Part shown: positions 1 through 64,000 of the stretch, piece after piece
Numbering within the stretch: the stretch's first letter is position 1
How the letters are laid out: each line of letters opens with the position of its first letter
Source: Akkermansia sp.
GTDB taxonomy: Bacteria > Verrucomicrobiota > Verrucomicrobiia > Verrucomicrobiales > Akkermansiaceae
Assembly (NCBI GenBank): GCA_017398355.1
Contig: JAFQGD010000067.1
Span: forward strand, 1 to 64,000
Reading direction: 5' to 3'
DNA: 64,000 nt
The notes under the pieces: generated by a model
Told to the model about the DNA's origin: nothing
What the model saw: only the letters and a program-made list of their open reading frames with translations
Databases searched by the model: none
Program-made: the position numbers and the translations under genes

Positions 1-1181
1 GCGCCGGTGAAGTAGTGGCACACAACCGCGCCAATAAAGCAGCTGTATTCAATACCCTGATAGCAGATAAGGTGACGGTGACCAATGCGCTGAGTTCCGC
101 TTCTTACAAGGATGCCCTCTCCGTAGCCGGCGGCTCTGTGATAGGCGAGCTGGTGGCGGAGACGCTGGAGGTGCGCGACGGCGTGGTGACACTGGGGCGC
201 GAAAGCGGCAGCACGGCGATGACGCTGCAGGGACTGAATCTGCAGAATGATGCGACGCTGTTGCTCAACCAACAGACACAGCTGGCGGTGACGGATAGCA
301 TGACGGCCACGGAAAATGCGCTGGTGCAGATGAAGAACGGAGCCGGGATTAGCTATGGCGAAATGAGTATCAGCAACAACGGCAGCAGCGCCACCACCAC
401 GGTGAATGCCTACGAACTGGCCACGGGGAACCTGAGCAAGGTGGAGAATGCCCATGTGGCGGTGGAGAGCGATGCGGACACCACGGTGGATTACCAGCTG
501 GTGAATGCCACAGTGGAAAACCGCGGCAGCGGCAAGCTGACGGTGACGCATGCGCAAAACAGCATCACCGCCGTACGCTCCGAGGGCGGAGCCATCGACA
601 TCCTGAATGTGGATACAAGCGATGCCGGAACGGTGCTGAAGCTGGCCACGCTGGAGCTGCACGAGGGGGCGACCCTGGGTGTCTACACGGGGGATACGGT
701 CGATGCCGCGCAGGAGGCCTGGGTGCAGGTGAGTGGCTCTGCCGTGTTTGGCAAGGGCACGACCATCAACGCCGACTTGGAGCTGATGGAAGGCTGCAGC
801 CTGACACTGGGCGGCACGGTGGATATGGGCAGTAACCTGCGCATCAATGGCACCCTGACGCTGGATGGCGAGCTGCTGGCGCAGATACAGGCCGCGGAGA
901 TAGGGGCGAGCTTCGACCTCTTCACCGGGATAGATAACTTGTACCTGAGCGGGGTGCAGTACGACAGCATTGCGCTGAGCGATGGCATGGCTGCCTCCAC
1001 CTACTTTGTGGGTTTGGAGGATTCGCTGGAAGCGGAGAGAGGCTACCGCCTGACCTACGCGAGCGCCACGCCGGGCGAAGGGGTGCTGAGTGTGCATGTG
1101 GTGACTATCCCCGAGCCGACCACCGCGACGCTGAGCTTCCTTGCGCTGGCTGGCCTGATGCTCAGACGCCGCCGCAAGTAA
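1..1181 (+). CDS. PEP-CTERM-anchored surface protein, 5'-truncated by the window edge
   Basis: The reading frame is open through the first base of the window, so this is only the C-terminal part (about 392 residues) of a larger protein. It is rich in Thr, Ser, Ala, Gly and Val, with short alternating strands and turns (for example 'GVVTLGRES', 'GTLTLDGELL'). That pattern is typical of extracellular beta-helix or autotransporter-like passenger repeats. The end is diagnostic: an 'IPEPTTATLS' motif, one hydrophobic segment and a terminal 'RRRRK' cluster. This is the PEP-CTERM sorting signal, which is processed by an exosortase and retains proteins at the cell surface or exports them. Verrucomicrobia carry many such proteins. 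No catalytic domain is visible in this part, so the ligand or substrate is unknown. Confidence 0.85.
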   Translation, partial: AGEVVAHNRANKAAVFNTLIADKVTVTNALSSASYKDALSVAGGSVIGELVAETLEVRDGVVTLGRESGSTAMTLQGLNLQNDATLLLNQQTQLAVTDSMTATENALVQMKNGAGISYGEMSISNNGSSATTTVNAYELATGNLSKVENAHVAVESDADTTVDYQLVNATVENRGSGKLTVTHAQNSITAVRSEGGAIDILNVDTSDAGTVLKLATLELHEGATLGVYTGDTVDAAQEAWVQVSGSAVFGKGTTINADLELMEGCSLTLGGTVDMGSNLRINGTLTLDGELLAQIQAAEIGASFDLFTGIDNLYLSGVQYDSIALSDGMAASTYFVGLEDSLEAERGYRLTYASATPGEGVLSVHVVTIPEPTTATLSFLALAGLMLRRRRK

Positions 1182-1254
1182 AGGGCTAATCGGCGATGAC
1201 AAGCAACGGCTCGGGGGGCGTCAGTTTCCGCGCATAGGCGTGGCAATAGGGAAA

Positions 1255-1415
1255 GCCCCCGGAGGGGCGATAGATTCGTAGGCAGGGGTGTACCCCCCTG
1301 CTAACCAAAGAAAAATAAATGCGAGAACCCCGAAGCCGCGACAGCGGGCGAGCTTCGGCGAGCGGGTGACAGAAAGCCACGCTATGGTATGCGGCTACCG
1401 ATTCTGTCACCCGCT
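1255..1415. repeat. Hairpin-rich intergenic element
   Basis: Four consecutive inverted repeats lie in the roughly 290-base gap between the PEP-CTERM gene and the next gene. GCCCC/GGGGC is at 1255-1259 and 1264-1268. GCAGGGG/CCCCTGC is at 1282-1288 and 1295-1301. CGAAGC/GCTTCG is at 1331-1336 and 1352-1357. A perfect 14-bp pair, AGCGGGTGACAGAA and its complement, is at 1361-1374 and 1402-1415, with an inner AGCC/GGCT at 1375-1378 and 1393-1396. No T-tract follows, so this does not look like an ordinary terminator. It could be a dispersed repeat of the REP/MITE kind or a structured RNA; copy number elsewhere cannot be seen from one window. Confidence 0.6.
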
Positions 1416-1471
1416 TGCTCGCGCTCGTGGTTCGTAAGGGGAACGGAGGAATAGCCGGGATGGGCTGAAAA

Positions 1472-2200
1472 TTATTCGTACTGTCGGCTTTTGCGGCGGG
1501 CGGCGCGGAGGCGTTCGCGCTCGGCAAAGGCTTGTTTGCCAAGGGGTGTTTCAGCATTGATATCCCGGGCGGATTCGAGGGCCGCAATGGCTTCCAGGAG
1601 CTTGGCTTCTGTGGCGGGGTTGTGGGCGACGGCTTGGCGGTAGCCGCGTTTGTATTGCTCCATGAGCAGGGGGTAGAGGAGCCGCAGGCCAATGAATTGG
1701 CGGTGCTCATCGGTGGCGTGTTGGTGAGCCAGCAGTTTGCGGCATTCTTCTATGCGGGTGGCGAGGGAGGCATCGTCTGCCTGCTCCATGGAGACACGGG
1801 CGCAAAGGAGGAAGAGGTGGGCTTCCAGGCGGTGTTTTTGGGCATCTTCATGGCGGCCGCTGGTGTCTTTGTTGTTGCGGGCTTCCTGCAAGGAATCGGG
1901 GTTGAGTTTGCGCAGGGGGATGGTGGCAAAGGGGCCGTGCTCATCGGTAAGGACGGCAGCGGGGAGGGCGGTGATGCCGCACTCAATGGCGCGCGCCTGC
2001 GCGCGAGCCTGCTCCGGCGTTTTGCATTCCTTCGGCAGGGTGATGTATTCGCATTGTTGCTCCGGGGTGTTGGGTAAATGTTTTTGGACCTCCCGGCGAA
2101 TGAGCTCGGCGTTCATGTCCTCTGCCATGAAAATATGCCAATTTTCTTCCGCGAGCAGAGCAAGCGGGAGCAGGGGAAGGCAGACGAGGAGCGACTTCAT
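1472..2200 (-). CDS. Secreted protein of unknown function
   Basis: 242 residues. It starts with a classical signal peptide (MKSLLVCLPLLPLALLA, then EE), so it should be exported. After residue 20 the protein is polar and mostly helical. Residues 90-240 are rich in Glu, Arg and Ala and resemble TPR-like or coiled helices, but I recognise no family. The start ATG overlaps the stop codon of the upstream jag gene by four bases (ATGA at 2197-2200), so the two are translationally coupled. The product may have an envelope role linked to Jag, which is itself tied to membrane insertion and cell-wall physiology in other bacteria; that link is only positional. Confidence 0.75.
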   Translation of the reverse strand: MKSLLVCLPLLPLALLAEENWHIFMAEDMNAELIRREVQKHLPNTPEQQCEYITLPKECKTPEQARAQARAIECGITALPAAVLTDEHGPFATIPLRKLNPDSLQEARNNKDTSGRHEDAQKHRLEAHLFLLCARVSMEQADDASLATRIEECRKLLAHQHATDEHRQFIGLRLLYPLLMEQYKRGYRQAVAHNPATEAKLLEAIAALESARDINAETPLGKQAFAERERLRAARRKSRQYE

Positions 2201-2670
2201 TCTGCGCGACTGATGGTGATGCGCTTGAAACGCGATTCCGTGGCCTCTGATTCGGTGGCGATGCCGGGCATTTTGGCCAACTCGTTGTGGACGAGGCGGC
2301 GTTGGTAGGCGTTGAGGCGTTCCATCATGAGGGGCTTGCCGGTTTCAAGGACTCGCTCCGCTTTGGCGCGGGCGCGGCGCAGGAGTTTGGCTTCTGTGCG
2401 CTCGCGGTAGTGGTCGCAGTCGATGCGGACGCGGGGGGCGTCTTCCCATTCCGCTTGTACGATGCGATTGACGAGGTATTGCAGGTCATCCAGGCGGTCT
2501 CCATCTTCGCCGATGAGGAAGCGGGCATCGGGGCTGGAAATCATGAGCTGAGCTCCATCTGCATGAGCCGACACATCGATGGAGAACTCATACCCCAAGG
2601 GTGTGAGGATGTTGGAAAGAACTTTTGTGGCGAGGGAGACGACGGAGCGCTCTTGAGTATCTGAGTCCAT
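2197..2670 (-). CDS. jag: Jag/KhpB-like KH-R3H RNA-binding protein
   Basis: 157 residues. The order matches the SpoIIIJ-associated protein Jag (KhpB) without its N-terminal Jag_N domain. A KH-like segment includes 'FLIGEDGDRLDDLQYLVNRI' (about residues 51-70), corresponding to the family's IGxxGxxLDxLQ motif. It is followed by an R3H motif 'RRLVHNELAKMPGIATESE' near residues 124-142. Jag binds RNA in the cytoplasm and influences cell-envelope growth and division in Gram-positive bacteria. Here it is not beside rnpA-yidC, its usual location. It lies 41 bases after the Bax-inhibitor gene and overlaps the following secreted-protein gene by 4 bases, so the three genes are probably one operon. Confidence 0.87.
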   Translation of the reverse strand: MDSDTQERSVVSLATKVLSNILTPLGYEFSIDVSAHADGAQLMISSPDARFLIGEDGDRLDDLQYLVNRIVQAEWEDAPRVRIDCDHYRERTEAKLLRRARAKAERVLETGKPLMMERLNAYQRRLVHNELAKMPGIATESEATESRFKRITISRAE

Positions 2671-2711
2671 GGTACAGGGGAAGTGACAGATGAGAGGAAA
2701 GGGGGGGAGGA

Positions 2712-3413
2712 TTATTCAGAGGAGCGGCCCAAGAAGCGCAGCAGGTAGAGGAAGAGGTTGATGAAGTCCAAGTAGAGGGTGAGCGCACCCAGGATGGCAC
2801 CTTTGCGGCGCATATCTTCATCTGTGCAGAAGAGGCCTTCTTGGAGGAGGCGTTGAGTATCGTATGCCGTGAAGAGGGCAAAGACGATGACACCAATGGC
2901 AGAGGTAATCAAATCGAAGGTGCTATTGCCCCAGAATATGTTGGCGATACCGGCAATGATGAGACCGATGAGGAGCATGAACAGTGTGCGCCCCATGGTG
3001 CTGAGGTTGCGCTTGGTGAATGCTCCATACAGGGCCATGGCTCCGAACATGCCGGCGGCACACCCAAAGGCAAGACCAATGGATTGGCTGGTGTAGGCAA
3101 TGAGCAGGGGCCCAAAGAGCATACCTTCTACCGCAGAGAAGAGGAGAAGAAGCACGGCTAATGCACCGGAGGTGAGCATATTGCGGCAGAAGCTCATGAC
3201 AAGAATGATGCCGATGGTGCCGATACAAAGCAGGATAGGATGCTCCATGACCCACATGATGGTATCACGAGAATTGGCCGCATATACGGCCACGCCGGCA
3301 GTCACCATCAGGGAGACAGCCATCCACATGTAAACTTTGTTCAGATAGGCTTTGGCAAGAGCTGCTGTTGCCTCTGCCGGAATGGTAGAAATGGTTTCAT
3401 CGTACTGTGACAT
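2712..3413 (-). CDS. Bax inhibitor-1 (BI-1/YccA) family membrane protein
   Basis: 233 residues with seven hydrophobic segments, the layout of the BI-1/YccA/TMBIM family. The N-terminus 'ALAKAYLNKVYMWMAVSLMVTAG' and the end 'LYLDFINLFLYLLRFLG' are hallmark sequences of bacterial members (YbhL, YccA). Family members sit in the inner membrane, form pH-sensitive ion-leak channels, and in E. coli YccA modulates the FtsH protease. The ATG at 3411-3413 lies only 6 bases from a good -10 box, so the mRNA is predicted to be leaderless. It is probably the first gene of an operon with jag and the secreted protein downstream. Confidence 0.92.
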   Translation of the reverse strand: MSQYDETISTIPAEATAALAKAYLNKVYMWMAVSLMVTAGVAVYAANSRDTIMWVMEHPILLCIGTIGIILVMSFCRNMLTSGALAVLLLLFSAVEGMLFGPLLIAYTSQSIGLAFGCAAGMFGAMALYGAFTKRNLSTMGRTLFMLLIGLIIAGIANIFWGNSTFDLITSAIGVIVFALFTAYDTQRLLQEGLFCTDEDMRRKGAILGALTLYLDFINLFLYLLRFLGRSSE

Positions 3414-3419
3414 GCCGCC

Positions 3420-3448
3420 ATCCTACACGCGCGTGTAGCTAAAGTCAA
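3420..3448 (-). promoter_or_regulatory. Promoter of the Bax-inhibitor operon (leaderless)
   Basis: TTGACT at 3443-3448, a 17-base spacer, and TAGGAT at 3420-3425 on the minus strand. Only 6 bases separate the -10 box from the start ATG, so transcription should begin at or next to the A of the ATG. Confidence 0.6.
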
Positions 3449-3522
3449 GCGTGCAATCTGTCGTGTTGGAGAAGGGCTCGCGACCAAAAAATCATTTTTC
3501 GGCAGTATATCATACTGGAAAC

Positions 3523-3551
3523 TTGTCATCTGCTGCAAAAGATGGTAGGAT
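3523..3551 (+). promoter_or_regulatory. Promoter of the peptide ABC transporter operon
   Basis: TTGTCA at 3523-3528, a 17-base spacer, and TAGGAT at 3546-3551. The start ATG at 3565 is 13 bases further on, so the expected leader is about 7 bases and carries no Shine-Dalgarno sequence. The -10 box is identical to that of the divergent Bax-inhibitor promoter. Confidence 0.55.
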
Positions 3552-3564
3552 AGGGCACGAATCC

Positions 3565-4893
3565 ATGCGAAGATACATCATCCGGCGCCTGATGCTGATG
3601 CCCATCACCTTGATTGGCATTACTTTTGTCGTCTTTTTTCTGACCCGCATGGTGCCCGGCGGGCCGATAGAGCGCATTTTGCAGGAGCAGGCCATGTCCT
3701 CTCTGTTGGGTGAGAAGAGTAATAGTGTTCCCACCTTGGCTACGATGGCAGAGGATGATATTGAGCGCTTGGAGGAGGCGTTTAACTTGCAGGAACCGGT
3801 GTGGTTGTCCTACCTGCAGTGGCTGGGAATACGCCGCCGCCAGGTAGAAAATGCGAAGGCTGAGTTTAATGAGGACGGGCTCGCGTACATAACACTTACC
3901 TCGTTGGATGGTCATTCGGCGGTGATTGAGGTGCAGCGTGCCGGGGATACTGTATCATTCCATGCAGAACCATGGTTTGAGGAAGAAGGCTGGCGCATAC
4001 GTTTGGAATCCCCCATGGAGCGGGCGCGCCGCTGGGCTGCCCGCCACAAGGTGACAGATGAAGAGACGATAGCTGCGCGGGCTCAGAAACCGCAGTTCAA
4101 CAAGTGGCGGGCCGTGGCGTATCGCAAGGCTTTTGATGGCTTGTTGCAGGGGCAGTTAGGAAAATCATACAAGTACAACGAGCCCGTGTGGTCTATGATG
4201 GTGGACCGCCTGCCTGCTTCCCTGTATTTGGGGATTTTGGGTGCGCTGATATCGTACATGGTCAGTATTCCGCTTGGTGTTTTTAAAGCGCTGACGCACA
4301 GAAGCTTGTTTGATGGTGTGACGAGTTTGTTGATTTTCATAGGCTACGCGGTGCCAGGGTTTGCCTTGGGGGCTGTGTTGTTGGTGTATTTGGGGGCTCG
4401 GTTAGAGTTTTTCCCGTTGTATGGCTTGACGAGTCCCGGGTTTGAGAGTATGCCCTTTGCGGAGAAAGTGGAGGACTTGGCCATGCACACCATTTTACCG
4501 CTTTCATGCTATGTCGTAGCGAGTTTTGCTATGACAACCATGATGATGAAGAATAACCTCATGGGGCATTTATCCGCTGACTATATGCGCACAGCCGTTG
4601 CCAAGGGTGTGTCTTATACCCGCGCTGTGTGGGGGCATGCCTTCCGCAATTCCTTCATCCCCATTGCATCTACCTTTGGCAGCGTTGTGTGCGCAGTGGT
4701 GGGTGGCTCTATCCTGATAGAGCGCGTGTTTGATATCCAAGGCTTTGGCATGCTGAGTTTTCAGGCTCTCATGGACAAGGATTATTCGCTCATTATGGGT
4801 ACCTTGTTGCTCTCATCTGTGTTTATTATTATTGGTAACTTATTGTCGGATATACTGGTGGCACTCATCGACCCGCGGGTAAAATTTGAGTAA
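3565..4893 (+). CDS. Peptide ABC transporter permease (OppB/YejB type)
   Basis: 442 residues. The N-terminus 'MRRYIIRRLMLMPITLIGI' with 'FFLTRMVPGGP' is the signature of DppB/OppB/YejB permeases. The C-terminal BPD_transp_1 core ends in 'LVALIDPRVKFE', also typical. Between residues about 55 and 195 there is a large polar insertion between TM1 and the core, presumably periplasmic; this makes the protein longer than usual OppB (about 300-365). A longer start at 3451 is possible, but this ATG gives the canonical N-terminus and follows the promoter directly. It is the first gene of an operon with the second permease, binding lipoprotein and ATPase, importing di- or oligopeptides or related compounds. 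Confidence 0.9.
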   Translation: MRRYIIRRLMLMPITLIGITFVVFFLTRMVPGGPIERILQEQAMSSLLGEKSNSVPTLATMAEDDIERLEEAFNLQEPVWLSYLQWLGIRRRQVENAKAEFNEDGLAYITLTSLDGHSAVIEVQRAGDTVSFHAEPWFEEEGWRIRLESPMERARRWAARHKVTDEETIAARAQKPQFNKWRAVAYRKAFDGLLQGQLGKSYKYNEPVWSMMVDRLPASLYLGILGALISYMVSIPLGVFKALTHRSLFDGVTSLLIFIGYAVPGFALGAVLLVYLGARLEFFPLYGLTSPGFESMPFAEKVEDLAMHTILPLSCYVVASFAMTTMMMKNNLMGHLSADYMRTAVAKGVSYTRAVWGHAFRNSFIPIASTFGSVVCAVVGGSILIERVFDIQGFGMLSFQALMDKDYSLIMGTLLLSSVFIIIGNLLSDILVALIDPRVKFE

Positions 4894-4897
4894 ACGG

Positions 4898-6496
4898 ATG
4901 AAAAAGAAGAATCTCATCGCTTTGCTTATCATCTTGGCCGCCTGTTTGGGGGGGCTTGGTGAGCTGTGTGGCTGGCTTATACCGACAATATCCTGGCCTT
5001 TCACCGTGAGCCGGGAATTACCCTTTCTTGCTGCACCCGCAGAGTGGGCCCCTATGCTGGCGGTGCAAGGCAAAGTGCATTGGTTTGGATGGGCCTTCAT
5101 GGCATTTTTCCTCTTTGTGGGGCTTTATTTGCTTTTGCGGCGCCAAAGCAGCTTGAGATTACCCCCGCCCATGGTGCGGCGGTGGAACCGTTTCCGCAGC
5201 ATTAAGCGGGGTTATTGGTCACTGCTGGCTCTGGGGGGGATTCTTTGCATTGCCGGGATGGATCAATGCTTGGTCGGCAAGCGCGCATTGGCCGTGCGTT
5301 ACGAAGGGGAGTGGTATTTTCCCGCATTTTGCCGCCACGTCATGCCCGGAGACGTTTTCGGATTGAGTGGCAATGATGCGATAGCTGAGCCGGATTACCG
5401 GAAACTAAAGGCATCTGTAGGGAAACCCGGTGCGCCTACGGTGGTTATCATGCCCCCCATCCCCTACAGCCCCACGATGGACGCAGCGCCATTTCCTACG
5501 GAGCGTTTGCCCATTCGCGGGGATAAAGTATGTGAACCCGGTGGCAATTTGCCCTATAATGGCTTGGCTTGCCGCTTGTATCCGGATGGGGAGATTCACA
5601 TGCGTTTGCGCTATCGACAAGGGGTGTTAGATGGCCATGTGCAGGGGTGGAATGAAGAGCGCCGGGAGGTATATTCTGCTGTGTATCGAAAAGGGAAGTT
5701 GCAAAGTGAGCGCTACCGAGGGGAGGGCTCTGTAAAAGACTTCTTGGCTAAAACAAAAGCACACGTTATTTCCCTGGTGCATTACCACCCCGCGCCCCCG
5801 CTTACCGGTGGACACCTGCTTGGTACGAACAGCCAAGGCTCAGATATAGCGGCCTATCTGTTCGGGGGCTTGCAGGTGAATATTAAAGCTGCTCTTTTCT
5901 ATTTGCCTGTTATTTACGCTATTGGTCTGACCCTGGGCATGTTGATGGGGTATTTTGGTGGTAAGTTTGATTTATTTACCCAGCGAGTGATTGAAATCAT
6001 ATCCCAGTTGCCCTTTTTATTCGTGGTGATGATTCTTTCGGACTTGATGCCTTTGGAATTACGTGGGATGTTCCTTATCCTCAGTTTGTTGGCAATGTTT
6101 GGGTGGATGCACATGACCTACATTATTCGCACGGCTACGATGAAGGAAAAATCCCGTGATTATGTGGCGGCTGCGCGGGTGATGGGGGCCGGCCCCATTC
6201 ATCTGCTGACGGTTCACATTCTCCCGAACCTGCTGGGGATTATTGTGACATTGCTGCCATTTAGCATTGCTGCTGTTATATTGTCCTTGGCCTCGTTGGA
6301 CTACATGGGTTTCGGTTTGCCGGATACATACGCGAGCTGGGGACGTTTGCTCAACGATGGCTTGTCCAAATTGTCGTCTCCATGGATGGTGTCTGCTGCT
6401 TTCCTTTCGCTTGTCATTACGTTGATGATTGTGACCTTTATCGGCGAAGCAGTGCGAGAATCTGTTGACCCGCGACGCCACACGTATTACGAATAA
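4898..6496 (+). CDS. Peptide ABC transporter permease (OppC/YejE type) with large periplasmic insertion
   Basis: 532 residues; partner permease of the preceding gene. The C-terminal half (from about residue 310) is the BPD_transp_1 domain, with the OppC-type entry sequence 'LLGTNSQGSDIAAYLF' and the YejE-like ending 'ESVDPRRHTYYE'. The N-terminal half has three hydrophobic segments, then a roughly 170-residue polar region containing 'VVIMPPIPYSPTMDAAPF', as in YejE. Part of it ('LYPDGEIHMRLRYRQGVLDG') looks like a MORN-type beta-hairpin repeat. The family is usually 300-350 residues, so the insertion is large. I chose the ATG at 4898; an in-frame TTG at 4886 would overlap the previous gene. 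Confidence 0.88.
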   Translation: MKKKNLIALLIILAACLGGLGELCGWLIPTISWPFTVSRELPFLAAPAEWAPMLAVQGKVHWFGWAFMAFFLFVGLYLLLRRQSSLRLPPPMVRRWNRFRSIKRGYWSLLALGGILCIAGMDQCLVGKRALAVRYEGEWYFPAFCRHVMPGDVFGLSGNDAIAEPDYRKLKASVGKPGAPTVVIMPPIPYSPTMDAAPFPTERLPIRGDKVCEPGGNLPYNGLACRLYPDGEIHMRLRYRQGVLDGHVQGWNEERREVYSAVYRKGKLQSERYRGEGSVKDFLAKTKAHVISLVHYHPAPPLTGGHLLGTNSQGSDIAAYLFGGLQVNIKAALFYLPVIYAIGLTLGMLMGYFGGKFDLFTQRVIEIISQLPFLFVVMILSDLMPLELRGMFLILSLLAMFGWMHMTYIIRTATMKEKSRDYVAAARVMGAGPIHLLTVHILPNLLGIIVTLLPFSIAAVILSLASLDYMGFGLPDTYASWGRLLNDGLSKLSSPWMVSAAFLSLVITLMIVTFIGEAVRESVDPRRHTYYE

Positions 6497-6498
6497 AG

Positions 6499-8733
6499 AT
6501 GATGAAGACCCTGTTGCAAAAGATGAAGCAAAGTCACTTGCCACGGCAAGTGAAGCTGTGCGTGTGTGCCGGCATGATGGCGCTCTGCATGACGGCATGC
6601 GATGGGGATGGAAGCGAAAACGGTGTGGAGTGGAAGCACCCCTCGAATGAAAGCATGCCTGAGGCCTTTTCCAAAAAAGAAAGCGTGCCTGTATATGCGG
6701 AACAGTGGCACATGCCAAAAGGCTTTCTTCATTTCACGGATCGATGGAATGAGCGCGTGCGCAGACACGTGGAGCAAGCGCTCAAGACTAAGCAGGCAGA
6801 GCAGCGCGATGCGCTTGCTGCTATGCTTTCTCTCCCCCCGAATTCTTCCGAGTATAAGGCGGCGCAGGTGCGCTTTCGTACCGCGTTGGAGGGATGCCGC
6901 CAGCTTGCTCGCCGCCGTAATCGCGGACAATACTTGGCTTATATGCCGGAAACAATGCTCCCCCCCAATTTGAGCTGGGAGAATGGGCTGGACCAGCCCG
7001 AGCTGGGGAGCCCCGAAGCACGCAAAGGTGGCACCATGCACCTGACGCTGCAACGCTCATTCCCTAGCACGTTTCGCATCTTCGGCCCCAACAGCAACAA
7101 CGCCACGCGACGCTATATATACGATGATGTGGATATTCCTCTTGTGCGTTTGCACCCCGGCACAGGCAAACTTATCCCCGGAACGGCCGACCGCTGGGCT
7201 GTATCTGATGATGGCTTGACCGTTTATTTCCATATTGATGAAAAAGCTCGCTTTTCTGATGGTACTCCGCTGACCTCCCGTGATTTTATCACGGCTCTCT
7301 ACGTCCGTACATCGGAATACAGCTTGGAGCCTTTCTACGGGGACTATTACATCAACTCTTTTGCCCGCATTGCTACATACGGCAACCATGTGGTGGCAGT
7401 CACCCTCAATTCCCCGAAAAATATGCCGGCCTACCATGCCAGCATACCTGCGAGCTGTACCCCATTTTATGCGGAGTTTGGCCCCGATTTTCTCTCTCGT
7501 TACCTTTGGCGCACAGAACCCACAACCGGGGCCTATGTGCTGGACCCCGATTCCCTGATTATGGGGCGCCAAATTGGGTTGAAGCGGGTAAAAAATTGGT
7601 GGGCCGGTGAGCGAAAGTATACGCGGTATGCGTGCAATGTAGACCACATCATCTATTCCTTCATTGCAGAGCAGACGAAGGCACGAGAGCTTTTCCGAAT
7701 AGGCGCGGTAGATGTGATGTCTGCGCGGGATGCTGATGCTTGGTATGAGGGACTGGAGATTCCCGCCGTCCACAATGGATACATTCAGCGTGTACATTTC
7801 AGCAACATTTGGCCACGAAACTGCTTTGGTTTCCACCTGAATTGCTCCCGCCCCCCGATGAATGATCTCAACCTCCGCAAGGGTTTTCACCACGCGCTCA
7901 ATGTGCAGGCTGTCATCAACAGCATTTTCCGTGGTGATTACACGCGGTTGGGGTCATATTTCTCCGGGTTTGGGGATTACACGGATGAAAGCATACGCGC
8001 TTTGCCTTACTCCCCGGAAAAAGCGCGAGAGTACTTTGCCCGAGCCGGTTATACTGTAGAAGGAGGCGATGGCATATTGGAAAAGCCCGACGGAACGCGT
8101 TTGCAAGTGGTTGTGAGTTCTCGTATTGACGCAATGTACTCCAACTGTATGAACTTGCTGCGAGAAGATGCAGCCAAGTGTGGTTTGGATTTGCGCTTGA
8201 AACAAATGGACGACACCGTCTTTTATACCAAGGTAAAGGAGAAAAATTACATGGCCGCCTTGTTCTCATGGGGTTTTTCACCGCCCCTGCCAAATCCTGG
8301 GAATTTCTTCCTTTCCCACCTTGCCTATACACCGGAGGGGCTTCCGGCTAAGGGAACGAGCAACATTACCGCTACGGCTTCCCCGGAGCTGGATGCTGCT
8401 ATTTTGGCAACGAATGAAGTACGCACGCATGAGGAAGCCGTGAAAGCTCATCACCGCGTGCAGCAGCTTATTGCAGAAACCGCCTCGTGGGTGCCGGGCT
8501 GGACAAGCTCGTACTGGCGCTTTGCCCAGTGGCGCTGGGTGCGCTGGCCGGATACGGAGGATTGCCGTTTCTGCCCCCCACGATACTTTGATCCTTTGGA
8601 TAGCCATTTGTACTGGATAGATGAAGAATTGAAAGCCGAGACGCTCAAAGCGCGCCTTTCCGGCAAAAAATATGCTGAGACGGAATGGAGCATACCCCTT
8701 CCGGAAACGCCCCCAACTACCACGCAGCCATGA
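6499..8733 (+). CDS. Peptide ABC transporter substrate-binding lipoprotein (SBP_bac_5)
   Basis: 744 residues. A lipoprotein signal peptide with lipobox 'MTAC' places the mature N-terminal Cys near residue 34, so the protein should be tethered to a periplasm-facing membrane. A preliminary helical region (residues 50-170) precedes the SBP_bac_5 domain. That domain begins at 'EARKGGTMHLTLQRSFP' and includes 'ADRWAVSDDGLTVYFHI' and 'FSDGTPLTSRDF', the standard markers of OppA/DppA/YejA proteins. The family is commonly 500-600 residues, so about 130 extra residues sit at the N-terminus. The gene begins 2 bases after the YejE-like permease, and its stop overlaps the ATPase start (ATGA), so all four components are one operon. 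Confidence 0.9.
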   Translation: MMKTLLQKMKQSHLPRQVKLCVCAGMMALCMTACDGDGSENGVEWKHPSNESMPEAFSKKESVPVYAEQWHMPKGFLHFTDRWNERVRRHVEQALKTKQAEQRDALAAMLSLPPNSSEYKAAQVRFRTALEGCRQLARRRNRGQYLAYMPETMLPPNLSWENGLDQPELGSPEARKGGTMHLTLQRSFPSTFRIFGPNSNNATRRYIYDDVDIPLVRLHPGTGKLIPGTADRWAVSDDGLTVYFHIDEKARFSDGTPLTSRDFITALYVRTSEYSLEPFYGDYYINSFARIATYGNHVVAVTLNSPKNMPAYHASIPASCTPFYAEFGPDFLSRYLWRTEPTTGAYVLDPDSLIMGRQIGLKRVKNWWAGERKYTRYACNVDHIIYSFIAEQTKARELFRIGAVDVMSARDADAWYEGLEIPAVHNGYIQRVHFSNIWPRNCFGFHLNCSRPPMNDLNLRKGFHHALNVQAVINSIFRGDYTRLGSYFSGFGDYTDESIRALPYSPEKAREYFARAGYTVEGGDGILEKPDGTRLQVVVSSRIDAMYSNCMNLLREDAAKCGLDLRLKQMDDTVFYTKVKEKNYMAALFSWGFSPPLPNPGNFFLSHLAYTPEGLPAKGTSNITATASPELDAAILATNEVRTHEEAVKAHHRVQQLIAETASWVPGWTSSYWRFAQWRWVRWPDTEDCRFCPPRYFDPLDSHLYWIDEELKAETLKARLSGKKYAETEWSIPLPETPPTTTQP

Positions 8734-9710
8734 ATCCGGATATTCTATTAGATGTGCGCAACCTGAGTGTTTCCTTTGATACGGGGGAGCAGTCTCTCTG
8801 CGCGGTGGATGATGTGAGCTTTTCTGTACCCCGTGGAAAGTGTGTAGGCATAGTGGGGGAGAGTGGTTGTGGCAAGAGTGTGACGGCTATGAGCCTGGTA
8901 CGCTTGCTGCCACGCCCGGCGGGGCGAGTAACGGAGGGCCGCGTGCTCTTTGATGGAGAGGATTTACTCTCTGTACGCTCCCGCCGTTTGCGGGAAATAC
9001 GCGGTGGCCGTATTGGTGTGATATTTCAGGAGCCTATGAATGCCCTGAACCCGGTGCATAAAATAGGTGACCAAATTGCGGAAACGCTGATGTTGCACAA
9101 GGGCATGAGCGCTGATGCGGCGTGGAAAGAAGCTATCAATTTGCTCAATTATGTGCGCATACCGGATCCTGAGGCGCGTGTGGAAGATTACCCCATGTCT
9201 CTTTCTGGCGGTATGCGGCAGCGCATTGTCATTGCTATAGCCCTGGCTTGCCGCCCGGAACTCATCATTGCAGATGAACCCACAACGGCGTTGGATGTAA
9301 CCGTGCAGCAGCAAATTTTGGCTCTCTTGAGGGAGCTGAGAGAGGAATTGGGCGCATCTTCACTGCTGATTACGCATGATTTGGGGGTCATTGCCCAGAA
9401 TTGTGACAAGGTGTGTGTGATGTATGCCGGGCGAATAGTGGAAAGCGCAGATGTCCACTCCCTTTTTACCTCCCCTCGGCATGCGTACACTAAGGCTTTG
9501 TTGGCCTCCATGCCTCGCTTAGATTACCCACGCAAGACTCATTTACCCACCATCCCGGGACAGGTGCCACCGATACGAGATTATGTGCCGGGTTGCCGTT
9601 TTTGCCAACGCATGGGTCGCAAAGGGGTGACGCTGCATAAGAGACCTCCGTACTTGGAGGTAGAGCCGGGGCATTTTGTGGAGGCTTGCCCCGTGTGTTC
9701 CACTCTGTGA
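8730..9710 (+). CDS. Peptide ABC transporter ATP-binding protein (OppD/DppD type)
   Basis: 326 residues. Walker A is 'GESGCGKSVT', the signature is 'LSGGMRQRIVIA', Walker B is 'ELIIADEPTTALD', and the H-loop is in 'LLITHDLGVIA'. The C-terminal oligopeptide-transporter extension contains 'PRHAYTKALLASMP' and four cysteines in two pairs ('CRFC', 'CPVC'). OppD/DppD ATPases use such cysteines to hold a [4Fe-4S] cluster. The start overlaps the previous stop by 4 bases; a longer in-frame start at 8685 would run into the binding-protein gene. No second ATPase (OppF) follows, so either this one acts as a homodimer or its partner is elsewhere. Confidence 0.93.
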   Translation: MNPDILLDVRNLSVSFDTGEQSLCAVDDVSFSVPRGKCVGIVGESGCGKSVTAMSLVRLLPRPAGRVTEGRVLFDGEDLLSVRSRRLREIRGGRIGVIFQEPMNALNPVHKIGDQIAETLMLHKGMSADAAWKEAINLLNYVRIPDPEARVEDYPMSLSGGMRQRIVIAIALACRPELIIADEPTTALDVTVQQQILALLRELREELGASSLLITHDLGVIAQNCDKVCVMYAGRIVESADVHSLFTSPRHAYTKALLASMPRLDYPRKTHLPTIPGQVPPIRDYVPGCRFCQRMGRKGVTLHKRPPYLEVEPGHFVEACPVCSTL

Positions 9711-9760
9711 GTGAAACTGTTTTTGTGCATGGAGACAGAATGGGTGTCTTACCCATTACT

Positions 9761-10099
9761 ATGCCGGAATTCATACACCCTTTTAGTGGAAACGCAGCTA
9801 TAACAAAGCTGAGTCACAGTGAACTCGTGCGCGCCGTCCGTTTCATGATTGCCGCAGAATACGAGGCCATACAGCTCTATGAGCAGTTGGCTGAATCTAC
9901 TGATAACGATGCTGCCCGCAGAGTGTTGCGGGATATTGCAGATGAAGAAAAGGAACACGTGGGAGAGTTTCAGCAACTCCTGAGCCTCCTCGCGCCCCAA
10001 GATGAAGATTTTTACCGTGAGGGACGGGAAGAGGCCGCTATTTATCTAGATGCCATACAGGCTCGGGAAGGGGCATGCATGGATAAAAAGGAGGGCTGA
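9761..10099 (+). CDS. Small ferritin-like (demi-rubrerythrin) di-iron protein
   Basis: 112 residues. Two helices carry iron-ligand motifs: 'AAEYEAIQLYEQ' and 'DIADEEKEHVGEF', i.e. E/ExxH patterns of the ferritin superfamily. The short length means a dimer must form a complete four-helix bundle. The N-terminus 'MPEFIHPFSG' and the 'STDNDAARRVLRDIADEEK' core resemble small rubrerythrin-like proteins, some of which are encapsulin cargo or peroxide-linked iron oxidases. I start at 9761 because family members begin MPEF-NPFSG. An upstream ATG at 9740 has a GGAG five bases before it and would add seven residues. No encapsulin gene is in this window. It lies 50 bases after the transporter ATPase. 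Confidence 0.8.
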   Translation: MPEFIHPFSGNAAITKLSHSELVRAVRFMIAAEYEAIQLYEQLAESTDNDAARRVLRDIADEEKEHVGEFQQLLSLLAPQDEDFYREGREEAAIYLDAIQAREGACMDKKEG

Positions 10100-10103
10100 A
10101 ATC

Positions 10104-11033
10104 TCAGCGTTTCTCGTTTTCTGCAGCTTTGGCTGTATTTTCTGGCTGAGGTACTGCGGTTGCTTCCAGCGTGCCAAGTACGGTGGGCAACCCGGTGCTG
10201 ATGCCTTCTTTGGCTTTCTCTCCCATACGGTTGATAGCCTTGGTATCAACCTTGGGCATGCCGTCCATGGCGTTGGCCATGGTGCGGATGTGGGCATGCA
10301 TCCATTCCCGGTTGATATCCGGTTGTTTCATCGTGCGGCGCAAATTGGAGAGAGCCTCGCTTACGGGGCTTCCTTCCCTTTCCGGATCTGCAATTGCCGG
10401 TGCGGCTATGATGAAAATATCATGGAAAGATGCAGTCGTTTTTTTGCGTCCGTTTTGCTCCAGACTTCGTTCATGTACAATGGCTCCGCAGAGCACGCTG
10501 CATGGGCGCTTTTCCCCTGTCTCCGGGTCTGTGTGTGTGGCTGCATAGCTGGAGCTAAGCAGGTATACCTCCCCATCTACATCGTTGCCCAGGGCTTTGC
10601 GGATGCGGTCTCTGCCCAAGCGAAACTCGCGCACATCCTCTGTGGCATGCATCAGTAGGGAGTTGCTCTGCTTGGGGTGCAGGGTGTAGCCCGGCAGATT
10701 GCGTACCGCCGGTTCCAATAATTTTGCCAGCTCTCCGGCATCTGTCGTGATATGGCGGATGGGAATCTCATATGCGGAGATGTAGTGAGCCTTGATATTC
10801 TGGGCCGCGTTGTCCAGCACCATGGTGCGTACACAAACATTGGCCGGGTGTTCGGCTGCCGTATCCCACTGCACATTGCCAAAGCCCTTCCAGCCCTTGG
10901 GCAAGGGATAGGTGATGGCCGGGGTCTTGATGACCTCATCATGCAGTACAGCTTTGGGGGCTTTACCGAATGCTACGGTACCGGTCAGCACAAGGCCAAC
11001 CGTCAGAAAAGGGAAGAGGGTGAGGGAATTCAT
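10104..11033 (-). CDS. Secreted protein of unknown function
   Basis: 309 residues with an N-terminal signal peptide (hydrophobic residues 5-22, then 'FGKAPKAV'). The mature part has a beta-rich segment around 'YPLPKGWKGFGNVQWDTAA' and a stretch 'VYLLSSSYAATHTDPETGE', and ends in a Glu/Ala/Lys-rich tail from about residue 285. I do not recognise a family. The ATG at 11031-11033 is preceded by TTGACA-N17-CAGAAT with only 7 bases between the -10 box and the start, so a leaderless transcript is predicted. It is convergent with the ferritin-like gene, four bases away. Confidence 0.75.
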   Translation of the reverse strand: MNSLTLFPFLTVGLVLTGTVAFGKAPKAVLHDEVIKTPAITYPLPKGWKGFGNVQWDTAAEHPANVCVRTMVLDNAAQNIKAHYISAYEIPIRHITTDAGELAKLLEPAVRNLPGYTLHPKQSNSLLMHATEDVREFRLGRDRIRKALGNDVDGEVYLLSSSYAATHTDPETGEKRPCSVLCGAIVHERSLEQNGRKKTTASFHDIFIIAAPAIADPEREGSPVSEALSNLRRTMKQPDINREWMHAHIRTMANAMDGMPKVDTKAINRMGEKAKEGISTGLPTVLGTLEATAVPQPENTAKAAENEKR

Positions 11034-11040
11034 CAATCAC

Positions 11041-11069
11041 ATTCTGTAGTATGGAAATCCATTTGTCAA
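11041..11069 (-). promoter_or_regulatory. Promoter of the secreted-protein gene (leaderless)
   Basis: TTGACA at 11064-11069, 17-base spacer, CAGAAT at 11041-11046 (minus strand). The start codon follows after 7 bases. Confidence 0.55.
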
Positions 11070-11083
11070 TACAAAAAGTTGCG

Positions 11084-13027
11084 TCAGCGCTCGTAATACG
11101 TATAACCGTTCAGGCCATTGCGGTATGCTTCTAAGGCAACGCGACGTTGGCGCGGGGTGATGAGGCCGTTTTCAACCGCTTTTTCGGCAAGATTGCGGAA
11201 TCGGCTCACCAAATCTCTTGCATCGTACTTCACATAGGAGAGCACATCTGCCACGCAGTCGCCCTCTTCTTCGCTGGTGTATACGGGGCGTCCGTTTTCC
11301 AAGTGTACGCTTACAACATTTGTGTCCCCGAGCAGGTTGTGAATATCCCCCAGGGTTTCTTGGTATGCACCTACCAAGAAGATGGCAACGTAGTAGTTTT
11401 CTTCGCCATAGATGTCTACCTCATGCAGAGGAAGGGATTTTGCAACGTCTTCGCGGTCAATAAACTTATCGACTTTTCCATCACAGTCGCAGGTGATGTC
11501 TACCAACACCGTTTTCTGGGTGGGGCGTTCCTCCAATCGTTGGATGGGCATGACGGGGAAGAGCTGATCGATGGCCCATGAATCCGGCAAGCTTTGGAAG
11601 AGCGAGAAATTGGCATAGTAGAAGTCTACCATGTTGTCGGATACTTCCTTAAGGTCTTCGGGGATTTCGCTCATCTCTGCAATGCGGCGGGAGATGAGCC
11701 CCATGATGTGCCAGTAAAGGGCTTCGCCAATACCTCGTTCGCGCAAAGTTGCTGTACCGTAGTAGAACTGCATGCGGAGTTGGTCGCGGTAGAAGTTGGC
11801 ATCATTATAACACTCTTGGATGTTTTTGCGGGTGAGCATGCGGTGGGTTTCATCCAAGGCTTGGAGTACCTCGCTGGCATTTTCCGGTAATTGAGGAATC
11901 TTAGCCTCGCTCCCGGGAGAGCTTGTTACATCCAATATATTGAACACCAGTACGGAGTGATATGCTGAGATGGCACGCCCTGATTCTGTAACCAATGTGG
12001 GGTGCTCCACATTGTACTTTGTACACATTTCGCCGACGACTTCTACAATATCTCGGGCATATTCTTCGATGGAGTAGTTACAGGAGGAATGGAAGTTGGT
12101 CTTGGAGCCATCATAGTCTACAGCCAAGCCGCCGCCCATATCCAAGGTGCCCATGGGAGCTCCCTCTCGCACCAAATCAATGTACATGCGGCAGGCCTCG
12201 GTGAGCCCTTCTCGCACAACCGAGATGTTGGGAATTTGGGAGCCCTGGTGGTAGTGCAATACTTTCAGGCAATGCAGCATGCCGACTTCTTTCAGTTGGT
12301 CTACTACATCAATGACTTGGGCAGAGTTGAGGCCAAAGACGGATTTATCGCCGGCTGATTCGCTCCAATGACCGGAGCCTTTGGATGCTAAGCGCACGCG
12401 TACACCCAAATTGGGCTCAATTCCCAGAATCTTGGCTCGCTCCAAAATGGCCGGCAGCTCACTGGGCATTTCCAGAATCAGATGCACGTTGACTCCCATT
12501 TGCTGCCCCATGAGGGCAAGGTCTATGAACTCATCATCTTTGTACCCATTGCACATGAGGAAGGCTTTGGGGTCTTTCATTTGAGCCATGGCGGCTATTA
12601 ACTCCGGCTTGGAACCGGCTTCTAAGCCATAATGATAGCGAGCCCCGAAAGAGACAATTTCCTCTACGATTTGGCGTTGCTGATTGACTTTGATGGGGTA
12701 GACACCACGGTATTTTCCCTTGTACCCGACAGCTTTGATGGCTTTGGCAAAGCTCTTATTGAGCTCTTCAATACGGGCACAGAGCAAATCCCGGAAACGC
12801 AGCAGCACCGGGGCATCCGTACCTCGCTCGGCAAGCCCTTTCATGATTTCTGCCAAGCTCACATCTTTCAGATTGCAGTCCGAATCCATCAGCTTGACTG
12901 TCACTTCTCCCCCGCGGGATACATCAAAATATCCATTGCTCCAATTATGGATTCCATATAGTTCTGCGGAGTCTGCTGTAGTCCAGTTCTTGACTTTGCG
13001 ACGGATAACAGGCTTCTTTTGCGACAT
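11084..13027 (-). CDS. speA: Biosynthetic arginine decarboxylase
   Basis: 647 residues, the usual length of SpeA. It is a PLP-dependent fold-III decarboxylase converting arginine to agmatine, the first step of the agmatine route to putrescine and spermidine. Family markers include 'WSNGYFDVSRGGEVTV' at the N-terminus, 'GVYPIKVNQQRQIVEEI' with the PLP lysine, 'LDMGGGLAVDYDGS', 'TESGRAISAYHSVLV' and the C-terminal 'GLNGYTYYER'. It is monocistronic with its own strong promoter and a leader of about 60 bases. The only good Shine-Dalgarno (GGAGG) lies about 40 bases before the ATG rather than next to it. Confidence 0.97.
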   Translation of the reverse strand: MSQKKPVIRRKVKNWTTADSAELYGIHNWSNGYFDVSRGGEVTVKLMDSDCNLKDVSLAEIMKGLAERGTDAPVLLRFRDLLCARIEELNKSFAKAIKAVGYKGKYRGVYPIKVNQQRQIVEEIVSFGARYHYGLEAGSKPELIAAMAQMKDPKAFLMCNGYKDDEFIDLALMGQQMGVNVHLILEMPSELPAILERAKILGIEPNLGVRVRLASKGSGHWSESAGDKSVFGLNSAQVIDVVDQLKEVGMLHCLKVLHYHQGSQIPNISVVREGLTEACRMYIDLVREGAPMGTLDMGGGLAVDYDGSKTNFHSSCNYSIEEYARDIVEVVGEMCTKYNVEHPTLVTESGRAISAYHSVLVFNILDVTSSPGSEAKIPQLPENASEVLQALDETHRMLTRKNIQECYNDANFYRDQLRMQFYYGTATLRERGIGEALYWHIMGLISRRIAEMSEIPEDLKEVSDNMVDFYYANFSLFQSLPDSWAIDQLFPVMPIQRLEERPTQKTVLVDITCDCDGKVDKFIDREDVAKSLPLHEVDIYGEENYYVAIFLVGAYQETLGDIHNLLGDTNVVSVHLENGRPVYTSEEEGDCVADVLSYVKYDARDLVSRFRNLAEKAVENGLITPRQRRVALEAYRNGLNGYTYYER

Positions 13028-13094
13028 GTGATGCTGTGTGGTTTACTAGTTTTCAGGTTGTTTTACCTCCGCAGTCTCGTGTGCGTGCGCGGGG

Positions 13095-13123
13095 GTTATA
13101 GCCTACATTGTATCAATTGTCAA
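13095..13123 (-). promoter_or_regulatory. Promoter of speA
   Basis: TTGACA at 13118-13123, 17-base spacer, TATAAC at 13095-13100 (minus strand): 11 of 12 consensus bases. Transcription should start near 13088. The rest of 13124-13219, up to the divergent ankyrin gene, shows no further clear feature apart from that gene's own Shine-Dalgarno sequence. Confidence 0.75.
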
Positions 13124-13219
13124 TAAAACTTTGCAGCTGTAAAGGATGGGTGGGTTAAAAAGTGAAGTACGCTTTTGGCTGGACAGCGAGCCGATTATTT
13201 TGGTATAAAGGAGGCTCGT

Positions 13220-14023
13220 ATGAAAGATGTGTTCAATCCCTTGGTGTTGTTGGTCATTTTATTGGCCTTGGCAATGCGCGTGACAAACGCGGATTCAGAG
13301 ATGGCTACAACGCTAGATTTGATGATGCTGACACTTTGCGCAGTGTGCGGTATATTGAGTTTGGTACTTGGGGTAGCGCGTATGATGGTGCGGAGGCGGG
13401 CGCTGATGCCGATTGTGTGGGCTGTTGTTTATTTGATTGTGGGCTGCTGTGTGTGGACGATTAGCTTTAAAAAAACGGAACAAGGGGAGGAAAGGGCTTC
13501 TTACCTGGCTCTTACAACGCAGTATCGGGCAGAGGGCAACCCCATGATTCGGAATGAAGAGGGGGATAGCCTCCCTGCGTTGGCGGCGGCATTGGGGGAA
13601 ACCCGTGTGTTGGAAGAGATTTTACAGGTACATGGAGCAGAAATACCTGTGGAGGTAAAAATTGAGGCAGCCTATGCGGCTGCTGCGGCCGGAAAAGTGT
13701 CTGCGTTGGAACTATTGCTGGCAAGCGGTGTACCTGTAGATGCGAGCTACGAGAGCACAACGCTGCTCAATGCTGCAGCCCAGAATGGAATGACGGATGC
13801 TATGCTCACGCTACTCAAGCGAGGAGCTAATGTAAACTTGGCAGACGATGAGGGAACATCCCCGCTGATGAGTGCAGTAATGACAGATCGCCCCACCCCC
13901 GTGCGATTGTTGCTCAAATACGGGGCGGATGCAACGCAGCTGGACAAGAATGGCCGGGATGCAGCCAGCTATGCGCGTAGTGAGGAAGTCTCGGCTCTGC
14001 TGTCTCCCGGCACTCAGCTTTGA
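13220..14023 (+). CDS. Membrane-anchored ankyrin-repeat protein
   Basis: 267 residues. Three hydrophobic segments lie at about residues 6-22, 32-52 and 60-78. After a short linker, ankyrin repeats occupy about residues 110-260, with typical phrases 'VSALELLLASGVPVD', 'TTLLNAAAQNGMTDAMLTLL' and 'VRLLLKYGADATQLDKNGRD'. The repeats probably face the cytoplasm and mediate protein contacts; the partner is unknown. The start at 13220 is supported by one of the few strong Shine-Dalgarno sequences in the window, AAAGGAGG at 13207-13214, five bases upstream. The gene is convergent with, and overlaps by 10 bases, the HAD-FolB fusion gene. Confidence 0.85.
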   Translation: MKDVFNPLVLLVILLALAMRVTNADSEMATTLDLMMLTLCAVCGILSLVLGVARMMVRRRALMPIVWAVVYLIVGCCVWTISFKKTEQGEERASYLALTTQYRAEGNPMIRNEEGDSLPALAAALGETRVLEEILQVHGAEIPVEVKIEAAYAAAAAGKVSALELLLASGVPVDASYESTTLLNAAAQNGMTDAMLTLLKRGANVNLADDEGTSPLMSAVMTDRPTPVRLLLKYGADATQLDKNGRDAASYARSEEVSALLSPGTQL

Positions 14024-14994
14024 GCGGTGGTACAGAATGCGCAGGAAGCAATCTCCGGCAAAATGTACTTGTGAACCTCCACGGTGGCAGTGGTTGCGTG
14101 GAATTCCCGCACGCAGCAGGTAGCCAATTCATCCGCCAGAGTTTCGACCAGATTGTAGGCTTTGCTACCGGCTAGTTCGATTAGTCTGTATGTGAGACGG
14201 GCGTAATCTATTGTACGGCTGATATCCTCTTGCATATCTGCAAAGGGGCAGGCTACTGAAAGGGTGATATTTGCGGTGAGCCGTTGGGGCGCACTACGCT
14301 CTTCCTCCGTAATGCCAATGTGGCAAGATAATTCTAAACGGTGAAGCTTAATAGTTTCTTTCGGTGCGGAGGTGGTGTGCTCCATGAGGCGACGGAGCGC
14401 GCCTAGGTGGGGTATGATGAGGTCCGGCTCTGCCTGAGCCAGTTGCTGCACGTTGTTGTAACCAGTTTGTACGCCAATGGCTGTGATGCCGGCGCAATGC
14501 GCTGCCGTGATATCATGCTGCATATCGCCGATAAAGGCTGTTTCATGGGGAAGTAACCCATGCTGCTTCATGAGCGAGGGGATGTAGTGTTCCTTATTGC
14601 GGATACCGGAATGAATATGCTCAAAAAAGTGCAGCATGTCCATCTCCCGCACCTGTTGGTCAAAAGCCGGCGGATCCATGCTTGTGAGGATGAAGCAGCG
14701 GATGCCCCGCCGGCGGCAAAAATCCAAGAAATCTCTTGCGTGGGGGATGGGCGTTACCTTGAGGGTGGAGTTGTCGAACGATTCGCGGTAGTAATTCTCC
14801 AGCTCTTCCAGTTTGGCTTGAGGGGTTTTCCACGCATAATAGTCCGGATAGGGGAGCTGAAACTCATTGCGGAAACTCTCGCGGTCAAGCGGGGGCAAAT
14901 CGTAGTGGCTGAGCACAAAGTTTGTAGCCTCTATGGTGATTGCCATATCATCGCAGAGCGTGCCGGACCAGTCGAAAATGATGTTGCGGAACAT
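14014..14994 (-). CDS. Fusion of HAD-family phosphatase and dihydroneopterin aldolase (FolB)
   Basis: 326 residues, two enzymes in one chain. Residues 1-205 are a HAD hydrolase of the phosphoglycolate-phosphatase/phosphonatase type. Motif I is 'FDWSGTLCDD' (Ser replaces the usual second Asp), motif II is in 'RCFILTSMD', and motif IV is 'AFIGDMQHDITAA'. Residues about 215-320 are dihydroneopterin aldolase. 'CHIGITEEERSAPQRL', the Tyr in 'TIDYARLTYRL', 'NLVETLADELA' and the Lys in 'VEVHKYILPEIAS' match the FolB active site, which cleaves 7,8-dihydroneopterin to 6-hydroxymethyl-dihydropterin in folate synthesis. The phosphate of dihydroneopterin phosphate must be removed just before this step, so the HAD half may supply it. 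This is the last gene of the nadB operon, 19 bases after the previous gene. Confidence 0.88.
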   Translation of the reverse strand: MFRNIIFDWSGTLCDDMAITIEATNFVLSHYDLPPLDRESFRNEFQLPYPDYYAWKTPQAKLEELENYYRESFDNSTLKVTPIPHARDFLDFCRRRGIRCFILTSMDPPAFDQQVREMDMLHFFEHIHSGIRNKEHYIPSLMKQHGLLPHETAFIGDMQHDITAAHCAGITAIGVQTGYNNVQQLAQAEPDLIIPHLGALRRLMEHTTSAPKETIKLHRLELSCHIGITEEERSAPQRLTANITLSVACPFADMQEDISRTIDYARLTYRLIELAGSKAYNLVETLADELATCCVREFHATTATVEVHKYILPEIASCAFCTTAQS

Positions 14995-15013
14995 GAGAAC
15001 AAAGGGAAAGTGT

Positions 15014-16003
15014 TTATTTGCGGACGGAGGGGGCAGATCCGTAGCCGGCTTTTGACCCTCGTGTTCTGATGCGGTTTTTCAGTTGGTACTTTTGTACAGC
15101 TTTTTTGAGCGCCGGGTTCAGGAATGGGTTGTCTTTGCCAAACTTGGCCCATGGCCCGCCCGGTACCAAGGAAAAATCAACAAAACGCCAGTGTACCTTT
15201 GCCATGCCCCCCGGAATGCCCAAGTAATCGCGCACGGCGGGTGAAATATCTATGCCTGCTCCGTGATTGGCCTTGTTGCGGGGGCGCGCCCCTCCGAATA
15301 CATATTGCCAATCATCTGTGCAGAAGGGACCACAATCTTCCCATTGGGCAAAGCAATACCGCCCATTGTAGTATATCTGCACCCACATACCGCGGCACAC
15401 GGATTCGTACTTACCTTCTTTATCCCTTCTGTACCAAGGGATGACTTTGGATGCTTCCGGCTTGGATCCGCCTTTCTGGATATCATTGTAGGGGAGCGCA
15501 ATGTAAAAGGGGTTTAGTTGGGGGGTAAATCCCTTGGGAGCGAATGTTTTTGGGTCGCGGTTGGCGGGGTTCGGGTCATCAAATCCGCCGTAATTGTCAT
15601 CCCATGCGCTATCCCAACTACTGGCTGTATTGGGCGTTGGATTCCGTTCTGTCGGGCGTTCTCCTATGTAAAAGTAAGTGGCAGTAATATCATAATGCCA
15701 AGGATAGGCTCCTTTGCGTGGCGGGGTGGGGACTTTCTTAGGGTCAGGAAAATTGCGCCGGTGACTTTGATCTACGTTTGGTCGTATGGGCCCGTTTTTG
15801 ATGGATGCTTTCAACAGGCTGTCATCGCTCATGCTCTTGCGAGTATCGGACGCTACTCGAAGAACGAGCTTTTGCCGAGCAGCGAGAGACCTTTCGATAG
15901 ATTTGCTGGTGGCTCCGGGTACGCTCGCTGCGGCAAGCGGTGTAGTAGTGGAGTATGCAAAAAAGGCAAGAAGGAAGAGTTGACAGACAGTAAGTCGGGG
16001 CAT
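15014..16003 (-). CDS. Secreted protein with possible double-psi beta-barrel-like domain
   Basis: 329 residues. The N-terminal signal peptide ends near 'PLAAASVPG'. After a basic, Pro-rich linker, residues about 155-290 form a compact domain with 'NPFYIALPYND', 'CRGMWVQIYYNGRYCFAQWE', 'DCGPFCTDDWQYVFG' and 'NHGAGIDISPAVRDYLGI'. Paired cysteines plus the 'WEDCGPF...GIDISPA' layout are reminiscent of RlpA/expansin/3D-type barrels, in which a buried Asp acts on peptidoglycan or polysaccharide. I assign that only tentatively. The basic C-terminus is probably disordered. It lies 23 bases after nadB and 19 bases before the HAD-FolB gene. Confidence 0.75.
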   Translation of the reverse strand: MPRLTVCQLFLLAFFAYSTTTPLAAASVPGATSKSIERSLAARQKLVLRVASDTRKSMSDDSLLKASIKNGPIRPNVDQSHRRNFPDPKKVPTPPRKGAYPWHYDITATYFYIGERPTERNPTPNTASSWDSAWDDNYGGFDDPNPANRDPKTFAPKGFTPQLNPFYIALPYNDIQKGGSKPEASKVIPWYRRDKEGKYESVCRGMWVQIYYNGRYCFAQWEDCGPFCTDDWQYVFGGARPRNKANHGAGIDISPAVRDYLGIPGGMAKVHWRFVDFSLVPGGPWAKFGKDNPFLNPALKKAVQKYQLKNRIRTRGSKAGYGSAPSVRK

Positions 16004-16026
16004 GTGTTTGGTTATGAAATTTCTTA

Positions 16027-17625
16027 TTACCAGTTGTGAATGACGCTGGGTCGCGCGTTGGGGAGCTTATCCGGAGCATCGAGCGTATAATGCAGACCTC
16101 GGGATTCTTGGCGGCGTATGGCACAATCGACAATGAGGGATGCGGTGAGTGCTAGGTTTCTCAAATCAATGATTTCCGGGGTGACGCGGTAGCCCCAATA
16201 GTATTCATTGATTTCGCGATTGATGTTGCGGAGTCGAGTCGCCGCGCGTTGCAGACGGTGATTGGTGCGGACGATGCTTACATAATCGGTCATCGTGCGG
16301 CGTACTTCATCCCAACAGTGGTAGAGAATAGCTAAGTCATCTCGCTCAGCCTTGGCTCCGTGAATCCACTCAGGGATGGGGTAGTCCTCCATTTTGTGTG
16401 CTAGGGGTAAGCGTGTAAGCATGGTTGCGAGGGCGCGTTTGGAGGTGACAACGCACTCCAGAAGAGAATTGCTGGCCAATCGATTCGCCCCGTGTAAACC
16501 CGTACAGGCACATTCCCCGGCTGCAAAGAGGCCGCGAAGAGATGTTTGACCATTGGTGTTCGTTTGGATGCCGCCACATTGGTAGTGTGCGGAGGGTACC
16601 ACAGGAATCATATCTTTCTCTGCATCTACACCGTAGCTTTTGCACGTTTCGTAAATAAAAGGGAAACGCTCGGCCATGAAACCAGCCGGCTTGTGAGTCA
16701 TATCCAAATACATGCAAGGATGACCGGTTCGCAAAATTTCACTGTTGATGGCTCGCGCAACAATATCGCGCGGTGCCAAGCTCTTGCGAGAATCGTATTT
16801 TTGCATGAATTCTTTACCATCAGGTCCTTTGATGATGCCACCTTCTCCGCGTACCGCTTCGGAGATGAGGAAGGTGAGCCCCTCTCGATCCGAGCTCTTG
16901 GGATTGTAGAAGGTGGTGGGATGGAATTGCACAAACTCCATGTTAGAGATATTGGCTCCGGCTCTCCAAGCCATGGCAACACCGTCTCCGGTGGCTGTTT
17001 GCGGATTGGTGGTGTACATATAGACCCTACCTGTACCCCCGGTGGCCAACATGATGCGGTCGCAGCGGAAAATATCTACTGCGCCTGTCGCTGGATTCAG
17101 GACATACACTCCCAGTACTCGATCTTCTGTTACGCAGCCTAATTTTGCTGTGGTGATAAGGTCGATAGCTATGCGGTGGTCAAGAATCTCAATGTTGGGA
17201 TGGCGGCGTGCGCATTCTAACAACTTGGAGCTGATTTCTAAGCCTGTCGTGTCTTTGGAATGCAGGATACGCCGTTTTCCGTGGCCACCTTCTCGCCCTA
17301 GGCTGAACCCTCCATCTTGCTGCTGGTCAAAGTCCACCCCCCATTCAAGAAGTTCGCGGATGGCCTCCGGAGCTTCTGTGACGATGGTGCGCACGGCTTC
17401 TTCATCGCAGAGTCCGGCTCCGGCATCCAAGGTGTCTGCAATATGTTCTTCGAATGTATCGTTTTTGTCCATCACGGCAGCAATGCCGCCTTGTGCTTTG
17501 GCCGAGCTGGAAACGAGCGGGTCATTCTTGCACAGGACAATAACCTTTCCATGTTCTGCTGCTCGCAGGGCAAAGCTGAGTCCGGCTACCCCGCTACCGA
17601 TAACTAAGAAATCTGTCGTAATCAT
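16027..17625 (-). CDS. nadB: L-aspartate oxidase
   Basis: 532 residues, the standard length. NadB is a cytoplasmic flavoprotein that oxidises L-aspartate to iminoaspartate for NAD synthesis with NadA. The FAD Rossmann motif 'VIGSGVAGLSFALRAAEHG' is at the N-terminus. 'SSAKAQGGIAAV', 'EGGHGKRRILHSKDTTG', 'MEFVQFHPTTF' and 'HYQCGGIQTNTNGQTSL' are characteristic of NadB as opposed to succinate dehydrogenase. It is the first gene of a three-gene operon with a secreted protein and the HAD-FolB fusion. nadA and nadC are not in the window. Confidence 0.95.
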   Translation of the reverse strand: MITTDFLVIGSGVAGLSFALRAAEHGKVIVLCKNDPLVSSSAKAQGGIAAVMDKNDTFEEHIADTLDAGAGLCDEEAVRTIVTEAPEAIRELLEWGVDFDQQQDGGFSLGREGGHGKRRILHSKDTTGLEISSKLLECARRHPNIEILDHRIAIDLITTAKLGCVTEDRVLGVYVLNPATGAVDIFRCDRIMLATGGTGRVYMYTTNPQTATGDGVAMAWRAGANISNMEFVQFHPTTFYNPKSSDREGLTFLISEAVRGEGGIIKGPDGKEFMQKYDSRKSLAPRDIVARAINSEILRTGHPCMYLDMTHKPAGFMAERFPFIYETCKSYGVDAEKDMIPVVPSAHYQCGGIQTNTNGQTSLRGLFAAGECACTGLHGANRLASNSLLECVVTSKRALATMLTRLPLAHKMEDYPIPEWIHGAKAERDDLAILYHCWDEVRRTMTDYVSIVRTNHRLQRAATRLRNINREINEYYWGYRVTPEIIDLRNLALTASLIVDCAIRRQESRGLHYTLDAPDKLPNARPSVIHNW

Positions 17626-17646
17626 CGTCGTGATAGATGCGCGCGC

Positions 17647-17675
17647 ATTCTATCACAGAAGTTGTCAAATTGCAA
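17647..17675 (-). promoter_or_regulatory. Promoter of the nadB operon
   Basis: TTGCAA at 17670-17675, 17-base spacer, TAGAAT at 17647-17652 (minus strand), 21 bases before the ATG. A second TTGACA lies inside the spacer, as it also does in the murA promoter. Confidence 0.6.
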
Positions 17676-17734
17676 ATTTTACGATGTAAAAATCAATGGA
17701 AAAACGAGTAAATGCGCAGGAAATGACAAGGATT

Positions 17735-19300
17735 TTATTCTCCCAAGGGCAGAGTGAGCAGGAATGTGGTGCCGGAGGTATCACTGCGCTCCAGTTTCAA
17801 ATCCCCACCGATAGAGCGTGCTAAATCCCGAGATAAGGCCAATCCCAGCCCGATTCCCGGTTTTCTGCCGGCTGCCGCTTTTGCAGAGCGCGAGAAAGGC
17901 TGAAAAAGTTGTTTCTGCACACCGTCATTGATACCCGGTCCATTGTCTGTAAAGCGAATGGAAAGGAAACGGTGGGTCTGAATAGCTTGGATATTGACAG
18001 AGGCGGCTTTGCCGGATGCGTACTTGATGGCGTTATCTGCCAAATTGGTGAGGATTTGCTCCACGGAGAGTAAGTCTGTACGCAGAGAAAGGAGCCCTGT
18101 GCGGGAATCTATCGCTTGTGTGAATTGGAAACCCGCTTTTTCCAGCTGGTGGCCCACTTTCTTAAACAAATCCGGCAGCAATTTGCCACAAGGGCCGCAA
18201 TCTTGCCGTCCTCGTACTTTCCCGCGAGTCAGCCGTGCAAAGGAGAGTACGTTTTCGACCAAATGCCCTAGGCGGCGGCTTTCTTGATAGAGTGTTTCGT
18301 GGTATTCTTCTACTTTTTCGGGGCTGAGCTTTGCATCCCGCAGCAACTCGGTATATAAATTGAAACTGGTGAGTGGTGTGCGCAGCTCATGCGTAACGGC
18401 TGAGACAAAATCGCTTCTGCGGCGTTCTAGGCGGGCATAGAAAGCCAGCAGGCCAAAGAGGATGATGATGCTCAGCCCGGAGGTAACCCATGCTGCCGTA
18501 ACGGTACTGCGGAGGGCTTGGCGGCGGGCGGTGGTGTCCGGCAGGGAAATGTCTTTTCCGGGGCGCAGCACAAGGGGAAGGGGGGCTAAGTTGGCAATTT
18601 CACCCTTGCGAACAAAGCCGATTTCCGGAGATTGTAGCTCGGGTTCCACCAGTGGTAGCAGGTGAGCAGCCAGTTTGGTTGCATCAATGATAAAACCTTC
18701 TGCTGCATTGCCGTGGGTGGTGGGGACAGAGCGCATGTACACGAGGTTTTCCCCTGAGTTCCACGCAAAAAACGGACCCGGGGCATCTGTCTGATGCATG
18801 GGTTTGGTGAAATCCGTGTCTTTAATTTGGTACACCCCGAACACGGGTAGATGCGTGGTGGGGTCGTATGTGCTTGTTTGGTTGGGATCAAAGACCGGAG
18901 CACTGGGATTATCAGCTTTGCGGCGCATGGTATCCGTCACGGCCGTAGCACTGTCCAAGATAGCGCCAAAGCTTTCTTCCCCCGCCGGTACTTGCAGACC
19001 TGCCGGTGTCATGAGGAAGAAACCGCAGTTAAAATCAGCCTTGCCTCCCTCCGGCATCGGGTAGTTGATTTGGCCAACAGGTGCCATGTCTCCCAACTTT
19101 CCCCGTTCTTCTGCTAGTAGTCGCTCCATTTCTGCCTGCACACGGGGGAGGGACAACTGCAACAAGCGTGTGGATTGAGCGTTCTTATCAATGCGGAGCA
19201 ACTTGCCTTCCAGTAAAGCCGCTTCACGCGCTTGCCAAAGTGCTGCCGTCAGGGTTAACAGGGCAAAGAAAATGAGAATGATTGTGAGCTTTTTATTCAT
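17735..19300 (-). CDS. Sensor histidine kinase
   Basis: 521 residues. TM1 is near the N-terminus ('LTIILIFFALLTLTAALW'). A periplasmic sensor region of about 240 residues follows, then TM2 'LSIIILFGLLAFYARLERRR'. Next come the HisKA dimerisation box 'SAVTHELRTPLTSF' with the phosphorylated His, and the HATPase_c domain with N-box 'LTNLADNAIKYAS', G1 'FTDNGPGI' and G2 'GIGLGLALSRDLA'. I chose the ATG at 19300 because it overlaps the response-regulator stop by one base (TAATG), which suggests coupled translation. An ATG at 19312 would add four residues. The signal sensed is not evident from the sequence. Confidence 0.92.
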   Translation of the reverse strand: MNKKLTIILIFFALLTLTAALWQAREAALLEGKLLRIDKNAQSTRLLQLSLPRVQAEMERLLAEERGKLGDMAPVGQINYPMPEGGKADFNCGFFLMTPAGLQVPAGEESFGAILDSATAVTDTMRRKADNPSAPVFDPNQTSTYDPTTHLPVFGVYQIKDTDFTKPMHQTDAPGPFFAWNSGENLVYMRSVPTTHGNAAEGFIIDATKLAAHLLPLVEPELQSPEIGFVRKGEIANLAPLPLVLRPGKDISLPDTTARRQALRSTVTAAWVTSGLSIIILFGLLAFYARLERRRSDFVSAVTHELRTPLTSFNLYTELLRDAKLSPEKVEEYHETLYQESRRLGHLVENVLSFARLTRGKVRGRQDCGPCGKLLPDLFKKVGHQLEKAGFQFTQAIDSRTGLLSLRTDLLSVEQILTNLADNAIKYASGKAASVNIQAIQTHRFLSIRFTDNGPGINDGVQKQLFQPFSRSAKAAAGRKPGIGLGLALSRDLARSIGGDLKLERSDTSGTTFLLTLPLGE

Positions 19301-19989
19301 TAGGCGTTCCATTTGTAGCCCCTACCACGCACATTTTCAAAATGAGCCGCGGCTTCGGGACCAAGTTTTTCGCGCAACCTGGCGAGTGTTACAGCCACAG
19401 CGCGAGTTTGATTGGCGCGCGATTGGCTGCCCCAGATGCGGATGAGCATCTCTTCTTGGGGAATAATGCGGTTGGGATGTGCTAAGAAATAGCGGAAAAG
19501 TTCGTATTCTCGTTCGCTGAGGGGGATAGTGCAACCATCCTCTCGGTGGACACTGCGTGTGTGTGCATCCAACTCTCCACCGGGATAGTGCAGCGCCTCT
19601 ATCGCTGTGCGTGGTCTACCGGCAGAGCGCCGTAGCACTGCCGTGATGCGGGCGAGCAGTTCTGCGATACTGAATGGTTTGACAACATAATCATCCGCCC
19701 CCAGTTCCAGACCCTTGATGCGTTCTTTTTCTTCTCCATGCGCAGTTAGAATGATACTGGGGATGCCCGGGCATTCCCTTTCCATAATGCGCAGAAGTTT
19801 GAATCCGTTGATGTGTGGCATGTTCACATCCAGCAACGCTAAATCAATAGGCTTACTCAGCAGCAACTCCAGCGCTTTTTGTCCGTCTTCTGCCACCAAT
19901 ACGCAATAACCCGCCCCTTGCAGAGTATCTGCCAGGGCTATTCGTATGGGCGTATCATCCTCCGCCACCAGTATGCAGCGTCCGTTCAC
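19300..19989 (-). CDS. OmpR/PhoB-family response regulator
   Basis: 229 residues. The receiver domain has the acidic pair 'VAEDDTP', the phospho-acceptor Asp in 'LALLDVNMPHINGF', a Thr in 'IILTAHGE' and the Lys in 'VVKPFS'. A winged-helix DNA-binding domain follows, with 'LSEREYELFRYFLAHPN' and 'FENVRGRGYKW', typical of OmpR/PhoB. It is the partner of the downstream kinase. The start is uncertain. The GTG at 19989 follows TTGAAA-N17-TAGTGT by 7 bases, which fits the leaderless pattern seen elsewhere. An AAAGGAG at 20016-20022 is instead spaced five bases from an in-frame CTG at 20010. A longer in-frame reading over hflX is not real. Confidence 0.93.
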   Translation of the reverse strand: MNGRCILVAEDDTPIRIALADTLQGAGYCVLVAEDGQKALELLLSKPIDLALLDVNMPHINGFKLLRIMERECPGIPSIILTAHGEEKERIKGLELGADDYVVKPFSIAELLARITAVLRRSAGRPRTAIEALHYPGGELDAHTRSVHREDGCTIPLSEREYELFRYFLAHPNRIIPQEEMLIRIWGSQSRANQTRAVAVTLARLREKLGPEAAAHFENVRGRGYKWNA

Positions 19990-19996
19990 TCTCTTT

Positions 19997-20025
19997 ACAC
20001 TAGCACACAGGTCTGCTCCTTTCAA
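19997..20025 (-). promoter_or_regulatory. Possible promoter of the two-component operon
   Basis: TTGAAA at 20020-20025, 17-base spacer, TAGTGT at 19997-20002 (minus strand), then 7 bases to the GTG start. The -10 match is weak. Confidence 0.35.
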
Positions 20026-20100
20026 GTTCAAATACCGCCCGCAAATAATCGGAAATAATGCCAAATATGGGGCAAGGTAGGTGTCTTGCTGGGAATTTGC

Positions 20101-20129
20101 TTGCAATTTTGAGTTTAATGCGGTTGAAT
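20101..20129 (+). promoter_or_regulatory. Promoter of the small lipoprotein gene
   Basis: TTGCAA at 20101-20106, 17-base spacer, TTGAAT at 20124-20129, then 6 bases to the ATG at 20136. This predicts a leaderless message and may also serve hflX. Confidence 0.45.
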
Positions 20130-20135
20130 GAGCGC

Positions 20136-20273
20136 ATGAAGACGATAGCCCTGATACTGCTTGGTGCAAGTATGGCCATGGTGTTGACCTCCTGCGGGGA
20201 GTGTGCCTGCAATTCATACAACAAGGATTACTTGCGGGATGTGCCTGTGACGCGTTCTGCTCGTTTCCGTTAA
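20136..20273 (+). CDS. Tiny lipoprotein
   Basis: 45 residues. The first 20 form a clean lipoprotein signal peptide ('MKTIALILLGASMAMVLTSC', lipobox LTSC), leaving a mature peptide of about 26 residues with three cysteines counting the lipidated one ('CGECACN') and a basic end. The gene lies directly after a plausible leaderless promoter and 23 bases before hflX, which supports it being real. Small lipoproteins of this kind have no assigned function; the Cys cluster might bind metal or form disulfides. Confidence 0.55.
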   Translation: MKTIALILLGASMAMVLTSCGECACNSYNKDYLRDVPVTRSARFR

Positions 20274-20296
20274 CCTTAAAATCAAGAAAAGCCGGT

Positions 20297-21610
20297 ATGT
20301 CTTTTGAAATCCGCGAAAAACCGGAGAAAATAGGGCGTGCTCTATTGATTGGCATAGGTTTGCCTGGCGAATCCCGCCGCGAGCGCTCTGCTTTACTTGC
20401 CGAGCTTGTGGATTTGGTGGAGAATTTGGGCATTGGTATTGTCGACAGTTCAGTGGAGTACACCCGCGAAATGCAGGCAAAGTACCTGTGTGGTGTGGGC
20501 AAGGCCGAGGAAATTCGTGCGCGGGCGGAAGAGCTGGATGCAGATTGTTTGATTTTTGATAATCTGCTTTCCCCCTCACAGCAAAGGGAGTGGGAAAAGC
20601 TGGTAGAGGTGCCGGTGATAGACCGCGAGGAGATTATTCTCGATATATTTGCAAAGCGTGCACGCACGAAAGAGGCTGTGATGCAGGTGGATTTGGCGCG
20701 CATGCAGTATGCGTTGCCCCGCATGGCCGGCATGTGGAAGCACTTAGACCGCCAGCGTGGTGGCTCCGGTGGCGGAAAAGGGGGAGGGGCTGCTGCCCGT
20801 GGTGAAGGTGAAAAGCAAATTGAAGTGGACCGCCGCTTAGCGCACGATAGAATCGAAGCGATACGCGCAGAATTGGAGACGGTGCGTCGCCAGCGTGGTA
20901 CACAAAGAAAAGAGCGCAACCGCCAAGGCATACCTTCTGCAGCCATTGTTGGGTACACCAATGCGGGCAAATCATCCCTTCTCAACAAGATTACCGGAGC
21001 TGGTGTGCTGGCTCAAAATATCTTGTTTGCAACCTTGGATACGACCAGCCGTAAGATTGAATTGCCGGATGGCCAACCCCTCGTGCTGACGGATACGGTA
21101 GGCTTTATTCGCAACCTGCCGCACCGTTTGGTGGAGGCATTTAAATCCACTCTGGAAGAAGCTGTGTTGGCGGATTTTCTGATACAGGTGGTGGATGCTA
21201 GCGATCGTGAGGCTTTGCGTCATTATGAGACAACGTGTGAGGTGCTGGCAGAATTGGGTGCAGCAGATAAGCCCATGATTGTGCTGTGGAATAAGACTGA
21301 TTTGCTCCCGGAAGAAACGCGCCAATCCACCTTGGATGCTTTGGCTGCCAAGGTGGATTGCCCCAGCGTGAATGTGAGTGTGCTGGAAGGAATAGGTATA
21401 GAAAAATTGCTCTCCGGGTGTGTGGAAATGTTGTCTCACCGAGTAACAACGGCGCGATATAGGATACCTCTGTCGGAGAGCCGGATTATTGCTATTATGC
21501 ACCGCGATGGTAAGGTCTTGGCTACTGAATATGAAGGCAACGATGCGTTGGTGGATGCCATTTTACCGCGAGAGTTTGCTGCAAGATTGGAACAATATCT
21601 CATCAAGTAA
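20297..21610 (+). CDS. hflX: Ribosome-associated GTPase HflX
   Basis: 437 residues. The N-terminal HflX domain contains 'VDSSVEYTREMQAKYLCGVGKAEEI', abbreviated here as the family 'YLCGVGKAEEI' core, followed by the Gly-rich hinge 'GGSGGGKGGGAAARGEGEKQ' and a helical region. The G domain has G1 'GYTNAGKSSLLN', G3 'LTDTVGFIRNLP' and G4 'VLWNKTDLL'. HflX is an Obg-class GTPase that binds the 50S subunit and splits stalled or idle ribosomes during stress. I start at 20297 because homologues begin here; a longer in-frame reading overlaps the tiny lipoprotein. The next gene starts 3 bases after the stop, so they are co-transcribed. Confidence 0.95.
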   Translation: MSFEIREKPEKIGRALLIGIGLPGESRRERSALLAELVDLVENLGIGIVDSSVEYTREMQAKYLCGVGKAEEIRARAEELDADCLIFDNLLSPSQQREWEKLVEVPVIDREEIILDIFAKRARTKEAVMQVDLARMQYALPRMAGMWKHLDRQRGGSGGGKGGGAAARGEGEKQIEVDRRLAHDRIEAIRAELETVRRQRGTQRKERNRQGIPSAAIVGYTNAGKSSLLNKITGAGVLAQNILFATLDTTSRKIELPDGQPLVLTDTVGFIRNLPHRLVEAFKSTLEEAVLADFLIQVVDASDREALRHYETTCEVLAELGAADKPMIVLWNKTDLLPEETRQSTLDALAAKVDCPSVNVSVLEGIGIEKLLSGCVEMLSHRVTTARYRIPLSESRIIAIMHRDGKVLATEYEGNDALVDAILPREFAARLEQYLIK

Positions 21611-21613
21611 ATT

Positions 21614-22246
21614 ATGAAACAACTCTTTTGTTTATTAACGTCTCTTCTCTTGTGCGTAGCATGTTCTCAACCTACCCAAGAGGAGATGATACGCACGGGG
21701 GAGCAGATGGATGCCGCTGCTCGCAATAAGCGAGTTTCGCGTACGTTCGAGGAGTTCATTGCCAGCCCCCAATATCGCATGAGCCGCGATATATGGCGCG
21801 GTGCTGCCATCCAACAATACAGCCCGAGAAATACGCGAGTGGAAATCCTGCTGGATCAGCAGCGCGGACGCCTCTACATAAACAACCAGATAGCCATGGA
21901 TTTCCCGGCATGCACGGGAAAGGGCGGGGCATACGAAACCCCGAGGGGGCGTTTCCGCATCTCTGAAAAGAAACTGGAGCATCGCTCTTCCTTATATGGC
22001 TCATACGTGAATGCTGCCGGTGCTGTGGTGAAGGGCGGGGTGCGTTCATCCGATGCGGCTCCTGCCGGTTCTCATTTCCAGGGTACAAAAATGCCTTACT
22101 GGATGCGTTTTAACGGAGCTATTGGCATGCATACGGGGACTGTTTTGCGAGAAGGCGCTTCCCATGGCTGTGTGCGAATCCCCCCGGAGGCTTGCAGCAT
22201 CATCTATGCTAAAACGGCTGTCGGTACGCCCGTTATTGTGAAGTAA
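21614..22246 (+). CDS. L,D-transpeptidase (YkuD) lipoprotein
   Basis: 210 residues. A lipoprotein signal peptide has lipobox 'CVAC' at about residues 14-17. The YkuD domain starts around residue 75 ('VEILLDQQRGRLYINNQ') and ends with the catalytic motif 'IGMHTGT...SHGCVRIPPE' in which the Cys is the nucleophile. L,D-transpeptidases form 3-3 peptidoglycan cross-links or attach proteins to the wall from the periplasm. It lies in a compact run behind hflX (3-base gap) and ahead of comM (20-base gap). Confidence 0.9.
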   Translation: MKQLFCLLTSLLLCVACSQPTQEEMIRTGEQMDAAARNKRVSRTFEEFIASPQYRMSRDIWRGAAIQQYSPRNTRVEILLDQQRGRLYINNQIAMDFPACTGKGGAYETPRGRFRISEKKLEHRSSLYGSYVNAAGAVVKGGVRSSDAAPAGSHFQGTKMPYWMRFNGAIGMHTGTVLREGASHGCVRIPPEACSIIYAKTAVGTPVIVK

Positions 22247-22266
22247 GATTTCATCTGCATGATGCC

Positions 22267-23835
22267 ATGATTTCTCGCCTATCCTCTGCTTCTGTGGTCG
22301 GCATCGATGGCCTTGAAGTATCTGTTGAGGTGGACGCTCGTCAGGTAAAGGAGGCCGGGCGTATCGTCGTGGTTGGTTTGCCTGATGCTGCAGTGAAAGA
22401 GAGTATTCAGCGCGTTACGTCTGCTCTGAGTAACAGTAATTTCTTTCGCCCCGGTGAAATGATTGTAACGGTGAATCTGGCACCGGCCGATGTAAAAAAA
22501 CAGGGGCCGGGCTTTGATTTGCCTATTGCGTTGGGGTTAGAAGTCGCTATTCAACAAAACCATGAGGATATTCCGAAACTACATAAACGGCGTATACCTA
22601 TCGGGTTGGAGGATTGGTGCATTGTGGGCGAGTTGGCACTGGATGGTCAGGTGCGCGGGGTGCGTGGTATATTGCCACAAGCTGTGGCAGCGCGAGATGC
22701 CGGGCGCAAATACCTGATGGTATCTGCAGAGAATGCAGATGAGGCGGCTGTGGTGAAAGGGATTGATGTTTACCCTGTAAAAACGCTCCATGAGGCGTGG
22801 ATGGTTCTTTCCGAACGGTCGGCGTTCACTCCCTATCAGCCGCCGAATGTGATGGCGGAGTCTGAGTTTGCGCTGGATTTTGATGAAATCAAGGGGCAAA
22901 GCTATGCTCGCCGTGCCATGGAAATTGCTGCGGCCGGTGGTCATAATATCCTGCTGAGTGGCAGCCCCGGTAGTGGCAAGAGTATGTTGGCCTCTCGTTT
23001 GCCTACAATTTTGCCACCGCTGACGCATGAGGAATCTCTTACCACCAGTAAAATCCACTCTGTTTGCGGACTATTACCCGGGGGCAGAGGCCTCCTCCGC
23101 ACGCGCCCCTACCGCGCCCCGCACCACACCATTTCCGATGTGGGGTTGATGGGGGGTGGGTCTAATATCACTCCGGGGGAAATATCACTGGCACACAATG
23201 GAGTCCTCTTTTTGGATGAATTGCCGGAGTTTAATCGCCGGACTCTTGAAACTCTGCGCCAACCCTTAGAGAGCGGGGCTGTGACAATATCCCGAGCAGC
23301 CGGTAGCATGGATTTTCCCTGTGATTTCATGTTGGTTGCGGCGATGAATCCATGCCCCTGCGGTTATCTGGGCGACCCGCGACATGCCTGCAAGTGCTCT
23401 CCTGCAGAGGTTGCGCGTTATCGTCGCAAGATTTCCGGGCCCTTGCTGGATCGCTTTGACATGGTGATAGATGTGCCCCCCGTGGCTCCGTCACATTTGC
23501 TCTCAAAGCCGGATGGCGAGAGCAGCGCCAACATTCGCGCTCGCGTTGTTGCTGCCCGCCAGCGCCAGTTGCAACGCTATGCCGGAACAGGAATCCTCTG
23601 CAATGCACGCTTGTCCGGAAAGGCATTGCGCAAGTATTGCCCCCTCTCCCCCAATCAACAATCTTTACTGCTCTCTGCCGTGGAACAGTTGGGACTTTCT
23701 GCTCGTGCTTTTGACCGTATTTTGCGCGTGGCTCGCACCATTGCAGATTTGGCAAATCGGGACCTGCCAACAGATGATGATATCTACGAGGCTATCCAAT
23801 TTCGCCAGTTCGAAAGCTCCCTGCGCGCTCTCTAA
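22267..23835 (+). CDS. comM: YifB/ComM-family AAA+ ATPase (Mg-chelatase-like)
   Basis: 522 residues, the family length. An N-terminal ChlI/Lon-protease-like domain (residues 1-170, 'VVGLPDAAVKESIQRVTSAL') is followed by the AAA+ module. Walker A is 'LLSGSPGSGKSMLASRLPTI', Walker B is 'GVLFLDELPEFNRRTLETLR', and 'NPCPCGY' is the Zn-like Cys motif of the family. A C-terminal Mg_chelatase_C domain closes the chain ('LSARAFDRILRVARTIADL'). ComM is a hexameric branch-migration helicase that helps integrate transforming DNA in naturally competent bacteria. No other competence genes are nearby apart from an orphan pilin-like gene at 34 kb. Confidence 0.93.
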   Translation: MISRLSSASVVGIDGLEVSVEVDARQVKEAGRIVVVGLPDAAVKESIQRVTSALSNSNFFRPGEMIVTVNLAPADVKKQGPGFDLPIALGLEVAIQQNHEDIPKLHKRRIPIGLEDWCIVGELALDGQVRGVRGILPQAVAARDAGRKYLMVSAENADEAAVVKGIDVYPVKTLHEAWMVLSERSAFTPYQPPNVMAESEFALDFDEIKGQSYARRAMEIAAAGGHNILLSGSPGSGKSMLASRLPTILPPLTHEESLTTSKIHSVCGLLPGGRGLLRTRPYRAPHHTISDVGLMGGGSNITPGEISLAHNGVLFLDELPEFNRRTLETLRQPLESGAVTISRAAGSMDFPCDFMLVAAMNPCPCGYLGDPRHACKCSPAEVARYRRKISGPLLDRFDMVIDVPPVAPSHLLSKPDGESSANIRARVVAARQRQLQRYAGTGILCNARLSGKALRKYCPLSPNQQSLLLSAVEQLGLSARAFDRILRVARTIADLANRDLPTDDDIYEAIQFRQFESSLRAL

Positions 23836-23878
23836 AGAAAAAAATGCGCAAACTGGCACAAAATTGACAAAATTCGTG

Positions 23879-23907
23879 TTGCAAGTCGGTGCCTCTCGTG
23901 CTATTTT
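23879..23907 (+). promoter_or_regulatory. Possible promoter of pckG (near-leaderless)
   Basis: TTGCAA at 23879-23884, 17-base spacer, TATTTT at 23902-23907, then 9 bases to the ATG. A separate TTGACA at 23864-23869 has no -10 partner at a normal distance. Confidence 0.45.
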
Positions 23908-23916
23908 ATTGGCACC

Positions 23917-25761
23917 ATGATTACAGGTACTACACACAAGAAGGCTGCCGAGTGGGTGGAGCAAATCCGCCAGCTCTGCAAACCCGATTCCGTCTACTGG
24001 TGCGACGGTTCCGAGGAAGAGAACACCAAGCTGTGCGACATGCTTGTGGAAAAAGGCACCTACATTCGCCTTAACCCCGAGAAGCGCCCCGGTTGCTTCT
24101 TGGCTCGTTCTACTCCTTCTGACGTGGCCCGCGTAGAGGAACGTACGTTCATCTGCTCCAAGAAGCAGGAAGATGCCGGTCCTACCAACAACTGGAAGTC
24201 CCCGGCTGAGATGCGCGCCATCCTCAATCCCTTCCTTGATGGTTCCATGAAGGGCCGTACCATGTACGTGATTCCTTTCTGCATGGGCCCCCTTGATTCT
24301 CCCCTTGCCAAGATTGGCATTGAAATTACCGACTCCGCTTACGTTGTCACCAACATGCGCATCATGACCATCATGGGCGAGAAGGTGCTCAAGCGCCTTG
24401 AAGATGAGGTGAATGGCGGCGGTAATCCCAAGCGTGACGGCTACGGCGATTTCGTGCCCTGCCTCCACACCGTGGGTGCTCCCCTTGAACCCGGTCAGGA
24501 AGATGTGACCTGGCCCTGCAACAACGAAGAGAAGTATATCTGCCACTTCCCTGAGACCGGTGAAATCATCTCTTACGGTTCCGGTTACGGTGGTAACGCG
24601 CTGCTCGGCAAGAAGTGCCTTGCCTTGCGTATCGCTACCGGTATCGCTCGCAAGAACGGCTGGATGGCTGAGCACATGCTCATCCTCGGTATCACCGATC
24701 CCCAGGGTCGCAAGTCCTATGTGACCGGCGCATTCCCCTCTGCCTGCGGTAAGACCAACCTGGCCATGGTTGTGCCCCCGCCCGCACTGGCTGAAAAGGG
24801 CTGGAAGACCAGCATCATCGGTGACGATATCGCTTGGATTTGGCCTCACGAGGACGGCACTTTCCACGCTATCAACCCCGAAAACGGATACTTCGGCGTG
24901 GCTCCCGGCACCTCCTACAAGTCCAACCCCATCGCTATGGACACCATCAAGGAGAACATCATCTTCACCAACGTGGGCTTGACCGATGACGGTGACGTAT
25001 GGTGGGAAGGTATGGACGGCGAGGCTCCCGCTCACGCTATTGACTGGCAGGGCAATGACTGGACACCCGATTGCGGCCGCAAGTGCGCTCACCCCAACAG
25101 CCGCTTTACCGCTCCCGCTTCCCAGTGCCCCACGCTTGACCCCGAGTACTACAACCCCGAGGGTGTGTCCATCAGCGCATTCCTCTTCGGTGGTCGCCGC
25201 GCTACCACCATGCCGCTTGTATTCCAGTCCAAGGATTGGAACCACGGCGTGTATGTAGGTGCTACCATGGGCTCTGAGATGACCGCCGCTGCTTTCGGTC
25301 AGATCGGTCAGGTTCGCCGCGATCCGATGGCCATGAAGCCCTTCATTGGTTACAATGTGGGTGACTACTGGCAGCACTGGTTGGATATGGGCACCAAGAC
25401 TTGCGCTTGCAAGCTGCCCAAGATTTTCAACGTGAACTGGTTCCGCAAGGATGCCGAGGGCAACTTCGTATGGCCCGGCTTCGGTGATAACATGCGCGTT
25501 CTCGACTGGGTGCTTCGCCGCTGCCGCGGTGAGGTGGACGGCGTAGAGACCGCTCTTGGTATCTCCCCCACCTACGAGGAACTTGACACTGACGGCCTCA
25601 AGGGTTACGACAAGGCTGCATTCGAGACCAACATGACCATCTCCGCTTCCGAGTGGAAGGCCGAGCTCGAATCTCAGACGGAACTCTTCAACACGGTTGG
25701 CGATAAGCTGCCCGCCGAGCTTGAAGCCCAGCGTCAGGCTCTGATTGCCAAGTTCAGCTAA
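23917..25761 (+). CDS. pckG: Phosphoenolpyruvate carboxykinase (GTP)
   Basis: 614 residues. It interconverts oxaloacetate and PEP with GDP/GTP; in fermenting gut bacteria it may run toward oxaloacetate, fixing CO2. GTP-type markers include '[18 protein letters not shown]', '[18 protein letters not shown]', 'PFCMGP', the substrate loop '[16 protein letters not shown]', the P-loop '[12 protein letters not shown]' and the metal-binding 'DDIAW' region. Codon choice is strikingly biased to C-ending codons compared with neighbours, a sign of strong expression. It has its own promoter-like sequence and a strong terminator, so it is probably monocistronic. Confidence 0.97.
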
Positions 25762-25795
25762 AGTCTTTAGGCTGCTGAATACAGCAAGTTCTTTT

Positions 25796-25836
25796 CTGCT
25801 GCCTTCTGGTATACCCCGGAAGGCAGCAGTCTTTTT
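25796..25836 (+). terminator. Rho-independent terminator of pckG
   Basis: Perfect 11-bp stem CTGCTGCCTTC (25796-25806) and GAAGGCAGCAG (25819-25829), 12-base loop, followed by TCTTTTTAT. Confidence 0.9.
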
Positions 25837-25876
25837 ATCCGTAAGGAGACAAAAAACATGATGACTGCAAAAGGGG

Positions 25877-25905
25877 TTGCCATTGTTTGGAAGGGGGAGT
25901 AGAAT
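25877..25905 (+). promoter_or_regulatory. Promoter of the deacetylase gene
   Basis: TTGCCA at 25877-25882, 17-base spacer, TAGAAT at 25900-25905; ATG at 25931. The GGGGGAG at 25893-25899 that looks like a ribosome-binding site lies inside the spacer. Confidence 0.6.
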
Positions 25906-25930
25906 GAACTGCGCGAGTGAGCATGCCTAT

Positions 25931-27004
25931 ATGAAAAAAGCTATTCATTTGATATTGTTAGGTGCAGCCTTGTTGTTTGTGTCATGTTCCGGTCAAAAGG
26001 AGCCGACCCAGGAGCCAATTTCACCAAATGGCACACCTTTGAAACCTAATAAAGAGGGTAAAAAGGCCTCGAATCCCGGAGATAAAGGTGGGAAGCCGGA
26101 ATCTACCACTGCAGAACAACCTGCCATAAGTAAATATACATATTCCGGTCCTCGCATGCCCGGTCTGAAAGTTTCCCATGTAAGTGTGCCTGGCAACTAT
26201 GTGGCACTTACCTTTGATGACGGCCCCCACCCATCATTGACTCCGCGTGTGTTGGATATTCTTAACAGGCATGGTGCCAAAGCTACATTTTTTGTTGTGG
26301 GCCGCAGTGTAGGGAAGAATAGCAGCATCCTTGCCCGTGCCGTTGCTGAGGGGCATGAAATCGGAGCTCATACATGGAGCCACATCAAGATGACTTCGAG
26401 CGGCTCTGAACGCGTTATCAATGAAATGGACCGTACAAAGGCTGCCATACAAGCTGCAACAGGGCATGCACCAAAGGTGATGCGCCCTCCCTATGGTGCG
26501 GTTAATTCCGGCATCGTGAGCTTGATGAAGAGCCGTTATGGCATGTCTACAATTATGTGGGATGTCGATACGCGCGACTGGCAGCACCCCGGTGTATCTG
26601 TGGTGATACAGAGAGCCGTAGGTCGCGCCACTCCGGGCTCCATTATTTTGCTGCATGATATTCACGAATCCACCTTGCATGCAGTAGAAGGTATCGTGAG
26701 TGGTTTGCTGGCTCGTGGATTCCGCTTGGTCACTGTTTCCCAGCTTTTAGCACTTGGTCGTCATGCTGCTCAACAGGCTGCGGAGCCGCAATCGCAGCCC
26801 GCGGAATCGAATCAACAGCAAGCCCCGGTGCCCGAAGCGCCGATAATGCCCAATCCTGAACCCGCAACAGCTGCGCCGCAAGCGGTAACGGCTGCGACGG
26901 AGGCAACGCCAGCTCCTCAGCCGACCGCTGCCGAGAGCGCTCCTGCCCAGTCTGCGGAAACCGCCGGTGCTGCTTCCATTTCCGGAGCTTCATCTAACGA
27001 ATGA
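25931..27004 (+). CDS. Polysaccharide deacetylase (NodB/CE4) lipoprotein
   Basis: 357 residues. Lipoprotein signal peptide with lipobox 'FVSC' at residues about 16-19. The NodB domain spans roughly residues 85-270, with CE4 motifs 'TFDDGPHP' (catalytic and metal Asp), 'GAHTWSH' (metal His pair), 'RPPYGA' and 'LLHDIH'. It should remove N-acetyl groups from peptidoglycan or another N-acetylated glycan in the envelope. The last 85 residues are a Pro/Ala/Gln/Glu low-complexity tail with no domain. An upstream ATG at 25904 overlaps the -10 box, so I use 25931. Confidence 0.9.
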   Translation: MKKAIHLILLGAALLFVSCSGQKEPTQEPISPNGTPLKPNKEGKKASNPGDKGGKPESTTAEQPAISKYTYSGPRMPGLKVSHVSVPGNYVALTFDDGPHPSLTPRVLDILNRHGAKATFFVVGRSVGKNSSILARAVAEGHEIGAHTWSHIKMTSSGSERVINEMDRTKAAIQAATGHAPKVMRPPYGAVNSGIVSLMKSRYGMSTIMWDVDTRDWQHPGVSVVIQRAVGRATPGSIILLHDIHESTLHAVEGIVSGLLARGFRLVTVSQLLALGRHAAQQAAEPQSQPAESNQQQAPVPEAPIMPNPEPATAAPQAVTAATEATPAPQPTAAESAPAQSAETAGAASISGASSNE

Positions 27005-27030
27005 ATGACTGAATTACCCCCTTACTTCGC

Positions 27031-28557
27031 ATGAAAAAAAACGAAGGAACCGTGTATTTAGTGGGAGCCGGGCCCGGCGACCCTCTGCTCATGACTCTTA
27101 AAGGACGAGCTCTCATAGAACAGGCAGACTGCTTAGTGTACGATGCCTTGGCATCGGCCACCATGCTTAATTGGGCAAAACCCGGTTGCGAAAAAATCTT
27201 CGTCGGTAAGCGCGCCGGCAATCATGCCATGCCTCAAACTGAGATTAACCGGCTCCTTGTGGATTGCGCTTCCAAATATGCTTGCACTGTACGCTTGAAA
27301 GGGGGAGACCCTTACGTTTTTGGGCGGGGCGGAGAGGAAGCTTCTGCTTTGTATGATGCGGGGGTTGCATTTCAAGTTGTACCCGGCATTAGTTCTGCCA
27401 TCGCCGGCCCTGCGTATGCCGGCATTCCGGTGACTCACCGAGCTCACAACACTCAATTTACTGTGTTTACAGGGCATGAAGATGCCAGCCGTGCAGAATC
27501 TTCCTTGGATATTGCAGGAATTGCAGCTGCGCGTGGTACCAAAGTGATGCTCATGGGAATGAGCCGTTTGCAGGAGACAATGCGGGCTCTTATGGATGCC
27601 GGGCAGGGGGGGGATGTACCTGCTGCTGCTGTACAATGGGCAGCTACCGGTCGCCAGCGCAAAGTAATCGCCACTGTTGCTACCCTTGCAGAAAGTGTGC
27701 AACGAGCCGGATTGAGCTCACCCGCTGTTGTGGTAATAGGTGAGGTAGTGCAAGAAGCTACCCGCTTGGATTGGTATGGGCGTTTGCCTTTGTCCGGCCG
27801 CCGTATTGTGGTAACGCGCACGCGCGAACAAGCCGGATCCCTTTCTTCTGCGCTGGAAGCATTGGGCGCTGATGTGATGGAATTACCCACAATTCGCATT
27901 GTGCCACCGACTGATCGTAAGGATTTTGCTGCGGCCGTAGTGGATAGCCCGCATTACGACTGGCTCATCTTTTCCAGCCCTAATGGAGTCAAACGCTTTT
28001 TCGAGGCTTTTTATTCAGTGTATGAAGACATACGAGAGCTGGGAGGCGCCCGTATAGCAGCGGTGGGACCGGGAACTGCTGCTGAATTGAAGAAGCATGG
28101 GTTGATGGTGGATGTGATGCCTCAGAAGGCTGTTGCCGAGGAATTGATTGCAGAATTCGACCGCAAGGGTGATGAATTTGGTGGCGTAGCAAACGTGACA
28201 ATGCTGTGGATACACAGCGAACAAGGCCGTGATATTATCTACAAAGAACTGATGAAACGCCAGGCTATTGTGGATGAGTGTATTGCGTATAACACGGTTC
28301 CTGAAACGGAAGATCCCACCGGCGCTAGATTACGCCTCAGTGAAGAAGGGGCAGATGTTATTACTTTCACCAGCTCCAGTACGGTTCATCATTTTATGGC
28401 TATGGGGATTTCCTTGCCGGAATCGTGCAAGGTAGTCAGCATTGGCCCTGTTACCTCCGCAACCTTGCGAGAATACGGAATGACGCCTGATGCGGAGGCC
28501 CCTCGCCACAATATCCCCAGTTTGGTTGAAACCGTGGCTCAATTGTGCAAAAAATAA
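27031..28557 (+). CDS. cobA-hemD: Fused uroporphyrinogen-III C-methyltransferase / uroporphyrinogen-III synthase
   Basis: 508 residues. Residues 1-245 are the SAM-dependent methyltransferase: 'VYLVGAGPGDPLLMTLKG', 'VRLKGGDPYVFGRGGEEA', 'VVPGISSAIAGPAYAGIPVTHR'. It makes precorrin-2, the branch point to sirohaem and cobalamin. Residues about 255-505 are HemD: 'LSGRRIVVTRTREQAGSL', 'FSSPNGVKRFF', 'ITFTSSSTVHHF'. It cyclises hydroxymethylbilane to uroporphyrinogen III. Such fusions occur in several phyla. hemA follows directly, so the run supplies tetrapyrrole precursors. Confidence 0.95.
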   Translation: MKKNEGTVYLVGAGPGDPLLMTLKGRALIEQADCLVYDALASATMLNWAKPGCEKIFVGKRAGNHAMPQTEINRLLVDCASKYACTVRLKGGDPYVFGRGGEEASALYDAGVAFQVVPGISSAIAGPAYAGIPVTHRAHNTQFTVFTGHEDASRAESSLDIAGIAAARGTKVMLMGMSRLQETMRALMDAGQGGDVPAAAVQWAATGRQRKVIATVATLAESVQRAGLSSPAVVVIGEVVQEATRLDWYGRLPLSGRRIVVTRTREQAGSLSSALEALGADVMELPTIRIVPPTDRKDFAAAVVDSPHYDWLIFSSPNGVKRFFEAFYSVYEDIRELGGARIAAVGPGTAAELKKHGLMVDVMPQKAVAEELIAEFDRKGDEFGGVANVTMLWIHSEQGRDIIYKELMKRQAIVDECIAYNTVPETEDPTGARLRLSEEGADVITFTSSSTVHHFMAMGISLPESCKVVSIGPVTSATLREYGMTPDAEAPRHNIPSLVETVAQLCKK

Positions 28558-28565
28558 ATAATGCC

Positions 28566-29621
28566 ATGTCTTCTATGGCTTCTGATTCAATGATGGTTTG
28601 CCTTGGGCTCAACTATAAAACGGCGCCTGTCGAAGTGCGGGAACGCTTTTCAGTGGGCAAAAATCAATTACCTGATGCTTTGCACCGCCTGCATGCTCTG
28701 CCATCGGTAGATGAGTGTGTGCTGCTTTCCACTTGCAATCGCACAGAGGTTTATTTCTGGTCTCAGAATGCAGAGACAGCCGCGCAGCACATCCTACAAT
28801 CTATCATGGGGTGCAAGGAAGTACCCCACGTATGCTTCTACCGCTATGAAGGGCGAGAGGCCCTCTCTCACATAGCTCGCGTCGCATCCGGCTTAGATTC
28901 CATGGTCATTGGGGAAACAGAAATTTTCGGCCAGCTGAAAGATGCCTACCTGGCGGCTCTAGAACTTGGCACAACAGGTAAAATGGCAAATAGAACTTTC
29001 CAGCGTATCTTTACTTTAGGAAAAAAAGTGCGCAGTTCTACTCATATTACCTCCGGCCCCACATCAGTAGGTGCTGCTGCTGTGCAGCTCGCCGGTGAAG
29101 TATTGGGAAACTTGGCAGGAATTCGAGTCCTTGTAGTCGGAGCCGGGGAGGTTGCCCGCACAACCGCGCAGAGTTTGCGCTCTCGTGGTGCAGAGCATAT
29201 TTTTGTTGCTAACCGTTCGTATGATCGTGCCGTAGAACTTGCTTCCAAAGTGGGGGGCGAGGTCATTCGCTTTTCGGAATGGATTCCTTATTTGGAGCAG
29301 ATAGACATTGTCATTGTCTCTACTTCATCTCCTGTGTACGTGGTAGCTCCTCCTGTGTTGAAGCGTGCCATGCAAGGCAGGGGAGATAGAGCACTTTTCC
29401 TGATTGACCTTTCAGTCCCCCGCAATGTGGATCCTTGCTGTGCTGCTGTGCCCGGAGTGCATTTGTATGATATTGATGATATGGAGAGCATGGCCGATGA
29501 GTCTCGCCGTGTGAGAACGGCAGAAATATCACAATGCGAGATGATTATACAGAATTGGATTGCGGAGAATGCTGACGATTTATCCTCACCCCCACTCACT
29601 CCTCAAAAAGCCTCTTTTTAA
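28566..29621 (+). CDS. hemA: Glutamyl-tRNA reductase
   Basis: 351 residues. The N-terminal catalytic domain has 'GLNYKTAPVEVRERF' and the nucleophilic Cys in 'LLSTCNRTEVYF'. 'HIARVASGLDSMVIGETEIFGQLKDA' contains the family core 'GLDSMVIGE'. The NADPH domain follows ('RVLVVGAGEVARTTAQSL', 'FVANRSYDRAVELA'). It reduces glutamyl-tRNA(Glu) to glutamate-1-semialdehyde, the first committed step of C5-pathway tetrapyrrole synthesis. The C-terminal dimerisation domain is short: homologues are usually 400-450 residues, whereas this ends about 35 residues after the NADPH domain. The start overlaps nothing but lies 8 bases after cobA-hemD; ATGs at 28575 and 28590 are alternatives. Confidence 0.93.
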   Translation: MSSMASDSMMVCLGLNYKTAPVEVRERFSVGKNQLPDALHRLHALPSVDECVLLSTCNRTEVYFWSQNAETAAQHILQSIMGCKEVPHVCFYRYEGREALSHIARVASGLDSMVIGETEIFGQLKDAYLAALELGTTGKMANRTFQRIFTLGKKVRSSTHITSGPTSVGAAAVQLAGEVLGNLAGIRVLVVGAGEVARTTAQSLRSRGAEHIFVANRSYDRAVELASKVGGEVIRFSEWIPYLEQIDIVIVSTSSPVYVVAPPVLKRAMQGRGDRALFLIDLSVPRNVDPCCAAVPGVHLYDIDDMESMADESRRVRTAEISQCEMIIQNWIAENADDLSSPPLTPQKASF

Positions 29622-29730
29622 ATTCTTTCATAAAAATTTAATTTTTTTGTGTTTTTTTTGAACAAAACATGTTAATCTGTGTCTACACTGTGAGGCACTA
29701 AGCCGAAGAAACTCTTAAAACAGCTTTTTT

Positions 29731-30327
29731 ATGGAAGAAAATAACACAGGTAAAGGCTCCGCTGACATGTTGAGTGAGACTGAACTAGTTGCTCTCATGG
29801 CATCCTTGCGGTTAGAGGCCACCCCCGAGGCAAATTTTGAGGAGCGTTTCCTGTATGATTTTCATGAGCGTGTCGCTCGCGAGGCTGTGTGCCGCCCGGC
29901 TCGTAAGCTCCTGTGGGAACATATTCGCCAGTTCCTTTCCAATTTCGGTGGGCGCAAACTTGCCTATGGTGCTTCTACGCTCGGTGCCGGTGCCATAGCT
30001 TTGGGGCTCTATTCTATTCCGGAGGAGCGAGGAATCTCCAAAGTTGCGGCTGCCGGCTCTGCCATCGTGGGACAAATGGAAAACTCGATGGCTGCTCTCA
30101 AGCCGGGTGCTGCCCAAGAGTTTACTTGCATTGCAGTAGGCGGGAATGAGAAAAAATCCTTCACGCGAGACCGCATGGCCGTAGCACAAAATAATACGAC
30201 TTTTGCTTTGTTAAACCAGCCGGAATCTGATGTGCTCTACGTCTCCTCTTCCCAACCTGTCAACATGGGCCTTTCTGCCGGTATGGATGCTGCGTTCCCC
30301 ACGCTGACCACGAATTTGGCACTCTAA
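29731..30327 (+). CDS. Single-pass membrane protein of unknown function
   Basis: 198 residues. A cytoplasmic-looking N-terminal part ('EANFEERFLYDFHERVAREA') is followed by one hydrophobic segment near residues 78-95 ('LAYGASTLGAGAIALGLYSI') and a polar C-terminal half. The layout resembles single-pass anti-sigma-factor-like proteins, but no zinc-binding HxxxCxxC motif is present, so I leave it unassigned. The 109 bases upstream are very AT-rich; I could not identify a well-spaced promoter there. A terminator follows. Confidence 0.75.
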   Translation: MEENNTGKGSADMLSETELVALMASLRLEATPEANFEERFLYDFHERVAREAVCRPARKLLWEHIRQFLSNFGGRKLAYGASTLGAGAIALGLYSIPEERGISKVAAAGSAIVGQMENSMAALKPGAAQEFTCIAVGGNEKKSFTRDRMAVAQNNTTFALLNQPESDVLYVSSSQPVNMGLSAGMDAAFPTLTTNLAL

Positions 30328-30351
30328 GGCCATAATATCATCTTTTACGGT

Positions 30352-30394
30352 AAGCGAGTAGATCCTTCTTGTGGGGGCTACTCGCTTTCTTTTG
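30352..30394 (+). terminator. Rho-independent terminator
   Basis: 10-bp stem AAGCGAGTAG (30352-30361) and CTACTCGCTT (30378-30387), 16-base loop, then TCTTTT. It closes the gene ending at 30327. Confidence 0.8.
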
Positions 30395-30425
30395 GGCTTG
30401 CTGCGAATTTGAAAGAAAAGGAATG

Positions 30426-30454
30426 TTGACATAACTCTAGGAAAACAGTATAAT
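30426..30454 (+). promoter_or_regulatory. Perfect-consensus sigma70 promoter, near-leaderless
   Basis: TTGACA at 30426-30431, 17-base spacer, TATAAT at 30449-30454: 12 of 12 consensus bases. The ATG at 30464 follows after 9 bases, so the transcript should carry only about 2-3 bases before the start codon. Confidence 0.85.
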
Positions 30455-30463
30455 GACACTGTT

Positions 30464-32635
30464 ATGGCAAAAGTGCATATTTTCGGTAAGGAAAACATCA
30501 CCTCACAACCCTCACTTTACCTGCCTAATAGGGTAGATGGTGAGACATTGTCTGAACTGGAGAAACTGCTGGGCGGGGCAGAGAACGTGGCCTACATGGT
30601 AGAAGAAGTTCTGCTGCCATCTCCGGACATCATGAAAAAGCTGGCTAGCCGCCGAGTACTCAAGTTTAATTTCCGCAATAGCAACAGCAAGACCTTGCGC
30701 GAAAAGCTCCTCAGCCTGATGCAAGAGGGCTTGGATGTTATCTTTGTGCCGGGGCGCCCCAACAGTATCATCGGCTGCATATCAGATGTCCCTATGCCTT
30801 TCATGATGCAGTTGGCGGCATTGCACATTTCTCCCATACCTGTATTTGTTGGTTTCTACCGAGATAATCTGATACGCGCTTTTACTGCATCTGCCCCCTA
30901 TGATTACATCAGCATTAATATACAACCCAAGCTTGCACCGGGGCCTCTGACCGGAGAACGCGTGATGGAAGCTTGGATGGATGCTTCAGCGGATGCTTAT
31001 GACCGTAATCCTATTCTGGATAAGTCTATTGCACGGCTCTTGGTTGAGGGGATGCGCCGCTATTCCAAGTCTGAACTCATAGATGGGATGGATGGTTCGT
31101 CTTTGCCCTACGGTAAGATGTTGGGTGTAGCGATGGCTTTGTCTCGCTACTTGAAAGAGACGGTGAAAGAGGAGCGCCTTGGTATCATCTTGCCACCGGG
31201 CAAGGCCGGTGTGATTGCGAATTACGCTTGTATCCTAGCTGGGATTGTTCCGGTGAACGTCAACTACACTTCATCCGAAGCTGCGTTTGAAAGCATTGTG
31301 CGCCAAAGCGGTATTCGCCATTTCATTACTGCTCGTGCATTCATGAGCAAATTGCCGCAATTCCCTTGGCCTAAGGGAGAATCCATCTTGCACATTGATA
31401 AGATTTTGAAGGGCATAGGAATGACTAAGATTGCCTCATGGGTGGCATTTGCCAAGTTCGCACCCATGCCGGTCATTTCTCGCACCTTTAAGTTGGATGC
31501 CCGCCATGGTGATGATGAAGCGGTGCTTCTTTTTACCTCCGGCTCATCCGGCGAGCCCAAGGGGGTGGCTCTTTCTCACCGTATGGTATTGGCGAATGTC
31601 ACACAATTACTGAGCCGAGTAAGCGTTCCCGTTGGTAGCCGTTTCCTGTGCAGCTTGCCCATATTCCACAGCTTCGGTCTTACTGTGACGACGATTCTTC
31701 CTCCTCTTTATGGCTTCTCGATGGTTTCATACCCCTCACCCTTAGAGGCCAAGAAGCTCAACGAGCTGATAGAGCAGTACAAGTGTGGATTAGTGGTATC
31801 CACCCCGACCTTTGCGCGTAGCATGCTGCGCCGAGCCAACGCAGATACATACAAATCCGTGTTGTACTTTGTTGTTGGAGCAGAGAAGTTGCAGAAAGCT
31901 GTTGCGGATGAGTTTGCAGAGAAGTGCAATTTGGAAATACTGGAGGGCTATGGCCTTACAGAAACCTCTCCCGTATGCGCTGTGAATCTGGATGCTGTTA
32001 CCTCTACGGCCGAACAGCCATACTATGTGCCCGGTTGTAAGTTTGGTACCGTGGGGCAAATCCTGCCGGGCGTTGCTGTCCGCCTTACTGACCCTGATGA
32101 TGATGATAAGCCCTTGCCTCTGTCAGAGCAAGGGATGATTTGGCTGCGCGGTTCCAATGTTTTCCGTGGATATATTGGCCGGGAAGACCTCAACTCAACT
32201 GTATTCCGTGATGGTTGGTTTAAGACCGGCGACTTGGGAACCGTTGATTTGAATGGTTTCCTTACCTTGGGCGGGCGTCGCTCTCGCTTCTCTAAGGTTG
32301 GTGGTGAGATGGTTCCTCACGAGGTTGTGGAGAATGCCATTGATGCGTTTGTGCAAGTGCCGGAAGGATTTACAGGTCGAGCCATCGCCATCGTGGGTGT
32401 GCCGGATGCGCAGAGGGGCGAGGCTCTGGTGATGCTTTCGTGCGTACACCAGTCGCAGTTGCCGCAGGCCTTGGATGAGATACGAACTCACTTAGTGGAG
32501 CAAGGGATTCCGCGTTTGTGGAGCCCGAGAGATATCATCCCCGTAGAGGCAATCCCCATGTTGCCGACGGGTAAGATGGATTTGCGAGGCTGCCAGATTC
32601 TTGCAAATGAAGCTTTGGGCTTGGAGCGCCATTGA
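30464..32635 (+). CDS. AMP-forming acyl-CoA/acyl-ACP synthetase with degenerate acyltransferase-like N-terminus (Aas-like)
   Basis: 723 residues. Residues about 230-720 are an AMP-binding enzyme: P-loop 'LFTSGSSGEPKGVALSH', 'LEGYGLTETSPVCAVNLD', 'GWFKTGDLGTVDLNGFLTLGGR' and the A10 lysine in 'MLPTGKMDLR'. The first about 190 residues resemble a PlsC/LPLAT fold in layout ('RVLKFNFRNSNSKTLREKLL', 'LDVIFVPGRPN', 'LHISPIPVFVGFYRD'). They lack the catalytic HX4D motif and the EGTR-like glutamate, so this half is probably inactive. The order matches Aas, the bifunctional 2-acyl-glycerophosphoethanolamine acyltransferase/acyl-ACP synthetase. A role in activating fatty acids for phospholipid or lipid A use is likely; the exact substrate is open. 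Confidence 0.85.
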   Translation: MAKVHIFGKENITSQPSLYLPNRVDGETLSELEKLLGGAENVAYMVEEVLLPSPDIMKKLASRRVLKFNFRNSNSKTLREKLLSLMQEGLDVIFVPGRPNSIIGCISDVPMPFMMQLAALHISPIPVFVGFYRDNLIRAFTASAPYDYISINIQPKLAPGPLTGERVMEAWMDASADAYDRNPILDKSIARLLVEGMRRYSKSELIDGMDGSSLPYGKMLGVAMALSRYLKETVKEERLGIILPPGKAGVIANYACILAGIVPVNVNYTSSEAAFESIVRQSGIRHFITARAFMSKLPQFPWPKGESILHIDKILKGIGMTKIASWVAFAKFAPMPVISRTFKLDARHGDDEAVLLFTSGSSGEPKGVALSHRMVLANVTQLLSRVSVPVGSRFLCSLPIFHSFGLTVTTILPPLYGFSMVSYPSPLEAKKLNELIEQYKCGLVVSTPTFARSMLRRANADTYKSVLYFVVGAEKLQKAVADEFAEKCNLEILEGYGLTETSPVCAVNLDAVTSTAEQPYYVPGCKFGTVGQILPGVAVRLTDPDDDDKPLPLSEQGMIWLRGSNVFRGYIGREDLNSTVFRDGWFKTGDLGTVDLNGFLTLGGRRSRFSKVGGEMVPHEVVENAIDAFVQVPEGFTGRAIAIVGVPDAQRGEALVMLSCVHQSQLPQALDEIRTHLVEQGIPRLWSPRDIIPVEAIPMLPTGKMDLRGCQILANEALGLERH

Positions 32636-32666
32636 TGATTTAAGAGATAAACTTTCATAACAAGAG

Positions 32667-32703
32667 CGCCCGGGTAGTTTTCCTTGCTTCCCGGGCGTTT
32701 TTG
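32667..32703 (+). terminator. Rho-independent terminator of the acyl-synthetase gene
   Basis: 8-bp GC stem CGCCCGGG (32667-32674) and CCCGGGCG (32690-32697), followed by TTTTT. The same bases appear to contain the ispH promoter. Confidence 0.85.
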
Positions 32704-32712
32704 TGGCATACT
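32684..32712 (+). promoter_or_regulatory. Possible ispH promoter inside the preceding terminator
   Basis: TTGCTT at 32684-32689 (terminator loop), 17-base spacer, CATACT at 32707-32712, then 7 bases to the ispH ATG at 32720. Each box matches 4 of 6, so this is tentative, but the spacing fits the other leaderless promoters. Confidence 0.4.
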
Positions 32713-32719
32713 CTAGCCC

Positions 32720-33910
32720 ATGAAGAACGGCAAGAAAACCATCAACGTCCGGCGTCCAGAGGTGATGGAGAAAGTGCAAGCTGATGTAGCGCAATACAGA
32801 AGCCATCTTGTGGAATCCATCATTGCTTCCGGTAATGAATACATCAACGGGAAATTGCGCATCAGCTTGGCATCCGATTTCGGATTTTGTGATGGTGTGA
32901 AACGAGCCATTGAAATTGCCTACGCTACATGCCGACTTTTCCCCGATAAACGTATTTGGCTCATCGGGGAAATCATACACAATCCGGAGGTCAATACCCG
33001 CTTAGATGCAATGGGGCTTTTACACTTGCCGTGGAGCCTGAATGATGAGCGCTATGCCCAACTGACCCACGAAGACGTAGTGATTATGCCTGCTTTTGGC
33101 GTATCGGTACAAATGAGAGCCTTCCTGGAGTCCAAAGGCGTCCAGCTTGTAGACTCAACATGCGGCAATGTGGTGAAGGTTTGGCATCGCGTGCGCAACT
33201 ATGCAAGGAGGGGAATCACCAGCATTATTCACGGGAAAGTGCGCCATGAGGAAAGTATTGCCACGGCTTCCCACTCCCGGGGGGATGATGGAATGGGTAA
33301 CTTTATTGTCATCTTTAGTGAGGACGATGCACGAGCTGTAGCACAATATATTGAGGGAAACGGAAACAAAGAGGATTTCCTTGCGCGGTTTAAAGATAGT
33401 GTCTCACCTCAATTCGACCCCGACATCCATTTGCTGGAGGTTGGCGTAGCAAACCAGACGACTATGTTGAAGGACGAGACGGCTCGCATCCAACAAATCA
33501 TACGCCAAGCTGTAGAAAAGCGTGATGGTAGCTCTGCTCGCTGCCACTTGTTTGACACAATTTGTGGGGCGACTCAGGACCGCCAGAATGCTCTGTATAA
33601 TCTTTTGGAGAAAGACTTGGATGCTATGTTCATTGTAGGTGGCTACAATAGCTCCAACACAACTCATTTGGCGCATATTGCGGCTCGTCGTATGCCCACT
33701 TTCTTCATTAAATCTGCTGATTGCTTGATGAATAAAGAGCAAATCAAGTGCTTTGACTTGGCGTCTAAAGGTGAGCGCGTCTGTCAGTTGCCACCAGCCA
33801 TGACGCATCCCGCTATGCAGTGCCATATTGGTATTACCGCCGGGGCTTCTTGCCCGGATAATGTCATTGAGCAGGTGGTTACACGCTTGCTTGAGCTTCG
33901 CCAAGCCTAA
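32720..33910 (+). CDS. ispH: 4-hydroxy-3-methylbut-2-enyl diphosphate reductase (long form)
   Basis: 396 residues, the long plant/cyanobacterial-type form rather than the roughly 310-residue E. coli type. It is a [4Fe-4S] enzyme of the last MEP-pathway step, producing IPP and DMAPP. The three cluster cysteines are in 'DFGFCDGVKRAIE', 'VDSTCGNVVKVW' and 'GITAGASCPDNVIE'; 'EIIHNPEVNTRL' and 'FDTICGATQDRQNALY' are further family markers. It sits between two terminators, so it is monocistronic, and the transcript probably starts within a few bases of the ATG. Confidence 0.95.
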   Translation: MKNGKKTINVRRPEVMEKVQADVAQYRSHLVESIIASGNEYINGKLRISLASDFGFCDGVKRAIEIAYATCRLFPDKRIWLIGEIIHNPEVNTRLDAMGLLHLPWSLNDERYAQLTHEDVVIMPAFGVSVQMRAFLESKGVQLVDSTCGNVVKVWHRVRNYARRGITSIIHGKVRHEESIATASHSRGDDGMGNFIVIFSEDDARAVAQYIEGNGNKEDFLARFKDSVSPQFDPDIHLLEVGVANQTTMLKDETARIQQIIRQAVEKRDGSSARCHLFDTICGATQDRQNALYNLLEKDLDAMFIVGGYNSSNTTHLAHIAARRMPTFFIKSADCLMNKEQIKCFDLASKGERVCQLPPAMTHPAMQCHIGITAGASCPDNVIEQVVTRLLELRQA

Positions 33911-33920
33911 ATTGAAGTTT

Positions 33921-33969
33921 GAACAATAAAAGACCGCATCGATTTCTCGATGCGGTTTTTTATTGTTGT
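33921..33969. terminator. Bidirectional rho-independent terminator between ispH and the pilin-like gene
   Basis: 10-bp stem ACCGCATCGA (33933-33942) and TCGATGCGGT (33947-33956), 4-base loop. It is flanked by AACAATAAAA on one side and TTTTTATTGTT on the other, giving a U-tract on both strands. Confidence 0.9.
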
Positions 33970-33990
33970 TTATTATGATCTAAAAGGGCT

Positions 33991-34749
33991 TTAGAGCTCA
34001 GGAGAGAGAACAATGTACTGCCCAGCTGTTGCTTTGCCACGCTTGGTCTCGGGGAAAATCTCCTTGGCCATTGTGCCGCGCTCGCCATCGTTCTCGTCTT
34101 CTACGATGTCATCGTCCTTCATGTCGGTGACGGAGCCATCGCATTTCAGTACAAATACGTGACCACCGAAAGAGTTGAGGTCGTATACGACTTTGTCGCC
34201 GGAGTAGGGCTTGTCAGAGGGATATACGGAGCTGATGGCCAAGGGTGCGTTGCTGGCCGTCACGCCGGTCTTAATGGTGTCATCGCTCGTGTCTTTCTTC
34301 ATCACGTAGGAGAGACCATTTTCACCACGCTCCAAGGCACGCCCATTAGCCAACTTGTCGTCTGCCTCCTTGGTCATCTTACCGGCGCAGTTCACTTTGG
34401 CATAAAAGTTCTTTTCCGTGTTGTTAGAACGAGTGTAGTAAATCTGGCGGAAGTAGGCGTTGGAATAATCACCCTTCAGCTCGCCAAAGTTGTAGTCCGG
34501 CTGGGATTCCATCAGCTTGTCGGCCGTGGCATCGCTGGGATAGCTGCCATTGTCCGTCTTGAACTGCTGCATGATGGTGGAAAGCGTCTTCAGGTTGGAA
34601 CTCGCCATCTGGCGGTCGCCATCGTTCATGTGATCCATAATCGGACCATAACCCACGGCTGCGAGTGTGGCAAGAATGGCAATCACAACCATAAGTTCGA
34701 TAAGGGTGAAACCACCCTTCCGGCTTTTCTTAAATGGAGTTATTTTCAT
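33991..34749 (-). CDS. Type IV pilin-like / pseudopilin protein
   Basis: 252 residues. The short basic leader 'MKITPFKKSRKG' is followed by the prepilin peptidase site 'G|FTLIELMVVIAILATLAA', with the conserved Glu at position +5. The rest of the N-terminal helix fits a GspG/PilE-like protein. The globular part is polar, with two cysteines ('VNCAG', 'LKCDG'). Verrucomicrobia have many such isolated pseudopilins; no assembly ATPase or secretin is nearby. Start choice: 34749 gives the usual short leader and lies 26 bases after TTGCAA-N17-TATATA. An ATG at 34785 has AAGGAG nine bases upstream, but that sequence lies in the promoter spacer. Confidence 0.85.
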   Translation of the reverse strand: MKITPFKKSRKGGFTLIELMVVIAILATLAAVGYGPIMDHMNDGDRQMASSNLKTLSTIMQQFKTDNGSYPSDATADKLMESQPDYNFGELKGDYSNAYFRQIYYTRSNNTEKNFYAKVNCAGKMTKEADDKLANGRALERGENGLSYVMKKDTSDDTIKTGVTASNAPLAISSVYPSDKPYSGDKVVYDLNSFGGHVFVLKCDGSVTDMKDDDIVEDENDGERGTMAKEIFPETKRGKATAGQYIVLSPEL

Positions 34750-34775
34750 GCGAATATACGGTGTAGCTGACTCTC

Positions 34776-34804
34776 TATATAGCATGTTATCTCTCTCCTT
34801 GCAA
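34776..34804 (-). promoter_or_regulatory. Promoter of the pilin-like gene
   Basis: TTGCAA at 34799-34804, 17-base spacer, TATATA at 34776-34781 (minus strand). If used, it excludes the upstream ATG at 34785 as the start. Confidence 0.5.
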
Positions 34805-34989
34805 GCTGCAAATGAAAAAATCTTATTTTGCTCCCCTTTATCAGCCGAAATAAAAAAGATTCTGTTTTTACTCATAACAGAGGGTGTGATGAGGTGTAGT
34901 TTTTTAAAGTGATAGAAAATCAGTCTATTGTGGAAACTAGAGCGAAAAGTTGATGTTTTTTTGTAGCTTCTTTTCTAGCATAGGGGGAT

Positions 34990-35436
34990 ATGAAAACGCG
35001 AAATTGTCCCCCCATTGATGCACTGCAGAAGAGAATTTTATCCTTGCAAGAAGTAAAAAATCTTATAGAAAGGCTGGAAAAGAAGGAAAACCGGGCCTGT
35101 GCTGCCGCAATTGTCCTCATGCTCTGGGGGAACGTGGGCTACAAGGCGTTGAGGGAAATGAAGTGGAGCGATGTCTGGGATTTTGGCACAAAACACCGTT
35201 CTGCTTTACCTGTGCAGTTGGTAGCATGGCTCGGGAAGTTGGGCTATCTGGGAATCCCGGAGGCTCCTGTGTTACCAAGAGGTTGGAATCGGCGTTGGCT
35301 CCGCTTAAAACAGGAGTTGGCTATAAAAGATGCCTCTGTGTTGCACGCTACCCACGCTTATTACTCCACCACAAGCCAAGAGCAGGGGCCTTCTGCGGAT
35401 GAACGGGCTGCTTTTTGGTCGCAGATGTGGGATTAA
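34990..35436 (+). CDS. Orphan protein, possibly a degenerate tyrosine-recombinase fragment
   Basis: 148 residues, Trp-rich and basic, with no signal peptide. Two places recall the catalytic domain of phage-type integrases: 'WGNVGYKALREMKWSDVWD' (compare GLRxxELxxLxWxDI) and 'VLHATHAYYSTT' (compare HDLRHTFAT). The arginines expected at both catalytic positions are absent. It may be a remnant or a repurposed domain; the similarity is weak and I am not sure. A TAGCAT at 34976-34981 lies 8 bases before the ATG but has no clear -35 partner. The stop codon is four bases past the stop of the convergent LptF/G gene. Confidence 0.55.
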   Translation: MKTRNCPPIDALQKRILSLQEVKNLIERLEKKENRACAAAIVLMLWGNVGYKALREMKWSDVWDFGTKHRSALPVQLVAWLGKLGYLGIPEAPVLPRGWNRRWLRLKQELAIKDASVLHATHAYYSTTSQEQGPSADERAAFWSQMWD

Positions 35437-36665
35437 CCGCGATATTTTGCCTTCTGGTGTTGCCAGATGGCATAAGCTGCGCAGAGTACGTTAGGAATCC
35501 ACAGCACAATGTAGGGGGTGATACCTCCGGATTTGCGGGAGAGCTCGCAAAAGACCAAGGCTACAAAATAAACTGCGGCAACGATAATGCCAAGGGCAAA
35601 CCCGGTAGATGTATCTTTGCGCCGCGCTGTGATGGCGAGCGGTACGCCAATAAGCGAGAACACAATGCACGCGCAGGCAAATGACGCTCTCTGTACCCCT
35701 TCAGTGCGGAAGGCTCGCTCATTTTTTGTGTTCATGTCAGACTTATAGTAGCGGACATCCGAGTATGCGCTTTCCCAGAGCTGGTCAGCACACGGGAATG
35801 TGGGATCCAACGCAGCCACGTTTTTGTATCGCTCCATGACTGGGGGATTCACCGGGCGTATCACTTCCAAATGCGCCAACTCTGCTGCAATTTCTGCATT
35901 TGTGAAGCGATTGGGCTTGAGCTTGCGGCGTGTTCGAATCGGAATATGAATACGCAGTGGTAATTCATCAATCGTCGGCAAATCAGTAATGGCTCCATCA
36001 GCGGAGTGCTCGATGGTGGCTTTGTGAAGGGTGAGGTGAAGCAAACGCGATTTGATGTCAAACTCGCCAATAGTTGCGGATTGTGCATGAACGGCTTGGA
36101 AATCAGCTCCGCCCATGTTGCTGTCTTCCCGCAGCGGGTACATGTGTACACCGTAAATGATATCTCCCGATTTACCTTCCGTATAAAGTTGAATTTTATC
36201 GAGCTTTGTGGCACCTTGTCCGGAGCTGAGAAGATTGCGGGGATTATCCATTGCCGCCTTCAGCACAAGCTCAGTCATGGCTTGTTTGCCGCGCGGGGCA
36301 ATTTCGATGTTGATGTAGTAGCACAGCCCAGAAAGAACGATACCCATGCCGATGGCGGGGGCGCTAAGTCTCCAGAGACTGAGGCCGGCCATACGCATCG
36401 AGGTCAACTCATTATCCGCAGCCAAACGCCCGTATACCAGCAGCACGGCTGTGAGGAAGCCCCACGGTACGGAAAAGGTGAGAGAGAAGGGGATAACTTG
36501 CAGAATGAAATCGATGACGATGCTGGGAGGCGCACCGCTCTCCACCAGAAGAGAGTGCAACTCTTTGAACAATTGCCCCAGCAACATCAACAATGTCAGC
36601 GACATTACGCCCAACAATGTAACGGCTATCAACTGGCGCAAAATGTATCGATCTATCGTTTTCAT
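35433..36665 (-). CDS. LptF/LptG-family LPS-export permease
   Basis: 410 residues. The N-terminus 'MKTIDRYILRQLIAVTLLG' and 'LTSMRMAGLSLWRLSAPAI' (family motif ExxAMRxxGxS), plus 'YYINIEIAPRGKQAM', identify a YjgP/YjgQ permease. Two N-terminal and three to four C-terminal membrane segments flank a periplasmic beta-jellyroll region (residues about 130-320). With LptB and LptC these extract LPS from the inner membrane. Only one of the LptF/LptG pair is here. An ATG at 36674 would add three residues. lpxD and ompH, also envelope genes, lie just upstream behind a terminator. Confidence 0.9.
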   Translation of the reverse strand: MKTIDRYILRQLIAVTLLGVMSLTLLMLLGQLFKELHSLLVESGAPPSIVIDFILQVIPFSLTFSVPWGFLTAVLLVYGRLAADNELTSMRMAGLSLWRLSAPAIGMGIVLSGLCYYINIEIAPRGKQAMTELVLKAAMDNPRNLLSSGQGATKLDKIQLYTEGKSGDIIYGVHMYPLREDSNMGGADFQAVHAQSATIGEFDIKSRLLHLTLHKATIEHSADGAITDLPTIDELPLRIHIPIRTRRKLKPNRFTNAEIAAELAHLEVIRPVNPPVMERYKNVAALDPTFPCADQLWESAYSDVRYYKSDMNTKNERAFRTEGVQRASFACACIVFSLIGVPLAITARRKDTSTGFALGIIVAAVYFVALVFCELSRKSGGITPYIVLWIPNVLCAAYAIWQHQKAKYRG

Positions 36666-36701
36666 GCAGAGCATCACCCCTCTCTAGGTCTACGCGTGTT
36701 G

Positions 36702-36730
36702 ATTCTAGCATATGTATGACGCATTTGCAA
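36702..36730 (-). promoter_or_regulatory. Promoter of the LptF/G gene
   Basis: TTGCAA at 36725-36730, 17-base spacer, TAGAAT at 36702-36707 (minus strand); identical boxes to the nadB promoter. Confidence 0.6.
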
Positions 36731-36775
36731 ATAAGAAATCAAATTTACTTAAATAATTTTGTGGTGAAAAATCAC

Positions 36776-36812
36776 CAAAAAGCACCTGCGAGCAGAATGA
36801 GCTCGCAGGTGC
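36776..36812 (-). terminator. Rho-independent terminator of the ompH-lpxD operon
   Basis: Perfect 12-bp stem GCACCTGCGAGC (36782-36793) and GCTCGCAGGTGC (36801-36812), 7-base loop. On the minus strand it is followed by TTTTT. Confidence 0.93.
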
Positions 36813-36840
36813 GTTGTTTTGAGAGAATGATGAGCAAAAA

Positions 36841-37917
36841 TCAGGCTTCACCGGAAGCGCCCATGGCTTCTTCAATCATTTTGCGGATGTCATCAGCCTG
36901 TTTTTTGAGGGCACGCAATTCCTTGAAAGCTTCCGGCAGTTTGCGGATAGCCACAAATTGCTTGCGTGCTTCTGCAAACGGGGATGCAGGAGCTCCCCAG
37001 TAGGGCTGACCACCTTCCAAATCGGACATAACACCCGTGCGCGCTGCCAAAATAGCCTTATCGCCGATGTTGAGATGGCCTGCTACACCACATTGAGCAG
37101 CAATGGTCACATAATCTCCTATGTGAGTACTACCGGCAATGCCGCTCTGGGAGACGATGACCGTGTGTTTACCAACGGTGACATTGTGACCAATTTGAAC
37201 AAGGTTATCAATCTTTGAGCCTTCTCCAATGACTGTTTTTCCGAAGCGTGCTCGGTCAATCGTTGTATTGGCGCCAATGTCTACATTGTCTTCAACAACG
37301 ACAATGCCCACTTGGTCGACCGTTTCGTAGCGCCCTGTTTCCTTATTGAGAAGGAAGCCGAAGCCATCGGAGCCAATCACCGCTCCGGGTTGGATAACGA
37401 CATTGTTACCCAAGATACAGCGTTCGCGCACAACAACGCGGGGATAAAGTTTGCAGTTTTGCCCAAGTACAGCAGATTTGCCAATGTAACATCCCGCCCC
37501 AATGTCTGAACCATCGCCGATGGTGGCTCCTGCCTCAATGATTGCGCCTGCGGCTATGCGTACTTTCGTTGCATCCACAACGGCGGTGGAGTCTACGATG
37601 GCCTGTGGGGAAATACCGGGTTCAAAATCGTTGGCTGCTTTCATGAAGTGATCCACGAGAGCATTAAACGCCAGAGAAGGGTTATCAACTTCAATGAGAG
37701 CTACGCCTTCCGGATATTCCGGCAGAGCCGGCGGTACCAGAACTAGACTGGCTTTTGTGGACATGAAGTCCTTGAAATATTTTTCGTTTCCAAGGAAAGA
37801 AACCTCGCCGGGGGTCGCTTCTGCTAACGTAGCGACTCCGGAGATTTCAATCTCCGGAGTCGTGTTGAGAAGTTTTCCTCCGGTGAGACCGAGAACTTCG
37901 TTGATTGAGAGGTTCAT
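36841..37917 (-). CDS. lpxD: UDP-3-O-acylglucosamine N-acyltransferase
   Basis: 358 residues. An N-terminal uridine-binding domain ('EISGVATLAEATPGEVSFLG') is followed by a left-handed beta-helix of hexapeptide repeats, including 'IGDGSDIGAGCYIGKSAVLG'. Then come 'IDRARFGKTVIGEGSKIDNLVQIGHNV', whose His is the catalytic base, and a C-terminal helix pair. It adds the second 3-hydroxyacyl chain in lipid A synthesis, using acyl-ACP. It lies 31 bases after ompH and ends before a strong terminator, a skp-lpxD pair as in proteobacteria. Confidence 0.96.
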   Translation of the reverse strand: MNLSINEVLGLTGGKLLNTTPEIEISGVATLAEATPGEVSFLGNEKYFKDFMSTKASLVLVPPALPEYPEGVALIEVDNPSLAFNALVDHFMKAANDFEPGISPQAIVDSTAVVDATKVRIAAGAIIEAGATIGDGSDIGAGCYIGKSAVLGQNCKLYPRVVVRERCILGNNVVIQPGAVIGSDGFGFLLNKETGRYETVDQVGIVVVEDNVDIGANTTIDRARFGKTVIGEGSKIDNLVQIGHNVTVGKHTVIVSQSGIAGSTHIGDYVTIAAQCGVAGHLNIGDKAILAARTGVMSDLEGGQPYWGAPASPFAEARKQFVAIRKLPEAFKELRALKKQADDIRKMIEEAMGASGEA

Positions 37918-37948
37918 GGACGCACAGGTAGGTGAGAGAGTTTAGATT

Positions 37949-38608
37949 TTAGTTGGCGGCAGGTTGCTCTGCAGGCTGCTGGCCGGGGATGGCAGAGGAA
38001 CCATACAGGCGCTGCAACTCAGCCTTGGGGTCGAAGCCTTCGGGCGCACCGGCGTTGAGCTTCTTGAGAACCTCAGGGGTGATGTCGAACGTGGACTTCA
38101 CATAGGGGAAAATCTTGGTGCCGGGGTTAGCATTGGTAGCGCTGGAGTCAATCACCAAGTCGCAACCGGATGCCGTGGCAACTTCTTCGATGGTCTTCTG
38201 TACTTCGTTGAACAGAAGAACCATGTCGCGGCGGAACAGCTCGCGGAAAGCAAGGGAGCGGCGCTGCACGTATGTCTGGAGTTCCTGCGTAGCTGCTTGG
38301 ATTTCGTTCTGCTTCACAGCGTGCTGATCGCGCAGCTTCTTCACAGCAGATTCAGCGAGGGAAGGGTCGTACTGAGCCTGAATCTTCTTGTCTTCTTCCT
38401 GAAGAGCGGCGACCTTTTCTTCACGGGTCTTGATGTCGGCCTTAATGGCAGCTTCCTGTTCTTTGAGGCGGGTTTCTGTCTCGAAGCGCTTGTAGAAAAG
38501 AGTGTAAAGCTCAGTTACGTTCACAGATGCAATCTTGAGCTCAGCTTGAGCCGTAGCGGCAAGAGCGCACAGCGTTACAGCAATTGTGGAGATGATGGGG
38601 AACTTCAT
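37949..38608 (-). CDS. OmpH/Skp-family periplasmic chaperone
   Basis: 219 residues. Signal peptide 'MKFPIISTIAVTLCALAATAQA'. The mature protein begins 'ELKIASVNVTELYTLFYK', matching the Skp start, followed by two long charged helices (residues about 45-135) that form the tentacle-like arms. A short Ala/Pro/Gln-rich tail ends the chain ('IPGQQPAEQPAAN'). Skp holds unfolded outer-membrane proteins in the periplasm on their way to Bam. A longer in-frame start at 38659 lies in the promoter. It is the first gene of the ompH-lpxD operon. Confidence 0.9.
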   Translation of the reverse strand: MKFPIISTIAVTLCALAATAQAELKIASVNVTELYTLFYKRFETETRLKEQEAAIKADIKTREEKVAALQEEDKKIQAQYDPSLAESAVKKLRDQHAVKQNEIQAATQELQTYVQRRSLAFRELFRRDMVLLFNEVQKTIEEVATASGCDLVIDSSATNANPGTKIFPYVKSTFDITPEVLKKLNAGAPEGFDPKAELQRLYGSSAIPGQQPAEQPAAN

Positions 38609-38640
38609 GATGTTAATTAATGAGGTCGTTTGACGTGAGC

Positions 38641-38668
38641 ATTTTAGCGCATCGCTCATTCAAGTCAA
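38641..38668 (-). promoter_or_regulatory. Promoter of ompH-lpxD
   Basis: TTGACT at 38663-38668, 16-base spacer, TAAAAT at 38641-38646 (minus strand); the leader is about 25 bases. Confidence 0.55.
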
Positions 38669-38726
38669 GAAAAGCTTGTGTCAATGAAAGAAAAAGCTGG
38701 ATAGGATGACACAGTTGGCCAAGAGG

Positions 38727-38755
38727 TTGACAATCGAAAGAAAAGTGATTATACT
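38727..38755 (+). promoter_or_regulatory. Promoter of the HD phosphohydrolase gene
   Basis: TTGACA at 38727-38732, 17-base spacer, TATACT at 38750-38755; ATG at 38780. Confidence 0.75.
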
Positions 38756-38779
38756 GATGCACGTTACCAAGAATGCAGT

Positions 38780-40369
38780 ATGTTTGAGTTGATATCTAGA
38801 CTATTACGTCCGGGCGCAGATGCAGAGGTATTGCGCAGGACGGGTGATAATTTGCGCAAGATGTTGCTAATGGCAGCGCTGAGCGTTGGGGTGATGTATA
38901 TCATGGTTGGTTACACATCTGTAGATGCAGAGGTAGCTGTTTTCCGCATGGCTTGGTTATTTTTTGTCTCCATAGCCTTGGTTGTCTTCTATCTGGTAAC
39001 GGTGCGAGACCAGGAATTGGATATGCGCCGTTTATTGCTATGTACACTCATCATATTGGCTCAAATGGGATTGATGATGGGGTGGAATGCGGTGCAGGAA
39101 CATTTTAGCCAGTTTACACGGGGACAGTTGTTGTTGGTTTTGCCGTATATTTTGGCGCCATCCGCTGCGGCTGTGATGGTGGGGCGCAATTTAGGGATAT
39201 TCATGGCACTGAGCGGTACTTTCTTTGGAGTTGTGCTTTTCCCTTTAGATTGCCCGGTTTTGATACTGGCGGATTATATAGTCGTGAGCTTTCTTACGGG
39301 GGTGGTAAGTGCATCATTGAGCGCACGTGTCCACAAGAGAGAGCAGATAATATACGCAGGCATAGCCTCCGGGTGTGTTGTTTTTGTATCGACCTTGATA
39401 CTGGGTTTGATTCGGGGAATTGATTTGGCATCGTTGCGAGACGGGTTTGATGCCTCGTGGTTTGCTGGAGAATTTGCTGTGGCTGTGGCAGTCAATTTTG
39501 TGGTGGCAGTGCTCATCAATGGCCTGATGCCGATATTGGAGAAGATATTCAACATTTCAACGCATATCACATGGTTGGAATGGGCCGATATGAATCACCC
39601 TATTCTGCGTAAGTTGCAGATAGCTGCGCCTGGCACATTTCACCACAGTTTGTATGTACAACGCTTGGCCGAGGCTGCGGCCGAAGCGATTGGGGCAGAT
39701 GTGACAAGAGCCGGTGTGTGTGGCCTTTACCACGATATTGGCAAAATCAACAATCCGCAGTATTTTGCAGAAAATATCGTAGACCAGACGATGTCGCCAC
39801 ATGCCGAACTCACTCCGGAAGCCAGTGCCCGCATTATCACCGCCCATGTGGCAGATGGGGTGGAAATGGCCAATGAACACAAGCTCAATAGCCGTATCAT
39901 TAGTGTGATTCGGGAGCATCACGGGGTTTCGACAGCTTATTTCTTCTATCGTAAGGCTTTGGATCGCTATGAAGAAGAGAAACGCCGCTTTGATGAGGGG
40001 CAGACAGATACTTGCCCGGATGAAGTGGATAAATCCATCTTCACATACAAAGGCCCCATTCCGCAGACTCGGGAATCCGGCATTGTCAGCATGGCAGATG
40101 CCGTAGAAAGCGCTACCCGCTCGTTGCAACACCCCACGGAAGAGGATATCCGCACCATGATAGACGGCATTTTTAAGGGGCGTATATTGGATGGACATTT
40201 GCAAGATTGTGATTTGACTTTGGGAGAAATAGCCAAGATGAAAGAATCCTTCTTCAATACGCTGCGTACCATGAATCACAATCGCATTGCATACCCCAAG
40301 CCGGAGAAAGATGATTCAACTGCTGCGGTGCTGGCCAAACGAAAAGAGGAAACACCGGAAAAAAGTTGA
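38780..40369 (+). CDS. PgpH-like 7TM-HD phosphohydrolase without extracellular sensor domain
   Basis: 529 residues. About seven membrane segments occupy residues 25-260, and an HDIG-type HD domain occupies about 285-460. The metal ligands are visible as 'FHHSLYVQRLAEAAAEAIG', 'LYHDIGKINNPQYF', 'IITAHVADGVEMA' and 'IREHHGVSTAYFFY'. This matches the 7TM-7TMR_HD family (PgpH/YqfF), which hydrolyses the second messenger c-di-AMP. Full-length members have a large N-terminal extracellular 7TMR-HDED domain; here it is missing and the protein begins close to the membrane block. The next gene starts 30 bases later and is probably co-transcribed. Confidence 0.9.
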   Translation: MFELISRLLRPGADAEVLRRTGDNLRKMLLMAALSVGVMYIMVGYTSVDAEVAVFRMAWLFFVSIALVVFYLVTVRDQELDMRRLLLCTLIILAQMGLMMGWNAVQEHFSQFTRGQLLLVLPYILAPSAAAVMVGRNLGIFMALSGTFFGVVLFPLDCPVLILADYIVVSFLTGVVSASLSARVHKREQIIYAGIASGCVVFVSTLILGLIRGIDLASLRDGFDASWFAGEFAVAVAVNFVVAVLINGLMPILEKIFNISTHITWLEWADMNHPILRKLQIAAPGTFHHSLYVQRLAEAAAEAIGADVTRAGVCGLYHDIGKINNPQYFAENIVDQTMSPHAELTPEASARIITAHVADGVEMANEHKLNSRIISVIREHHGVSTAYFFYRKALDRYEEEKRRFDEGQTDTCPDEVDKSIFTYKGPIPQTRESGIVSMADAVESATRSLQHPTEEDIRTMIDGIFKGRILDGHLQDCDLTLGEIAKMKESFFNTLRTMNHNRIAYPKPEKDDSTAAVLAKRKEETPEKS

Positions 40370-40399
40370 TGAAGCGGAACCACCGGTGGAGAAAGTGAT

Positions 40400-41305
40400 A
40401 TGATACAGCGATTGCGCAGTATATGCATGGTGCTCGCCTTTGTAGTGGGCGGCTTTTTCCATGATGCCATCGATGATTTTAAGTATTTGCTACCCATAGG
40501 CATTGGGTTGATGCTCAGCATCACCTTTGTGAGTTTGGACACAAAACGACTCAAGCCGCAGCGGATGCACCTGTGGCTCATGTTGGCCTTGCAGGCGTTT
40601 GCTTTGGGTTTTTGGGGTATTATCCGCCTGATGGGGTATCCGGTGCTTGCTGAAGGGGTGTATTATTGTGCGGCCGCGCCCATCGCCTCGGCGAGTCCGG
40701 TCATTATCAATCTGCTCAAAGGGGATGTGGAGTTCAGCACCACCGCCATGGTGATGAGCCAGGTTGTCTTTGCCGTGGTGACTCCGTTTTTACTCCCTCT
40801 CGTGGTGCATGATCCATCCCTTTCCTATCTGGAAATTGCATACCAAGTAGCAGAGCAGATTGCCACTATTCTTCTGGCACCGGCAGTCATTTCCCTTGTA
40901 TTGCGCCTTCTCTATCCGCCAAGTATGCACTGGGGTGCCAAGTTGCGGGATTTCTCCTTGGGAATATGGATTTTTAACCTCACGCTCATTTCGGCAGTGG
41001 GAACGACCCGTGTATTGAATATGGGGTATGATGGAGAGGAAATGTTACCCATGATACTGGGGGCTGCATTAGTTTGCTTGTGTGGATTTGTGGGGGGATA
41101 CTGGCTAGGATATCCCAACCTCAAGCGGGAGTGCTCTCAAGCGCTTGGGCAAAAAAACACGGTTCTTACTCTGTTCATTGCAGGGCAAAGTTTCGCCACA
41201 CCTCTGGCATATGTGGCTCCTGTGTTCTACGTGTTTTTCCACAATATGGCCAATGCCATTCAAATAACCCTCTCGAATAGAGAAAAAAAGAAACGAATCC
41301 GATGA
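40400..41305 (+). CDS. Bile acid:sodium symporter (BASS/SBF-like) family transporter
   Basis: 301 residues with eight to ten hydrophobic segments. 'YYCAAAPIASASPVIINLLKGDVEFSTT' contains the SBF-like core 'PIASASPVI', with the helix-break motif used for Na+ coupling. 'GQKNTVLTLFIAGQSF' corresponds to the second family motif (QN-ALAI). It is shorter and more divergent than typical ArsB/ASBT-like members. The substrate cannot be deduced; pantothenate, pyruvate, bile acids and other organic anions are all known in the family. It follows the HD phosphohydrolase gene by 30 bases. Confidence 0.78.
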   Translation: MIQRLRSICMVLAFVVGGFFHDAIDDFKYLLPIGIGLMLSITFVSLDTKRLKPQRMHLWLMLALQAFALGFWGIIRLMGYPVLAEGVYYCAAAPIASASPVIINLLKGDVEFSTTAMVMSQVVFAVVTPFLLPLVVHDPSLSYLEIAYQVAEQIATILLAPAVISLVLRLLYPPSMHWGAKLRDFSLGIWIFNLTLISAVGTTRVLNMGYDGEEMLPMILGAALVCLCGFVGGYWLGYPNLKRECSQALGQKNTVLTLFIAGQSFATPLAYVAPVFYVFFHNMANAIQITLSNREKKKRIR

Positions 41306-41313
41306 ATAAAGGA

Positions 41314-41688
41314 GCCGTTCGGGTTCTATAAGCCAGATTCTGTCCACCCTTGCGGGTTGTGTGGCCATTTTTCTCCCGGTTCTTGGGCGAACCGGACCTC
41401 TTGCGAGGTGCAACTAATACCCGGGGTTTGTAGCAGGCAGAGCGACCCTACCCCTGTTTGTCTTGCATCGCGCGGGGTTTACCATGCCTCCATCGTTACC
41501 TCCGGAGCGGTGGGCTCTTACCCCACCTTTTCACCCTTACCCTTGCGGGCGGTTTGTTTTCTGTGGCACTTTCCGTCCACCCGGGCTTGAGACCGGGTGT
41601 CTCCTGCTTTCACAGGACACGCTGCTCTGGGATGTCCGGACTTTCCTCTACGCATAAGATGCGCAGCGGCCACCCGAACCCGAACGGC
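41314..41688 (-). ncRNA. rnpB: RNase P RNA (bacterial type A)
   Basis: Read on the minus strand, the 5' part contains 'GAGGAAAGTCCGGAC' and the 3' part ends with 'CAGAATCTGGCTTATAG', both conserved in RNase P RNA. The ends form a perfect 13-bp P1 helix, GCCGTTCGGGTTC (5' end at 41688) with GAACCCGAACGGC (41314-41326 on the + strand). The total of about 375 nt fits type A. It is the catalytic subunit that matures tRNA 5' ends. A TTGCCA-N17-TACCCT promoter predicts transcription starting near 41687, exactly at P1. Confidence 0.95.
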
Positions 41689-41693
41689 GCACT

Positions 41694-41722
41694 AGGGTAC
41701 ACCACTACCTCGCTCTTGGCAA
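41694..41722 (-). promoter_or_regulatory. Promoter of rnpB
   Basis: TTGCCA at 41717-41722, 17-base spacer, TACCCT at 41694-41699 (minus strand). The predicted start coincides with the P1 helix of the RNA. Confidence 0.55.
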
Positions 41723-41745
41723 GGCAAAAGTCTCGTCACTGCAAT

Positions 41746-41777
41746 GAAAGAAATGCCCCGAGCCTTGCGCGGAGCAT
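41746..41777 (-). terminator. Terminator of the serA operon
   Basis: 8-bp stem with one G-U pair, ATGCCCCG (41753-41760) and CGGAGCAT (41770-41777). On the minus strand it is followed by TTTCTTTC. Confidence 0.7.
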
Positions 41778-41815
41778 TCCTTCCTTCGTTGTTTGAGCTT
41801 TTGCCGGGCTTTGAA

Positions 41816-43384
41816 TCAAAGCGTAAGGGCAAAGGCCAGTTTGGCTACAATAGAGTGGGCAATGGCCTTTACTTGGTCGTCAGATACCGGAGTTTCTGTC
41901 TTAATGACGGCTAAGGAATCGCCACTGGTGTGATCTTTGGGCGCAACAATGTTTTCGATGTTGATACCGGCTTGCGAAAGCAACTGACCAATGGTAGCAA
42001 TGACACCGGGGCGGTCTTGGTAGCGGAAAATAAGAGTGTGTCCGCGCAAAGCTGCGTAGAGGTGGTTAAATGAATCAATGCGGGAGACAACCGGCTCGCC
42101 GTCCACCACCATGCCTCGTACACTGGTAATTTTCTGCTTACCGTCTTCTTCCATGAACAAATCAAGAGTCAGCGCATCATCATAGAGCTTGTCATCCTTA
42201 GGTTCACGCGCTTTGAAAACGATGCCGTGTTCCCGCAGGGAAGCTTCTGCCGCTGCGGGCATGAGTCCTTGCTCTGCGCCGGGAACGGTGCCGGCCAGAA
42301 TCCACGGGGTGAACCATTTGCGGAATGAGCGCAGGTTGTTGTAGAAGGTGCATTCAATTTTGCGGATGGGTTTGCACCCGCCGGCTTGGTAGCAGAGCTT
42401 ACCAAGCATAGCAGCCAGTTGCAAGTGGGCCGGATTGAGGTCCGCCGGCTTTTCTACGTTGATGACGCAGCTCGTATCACCATTTGCAAAGTAGGCCTCC
42501 ATCTGAGAGGCCGCGCGCATGGCCGCCATTTTGTTTGCTTCGGCTGTATTGGCACCCAAGTGGGGCAGCATCACATCTGCTATATCAGCACTGGGCTGCA
42601 TGGCTGCTGTATCTTTGGGATGTACATCGGTGCAGTAGATGAGCTTTTTGCCCGCAGCCTTAGCATCTCGCAGAGCTTCTTCATCCACCACGCCGTAGCG
42701 TGCGCAGTTGATGAGCATGGCGCCTTCCTTCATCATGCCAATCAGTTGGGCATTGATCATGTTGCGCGTAGCCGGGCCGCCGGGAACATGTACGGAGATA
42801 ATATCAGCCGTCGAGAAGATTTCTTCTAGGGTGGAAGGAGTAGCCCCAATGTTGAGTGCGCGCTGGTGGGAAAGGAAGTGGTCGTAGCCCAATACGGTGC
42901 ATTCAAAGCCCTGCAAGCGTTTGACCAGTATACGGCCAATGTTGCCAAGCCCCAGAATGCCTACTGTCTTGCGGGTGAGTTCACGCCCCATGTATTTTTT
43001 CTTGTTCCACTCACCGGCGCGGGTTGTCGTATCTGCCGGAACCACATGGCGATAGGCGGCTAAAATCATAGCCACGACTTCTTCTGCCACAGCGTTGGAG
43101 TTTGCGCCGGGCGTATTCATGACATCAATACCCTTGGTGCGGGCGTATGCGTAGTCAATGTTGTCGTAGCCGGCACCGGCGCGGATGACGCACTTGAGGG
43201 CGGGCAGAGCATCGATGATTGCCTCAGTTACTTTTTCAGAACGCACGATAAGACCGTTTGCATCCGGGTGAGCCGCAACGAGAACATCTATGGGCTCGCT
43301 GTCGTTTTGGACTACTTCATAGCCGGCTGCGGTAAGTGTCGCAGCGGCGGCTTTGTCAAGTTTAGTGGGGATAAGTATTTTCAT
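41816..43384 (-). CDS. serA: D-3-phosphoglycerate dehydrogenase
   Basis: 522 residues, the long form. The NAD-binding D-isomer dehydrogenase domain has 'VRSEKVTEAIIDALPALKCV', the nucleotide motif 'GILGLGNIGRILVKRL', and the catalytic Arg, Glu and His regions ('INCARYGVVDEEAL', 'LPHLGANTAEA'). An intervening domain and a C-terminal ACT domain ('HTLIFRYQDRPGVIATIGQL') follow; the ACT domain usually binds serine for feedback control. It catalyses the first step of serine synthesis from 3-phosphoglycerate. It is the last gene of a seven-gene run, 12 bases after a DUF1015 gene, a pairing seen in many genomes. Confidence 0.96.
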   Translation of the reverse strand: MKILIPTKLDKAAAATLTAAGYEVVQNDSEPIDVLVAAHPDANGLIVRSEKVTEAIIDALPALKCVIRAGAGYDNIDYAYARTKGIDVMNTPGANSNAVAEEVVAMILAAYRHVVPADTTTRAGEWNKKKYMGRELTRKTVGILGLGNIGRILVKRLQGFECTVLGYDHFLSHQRALNIGATPSTLEEIFSTADIISVHVPGGPATRNMINAQLIGMMKEGAMLINCARYGVVDEEALRDAKAAGKKLIYCTDVHPKDTAAMQPSADIADVMLPHLGANTAEANKMAAMRAASQMEAYFANGDTSCVINVEKPADLNPAHLQLAAMLGKLCYQAGGCKPIRKIECTFYNNLRSFRKWFTPWILAGTVPGAEQGLMPAAAEASLREHGIVFKAREPKDDKLYDDALTLDLFMEEDGKQKITSVRGMVVDGEPVVSRIDSFNHLYAALRGHTLIFRYQDRPGVIATIGQLLSQAGINIENIVAPKDHTSGDSLAVIKTETPVSDDQVKAIAHSIVAKLAFALTL

Positions 43385-43396
43385 GGTGAAAAAAGG

Positions 43397-44638
43397 TTAG
43401 CGTTCAATTTCATGAAGGAAGAGACCGGAGCGCAACTTGGGCTCAAACCAAGTGGATTTGGGTGGCATAATTTCTCCATTGTCTGCCACGTTGAACAAAT
43501 CTGCCATGGTGACCGGGTAGAGCGCAAACGCGACACCGTCTCCAGTGCGCTCCTGAAGCTCTTGCAAGCCGCGAATCCCGCCAACAAAATCGATGCGAGG
43601 GCTGGTACGCGGGTCATCTATTCCCAGCACCGGGGCAAGTAAGTTGGATTGCAAGATAGCGCAGTCCAAACTCTCGATGGGGTGCGCTTCATCGAATGTT
43701 CCTGCTTTTGCGGTGATACGGTACCATTTTCCTGCCAGGAACATGCCGAATTCGTGTTTGCGGGTGGGGGCAGCCGGGCCAATCTCTTGCGCCGGAACTA
43801 CATCGAACACGGTGGAGATGCGTTCCACGAATTCATCCGGCGAGAGTCCGTTCAAATCACCCACCACACGGTTGTAGTCCATGATGAAGAGATCTTCATC
43901 GCAGAATGTGACAGCCATCAGGTAATTAAACTCTTCTTCTCCCGTATAGTCCGGCTTCTCTGCGCGGCGTTTGGCTGATACGGCGGCGCTGGATGCTGTG
44001 CGGTGGTGCCCGTCTGCTATGTACAGGGTGGGTACCTCTTCAAATCTCTTGCGTATCGTCTCAATCACCTCGGCATCTGCCACCGGCCAGAGCAGGTGAG
44101 TTACGCCGTCTTCACTTGTAAAATCATATTCCGGCTTGTGGAATTTAATCCATTTGCGGATGGCTGTGGAAATACCCTCATGTTTACGATAGGCAAGGAA
44201 GACGGGTTCTGTCTGGGTAGAGCAAGCATCAAAATGGTTGATGCGATCCAATTCTTTTTCCTTGCGGGTGAGCTCATGTTTGAGGATAGTGTTGTTGAGA
44301 TACTCATCCACGCTGGCGCAGCCCACAATGCCGGTTTGCACCCGGCCCCACATGATTTGGCGGTAGATGTAGTAGCAGGGGGTGGCATCCTTGCGCAGAA
44401 AACCCTTGCGGATAAAATCTTGCAAGTTTTTATTGCTCATTTCATAGGTGCAGGCATCGTGTATGCGTTCTTCATCCGTGTCAATATCAGCACGGCAGAT
44501 GTGCAGGAAAGATGAGGGATTGCCTTCTGCCATGCGGCAAGCTTCCGCATGGCTCATGACATCGTATGGCAGGCTGGAAACCTGTTCAACATATTCCTTG
44601 GGAGGACGCAGTGCAGCAAACGGGCGTATCGTTGACAT
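43397..44638 (-). CDS. DUF1015 family protein
   Basis: 413 residues spanning the whole DUF1015 family. Markers are 'IRPFAALRPPKEYVEQVSSL', 'SSLPYDVMSHAEA', 'NPSSFLHICRADID', 'TLYIADGHHRTASSAAV', 'YLMAVTFCDEDLFIMDYNRV' and 'MPPKSTWFEPKLRSGL'. The conserved 'DGHHR' resembles an active-site or nucleotide-binding motif. DUF1015 proteins often sit beside serA, and a kinase-like role in serine metabolism has been proposed for relatives; I treat that as inference. Cytoplasmic, with no signal or membrane segment. Confidence 0.9.
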   Translation of the reverse strand: MSTIRPFAALRPPKEYVEQVSSLPYDVMSHAEACRMAEGNPSSFLHICRADIDTDEERIHDACTYEMSNKNLQDFIRKGFLRKDATPCYYIYRQIMWGRVQTGIVGCASVDEYLNNTILKHELTRKEKELDRINHFDACSTQTEPVFLAYRKHEGISTAIRKWIKFHKPEYDFTSEDGVTHLLWPVADAEVIETIRKRFEEVPTLYIADGHHRTASSAAVSAKRRAEKPDYTGEEEFNYLMAVTFCDEDLFIMDYNRVVGDLNGLSPDEFVERISTVFDVVPAQEIGPAAPTRKHEFGMFLAGKWYRITAKAGTFDEAHPIESLDCAILQSNLLAPVLGIDDPRTSPRIDFVGGIRGLQELQERTGDGVAFALYPVTMADLFNVADNGEIMPPKSTWFEPKLRSGLFLHEIER

Positions 44639-44668
44639 TGGGGGGGATTGGTGTAGTGTTATATGAGA

Positions 44669-46426
44669 TTAAGGTTTTTCTGTGGGGGTGTCCACTTTCA
44701 TATCATCACAGTAATGTAGGATGAAAGACTGGGTATTCTTTGCCGCCGGATAGCGGTCTGTGTAGGTTATGTGATTGTCCCGGAAGCTGACACCGGAGGC
44801 AGAAATAGCATAGAGCAGGGGGACCCTGTGGGTGATGAAAGTGTTGCCTTCTATGCGCACATTGTTGTGGTAGCGTGTTTTTTGCTTGTCCGGCATGCGC
44901 ACTTCCGGGCAAATGGAGATGATGGCATGCGTGAATTGGTAGAGAGAGGTAAGGTTGTGCTCGAATGTGTTGTTGCGAATGGTCACATCCAGACAACGCC
45001 CGCTTTCATACCAGCCTTGGGCATCTCCCGCCAGCAAAATAGCAGATCCGGATGAGTGGTCAAAATGGTTGCCTTCCACCAGCACGGGACGGGGTGTGGT
45101 AAAGAGCGCGCCCCGAGCCCGATTGTGGCGCACGGTGTTGTTGCGGAAGATGACTTGCGGGTGCCAATCAGCATTTTCCACCGCATCCCCTACACCGATG
45201 CCTTCGGGTAAGGGAGTCTTCAGTGTTATTTGAAGGTTCTTTGCGTCAATTATTTGAACATCTTCAACCTCGCAAGTTGTTTCTGTGTTTTCCAGTGTTT
45301 TGCCGTGAATGAATTGCAGTTTTTCTCCCGGCAGAGCAATTTCAAACCCATATGCTTGGCCGTGCATGAAGCGGGCTATAAAGCAGGTGGGGGAGATGAC
45401 TTTGGTGATGGCCGGGCAGGTGGCATGCACGTTGATGGCATCATCCATCATGCCTTCATAGGTGGCGTTTTCCACAAGAATGAGCCCCGCACAGTTGGAA
45501 AAATGGGTGGCATCCGCCGCGGTGGTGTGGAATCGACCGGGGGCTCGCAAACAACCACCGCCGTTGATGTGAATGTCCTTGCTGCGCTGCGCGATGAGAG
45601 CCATGCCCAGGCTATCATGGAATACCACATTGTTGAGTGTTGTGTTATACGCCCGGTATAGCAACATGCCCGGATGGGGGCGCCAAGCATTGCGCAGTAC
45701 CAAGGTATCTCCCACAGCAAGTTTGTATTGCTTCCCTTTCTCGCCTGTGCGGAATCGTACGCCATTTTCGCCTACCTGCTCAGCCGGGAAGTTCCACAGC
45801 ATATCACCCCAAAGACCATGCGCCAGCATTGCCCCATCAGGGCGGAATCCCAATGCATGGTTGGGGCTAAGTTTCCACCCCCTACCGCTGATACAGAACT
45901 TGCCGTCTTCCACGCTCCAAGCCGGTGTGGGGGAAAATTGCAGCGTGACACTATCCTCTGCTATTTCAACGATTCGACCTTCACCGGCAAGGGGTGAATC
46001 AACTGCTATGTTGATGTCGGATATCGTGATGTCGGAACAGTATTGGAGCAAAAAGGGAAGCATGCGTCCATGAAAGATGAAGGTGCTTCCATTGCCTCGA
46101 AGGGTGGTGTTCTTCAGTCCTTGCAGGGGAATGCCGATGCGGTGAGCAGGCTGTTGGTCGTGGTTAGAAATGTAGATTTGCTGCTCTGGGGCCGTTTCCG
46201 GATAGAAATGATACACCCCTCTGGGGATGTCGATAATAACGGGCCGCTCGCTACCGGTAGAAGCGGCTTGGCGGAGCAGCTTGCGTAGCTCCACACCTGC
46301 GTCATTTTCTGTTGTGATGGAGGGAAGGGTAAGCACCCATTCTCGTGTCTCATTCTCAGTCATAGAGAAAAGGGGGGCGCCCATCATGCCAAGCAAAAGG
46401 ATAGTCGTGAGTAGTTTCTTCATCAT
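44669..46426 (-). CDS. GH110 alpha-1,3-galactosidase (secreted)
   Basis: 585 residues. Signal peptide 'MKKLLTTILLLGMMGAPLFS'. The rest is a right-handed beta-helix with GH110 family signatures: 'SGRGWKLSPNHALGFRPDG', 'GMMDDAINVHATC' (conserved Asp pair, likely catalytic), 'RGALFTTPRPVLVEGNHFDH' and 'SICPE'. GH110 enzymes remove terminal alpha-1,3-linked galactose, including the blood group B epitope on mucin O-glycans; Akkermansia encodes several. Two adjacent ATGs (46426, 46423) are possible starts. It lies within an apparent seven-gene run, 10 bases after a small secreted protein and 30 bases before the DUF1015 gene. Confidence 0.93.
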   Translation of the reverse strand: MMKKLLTTILLLGMMGAPLFSMTENETREWVLTLPSITTENDAGVELRKLLRQAASTGSERPVIIDIPRGVYHFYPETAPEQQIYISNHDQQPAHRIGIPLQGLKNTTLRGNGSTFIFHGRMLPFLLQYCSDITISDINIAVDSPLAGEGRIVEIAEDSVTLQFSPTPAWSVEDGKFCISGRGWKLSPNHALGFRPDGAMLAHGLWGDMLWNFPAEQVGENGVRFRTGEKGKQYKLAVGDTLVLRNAWRPHPGMLLYRAYNTTLNNVVFHDSLGMALIAQRSKDIHINGGGCLRAPGRFHTTAADATHFSNCAGLILVENATYEGMMDDAINVHATCPAITKVISPTCFIARFMHGQAYGFEIALPGEKLQFIHGKTLENTETTCEVEDVQIIDAKNLQITLKTPLPEGIGVGDAVENADWHPQVIFRNNTVRHNRARGALFTTPRPVLVEGNHFDHSSGSAILLAGDAQGWYESGRCLDVTIRNNTFEHNLTSLYQFTHAIISICPEVRMPDKQKTRYHNNVRIEGNTFITHRVPLLYAISASGVSFRDNHITYTDRYPAAKNTQSFILHYCDDMKVDTPTEKP

Positions 46427-46436
46427 GCAAGAGTGT

Positions 46437-46913
46437 TTACTGCATCGCTTGCACCAAGCGCACCAATGCGGCAGGCAGATTCTGTGAACCATAGAACTCT
46501 GCTGCGGCTATGCGCTCGCCTTGCGCTTTGATGCGATCATTCATTTGGCGTATAAGCGGCAGGTATTTTTCCTCAAACAAACTTCGTGTTTCTTCGTCCA
46601 GCGGGGGGAGCGCCGCAAAGCCATGTGCCCAATCCTGTAGCTCGCGGGAAAAACGCATAATGGGTGCTGTTGCGGCTTCTGCACTTTCTTTATCTCGCAC
46701 TTTCGCGAGGGTGTCGTGCAAATAGCCTTGCAACACGATACCGGCGCGTATGCGTGCTTCCCCGGGGTGCAAATTGTTGTCTTTCTGCTGTTTTACCGTA
46801 GCCACAGCATCCTGCACCGGCTTGTTGCCCGGTGCGGAAACGGTGAGGGATGAAGCGTCCTCTGCGGCGGCGGCAGAGGCCAAGCAGATAAATGTCAGGT
46901 GCAGCGGTCTCAT
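46437..46913 (-). CDS. Small secreted helical protein (paralogue of the preceding gene)
   Basis: 158 residues. An N-terminal signal peptide (MRPLHLTFICLASAAAA) precedes a fully helical, charged mature protein. The segment 'LPPLDEETRSLFEEKYLPLIRQM' resembles 'LPPEVAQLLKQKYEKEMRSRW' in the gene just upstream, and both end with a similar '...FYGSQNLPAALVRLV' / '...CYDSLPFFKQFHTL' stretch. The two are therefore probably diverged tandem duplicates. Its start overlaps the stop of the upstream gene by 4 bases. Function unknown. Confidence 0.75.
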   Translation of the reverse strand: MRPLHLTFICLASAAAAEDASSLTVSAPGNKPVQDAVATVKQQKDNNLHPGEARIRAGIVLQGYLHDTLAKVRDKESAEAATAPIMRFSRELQDWAHGFAALPPLDEETRSLFEEKYLPLIRQMNDRIKAQGERIAAAEFYGSQNLPAALVRLVQAMQ

Positions 46914-47326
46914 TGCTCAAGCATCATACAGAGTGTATGAAATTGTTTGAAGAAAGGCAGCGAATCGTAGCATCTTGCCTTTTGCAAGCGAAAGATGTGG
47001 TTGTACACCTTACCCCAGCGGGAACGCATCTCTTTTTCGTACTTTTGCTTGAGGAGCTGTGCTACCTCCGGGGGGAGTGTGGCTATCTTCTGAAGCTCAC
47101 TGCGCGAATCGTACACCTTGGGTAGCTCCGCATACAGCTTATCTGCTGCGGCATCTGCCGTTGCTTTGTCCTTTACTTCTTCCAAGATAGGAAGCAAGGT
47201 ATTCGGCAAAGCAACGTATTCGGCAAATGCTTTGTCAATATCTGCCGGTATAGACTGTTCTGCCGCGCATGTTATGGCGGCTGTGGCACCCCAGATAAGT
47301 GCAGCGATGTGACAGTACGTTCCCAT
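46910..47326 (-). CDS. Small secreted helical protein
   Basis: 138 residues. Signal peptide 'MGTYCHIAALIWGATAAITCA'. The mature part is helical, with 'ELQKIATLPPEVAQLLKQKY' near the C-terminal third and a possible paralogue in the following gene. No family is recognised. It lies 11 bases after the large coiled-coil secreted protein and overlaps the next gene by 4 bases, so these three exported proteins are probably made together and may interact in the periplasm. Confidence 0.75.
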   Translation of the reverse strand: MGTYCHIAALIWGATAAITCAAEQSIPADIDKAFAEYVALPNTLLPILEEVKDKATADAAADKLYAELPKVYDSRSELQKIATLPPEVAQLLKQKYEKEMRSRWGKVYNHIFRLQKARCYDSLPFFKQFHTLCMMLEQ

Positions 47327-47337
47327 GTGAAAAGGTG

Positions 47338-48876
47338 TTATTTCTTCTCTTTTTCTGCAGGTGTGGCTGCCGGTTCCTCCGGCTCATCTTTCTTTTTCAA
47401 GTCGATTGTATTTTCTCCGGCATCGAGCTCTTTTTCACGCTCAATTTGCTCCAGAAGCGCATTCAGCTGCGAATCCGCGGCATTGGTAGCGCGCTCAAGT
47501 TCTGCAATTTTGCGTTCAAGCTGGCTCTTGATTTGGTTGTGAGCACGGCTGCGTTTGCGGATTTCCTGCTCCATGTCGCGGCGCTGTTCCACCAGAGGTT
47601 TTCTGAACTCTTCCGGGAGCAACTGGCGGTTCATGGAGTTAAGAGTTTTGTATGCCGGGTCATTATCCAGCATCTGTTCAGCGCCATCAAAATCGCCGGA
47701 AACCATCAAGCGGCGGGCTTGGTCCATGGCACCCCAGTACTGCTCGATGAGGGAGGGAACCGTACCCACCTGTTCGGAGAGTTTCATGCCGTCGGAGCGG
47801 CGTTTGGCATCTTTTACCTTGTTCAGGCAGTTGCGCAGCATTTGCAGGTTGCGGGAGTTGGGATTGTACCACACGCGTGCAATGTCTTCACCTTCCTTTT
47901 CCAATTGTGCTGTGAGCTTTTCATATTCATTCTCATCAGCTTCGCGCATGGCTTCTTTTTTGGCCGGTTGCAAGTTCTTGCGCTTCTTTTCTTCCTTGTC
48001 GTACATCTTGCTCCATTTCTTTTCCAAGTCATTCAGGGTCTTGACGTACCACTCGTATGCCTGTTTGTATTCCGGCATGCCTTGGTAGCGATCACGCATC
48101 AATTCAAACTTGTCCAACCCACCAATTTTGCGGGAGCCTTTGCGCTGTTTCATATCCACGAGCATGGCTTGGTGGGCTGCCTGACCATTCTGAACATAGG
48201 CCGTGCGCTGGTCGGGTGTCACCTTGGTGAATACATAATCCGCAGAGTTGTTGATGTACTGCTCCTGCAAATTAGCTACATCCAACGCAAGCTTATCCAT
48301 TTTCTCCAAGCCGCTCTCTACGCGAGTCTTGCCACTCTTGAACGAGGCTTTCAGACCTCCGGTCGGTTTGGTCAGGCTGTTAAACTCAGAGTCAACCTTG
48401 GCCATTTTTTCGCGTAAGCGCAGGGTGGCATCCTTCGCCTTGGCGGAGCGCTCAGCGCTTTCTGTTGCGTAAGCATCCATGACCGGTTCAGCGGCAGCTT
48501 CTGCGGCAGGTGCAGGTGTTTCTGTGTTGCCTTCAGCAGCCGGGGTTGCTGCGCCGTCAGCCGGTGGCGTGTCGGTTGCCGGGGTGGCAGGCGTTGCGGC
48601 GGGCTCTGCGGCGGGGGCTTCTGCTGGCTCCGGCTCGGGAGCCACATCGGCCGCCACGGGCTTCTTGAAGAGGATGGAAGAAGTCTTAACTTCCTTTGTC
48701 ACCGTGGCTCCGCTGCGGTCTTTGCCGGTAAACTTCGTCATGGTGCTGCCACCATAAAGAATGGTGCATTGGGAGTACTTCTGGGCATTGGAAAGGGTAA
48801 TGTCGTAGAGCTGTGCCCCCTGCAGGAGGGATGTGGCACAGACAGCAAGGGCCAAGGAGAAAAGAGGACGCTTCAT
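47338..48876 (-). CDS. Large secreted coiled-coil protein with Ala/Pro-rich linker
   Basis: 512 residues. Signal peptide (MKRPLFSLALAVCATSLLQGA), then a small beta-type module at about residues 22-72 ('LYDITLSNAQKYSQCTILYG'). A low-complexity Ala/Pro/Glu/Thr linker covers about 73-132, and a long helical, highly charged region with heptad character covers about 140-490. The tail is Glu/Lys/Pro rich. No catalytic motif is visible; a structural periplasmic role is plausible. It is the first gene of the seven-gene run that continues through the small secreted pair, GH110, DUF1015 and serA. Confidence 0.78.
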   Translation of the reverse strand: MKRPLFSLALAVCATSLLQGAQLYDITLSNAQKYSQCTILYGGSTMTKFTGKDRSGATVTKEVKTSSILFKKPVAADVAPEPEPAEAPAAEPAATPATPATDTPPADGAATPAAEGNTETPAPAAEAAAEPVMDAYATESAERSAKAKDATLRLREKMAKVDSEFNSLTKPTGGLKASFKSGKTRVESGLEKMDKLALDVANLQEQYINNSADYVFTKVTPDQRTAYVQNGQAAHQAMLVDMKQRKGSRKIGGLDKFELMRDRYQGMPEYKQAYEWYVKTLNDLEKKWSKMYDKEEKKRKNLQPAKKEAMREADENEYEKLTAQLEKEGEDIARVWYNPNSRNLQMLRNCLNKVKDAKRRSDGMKLSEQVGTVPSLIEQYWGAMDQARRLMVSGDFDGAEQMLDNDPAYKTLNSMNRQLLPEEFRKPLVEQRRDMEQEIRKRSRAHNQIKSQLERKIAELERATNAADSQLNALLEQIEREKELDAGENTIDLKKKDEPEEPAATPAEKEKK

Positions 48877-48902
48877 ATTGCCGGTTGAATTTGAGTTACC
48901 TC

Positions 48903-48931
48903 ATCGTATCACAAGATACCTGCCATTGCAA
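48903..48931 (-). promoter_or_regulatory. Promoter of the seven-gene secreted protein-GH110-serA run
   Basis: TTGCAA at 48926-48931, 17-base spacer, TACGAT at 48903-48908 (minus strand), 26 bases before the ATG. Confidence 0.55.
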
Positions 48932-48960
48932 ACACCAAATATGCCAGTCTTCTGAAATTA

Positions 48961-50166
48961 TCATCGTTTTTCCCCATCCTGCGCCACGCTGACAAGCCCG
49001 CTTCTATCGCACCGCCATCCAAAGTATAATCCCAGTAAGGCAAAGAGTGTGTAGCTCCCCGCTATCCAAAGGTCGGCTCGCGGGCTGTTCATCAGCAAGC
49101 TGGCTCCCCAGGCCAACACCCCCCCGGTGATAAAGCCTATGCCCTGGGCCATACCGGAAAGGGCTACTGTGCTGGCTTCATCCGCCGCATTCACGACGAT
49201 GAGGGTCATCCCGATTGAGAAAATGCAGCCGATACTCAGTCCAAAACAAATGGAGAAAAGCGGCCACCACGCCAAGGGGCCTTCCAAGAGCCCCCAGCAG
49301 CTCAGGATGGAGAGCGGCACCACCACCAGCAAAAGCCGGGTGCGACTACCCAAGGCGCTGCACATGGCAGCCGTGAGCAGCGCACTCGGTATTTGGCATG
49401 CCGTGGCAATGGCCAGCACCAGCCCGGCTTCCACCATCGGGAGGCCTCTTTGCCGCATGAGGGTGGCCATCCACACAATCAATAGCCAAGCTCCCGCCAC
49501 GCGGAATAGGTAGAAGAGGGATACATCCCACGCTTTCCTTTGCCGGAGCAGGGGCCATAGGGGGCTACGTAGGGTATGTTGTTTTATCTCCGGCGGGTGC
49601 TTGCTGATAATGAGTTCCAGCCATAGGATGACTGCCACCAATAGCGGAATGGCCCAAAATAGCAACCCCATTTGCCAGCCACCCAGTGCCAGCGCTATGG
49701 GGTCTGCCGCTCCCGACCCCACCGCCGTGCCTAAGCTCACACAGGCGGTGTATGCCCCCATTAAGACCGGAATCTCCCCGGGAAAAACCTGCTTCACTAT
49801 TCCCAAAATCACCGACCCTGTGATGCCTAGCCCCAACCCAATAGCCACTGTGCCACCATACAACCCGGGAATACCGCCGTAGCTGCGCCATACGACCCCG
49901 CCTATGGCAAAGAGTAAGGCGTACACGATGAGCACCCGTGGCCGCACGATTCCTGCCAGCCGCGCGCCCAAGGGTGCGGCAATGCCCAAGCTCATGATAG
50001 GGAGCAACCCAAAAAGCCCGCTTCCCGCTACGCTCAGACCTAAATCGCGCATCAGAAAGACCAGCAGCGGGTCTGCCGCCGAAAACGACATGCGCAAATT
50101 GAAACTCACCAGCAAAAAGATGATGATAAAATGCACCCGGTAATTGTGCCATTTGCCTTCATTCAT
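48961..50166 (-). CDS. MFS transporter (CynX/NimT-like)
   Basis: 401 residues with twelve predicted membrane segments. 'FNLRMSFSAADPLLVFLMRDLGLS' and 'LFGLLPIMSLGIAAPLGARLAG' match the CynX/NimT/YycB branch of the major facilitator superfamily. The loop 'GSRTRLLLVVVPLSILSCWG' is the middle of the second half. Known relatives move cyanate or nitroimidazoles, or have no known substrate; none can be assigned here. The ATG follows TTGATT-N17-TACAAT by 10 bases, so a near-leaderless transcript is predicted. The C-terminus is short and basic. Confidence 0.85.
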   Translation of the reverse strand: MNEGKWHNYRVHFIIIFLLVSFNLRMSFSAADPLLVFLMRDLGLSVAGSGLFGLLPIMSLGIAAPLGARLAGIVRPRVLIVYALLFAIGGVVWRSYGGIPGLYGGTVAIGLGLGITGSVILGIVKQVFPGEIPVLMGAYTACVSLGTAVGSGAADPIALALGGWQMGLLFWAIPLLVAVILWLELIISKHPPEIKQHTLRSPLWPLLRQRKAWDVSLFYLFRVAGAWLLIVWMATLMRQRGLPMVEAGLVLAIATACQIPSALLTAAMCSALGSRTRLLLVVVPLSILSCWGLLEGPLAWWPLFSICFGLSIGCIFSIGMTLIVVNAADEASTVALSGMAQGIGFITGGVLAWGASLLMNSPRADLWIAGSYTLFALLGLYFGWRCDRSGLVSVAQDGEKR

Positions 50167-50176
50167 TGTACGGGGG

Positions 50177-50205
50177 ATTGTATACGCTCATTCCCGTGCA
50201 ATCAA
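50177..50205 (-). promoter_or_regulatory. Promoter of the MFS gene (near-leaderless)
   Basis: TTGATT at 50200-50205, 17-base spacer, TACAAT at 50177-50182 (minus strand), then 10 bases to the ATG. Confidence 0.5.
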
Positions 50206-50228
50206 TCTATCATGCTAGCTGTTATGTA

Positions 50229-50262
50229 AAAGAACCCCGGTGCCATTGATGGGCGCCGGGGT
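50229..50262 (-). terminator. Terminator of the AT-rich envelope gene pair
   Basis: 11-bp stem with one G-U pair, ACCCCGGTGCC (50234-50244) and GGCGCCGGGGT (50252-50262), 7-base loop. On the minus strand it is followed by TCTTTTAC. Confidence 0.85.
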
Positions 50263-50288
50263 GGGTGGAAGCCTGTCAGGGGATTTCC

Positions 50289-51548
50289 TTAATCCAACTG
50301 TACTTTGATGTGTTTGTACTGGGGTATCCCATCCGGCTTGGTGCTATCTATGATGCTTTGTATGAGCTGGTTCATCTCCGCTTCATACAGCTTCTTTGCG
50401 TACAGTTTGAAGATATCGCCTTGTTTATCTGCTTGCTCTCTTGCGACCTTTTCAAGCTTGAGCAGCAATTTATCTCGGCCTTCCTCTTCGAAACCGTCTG
50501 AATAGTTGGGCGTTCTAATCGGTTCACAAGATAGCATAACTGCCTTAATACCATTAATTTTCAGTTTTCCTCCCGGTGTCGTTTCTATCTTTTGAGCCCA
50601 GTCCAGCGGAAGTTCTACGCCATACTTAACTCGGAATGGACGGTCGATCGTTATTTCTCCTTTGAAGGGAGAATTTTTTCGTTCAAACTCTTTTTCGCGC
50701 ATCCACACATGGAATACTGTTTCCACCGTGGCATGTTGTGAAATTTGGGTTGGGTCTGAATAATTTGTCACTATGTTTGACTTGATATTTTCGGGTAGAT
50801 TCTCATTCCACTCCTTTGTTTTCTTTTCTTTATCTTCGAAAGCTGTAATTTGTTTTCTATATTTGTGAATTTCCTCCTCTTTATTCTTGATTTCCTGATT
50901 CTTCTTTTGAATTTCTTCTTCTTTGCCCTTTAATTCATTACCAATCTTGGTCAATTCTGCTTTCCCCAGTTCGACTTTCTTTGTGAGTTCTTCTGCCTTC
51001 TTCTGGGCTGCAGCCTTATCAAGTTTGTACTGCTCTTCTGCCTTCAGTGCTTTCGTATGCAGATTGTTTTTCTCTTCTTCTAATCTATTAATAGTTTCCT
51101 TATTCTTTGCAATTGTCGCCTGATCGCCGGCTTTATTGTTATTCAGCTCAGCAATTTTCTCGTCTTTAGCCTTTATTTCCGCATCAATGGTCGCCAATGT
51201 TTTTTGATGTTCTGCCTCTGCCTTTTTTTGGCTGTCTTGTAGCGACTTGTATTGTTCAAGCGTGTTATTAAGATCGTTTGTTTTATTGTTTACATCCTCT
51301 TTAAGCTTTGATATTTCGTTTGCAAGGCTTGTTTTTTCTCCTTCAAGCTGTACAATTAAAGCTTGGCGTTCATTGGCTACTTTTTCAGTTTCCGTTTTTG
51401 CCGTCTCTATTTGAATGATGTTTTTTTCTTTCTCATCAATGAGTTTTTTTAATTTATCAATTTCGTTGGATTGGTCGCAACCGTTAAGAGCTACGGGAGC
51501 TATGGCTGCTACACCCAGAAATAATGTAATAAGTAGTGCTTGTTTCAT
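50289..51548 (-). CDS. Coiled-coil lipoprotein with C-terminal DUF4230-like domain
   Basis: 419 residues. Lipobox 'LNGC' near residue 24 makes this a lipoprotein. Residues about 28-250 are one long coiled coil, extremely rich in Lys, Glu, Asn and Gln. The C-terminal domain (about 265-410) contains 'ITIDRPFRVKYGVELPLDW', closely similar to 'IEISQSFRVKYGVDIAHL' in the upstream gene, so the two share a domain. It resembles DUF4230-type domains, though I could not confirm that. Base composition is clearly more AT-rich than the neighbours, with Asn/Lys/Ile-heavy codons. It lies 15 bases after its partner and ends at a terminator. Confidence 0.8.
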   Translation of the reverse strand: MKQALLITLFLGVAAIAPVALNGCDQSNEIDKLKKLIDEKEKNIIQIETAKTETEKVANERQALIVQLEGEKTSLANEISKLKEDVNNKTNDLNNTLEQYKSLQDSQKKAEAEHQKTLATIDAEIKAKDEKIAELNNNKAGDQATIAKNKETINRLEEEKNNLHTKALKAEEQYKLDKAAAQKKAEELTKKVELGKAELTKIGNELKGKEEEIQKKNQEIKNKEEEIHKYRKQITAFEDKEKKTKEWNENLPENIKSNIVTNYSDPTQISQHATVETVFHVWMREKEFERKNSPFKGEITIDRPFRVKYGVELPLDWAQKIETTPGGKLKINGIKAVMLSCEPIRTPNYSDGFEEEGRDKLLLKLEKVAREQADKQGDIFKLYAKKLYEAEMNQLIQSIIDSTKPDGIPQYKHIKVQLD

Positions 51549-51563
51549 ATGATGATGCTGATG

Positions 51564-52301
51564 TTAGTGTTGGGGGGAAGGAGCGGGAGATTTTTGAATT
51601 TCAAGTAGTTTGTGATTAAATATTTTTTCAAAGTTTTCCAGAGCAAGATCTTTATAGAACTCATTGGTTTCCGCATTCTTTCTGGCTTCTTCCTCAAGGT
51701 CATCATTTAATTGCTGTACATATTCCGCCTTTACCACGTTGATGAAGGTATCGTCTATTTTTATTGTGGATTTGCCAATTGCTTCCACAGAAATGACGCA
51801 GCCCTCGAGGTTGCGCAGAATCCACTTTCCATCTGTTTGGAGGAAATTATTCTCGATGGAGAGATGGGCGATGTCTACACCATACTTGACGCGGAAACTC
51901 TGTGAGATTTCAATGCGCCTATCCGGTAAAATCATGTTGTCTTCTGTATATTTTACGCTACAGGGGAGTGTTTGTTGTAATGTCACGAATTGGCATATAT
52001 GTTTCTGTTCTCCGTCGACGATGATTGTCTCTACTTTGGCTGTGCTCTTAAAGCTATTTATCGCTTCTTTAATGATATCTCTTGCCTCTTTGACGCCTGT
52101 ATTGACTAGACCAATAGGTTTATCTATAAACCCATCCTTGATTTTGTCTAAGACATACCAAGAGGCAAATGCGCCCATGGCCATAATGATTAAAAAGAAA
52201 ATTTTCCAGTCAATCTTGATACAGATTTGATTCTTGTTGTCAGCGGGAGACGGATGTTCGGTAGGCTCGTTATTGTTCATTGGGGTGGAGTTGTTGTTCA
52301 T
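51564..52301 (-). CDS. Membrane-anchored DUF4230-like protein
   Basis: 245 residues. A polar N-terminus with a tandem 'MNNNSTP MNNNEPT' duplication precedes one membrane segment at about residues 33-52 ('IFFLIIMAMGAFASWYVL'). An outward-facing domain follows, with 'IEISQSFRVKYGVDIAHL', a pattern typical of DUF4230 proteins. I start at 52301, which places the ATG 32 bases after TTGACT-N16-TACAAT. A longer in-frame start at 52472 would add a second hydrophobic segment but would read through that promoter. Together with the following coiled-coil lipoprotein, which shares the C-terminal domain, it forms an AT-rich two-gene operon of unknown function. Confidence 0.72.
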   Translation of the reverse strand: MNNNSTPMNNNEPTEHPSPADNKNQICIKIDWKIFFLIIMAMGAFASWYVLDKIKDGFIDKPIGLVNTGVKEARDIIKEAINSFKSTAKVETIIVDGEQKHICQFVTLQQTLPCSVKYTEDNMILPDRRIEISQSFRVKYGVDIAHLSIENNFLQTDGKWILRNLEGCVISVEAIGKSTIKIDDTFINVVKAEYVQQLNDDLEEEARKNAETNEFYKDLALENFEKIFNHKLLEIQKSPAPSPQH

Positions 52302-52333
52302 TGGGGTGGATAGAATGATATATGTTTGCTCCG

Positions 52334-52361
52334 ATTGTATAAATAAACTCAAAGAAGTCAA
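52334..52361 (-). promoter_or_regulatory. Promoter of the AT-rich envelope gene pair
   Basis: TTGACT at 52356-52361, 16-base spacer, TACAAT at 52334-52339 (minus strand). Confidence 0.45.
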
Positions 52362-52583
52362 GAAAAGAATTATAAAAGTAGCAAAAAACACATGTGCTCC
52401 AAAGATTTTGTAAGGCATAGAAAAATCAACAACATTTTTTAAAGGCGCTCTCTCATTTCGATAAATTGCCATTTATCGGGCTCTTTGCTCAAACATAGGG
52501 ATACATGTGCAAAACAGCTCCTTTAGAGGGAGGTCTACCGTCCTGGTATGAGAGACTGGTGCCGGTCGGGGCGGACGTCTCCT

Positions 52584-53174
52584 CTAGGGGCGAGCAAATT
52601 GTTGCCGCAAGAAGAGAATAAGCTGTTCCGTTTCCTCGCCCGGGGGGATGCCGGGCGGGAGCATGGTGGCATTCCATTCCTTGCCGCGCACGGTGATGGG
52701 ACCTTGCAGCCCCCGGTGCAGGATTTCCTGCAATCGGGAGGGGGTCGCGGTAAGCCATTCGGAGCCCCGCAGGGGTGGGTAGCGGTCATCCTGTCCCTCG
52801 CCGTGGGTGCCGTGGCATGCCGCGCATTTGGCAAGATAGAGCGCTTGCGCAGCATCTGTTTGGTGATTGAGCGCAAGCGCCTGTTGCTGGCGGGGCAAAG
52901 CAAACTCAACAATGCGGGCTGCGGCATCCGCAGAAATGGCGCTGTGAGCGTTTTGTATAGCCTCGGTCAATAGGGGGCGCAGCGGAGTGCCGGGGCTATG
53001 CTGCTCTGCAATACCGGGCAGGGGGGTATCAAAAAGCCCGGGGTGGCAGAGCAGGCAGCCATGTGTGCGCACGCTTTGCTCTCCGGCGGTGTTGGAAGAT
53101 TCTATATAAAAAATCACCGCCAGTAAACCGATGAAAACGGCTATACCGGCGGTGAGTTTTAATCCTAGCCTCAT
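52584..53174 (-). CDS. Membrane-anchored dihaem cytochrome c
   Basis: 196 residues. An uncleaved N-terminal membrane anchor (residues about 7-24) is followed by two haem-binding motifs, 'CLLCH' at about 40-44 and 'CAACH' at about 117-121. The second is in the standard cytochrome c context 'LYLAKCAACHGTHGEGQDD' with a candidate distal Met in 'NATMLPPG'. The first lacks the usual downstream features. It should sit in the periplasm as an electron carrier, perhaps for a bd-type or cbb3-type chain; no oxidase is in the window. It lies 21 bases after murA and is probably co-transcribed. The 282 bases before the AT-rich pair (52302-52583) hold that pair's promoter and nothing else clear. Confidence 0.88.
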   Translation of the reverse strand: MRLGLKLTAGIAVFIGLLAVIFYIESSNTAGEQSVRTHGCLLCHPGLFDTPLPGIAEQHSPGTPLRPLLTEAIQNAHSAISADAAARIVEFALPRQQQALALNHQTDAAQALYLAKCAACHGTHGEGQDDRYPPLRGSEWLTATPSRLQEILHRGLQGPITVRGKEWNATMLPPGIPPGEETEQLILFLRQQFARP

Positions 53175-53195
53175 GAAAGGCGGGGTAAAGGGGAA

Positions 53196-54491
53196 TTATG
53201 GTTCAATGATGCCACCTTCCAAATCGCGTACGCGCTGCACCTTGGCCCCCAGACAGAGGAGCTTTTCATCCAGCATTTCGTAGCCACGGTCAATGTGGTA
53301 CAGACGGTGAATTTCCGTGGTGCCTTCGGCTGCCAGAGCAGCCAGCACAAGGGCGGCAGAAGCGCGCAAATCGCTGGCCATGACCGGGGCGCCGGAGAGG
53401 CCTTCCACACCGGTGATGATAGCCGTGCCGGCATCCACCTTGATATTGGCACCCATGCGCTTGAGCTCCGAGCAGTGCATGAAGCGCTGCGGGAAGATGG
53501 TGTCCTTGACCACGCTGATGCCCGGGGTAACGGCAAAGAGTGCCGTCATCTGGGCCTGCATATCGGTAGGATAGCCGGGGTAGGGGTTGGTGAGAATCTT
53601 ACCGCTGCGGGGTGTTTTGCCCGGTTCCACATAGACCGAGGTGCCATCTTCATTGAATTGCACGGTGTGACCACATTCGACCAGCAAATCTGCCATGGTG
53701 CGGATGTGGTCGCGGCATACGCGGTTGATGGTGAGACCATCGCTCACCATGGCAGCAGCCACCATGAATGTGCCGGCCTCGATGCGATCCGGGATGACGG
53801 TGTGGTCGCAACCATGCAGCTTTTCCACGCCGTGAATGGTGATGGTGCGGGAGCCAGCCCCTTCAATACGGGCGCCCATCTTGTTGAGGAAGTTTGCCAA
53901 ATCCACCACTTCCGGTTCGCGGGCAGCGGATTCGATGACGGTGGTACCCTTCGCCAGTACTGCCGCCATCATCAAGTTATCTGTACCCAGCACCGTGGGT
54001 CCGTTGTCGCCCCGCATATCTACCGTGGTGCCGATGAGCCCATCCGGCGCTTCGATGACCATGTTGCCACTCTTAACGCGCACTTTTGCCCCCAAGGCTT
54101 TGATGGCGCGCAGGTGCAAATCTACGGGGCGGTCCCCAATCACACAACCACCGGGCAGGGGGAGGGTGCAGCGGTGCATGCGTGCCATCATGGGACCCAG
54201 CAGGCAGATGGAGGCGCGCATCTTGCGCACTTGTTCGTATGATGCGCTGGAACTGATACCCTCCGGCGATTCAATGCGCACGGTGCCACTGGAGCGTTCA
54301 ACAGATGCACCCAACTGGCTCAGAATCTGGAGCATGTAGTTGGTGTCGGATACGTCCGGAACTCGGGAAATTCGCACAGGTTCATCTGTGAGCAGAGCCG
54401 CTGCGAGAATGGGAAGAGAGGCATTTTTGGAACCACTGATATTGACGGAGCCTGAGAGCTTATACCCGCCTTCGACGATGAGCTTGTCCAT
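53196..54491 (-). CDS. murA: UDP-N-acetylglucosamine 1-carboxyvinyltransferase
   Basis: 431 residues. MurA transfers enolpyruvate from PEP to UDP-GlcNAc, the first committed step of peptidoglycan synthesis. Markers are '[20 protein letters not shown]', the catalytic Cys at about position 116 in '[16 protein letters not shown]' (sensitive to fosfomycin in this family), '[14 protein letters not shown]' and '[16 protein letters not shown]'. It heads a short operon with the cytochrome gene. The leader is about 35 bases with no good Shine-Dalgarno sequence. Confidence 0.97.
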
Positions 54492-54533
54492 GGTTTTAAT
54501 AGAAAAAAGAGGATGTTTGGTAGAACTACGGGG

Positions 54534-54561
54534 ATTCTACCACATCGCATGTCAAATGCAA
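54534..54561 (-). promoter_or_regulatory. Promoter of murA
   Basis: TTGCAT at 54556-54561, 16-base spacer, TAGAAT at 54534-54539 (minus strand). A TTGACA is nested in the spacer exactly as in the nadB promoter. Confidence 0.55.
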
Positions 54562-54663
54562 GATTAAAAGGCTCTCATCGCATAAAAGCTCAAATCTTCT
54601 TGTCTTGGGAGGGGAAGCTGTGTCATCATGTCAGTGAAAGCCCGTGCGCGAGGTACATTTGGC

Positions 54664-54692
54664 TTGCTAATGACTTGTGCAGATGGTAGAAT
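54664..54692 (+). promoter_or_regulatory. Promoter of secA
   Basis: TTGCTA at 54664-54669, 17-base spacer, TAGAAT at 54687-54692. The leader of about 52 bases contains a GC hairpin. Confidence 0.55.
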
Positions 54693-54698
54693 GGCGAA

Positions 54699-54715
54699 CC
54701 GCGCTGCGGGCGCGG
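54699..54715 (+). promoter_or_regulatory. GC hairpin in the secA leader
   Basis: CCGCGC (54699-54704) and GCGCGG (54710-54715) form a 6-bp stem with a 5-base loop near the 5' end of the predicted secA mRNA. A TTTTTT run follows about 17 bases later, at 54732-54737, so it is not a standard terminator. It could stabilise or regulate the message. Confidence 0.4.
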
Positions 54716-54751
54716 GTGTGCTGAACTGTCATTTTTTATAGCAACTGCATC

Positions 54752-57700
54752 ATGATCAAGTGGATACTCAATAAAATCGTCGGGTCAAAGAACCAACGTG
54801 AGGTGAAGAAACTCAAGCCCGTCGTTAAGAAAATTCTTGATATTGAGGAGTCCTGGAAAGATAAGGACCAGGAATTTCTGAAAGAGAAAACACGCGAGTG
54901 GCAGGCTTACCTGCACCGTTTTACCCCGCTTGAATTGCCGACTCGTGGCGTTATCCTTACCGCCGGGGAGGAGGACTTGGCCAAGTATGCAGGGGTGCTC
55001 AATGAGCGTTTTGCCCAGCTGAAAGATCTTTTTCCCCGTTTGCCCCAAGTAGAGCCCAATGCGGAATCCATTGAGGCCGGCAAGAAAGCATTTGCGGAGA
55101 TTGAGCCCAAGTTCGACAAAATGCGCGCGAAGTATCTGGAGCACATTTTGCCGGAGGCTTTTGCCGTGGTGAAGCGCGCGGCGCGTCTCATGTGCGGCAG
55201 CGAAATTGATGTATGCGGCACCCCGGTGAAGTGGGATATGGTACACTTTGATGTGCAGTTGCTGGGTGGTATTGCGCTGCACCGCGGTTTCATTGCAGAG
55301 ATGGCCACGGGTGAGGGTAAAACCTTGGTGGCAACACTTCCTGTCTACCTGAATGCGTTGACGGGATTGGGGGTACATGTGGTGACAGTTAACGACTATT
55401 TGGCACGCCGCGACTCCATGTGGATGGGGGCTCTCTTCGGTTTCCTGGGGCTGACAGTGGGCTGCATTCAGAGCATGATGCCCAATGACTCCCGCCGCGA
55501 GCAATACTCCCGCGATATCACCTATGGAACAAATGCAGAGTTCGGTTTCGACTACCTGCGAGACAACGGCATGGCCGGTACTCGCGAGGCCCAGGTGCAG
55601 CGTGGCCACTACTTTGCCATTATTGACGAGGTAGACTCCATTTTGATTGATGAGGCGCGCACCCCGCTTATCATCTCCGGCCCAGCCGTGGTGGAGAGAG
55701 AGCAGAAGTACGATGAACTCAAGCCTCTCATCGAAAAGGTGGTCAAGAAACAGGCCGCCTTGTGCGATGAACTCATGCAGAAGGTGAAAGAGTACGCTGC
55801 TGCGGGGGATATTTCTGCCGCAGGGCGCTGCTTGTACAAGGTGAAGCTTGGCATGCCCCGCAACCAGGCGTACATGCTTTCTCAGCAAGACCCTGAATTC
55901 CGCCGCATGGTGGAAAAGTATGAGCTCTTCCTCTATCAGGATCCGCGCAAGCTGGAGCTCTTCAAGCTAAAGGAAGAATTGTATTTTAGCCTGGATGAAA
56001 AGACCCACGATGCCGACCTCATGGAGAAGGGTCGCGAGCTCATCAGCCCCGGGCATCCGGAAGACTTCGTGCTGCCGGATATCGGCACCGAGTTCGTCAA
56101 CATCGACGAAGACGAAACGCTGACCGAACGCGAACGCGAAGCCCGCAAGACCACGCTCATGCGCAAGCTCGATGAAACAGGTGCCCGCCTGCACACGACA
56201 AGCCAGTTGCTCAAGGCCTACACCATCTACGAACGCGATAAAGAATATGTGGTGAAGGATAACAAGGTCGTTATCATTGACCAGAACACCGGCCGTGAAA
56301 TGCCGGGTCGCCGCTGGAGTGATGGCTTGCACCAGGCTGTAGAAGCCAAGGAAGGTGTGGAGATTGAGGCAGAAAACAAGACCTATGCCACCATCACCAT
56401 TCAGAACTATTTCCGCTTGTATTCCCGCTTGGCCGGTATGACCGGTACGGCAGAAACGGAAGCTGCTGAGTTCCACGATATTTATCGTTTGGATGTGCTG
56501 CCCATCCCCACGAACAAGCCCTGCATTCGTGAGGATGCCAATGACCTCATTTTCAAGAGCGCTCGCGAGAAGTACAACGCCGTGACGCTCAAGATTAAAG
56601 AACTGCACCAGAAGGGGCAGCCCGTGTTGGTGGGTACTGCTAGTGTGAGCGCTTCCGAGCGCCTTTCCAACATGCTGCGCCGCGCTGGTATCCCCCATGA
56701 GGTACTCAATGCCAAGAACCACCAGCGCGAAGCTGAAATCATTGCTCGCGCAGGGCAGCGTGGTGCCGTGACCGTTTCCACCAACATGGCCGGTCGTGGT
56801 ACTGATATCAAGCTGGGTGCCGGGGTGGCAGATTTGGGTGGCCTTTTCGTCTTGGGGACAGAGCGCTATGAATCCCGCCGTATTGATCGCCAGCTCCGTG
56901 GGCGATGCTCTCGCCAAGGCGACCCGGGTGCCTCCCAGTTCTTCCTTTCCTTTGAGGATGACCTGATGCGCAACTTCGGTGGTAGCGAGCGCATGACCAA
57001 GATGATGGATCGCTTCGGTATGGCTGAAGGTGAGGCCGTGGAAAATCGCCTCATGAACAAGATTATCGAGGGTGCGCAAAAGCGAGTGGAGCAGCGCAAT
57101 TACATGTGGCGTAAGCACGTTCTGGACTACGATGACGTGATGAACCAGCAGCGAACCATCGTATACGGTATGCGCAATGAGGCTCTGCTGTGCGAAGAAC
57201 CTCGCCAGATGCTCTACGATGTGTTGGATGAAGGTGCCCGCTTTAAGTGCGATCTCTACCTCAACGAGGACAATACCGGTTCCATTCACCGTTCTGACCT
57301 CTTGCAGTGGGTCAATTCCACTTTCCCCATGGGCTGGGGCGAAAAGGATGTGGATTTTGACAACATGACACCCGATGGTGTGGCGGAGAAGATTATCGCC
57401 CGCGTGCGCGAGATGTATGAGAAGAAGGTAGAGGGCGAGCGCGCCGATCGTGTTGACCAAATGGAGCGTTCTATCATGCTGCAATCCATCGACAAGCTTT
57501 GGCAGCAGCATATTACTGATATGGATGCCCTGCGTGAGGGCGTGCGCCTGCGCGCCCAAGGCCAGCGCGACCCGCTCGTGGAATACAAGCGAGAGGCTTA
57601 TGCTCTCTTTGAATCCCTCATGCATAATATCCAGTTGGAGATGCTCAGTGGCCTCTTCCGCAGCACTACCAGCTTGGATGCGTTCGAAGAGTTCCTGGCC

Positions 57701-58129
57701 TCTCTCCCCGGCAGCAATGCAGAGGATGAAGATGCCGATGTGACCGACATCCTCGGCAACGGTGATTTGCTTTCCGCCCTGCGTGAGCAGATGGAATTCC
57801 TGCAGCGCCGCCAGCAGGAAATGGCTTCCCGCAATGCGCCTGCGGTTGCTGCGTCCGAATCCGTAGTAGCCACTCCCGCATTGGATTTGGATGAAGCCAT
57901 GCCCATGAATGAATCTCTGAGCGGAGCTGCTGTGCCGGATATGCCTTTCGTCCCGGAAAAGAAGCTTTCTCTGCCGCGCAAGAAGCTTTCCTTCAACCCG
58001 AAGCGCCGCGAGAAGATGGCCGCTGTCTCCCTGCCGGAAGACGCCATGGGCCCGGAGGGTGATGGCATGACCATGGGTAGCATAGATTCCGGGAACCTCT
58101 TTGAGGCATCGGGAGCGGAAGAGAAGTAA
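54752..58129 (+). CDS. secA: Preprotein translocase ATPase SecA, with insertions
   Basis: 1125 residues (usually 800-900). It drives protein export through SecYEG. Markers are 'HFDVQLLGGIALHRGFIAEM', Walker A 'ATGEGKTLVATLPVYLNALT', 'GTNAEFGFDYLRDNG', Walker B 'AIIDEVDSILIDEARTPLII', 'FRLYSRLAGMTGTAETEAAE' and 'TNMAGRGTDIKLG'. Two insertions stand out. One of about 75 residues (about 57-132) lies between the N-terminal helix and 'LPEAFAVVKRAAR'. The other, of roughly 150 residues, lies in the peptide-crosslinking domain after 'LIISGPAV'. The C-terminus lacks the CxCxxxxxH zinc motif that binds SecB, and ends in a basic-then-acidic linker. An argA-like gene follows at 32 bases. Confidence 0.97.
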   Translation: MIKWILNKIVGSKNQREVKKLKPVVKKILDIEESWKDKDQEFLKEKTREWQAYLHRFTPLELPTRGVILTAGEEDLAKYAGVLNERFAQLKDLFPRLPQVEPNAESIEAGKKAFAEIEPKFDKMRAKYLEHILPEAFAVVKRAARLMCGSEIDVCGTPVKWDMVHFDVQLLGGIALHRGFIAEMATGEGKTLVATLPVYLNALTGLGVHVVTVNDYLARRDSMWMGALFGFLGLTVGCIQSMMPNDSRREQYSRDITYGTNAEFGFDYLRDNGMAGTREAQVQRGHYFAIIDEVDSILIDEARTPLIISGPAVVEREQKYDELKPLIEKVVKKQAALCDELMQKVKEYAAAGDISAAGRCLYKVKLGMPRNQAYMLSQQDPEFRRMVEKYELFLYQDPRKLELFKLKEELYFSLDEKTHDADLMEKGRELISPGHPEDFVLPDIGTEFVNIDEDETLTEREREARKTTLMRKLDETGARLHTTSQLLKAYTIYERDKEYVVKDNKVVIIDQNTGREMPGRRWSDGLHQAVEAKEGVEIEAENKTYATITIQNYFRLYSRLAGMTGTAETEAAEFHDIYRLDVLPIPTNKPCIREDANDLIFKSAREKYNAVTLKIKELHQKGQPVLVGTASVSASERLSNMLRRAGIPHEVLNAKNHQREAEIIARAGQRGAVTVSTNMAGRGTDIKLGAGVADLGGLFVLGTERYESRRIDRQLRGRCSRQGDPGASQFFLSFEDDLMRNFGGSERMTKMMDRFGMAEGEAVENRLMNKIIEGAQKRVEQRNYMWRKHVLDYDDVMNQQRTIVYGMRNEALLCEEPRQMLYDVLDEGARFKCDLYLNEDNTGSIHRSDLLQWVNSTFPMGWGEKDVDFDNMTPDGVAEKIIARVREMYEKKVEGERADRVDQMERSIMLQSIDKLWQQHITDMDALREGVRLRAQGQRDPLVEYKREAYALFESLMHNIQLEMLSGLFRSTTSLDAFEEFLASLPGSNAEDEDADVTDILGNGDLLSALREQMEFLQRRQQEMASRNAPAVAASESVVATPALDLDEAMPMNESLSGAAVPDMPFVPEKKLSLPRKKLSFNPKRREKMAAVSLPEDAMGPEGDGMTMGSIDSGNLFEASGAEEK

Positions 58130-58161
58130 GCATCTTCCCGGCAAGTAAACGCCACGCTGCC

Positions 58162-59226
58162 ATGAACGTCCGCTCGGCTCTAGAGTATGTTCCCTATTTC
58201 CGGGGGCGCCTGTTCGTTGTTCACATCGCGCAGGACCTCTTAGCTGCGGATGAACTGGTGGATGCCTTGCTGGATGTGGATGCCCTACATGAGATAGGTG
58301 TGCGCCTTGTGCTGGTGGCAGAGGGTAAGGATACAGCCTCCTTGGTGCGCCGGGCCGGTACATGCGAACTCCATGCGGCCGAGGTGGAGGTCCCCCTCAG
58401 CTCCGGTGTTGCTGCGGCTGTGCGTGTGCGCGAAATCCTGGAGCGCCGCCAGGTAGCCATTGTGGCATCCGGTGCAGAGGGGCGTTTTGATGAGGAGAGT
58501 GTCTCCCTCGCGGTCACGATGGGGGCCTCCAAATATATTTGCCTGTGTGCAGACGGAGTCCCTTGCCGTAGAGGGCAGCCCATTTTTGCCATACCGGAGA
58601 GCGAAGTCGCGTCCTGCACGGATTGCTCTCACCAAGAAGTGCTCATTGCCGCGGCGGCTGTTTGCCGGCGGGGAATAGCTCGTGTGCATCTCTTGGATGG
58701 CAAGCGACGCGGTGTGTTGTTGGATGAGCTTTTCTCCGAGGAAGGTGTAGGCACCATGGTGCATGCCGACTCATACCGAGATATCCGCCCCTTGCAGGAA
58801 GATGATATCCCCGAACTCCTCTCGATGATAGGCCGCTGCGTGGTCGATGAGAAGCTCGTGCCACGCACCTATGAATCCATACGAGATGATCTACGCAGTT
58901 ACTACGTCTACACGCTGGATGATACCATTGTGGGCTGCGTAGCCATTTATCCCTACCCGGAGGATTCCTGCGCAGAACTTGGCTGCCTGTTTATTAAGAA
59001 GAACTACGAGGGGCATGGCTATGGCCGCGCTATGTGCCGTATGATAGAGCAGAAGGCTCGCGACATGGGCTTTGAGTGGTTGTTTGCCATCTCCCAGAGT
59101 GCGGTTTCTTATTTCCGCGACCGCTTGCACTACGCCCAGCTTTCCCGCGACGTGTTGCCGGCATCCCGCCGCCAAGCGCTGGAGCTGAGCGGCCGAAGCT
59201 CCGAGGTTTTTGGCTTCCGTTTGTGA
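58162..59226 (+). CDS. argA: N-acetylglutamate synthase (ArgA-like) with shortened kinase-like domain
   Basis: 354 residues. The N-terminal part (about 1-210) resembles the amino-acid-kinase domain of ArgA: 'VPYFRGRLFVVHIAQDLL', 'ALHEIGVRLVLVAEG' and 'RGIARVHLLDGKRRGVLLDELFSEEGVGTMV', here abbreviated to 'HLLDGKRRGVLLDELF'. It is about 70 residues shorter than usual and lacks the Gly-rich phosphate loop. The GNAT domain (about 215-354) is intact, with 'CAELGCLFIKKNYEGHGYG', where the acetyl-CoA loop reads NYEGHGYG. ArgA acetylates glutamate to start arginine synthesis, and the kinase-like domain normally senses arginine. The last residues 'SSEVFGFRL' match ArgA ends. It is probably co-transcribed with secA. 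Confidence 0.85.
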   Translation: MNVRSALEYVPYFRGRLFVVHIAQDLLAADELVDALLDVDALHEIGVRLVLVAEGKDTASLVRRAGTCELHAAEVEVPLSSGVAAAVRVREILERRQVAIVASGAEGRFDEESVSLAVTMGASKYICLCADGVPCRRGQPIFAIPESEVASCTDCSHQEVLIAAAAVCRRGIARVHLLDGKRRGVLLDELFSEEGVGTMVHADSYRDIRPLQEDDIPELLSMIGRCVVDEKLVPRTYESIRDDLRSYYVYTLDDTIVGCVAIYPYPEDSCAELGCLFIKKNYEGHGYGRAMCRMIEQKARDMGFEWLFAISQSAVSYFRDRLHYAQLSRDVLPASRRQALELSGRSSEVFGFRL

Positions 59227-59254
59227 CTTTTTGTCATAAAATGCGAATCTGCGC

Positions 59255-59282
59255 TTGACAGGATGCTAAAGCGTGTTACACT
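59255..59282 (+). promoter_or_regulatory. Promoter upstream of rtcB
   Basis: TTGACA at 59255-59260, 16-base spacer, TACACT at 59277-59282. An ATG at 59291, opening an 11-codon ORF, follows after 8 bases. Confidence 0.55.
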
Positions 59283-59290
59283 CCCGTCGC

Positions 59291-59326
59291 ATGTGGCTGT
59301 TGGGTCGTATGCTCATTTTTGATTAA
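59291..59326 (+). CDS. Candidate leaderless upstream ORF (11 codons) before rtcB
   Basis: The ORF reads MWLLGRMLIFD and stops at 59324-59326. Its ATG is 8 bases from a good -10 box, the same distance as real leaderless starts in this window, so ribosomes could load on it. It could regulate the downstream rtcB gene as a leader peptide, or be chance. No homologue is expected to be recognisable at this length. Confidence 0.35.
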   Translation: MWLLGRMLIFD

Positions 59327-59433
59327 ACTACCAAGGCGGGAATCGTTGCAGCCTGCCGCAATAGCTCAATTCAATGGTGATTTCTGTCGTGAGACAGATT
59401 ACAGATAAACCGAATAACAAAATAACTGTCGTT

Positions 59434-60654
59434 ATGAATCTTAAAATCTATACAGATGAAGTAGATGAATTGGCACAAAAGCAAATCTCGAAACTCTTGG
59501 CACAACCCGCATTTGCAGACGCGAAGGTTCGCATCATGCCGGATGTGCACGCCGGGAAGGGGTGTGTCATCGGCTTTACCGCAGATTTGGGAGATAAGGT
59601 AATCCCCAACATTGTGGGTGTGGACATCGGGTGCGGTATGTTGACTGTGAATCTGGGGAAAAATAAGCCGGATTTTGCAGCTTTGGATGAGATTATGCAC
59701 CGCAACATTCCCAATGGAAAGTATGTGCGAAAGGAGGCCATCGAGCCATTTGGCGAGCTGCAAGCTTTGCATTGTTTGCCCCGCTTGGAGAAGGTGAAAC
59801 ACTTGGAGTGCTCCATGGGAACACTGGGTGGTGGTAATCACTTTGTGGAGGTTGATACCGATACGCAGGGAAATTACTACCTGATTATTCACTCCGGTTC
59901 CCGAAATCTGGGTAAACAAGTGTGCGAACTCTACCAACAGGAAGCCATCAATCTGCGCGCTGGCCGCGGTGATTTGTCGGAAAGGGTGGAGACTCTCATT
60001 GCAGAGTTAAAAGCCCAAGGGCGATTTGCTGAGATTCAGGACTCTATCCGCGCCCTGCAGGCAGAATGGCATGCAGCAATGCCGGATGTTCCCACTGATT
60101 TGTGTTATCTGGAAGGCGAGGCGCGTGCACGCTACTTGGAGGACATGAAAATCTGCCAGCGTTTTGCTTTACGAAACCGCGAGGTGATGGCGGAAATCAT
60201 CGTGCGGCGGCTGGGGTTGAGCGTGCAGGATATGTTCCATACAACGCATAACTATATTGACCACGAGAGCAATATCGTGCGAAAGGGTGCTATCTCCGCA
60301 CGTGCAGGAGAAAAGTTGCTCATCCCGATTAATATGCGAGATGGCTGCATCTACGGTATCGGCAAGGGCAATGATGACTGGAACCAGTCTGCCCCCCACG
60401 GTGCGGGGCGAATCATGAGCCGTACTCAGGCTCTCAAGCAGCTGTCTGTGGAAGAATTCCGGGAGCAGATGAAGGGCATCTATTCTACCTCTGTGAATGC
60501 CCGTACCTTGGACGAGGCCCCCATGGCATACAAGGGCATGGATGCAATCCTGCGACACATTGGCCCCACAGTAGAGGTGGTGGATATCTTCAAGCCTCTT
60601 TACAATTTTAAGGCCGAAGAAACGGAAAATCCGTTCAAGAAAAAGCACCAATAA
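59434..60654 (+). CDS. rtcB: RtcB-family RNA ligase
   Basis: 406 residues. RtcB joins RNA 2',3'-cyclic phosphate or 3'-phosphate ends to 5'-OH ends using GTP and Mn2+, and acts in RNA repair. Metal and active-site motifs are 'MPDVHAGKGCVIGFT', 'VGVDIGCGM', 'GTLGGGNHFVEV', 'IIHSGSRNLG', 'HTTHNYIDHE' and 'APHGAGRIMSR', whose His is the guanylylated residue. It belongs to the short form of the family. I start at 59434, which matches where homologues align; an ATG at 59374 would add 20 residues across a small hairpin (59383-59398). A bacterial RtcB without RtcA or an RtcR regulator nearby. Confidence 0.93.
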   Translation: MNLKIYTDEVDELAQKQISKLLAQPAFADAKVRIMPDVHAGKGCVIGFTADLGDKVIPNIVGVDIGCGMLTVNLGKNKPDFAALDEIMHRNIPNGKYVRKEAIEPFGELQALHCLPRLEKVKHLECSMGTLGGGNHFVEVDTDTQGNYYLIIHSGSRNLGKQVCELYQQEAINLRAGRGDLSERVETLIAELKAQGRFAEIQDSIRALQAEWHAAMPDVPTDLCYLEGEARARYLEDMKICQRFALRNREVMAEIIVRRLGLSVQDMFHTTHNYIDHESNIVRKGAISARAGEKLLIPINMRDGCIYGIGKGNDDWNQSAPHGAGRIMSRTQALKQLSVEEFREQMKGIYSTSVNARTLDEAPMAYKGMDAILRHIGPTVEVVDIFKPLYNFKAEETENPFKKKHQ

Positions 60655-60660
60655 CAAGAA

Positions 60661-60696
60661 GAAGCACAACGAGCCAAAATCAGCACGTTGTGCTTC
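60661..60696. terminator. Terminator between convergent rtcB and acyltransferase genes
   Basis: 11-bp stem GAAGCACAACG (60661-60671) and CGTTGTGCTTC (60686-60696), 14-base loop. Weak U-tracts lie on both strands. Confidence 0.7.
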
Positions 60697-60711
60697 ATCC
60701 TTTGTGGATTG

Positions 60712-61839
60712 TCACTCCTTTGGGCGAAATAGGCACTGAATGGTTTTTTTGGTGATATGAGCCCAGATTTTAGACAGGACGGCAGCACATTTGTCTGCGT
60801 GTAATAAGCGAAAAACAAGGGATTGTATAAAGGATGCCACCAATCCCAAGAGGAAGATGGCAAGGCCTGCTACAACAAGCCCTATCGAGTCGGCACTTCT
60901 TTCCACAATGAAGAATTTGTGTAAGAAGGGGGTGATGTAGCATTCTAAAATGCAAAGGTGACTATGTGAAATGTAGACACCAAACATGAGAGGTGAGAGA
61001 AATAGGACAACCTTGGCAAACCCCCATTCTTGCAAATTCATCCTCACCAGGAGCAGGAAAAGGGAAATTGCTAGCATCACGAGTAAGGGTGATGTGTAGC
61101 TTAATTGAAAAGGAATAGCTTGGCTGAATGGATGCGCTTTCAGCAAGGATGCCAGTACAACTGTTCCAGTTTGAGCAAATAGCCCAATGAGGGCCGCGAT
61201 GATAAGCGTGGAGTTTTGCCATGCGGGCGGCGAGAGCCGAAGAATAGCACCCACTAAATAGAGGGCACACATCCAGATGACATTATACCCTGTTCCGGCT
61301 ATTTCACTAGTAGAGCTATTACCACGATTCACAAAACAGAAAAGAAATAAGAGCGAGGCGAATAAAGTATAGTGCACAGAGTGCGGTAAACGCTTGATGA
61401 AATCATTGAGATAAGGCGAGAGAATGAATAAGCCGGTGTAGGCCGTAAAGAACCAGAATCCACCGGCCAGCGGGACCGGAAGTGCCTGCAACATGATGTG
61501 ACTAGGATTATCATAATATCCCGCCTTCAAAGAAAGAGGAACATAAAGTAAATTGAAAAAGACCACCAGAAGCCACAATTTGAAAAAACGTTCTGTTTTG
61601 TGGGTCGAATATACCCCACAATATCCGCTGATGAGAATGAATAAATCTACCCCGGTGTGAGCAAGAACTGTTATGGTGAGAGATACTGCTTTTCCCACCA
61701 TGCTTTCTTGGTGCTGTATAAATTGCCCGCTCCCACATGCATGACAGATGCAAATCAACAGCATAGCTATGATACGTACAACATCAGCAGATATCAGTCT
61801 GTTCGAAGATGGGCAGAGAGTAGGGGGAGAGGTAGCCAT
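60712..61839 (-). CDS. Acyltransferase-3 family membrane protein
   Basis: 375 residues with about ten membrane segments. The N-terminal 'ISADVVRIIAMLLICICHAC' corresponds to the family motif RxxAxxxVxxxH, with the His that is required for acyl transfer. 'GVDLFILISGYCGVYS' matches the 'FFxxSGF' motif. Such proteins O-acetylate or succinylate exported polysaccharides, LPS or peptidoglycan in the inner membrane. The gene begins 6 bases after the stop of hrpA and is probably translated from the same message. The target glycan cannot be deduced. Confidence 0.88.
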   Translation of the reverse strand: MATSPPTLCPSSNRLISADVVRIIAMLLICICHACGSGQFIQHQESMVGKAVSLTITVLAHTGVDLFILISGYCGVYSTHKTERFFKLWLLVVFFNLLYVPLSLKAGYYDNPSHIMLQALPVPLAGGFWFFTAYTGLFILSPYLNDFIKRLPHSVHYTLFASLLFLFCFVNRGNSSTSEIAGTGYNVIWMCALYLVGAILRLSPPAWQNSTLIIAALIGLFAQTGTVVLASLLKAHPFSQAIPFQLSYTSPLLVMLAISLFLLLVRMNLQEWGFAKVVLFLSPLMFGVYISHSHLCILECYITPFLHKFFIVERSADSIGLVVAGLAIFLLGLVASFIQSLVFRLLHADKCAAVLSKIWAHITKKTIQCLFRPKE

Positions 61840-61845
61840 ATATAA

Positions 61846-64000
61846 TTAAGCGAGAGGGGTGGAGAATGTGTTTTCTGCCGCGGAAAGCAATTTTTTTGCG
61901 GAAGCGCGGCCTTTGATGGCGAGAGCGGGGGCGAAGACGGAGAGTCGGAACTCTGCAAGCATGAGCCCGTATTCCAGCCAAGCGGCCGATTGTGGGTGAC
62001 GGTTGAAATGGGAGTAAAAATCCGGGTGAACGGAAGCGTTGATAGAATCGATGCGCTCTAATTCGCGGATGGCCGGTTGCTCTTTGATACGCCGGAGTCT
62101 TTCTTGGAAACCGCGAGCAAAGCGGAGGATATCGCTGTGGCGTTCCGGCGGAGTTGAGCACAGGAATTGGGGGCGGGTGAGCCAAGCCCAATCGCGTTGC
62201 AAGTCTTCGGCAATGCGTGCGGCGTAGCGGTCTTGTGCTGCCGTGAGGCAGAACTCCCGCAAGGGCGTGTGGGCGGCTGCCAATTGTTCCCAAATGCGGG
62301 TATATGTGCCAGAGATAGCATCGTATAAGCCCTCTCGCATGCGCAAGCAAGCCGCATGAAATTGTTCTGCGGTGCGGGGAAGGGGTGCAAGGGTTGCATC
62401 CATGGCGGCATAGACGGTATCAAGAGCGTTGGCAGAGGGTTGTGTGCCGATGGTTGTGAGAGCCAGTTTCGCTTCTATCCCGGCGATGGGGATTTTTTTG
62501 CGGATGCTGTTAATAAAATCCCCATGTTTGCAAAGCACCAATCGGCGCACGCCGAGGCGGTGTGCGAGGTTTGCATCTGCCTCATTCGGGAAAACGCGTA
62601 CGCTTGCACGCGTGCCATCATCTTGCAAGGCCGGGTAGCCCTTGCCACTGCCTATGTCCAACGTTTCCGGTAAATCTCCGCAGTCCCACCTAGTCATGGG
62701 GGTGGAGGAGAAGGAGCGGGCTGCTTTTTTGTGAAAACGTTTGCGGCAGTAATCGGCCAATCTCTCGCGTAGTTCCGGTGCACTGGTACCCATAGCGAGT
62801 TCATCCCCGGCATCATTGCAAACCCATATTTTGGTGATGAGGTCTGCCGGGAGCCGCGAGAAATCAAACTGCCCGGCATTGCAGAATTTACCGCTTCGCA
62901 GCATCACATACTCCGCCAAGGCTTGCGCCAAGGGGCGGTCGGGTGTGCGCGGTTCCCATATATCGGCAAAAGCATCGGCGGCTTCCGCAATGGGCATGAT
63001 AAAATTGCGTAAATCTTTGGGCAGGGTCCGCAGCAGCAACTCTGCGCGCTCTGCCAAGTGTGCCGGCACGCCCCAATCCGGCAACCAATCCGGGAATGTC
63101 TCCAGTTGGTCAATGTGTACCCCCAGCGTCACGCCGTCGTCCGCTTCTCCGGGATTGTGAGCATAATAGATGGGGTATTCGCCCCCCGCCACATGCCATT
63201 CATCCGGGTACAGTTCGCTGGGTACTTGGTCTTCTCCGGGGTAGACGCATTCTGCGTACGGAATGAAAAGTATTTTCTTGTTGCGTTCTTCCTCTTTTTG
63301 GCGCCAACGGTGCAGGGATTTCTCACTGCAACAATCCTGCGGGAGCAGGGCATCGAAGAAGCGGTACACGCTCTCCTCGCTCCAAATGAGGTCGCGGCGG
63401 CGCAGTTTAGCTTCCGTTTCGCGTACTTTTTCCCGCATGCCCTCCAAATGAGCCATGAAAGCGGGCTTGCTTTTGAGCTGCATGCCAAGGATGGCTTCTC
63501 GAATCATGATGTCCCGCGCACCTGCCGGGTTGCAGCGGGCGTAGCTGATGCGGCGACCATCCACAATCGTGAGCCCACCGCAAGTGACACGCTCCTTGGC
63601 GAAGACTTGCCCTGCGCTTTTATCCCAGGTGGGGTCGTAGGCATGGCGGGAGCAGAGTTGAGGGGCAATTTGTTCAATCCACAAGGGATCCAGTACGGCG
63701 CAGCGGCGCATCCACAAGCGGGTGGTCTCCACCAGCTCCGAGCCCATGAGCCAATCCGCTCGCTTGTTGCGGCGAAACAGCCCGGAACCCGGAAAAATGG
63801 CAAAATCTCGCCCTCCGGCACCGCGGTACACCTTATCTTCCGGTCTCCATACACCAAACTGAAGGGGGGAGCCGGATAAAATGGCCCGGTGTATCATGGG
63901 GGCAGTGGCTTGTTTGTCCTCTGCTTCCAAGACCGGGATGCGCCATTTCATGGTATCGGCCAAGGTGGAAGATAAATCCTGCACGAGGTTGTGCCATTCG
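61846..64000 (-). CDS. hrpA: ATP-dependent RNA helicase HrpA, C-terminal part (cut by the window edge)
   Basis: 718 residues are visible, and the frame stays open to the window end, so the DEAH helicase domains lie outside. The visible part matches the HrpA-specific C-terminal region (DUF3418/OB-fold): 'RDFAIFPGSGLFRRNKRADW', 'MGSELVETTRLWMRRCAVLDP', 'VFAKERVTCGGLTIVDGRRISYARCNPAGARD' in part, 'RRRDLIWSEESVYRFFDALL' and 'FPDWLPDWGVPAHLAERAEL'. HrpA has been linked to resolving stalled ribosomes and to processing of fimbrial mRNA in E. coli. The acyltransferase gene downstream starts 6 bases after its stop. Confidence 0.9.
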   Translation of the reverse strand, partial: EWHNLVQDLSSTLADTMKWRIPVLEAEDKQATAPMIHRAILSGSPLQFGVWRPEDKVYRGAGGRDFAIFPGSGLFRRNKRADWLMGSELVETTRLWMRRCAVLDPLWIEQIAPQLCSRHAYDPTWDKSAGQVFAKERVTCGGLTIVDGRRISYARCNPAGARDIMIREAILGMQLKSKPAFMAHLEGMREKVRETEAKLRRRDLIWSEESVYRFFDALLPQDCCSEKSLHRWRQKEEERNKKILFIPYAECVYPGEDQVPSELYPDEWHVAGGEYPIYYAHNPGEADDGVTLGVHIDQLETFPDWLPDWGVPAHLAERAELLLRTLPKDLRNFIMPIAEAADAFADIWEPRTPDRPLAQALAEYVMLRSGKFCNAGQFDFSRLPADLITKIWVCNDAGDELAMGTSAPELRERLADYCRKRFHKKAARSFSSTPMTRWDCGDLPETLDIGSGKGYPALQDDGTRASVRVFPNEADANLAHRLGVRRLVLCKHGDFINSIRKKIPIAGIEAKLALTTIGTQPSANALDTVYAAMDATLAPLPRTAEQFHAACLRMREGLYDAISGTYTRIWEQLAAAHTPLREFCLTAAQDRYAARIAEDLQRDWAWLTRPQFLCSTPPERHSDILRFARGFQERLRRIKEQPAIRELERIDSINASVHPDFYSHFNRHPQSAAWLEYGLMLAEFRLSVFAPALAIKGRASAKKLLSAAENTFSTPLA

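Follow-up and report, generated by a model that had tools for sequence, protein, structure and literature searches.

The phosphate that must leave the pterin just before the aldolase FolB acts is removed by an enzyme without an assigned gene, an old gap in folate synthesis, a pathway that is targeted by drugs and supplies a vitamin in the gut. One gene in the stretch of Akkermansia sp. DNA analyzed here (the window, 64,000 nucleotides; GenBank assembly GCA_017398355.1, contig JAFQGD010000067.1, positions 1 to 64,000) joins a hydrolase of the HAD type to FolB and raises the question of whether the HAD half catalyzes this step. With a conserved HAD that occurs in fusion with the type of enzyme preceding the gap as well as with the one following it, the problem becomes directly testable.

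The gene lies at positions 14014–14994 of the minus strand (stop codon included), where an ATG start opens a single frame of 326 amino acids with exactly these bounds and no internal stops. That one chain holds both a HAD hydrolase and a complete FolB, as had been read from the letters alone, is borne out by the domain searches, since both halves pass the curated Pfam cut-offs and the FolB residues are kept. The HAD domain (residues 1–207; 14374–14994, minus strand) matches PF13419 (HAD_2) over residues 5–175 with an E value of 1e-23, and the FolB domain (residues 213–326; 14017–14358, minus strand) matches PF02152 over residues 215–312 with an E value of 9.9e-20. The FolB half belongs to the latter family by a wide score (71.6 bits, cut-off 31.8) and exceeds the cut-off of the domain model TIGR00526 (58.6 bits, cut-off 45.05); against the NCBIfam equivalog TIGR00525 it is a near miss (66.1 bits, cut-off 72.15). 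Alignment to solved dihydroneopterin aldolases shows that E232, Y264, E284, and K309, which we take to be the catalytic residues of FolB, are all retained. An AlphaFold2 model of the whole fusion, built from an input alignment of 69 rows, has a mean pLDDT of 95.9; its HAD half resembles the phosphoglycolate phosphatase-like structure PDB 2ah5 (Z 24.7 across 204 residues), with a C1 cap, and its FolB half resembles Yersinia FolB 3r2e (TM 0.90, normalized by target length). What is new is the way in which known domain families are combined; the fusion does not amount to a new kind of system.

Full-length versions of the protein were found in 71 of 76 Akkermansia genomes and in further genera of the family, so the fusion is not an assembly accident, and the outcome that would have refuted the earlier note, a domain order restricted to this strain, did not materialize when relatives were searched. 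The nearest named relative is a metagenome-assembled genome from goat rectum (L172, 94% identical in the HAD domain); Akkermansia glycaniphila carries the fusion as well. The other five Akkermansia genomes (G005, G028, G039, G040, and G064) gave no FolB match whatsoever and lack the HAD too, despite retaining FolK and FolE2, and a DNA search of G005 with the corresponding region of G008 returned short scattered matches only, which fits a clean deletion and a rearrangement equally. Folate prototrophy is doubtful in these genomes, or another aldolase is in use. The HAD would also be of use in calling folate prototrophy in the genus, several genomes of which have neither the fusion nor a recognizable FolB. 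A bypass by PTPS-III was considered as the cause of the loss and rejected: the PTPS read from genomes with and without the fusion have a Cys before the HGH motif, the exception being one second copy in G048, a genome that carries the fusion.

The genome of the window contains FolE2, FolK, and FolP, and its single FolB match is the fusion protein. GTP cyclohydrolase IA, the usual type of FolE, had no match in 29 genomes including this one, and FolE2 was present in 28. The sole PTPS of the genome carries the Cys motif and is QueD-like, so the genome shows none of the known ways around FolB; with FolE2 present, dihydroneopterin triphosphate (DHNTP) should be made and must lose three phosphates before reaching FolB.

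The gene arrangement in relatives suggests how these phosphates may be removed. Other genera of this family have the HAD fused instead to a NUDIX domain (about 140 residues), with folB following directly and often overlapping the fused gene; Luteolibacter and Haloferula have such HAD-NUDIX proteins. Among the 80 best-matching named loci, which come mostly from one family and are not 80 independent cases, the HAD is fused to FolB in 33, fused to NUDIX with folB behind in 36, and next to a separate folB in 6, while 5 have the HAD-NUDIX fusion with no folB detected. Over the class, HAD-NUDIX fusions occur in six families (f1, f2, f8, f14, f16, and f18), and these plus f11 and f17 make eight of the nine families seen in which the HAD is linked to folB; in f14, some 500 bases separate the end of the NUDIX domain from folB behind it, and f4, where the HAD is located away from folB, is the sole exception. 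The genes on the outside of the pair vary by lineage: 55 of 100 loci have DciA and a ferredoxin, the part of the genus to which the window belongs has NadB and a 329-residue protein, f4 and f8 have a LOG protein and homocysteine methyltransferase, and others occur elsewhere. The linkage of HAD and folB is therefore not passive synteny. The 329-residue protein itself (window positions 15014–16003, minus strand) had no Pfam or NCBIfam match, and its relatives adjoin the fusion in 26 of 80 named Akkermansiaceae loci, nearly always together with NadB.

The NUDIX partner looks active, judging from a regular NUDIX box in 49 HAD-NUDIX sequences that had been chosen by a strict NUDIX-box pattern. Its score against the NudB model PRK09438 is weak (30.7 bits, cut-off 103). 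No NUDIX gene is linked to the fusion in Akkermansia, and none of the NUDIX proteins in the genome of the window is a convincing orthologue of the fused domain; they look RppH-, MutT-, or NudE-like, with scores below the cut-offs. One open reading frame of this genome (contig C4, L101:1471–2610, plus strand; 379 residues) carries, C-terminal to an RppH-like NUDIX, a region resembling PPK2 that scores 46 bits and does not reach the family cut-off.

NUDIX hydrolases (FolQ, NudB) are the known enzyme type for the conversion of DHNTP to 7,8-dihydroneopterin monophosphate (DHNMP) (PMC1971073, PMC5389931), and the removal of the remaining phosphate has been attributed to a nonspecific phosphatase with no assigned gene (PMC1971073). 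Since FolB acts on dihydroneopterin, a HAD joined to either of the two would stand exactly between them. We consider it likely, with a probability of roughly three in four, that the HAD domain joined to FolB is a phosphatase dedicated to DHNMP; this candidate role, already put forward in the earlier note, has gained from the NUDIX fusions in six families and the folB linkage in eight of nine. FolE2 would make DHNTP, from which a NUDIX enzyme, unlinked to the fusion in Akkermansia and fused to the HAD in relatives, would strip pyrophosphate to give DHNMP. The HAD domain would then take the phosphate onto Asp8 and release it by hydrolysis, the acids of motif IV binding Mg, and the FolB domain would convert the resulting dihydroneopterin to 6-hydroxymethyl-7,8-dihydropterin and glycolaldehyde. 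The substrates of the HAD and NUDIX domains, and any channeling between domains, are inferred. Our literature search found no paper on a HAD-FolB fusion or a gene for DHNMP phosphatase, although most subscription journals were outside its reach.

The catalytic residues of the HAD half fit this role except at one position. Fold, nucleophile, Thr/Ser, Lys, and acidic pair place the domain in HAD subfamily I with a C1 cap. In an alignment of 26 sequences from across the class, motif I (D8-W9-S10; 14965–14973, minus strand) is an invariant DWSGT with Asp8 as the nucleophile, the Lys of motif III (K134; 14593–14595, minus strand) is invariant, and so are the metal-binding acids of motif IV (D157 and D161 in GDMxHD; 14512–14526, minus strand); motif II was assigned to T104 (14683–14685, minus strand) by alignment and position. 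The acid/base Asp expected two residues after the nucleophile is absent, with S10 in every one of the 26 aligned sequences. Four more distant HADs of the phylum have Asn at this position (DWNGT, DFNGT), so the change in motif I is old and shared and not a defect of the gene in the window. Hydrolysis of alkyl phosphate monoesters normally needs the acid/base Asp, and its replacement is a real puzzle for the phosphatase reading. The Ser in place of Asp had been noticed from the letters and likened to phosphonatase-like enzymes; the observation stands and extends to the whole clade, but a DxS motif does not make this HAD phosphonatase-like. Phosphonatase (PhnX) was discarded because the models TIGR01422 (22.9 bits, cut-off 220) and TIGR03351 (25.3 bits, cut-off 218.9) are far from being reached and the fold is of the phosphoglycolate phosphatase-like HAD type. 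The equivalog models for phosphoglycolate phosphatase itself give 71.6 bits at best, with a cut-off of 225.

With no sequence retaining the acid/base Asp, the HAD domain could be catalytically dead, its role for FolB being structural or regulatory. We regard this as very improbable, because the whole class keeps D8, K134, D157, and D161 without exception, the domain is under strong purifying selection, and HADs with Thr or Ala at the position of Ser10, such as P-type ATPases and phosphonatase, are active elsewhere. The dN to the nearest relative is 0.03 in the HAD half and 0.14 in the FolB half (dS is above 1), so that the HAD half is the more constrained of the two and no decaying passenger.

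Two further explanations keep the HAD active but give it other work, and both appear unlikely to us, though less so than a dead domain. The HAD could be a broad-substrate clean-up phosphatase that became joined to FolB and NUDIX by chance, with no specific role in folate synthesis. HAD phosphatases are often promiscuous, some genomes with FolB have no HAD, and f4 keeps the two apart. Within the family of the window, G130 and G151 (loci L153 and L152) retain FolB and are missing the HAD or HAD-NUDIX gene, G130 being 82% complete, which suggests that the HAD can probably be replaced by another phosphatase; at L152, FolB comes straight after the DciA region. These genomes and the separation in f4 also weigh against a dedicated DHNMP phosphatase, as do the weak NudB score and the lack of a linked NUDIX in Akkermansia. 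Chance joining is, however, hard to reconcile with repeated linkage and fusion to two neighboring folate activities in eight families, and the 24 invariant HAD columns in the class-wide alignment, several of them in the cap region (N25, F41, F45, L47, P48, and Y53), point to one shared substrate. The order of the reactions could also be reversed, with the FolB of this lineage cleaving DHNMP itself and the HAD dephosphorylating the released glycolaldehyde phosphate. This would fit the same gene linkage and the fold, which is nearest to phosphoglycolate phosphatases, whose substrate resembles glycolaldehyde phosphate; but FolB enzymes act on unphosphorylated pterin, and the HAD falls far below every phosphoglycolate phosphatase cut-off, as given above. 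A further point in favor of this order is that a DHN-monophosphate aldolase exists in another family, the PTPS paralogue PF1278 of Pyrococcus, which is so annotated in one database (PMC5041015).

To trace the history of the fusions, 91 HAD domains were placed in a quickly built tree rooted on f4, in which several branches are long. The HAD-NUDIX sequences branch near its base, and the HAD-FolB label requires at least four changes on it, two of them forced by the starred branches. One fused group (L041, L219, and L244) is nested among HAD-NUDIX sequences, beside others with separate HAD and folB. Together with the label changes, this indicates that the HAD-FolB fusion probably arose more than once. 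The simplest reading is that NUDIX was lost and HAD and FolB then joined, repeatedly, the exact number being uncertain on a quick tree. In the same tree, four loci from metagenome-assembled genomes titled Akkermansia muciniphila (L203, L208, L211, and L243), which have the HAD-NUDIX form or separate HAD and folB, group outside Akkermansia, so their species labels look wrong.

We also lean, with less confidence than for the assignment to DHNMP, toward a wider proposal, in which the clade of HADs with DWSGT would be the first dedicated family of DHNMP phosphatases. Together with NUDIX and FolB it would make up a three-step module in Verrucomicrobiota that turns DHNTP into 6-hydroxymethyldihydropterin and that fusion would have rebuilt several times, and the HAD active site would work without the usual acid/base Asp.

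The closest known system is the canonical pterin branch, where a NUDIX of the FolQ/NudB type, a nonspecific phosphatase, and FolB perform the same three consecutive reactions as those implied here, FolB being the last. No gene is assigned to the phosphatase there (PMC1971073), whereas here a HAD shares one chain with FolB or with NUDIX. Fusions of early enzymes of this branch are known from a related phylum, as FolQ and FolB of Parachlamydia UWE25 are marked as fused proteins in Table 2 of PMC1971073, although this table mentions no HAD and does not name the fusion partners. Bifidobacterium longum has a FolB-FolK fusion (PMC1971073) in which FolB is likewise joined to a neighboring step, but the partner is the step after FolB and here it is the step before. 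As for the HAD itself, phosphoglycolate phosphatase-like HADs (PF13419; PDB 2ah5, 2hsz, and 2nyv) share with it the fold, the cap, and most catalytic motifs, and it differs from them in the Ser at motif I +2, in its own invariant cap residues, and in scores far below the equivalog cut-offs. Another N-terminal partner of FolB was found in two genomes of f4 (probably Methylacidiphilum), where a FolB with an N-terminal cpYpsA SLOG domain is encoded at L156:2773–3684 (minus strand; Pfam match), and the same fusion is present at L159:2673–3584 (minus strand; read by eye).
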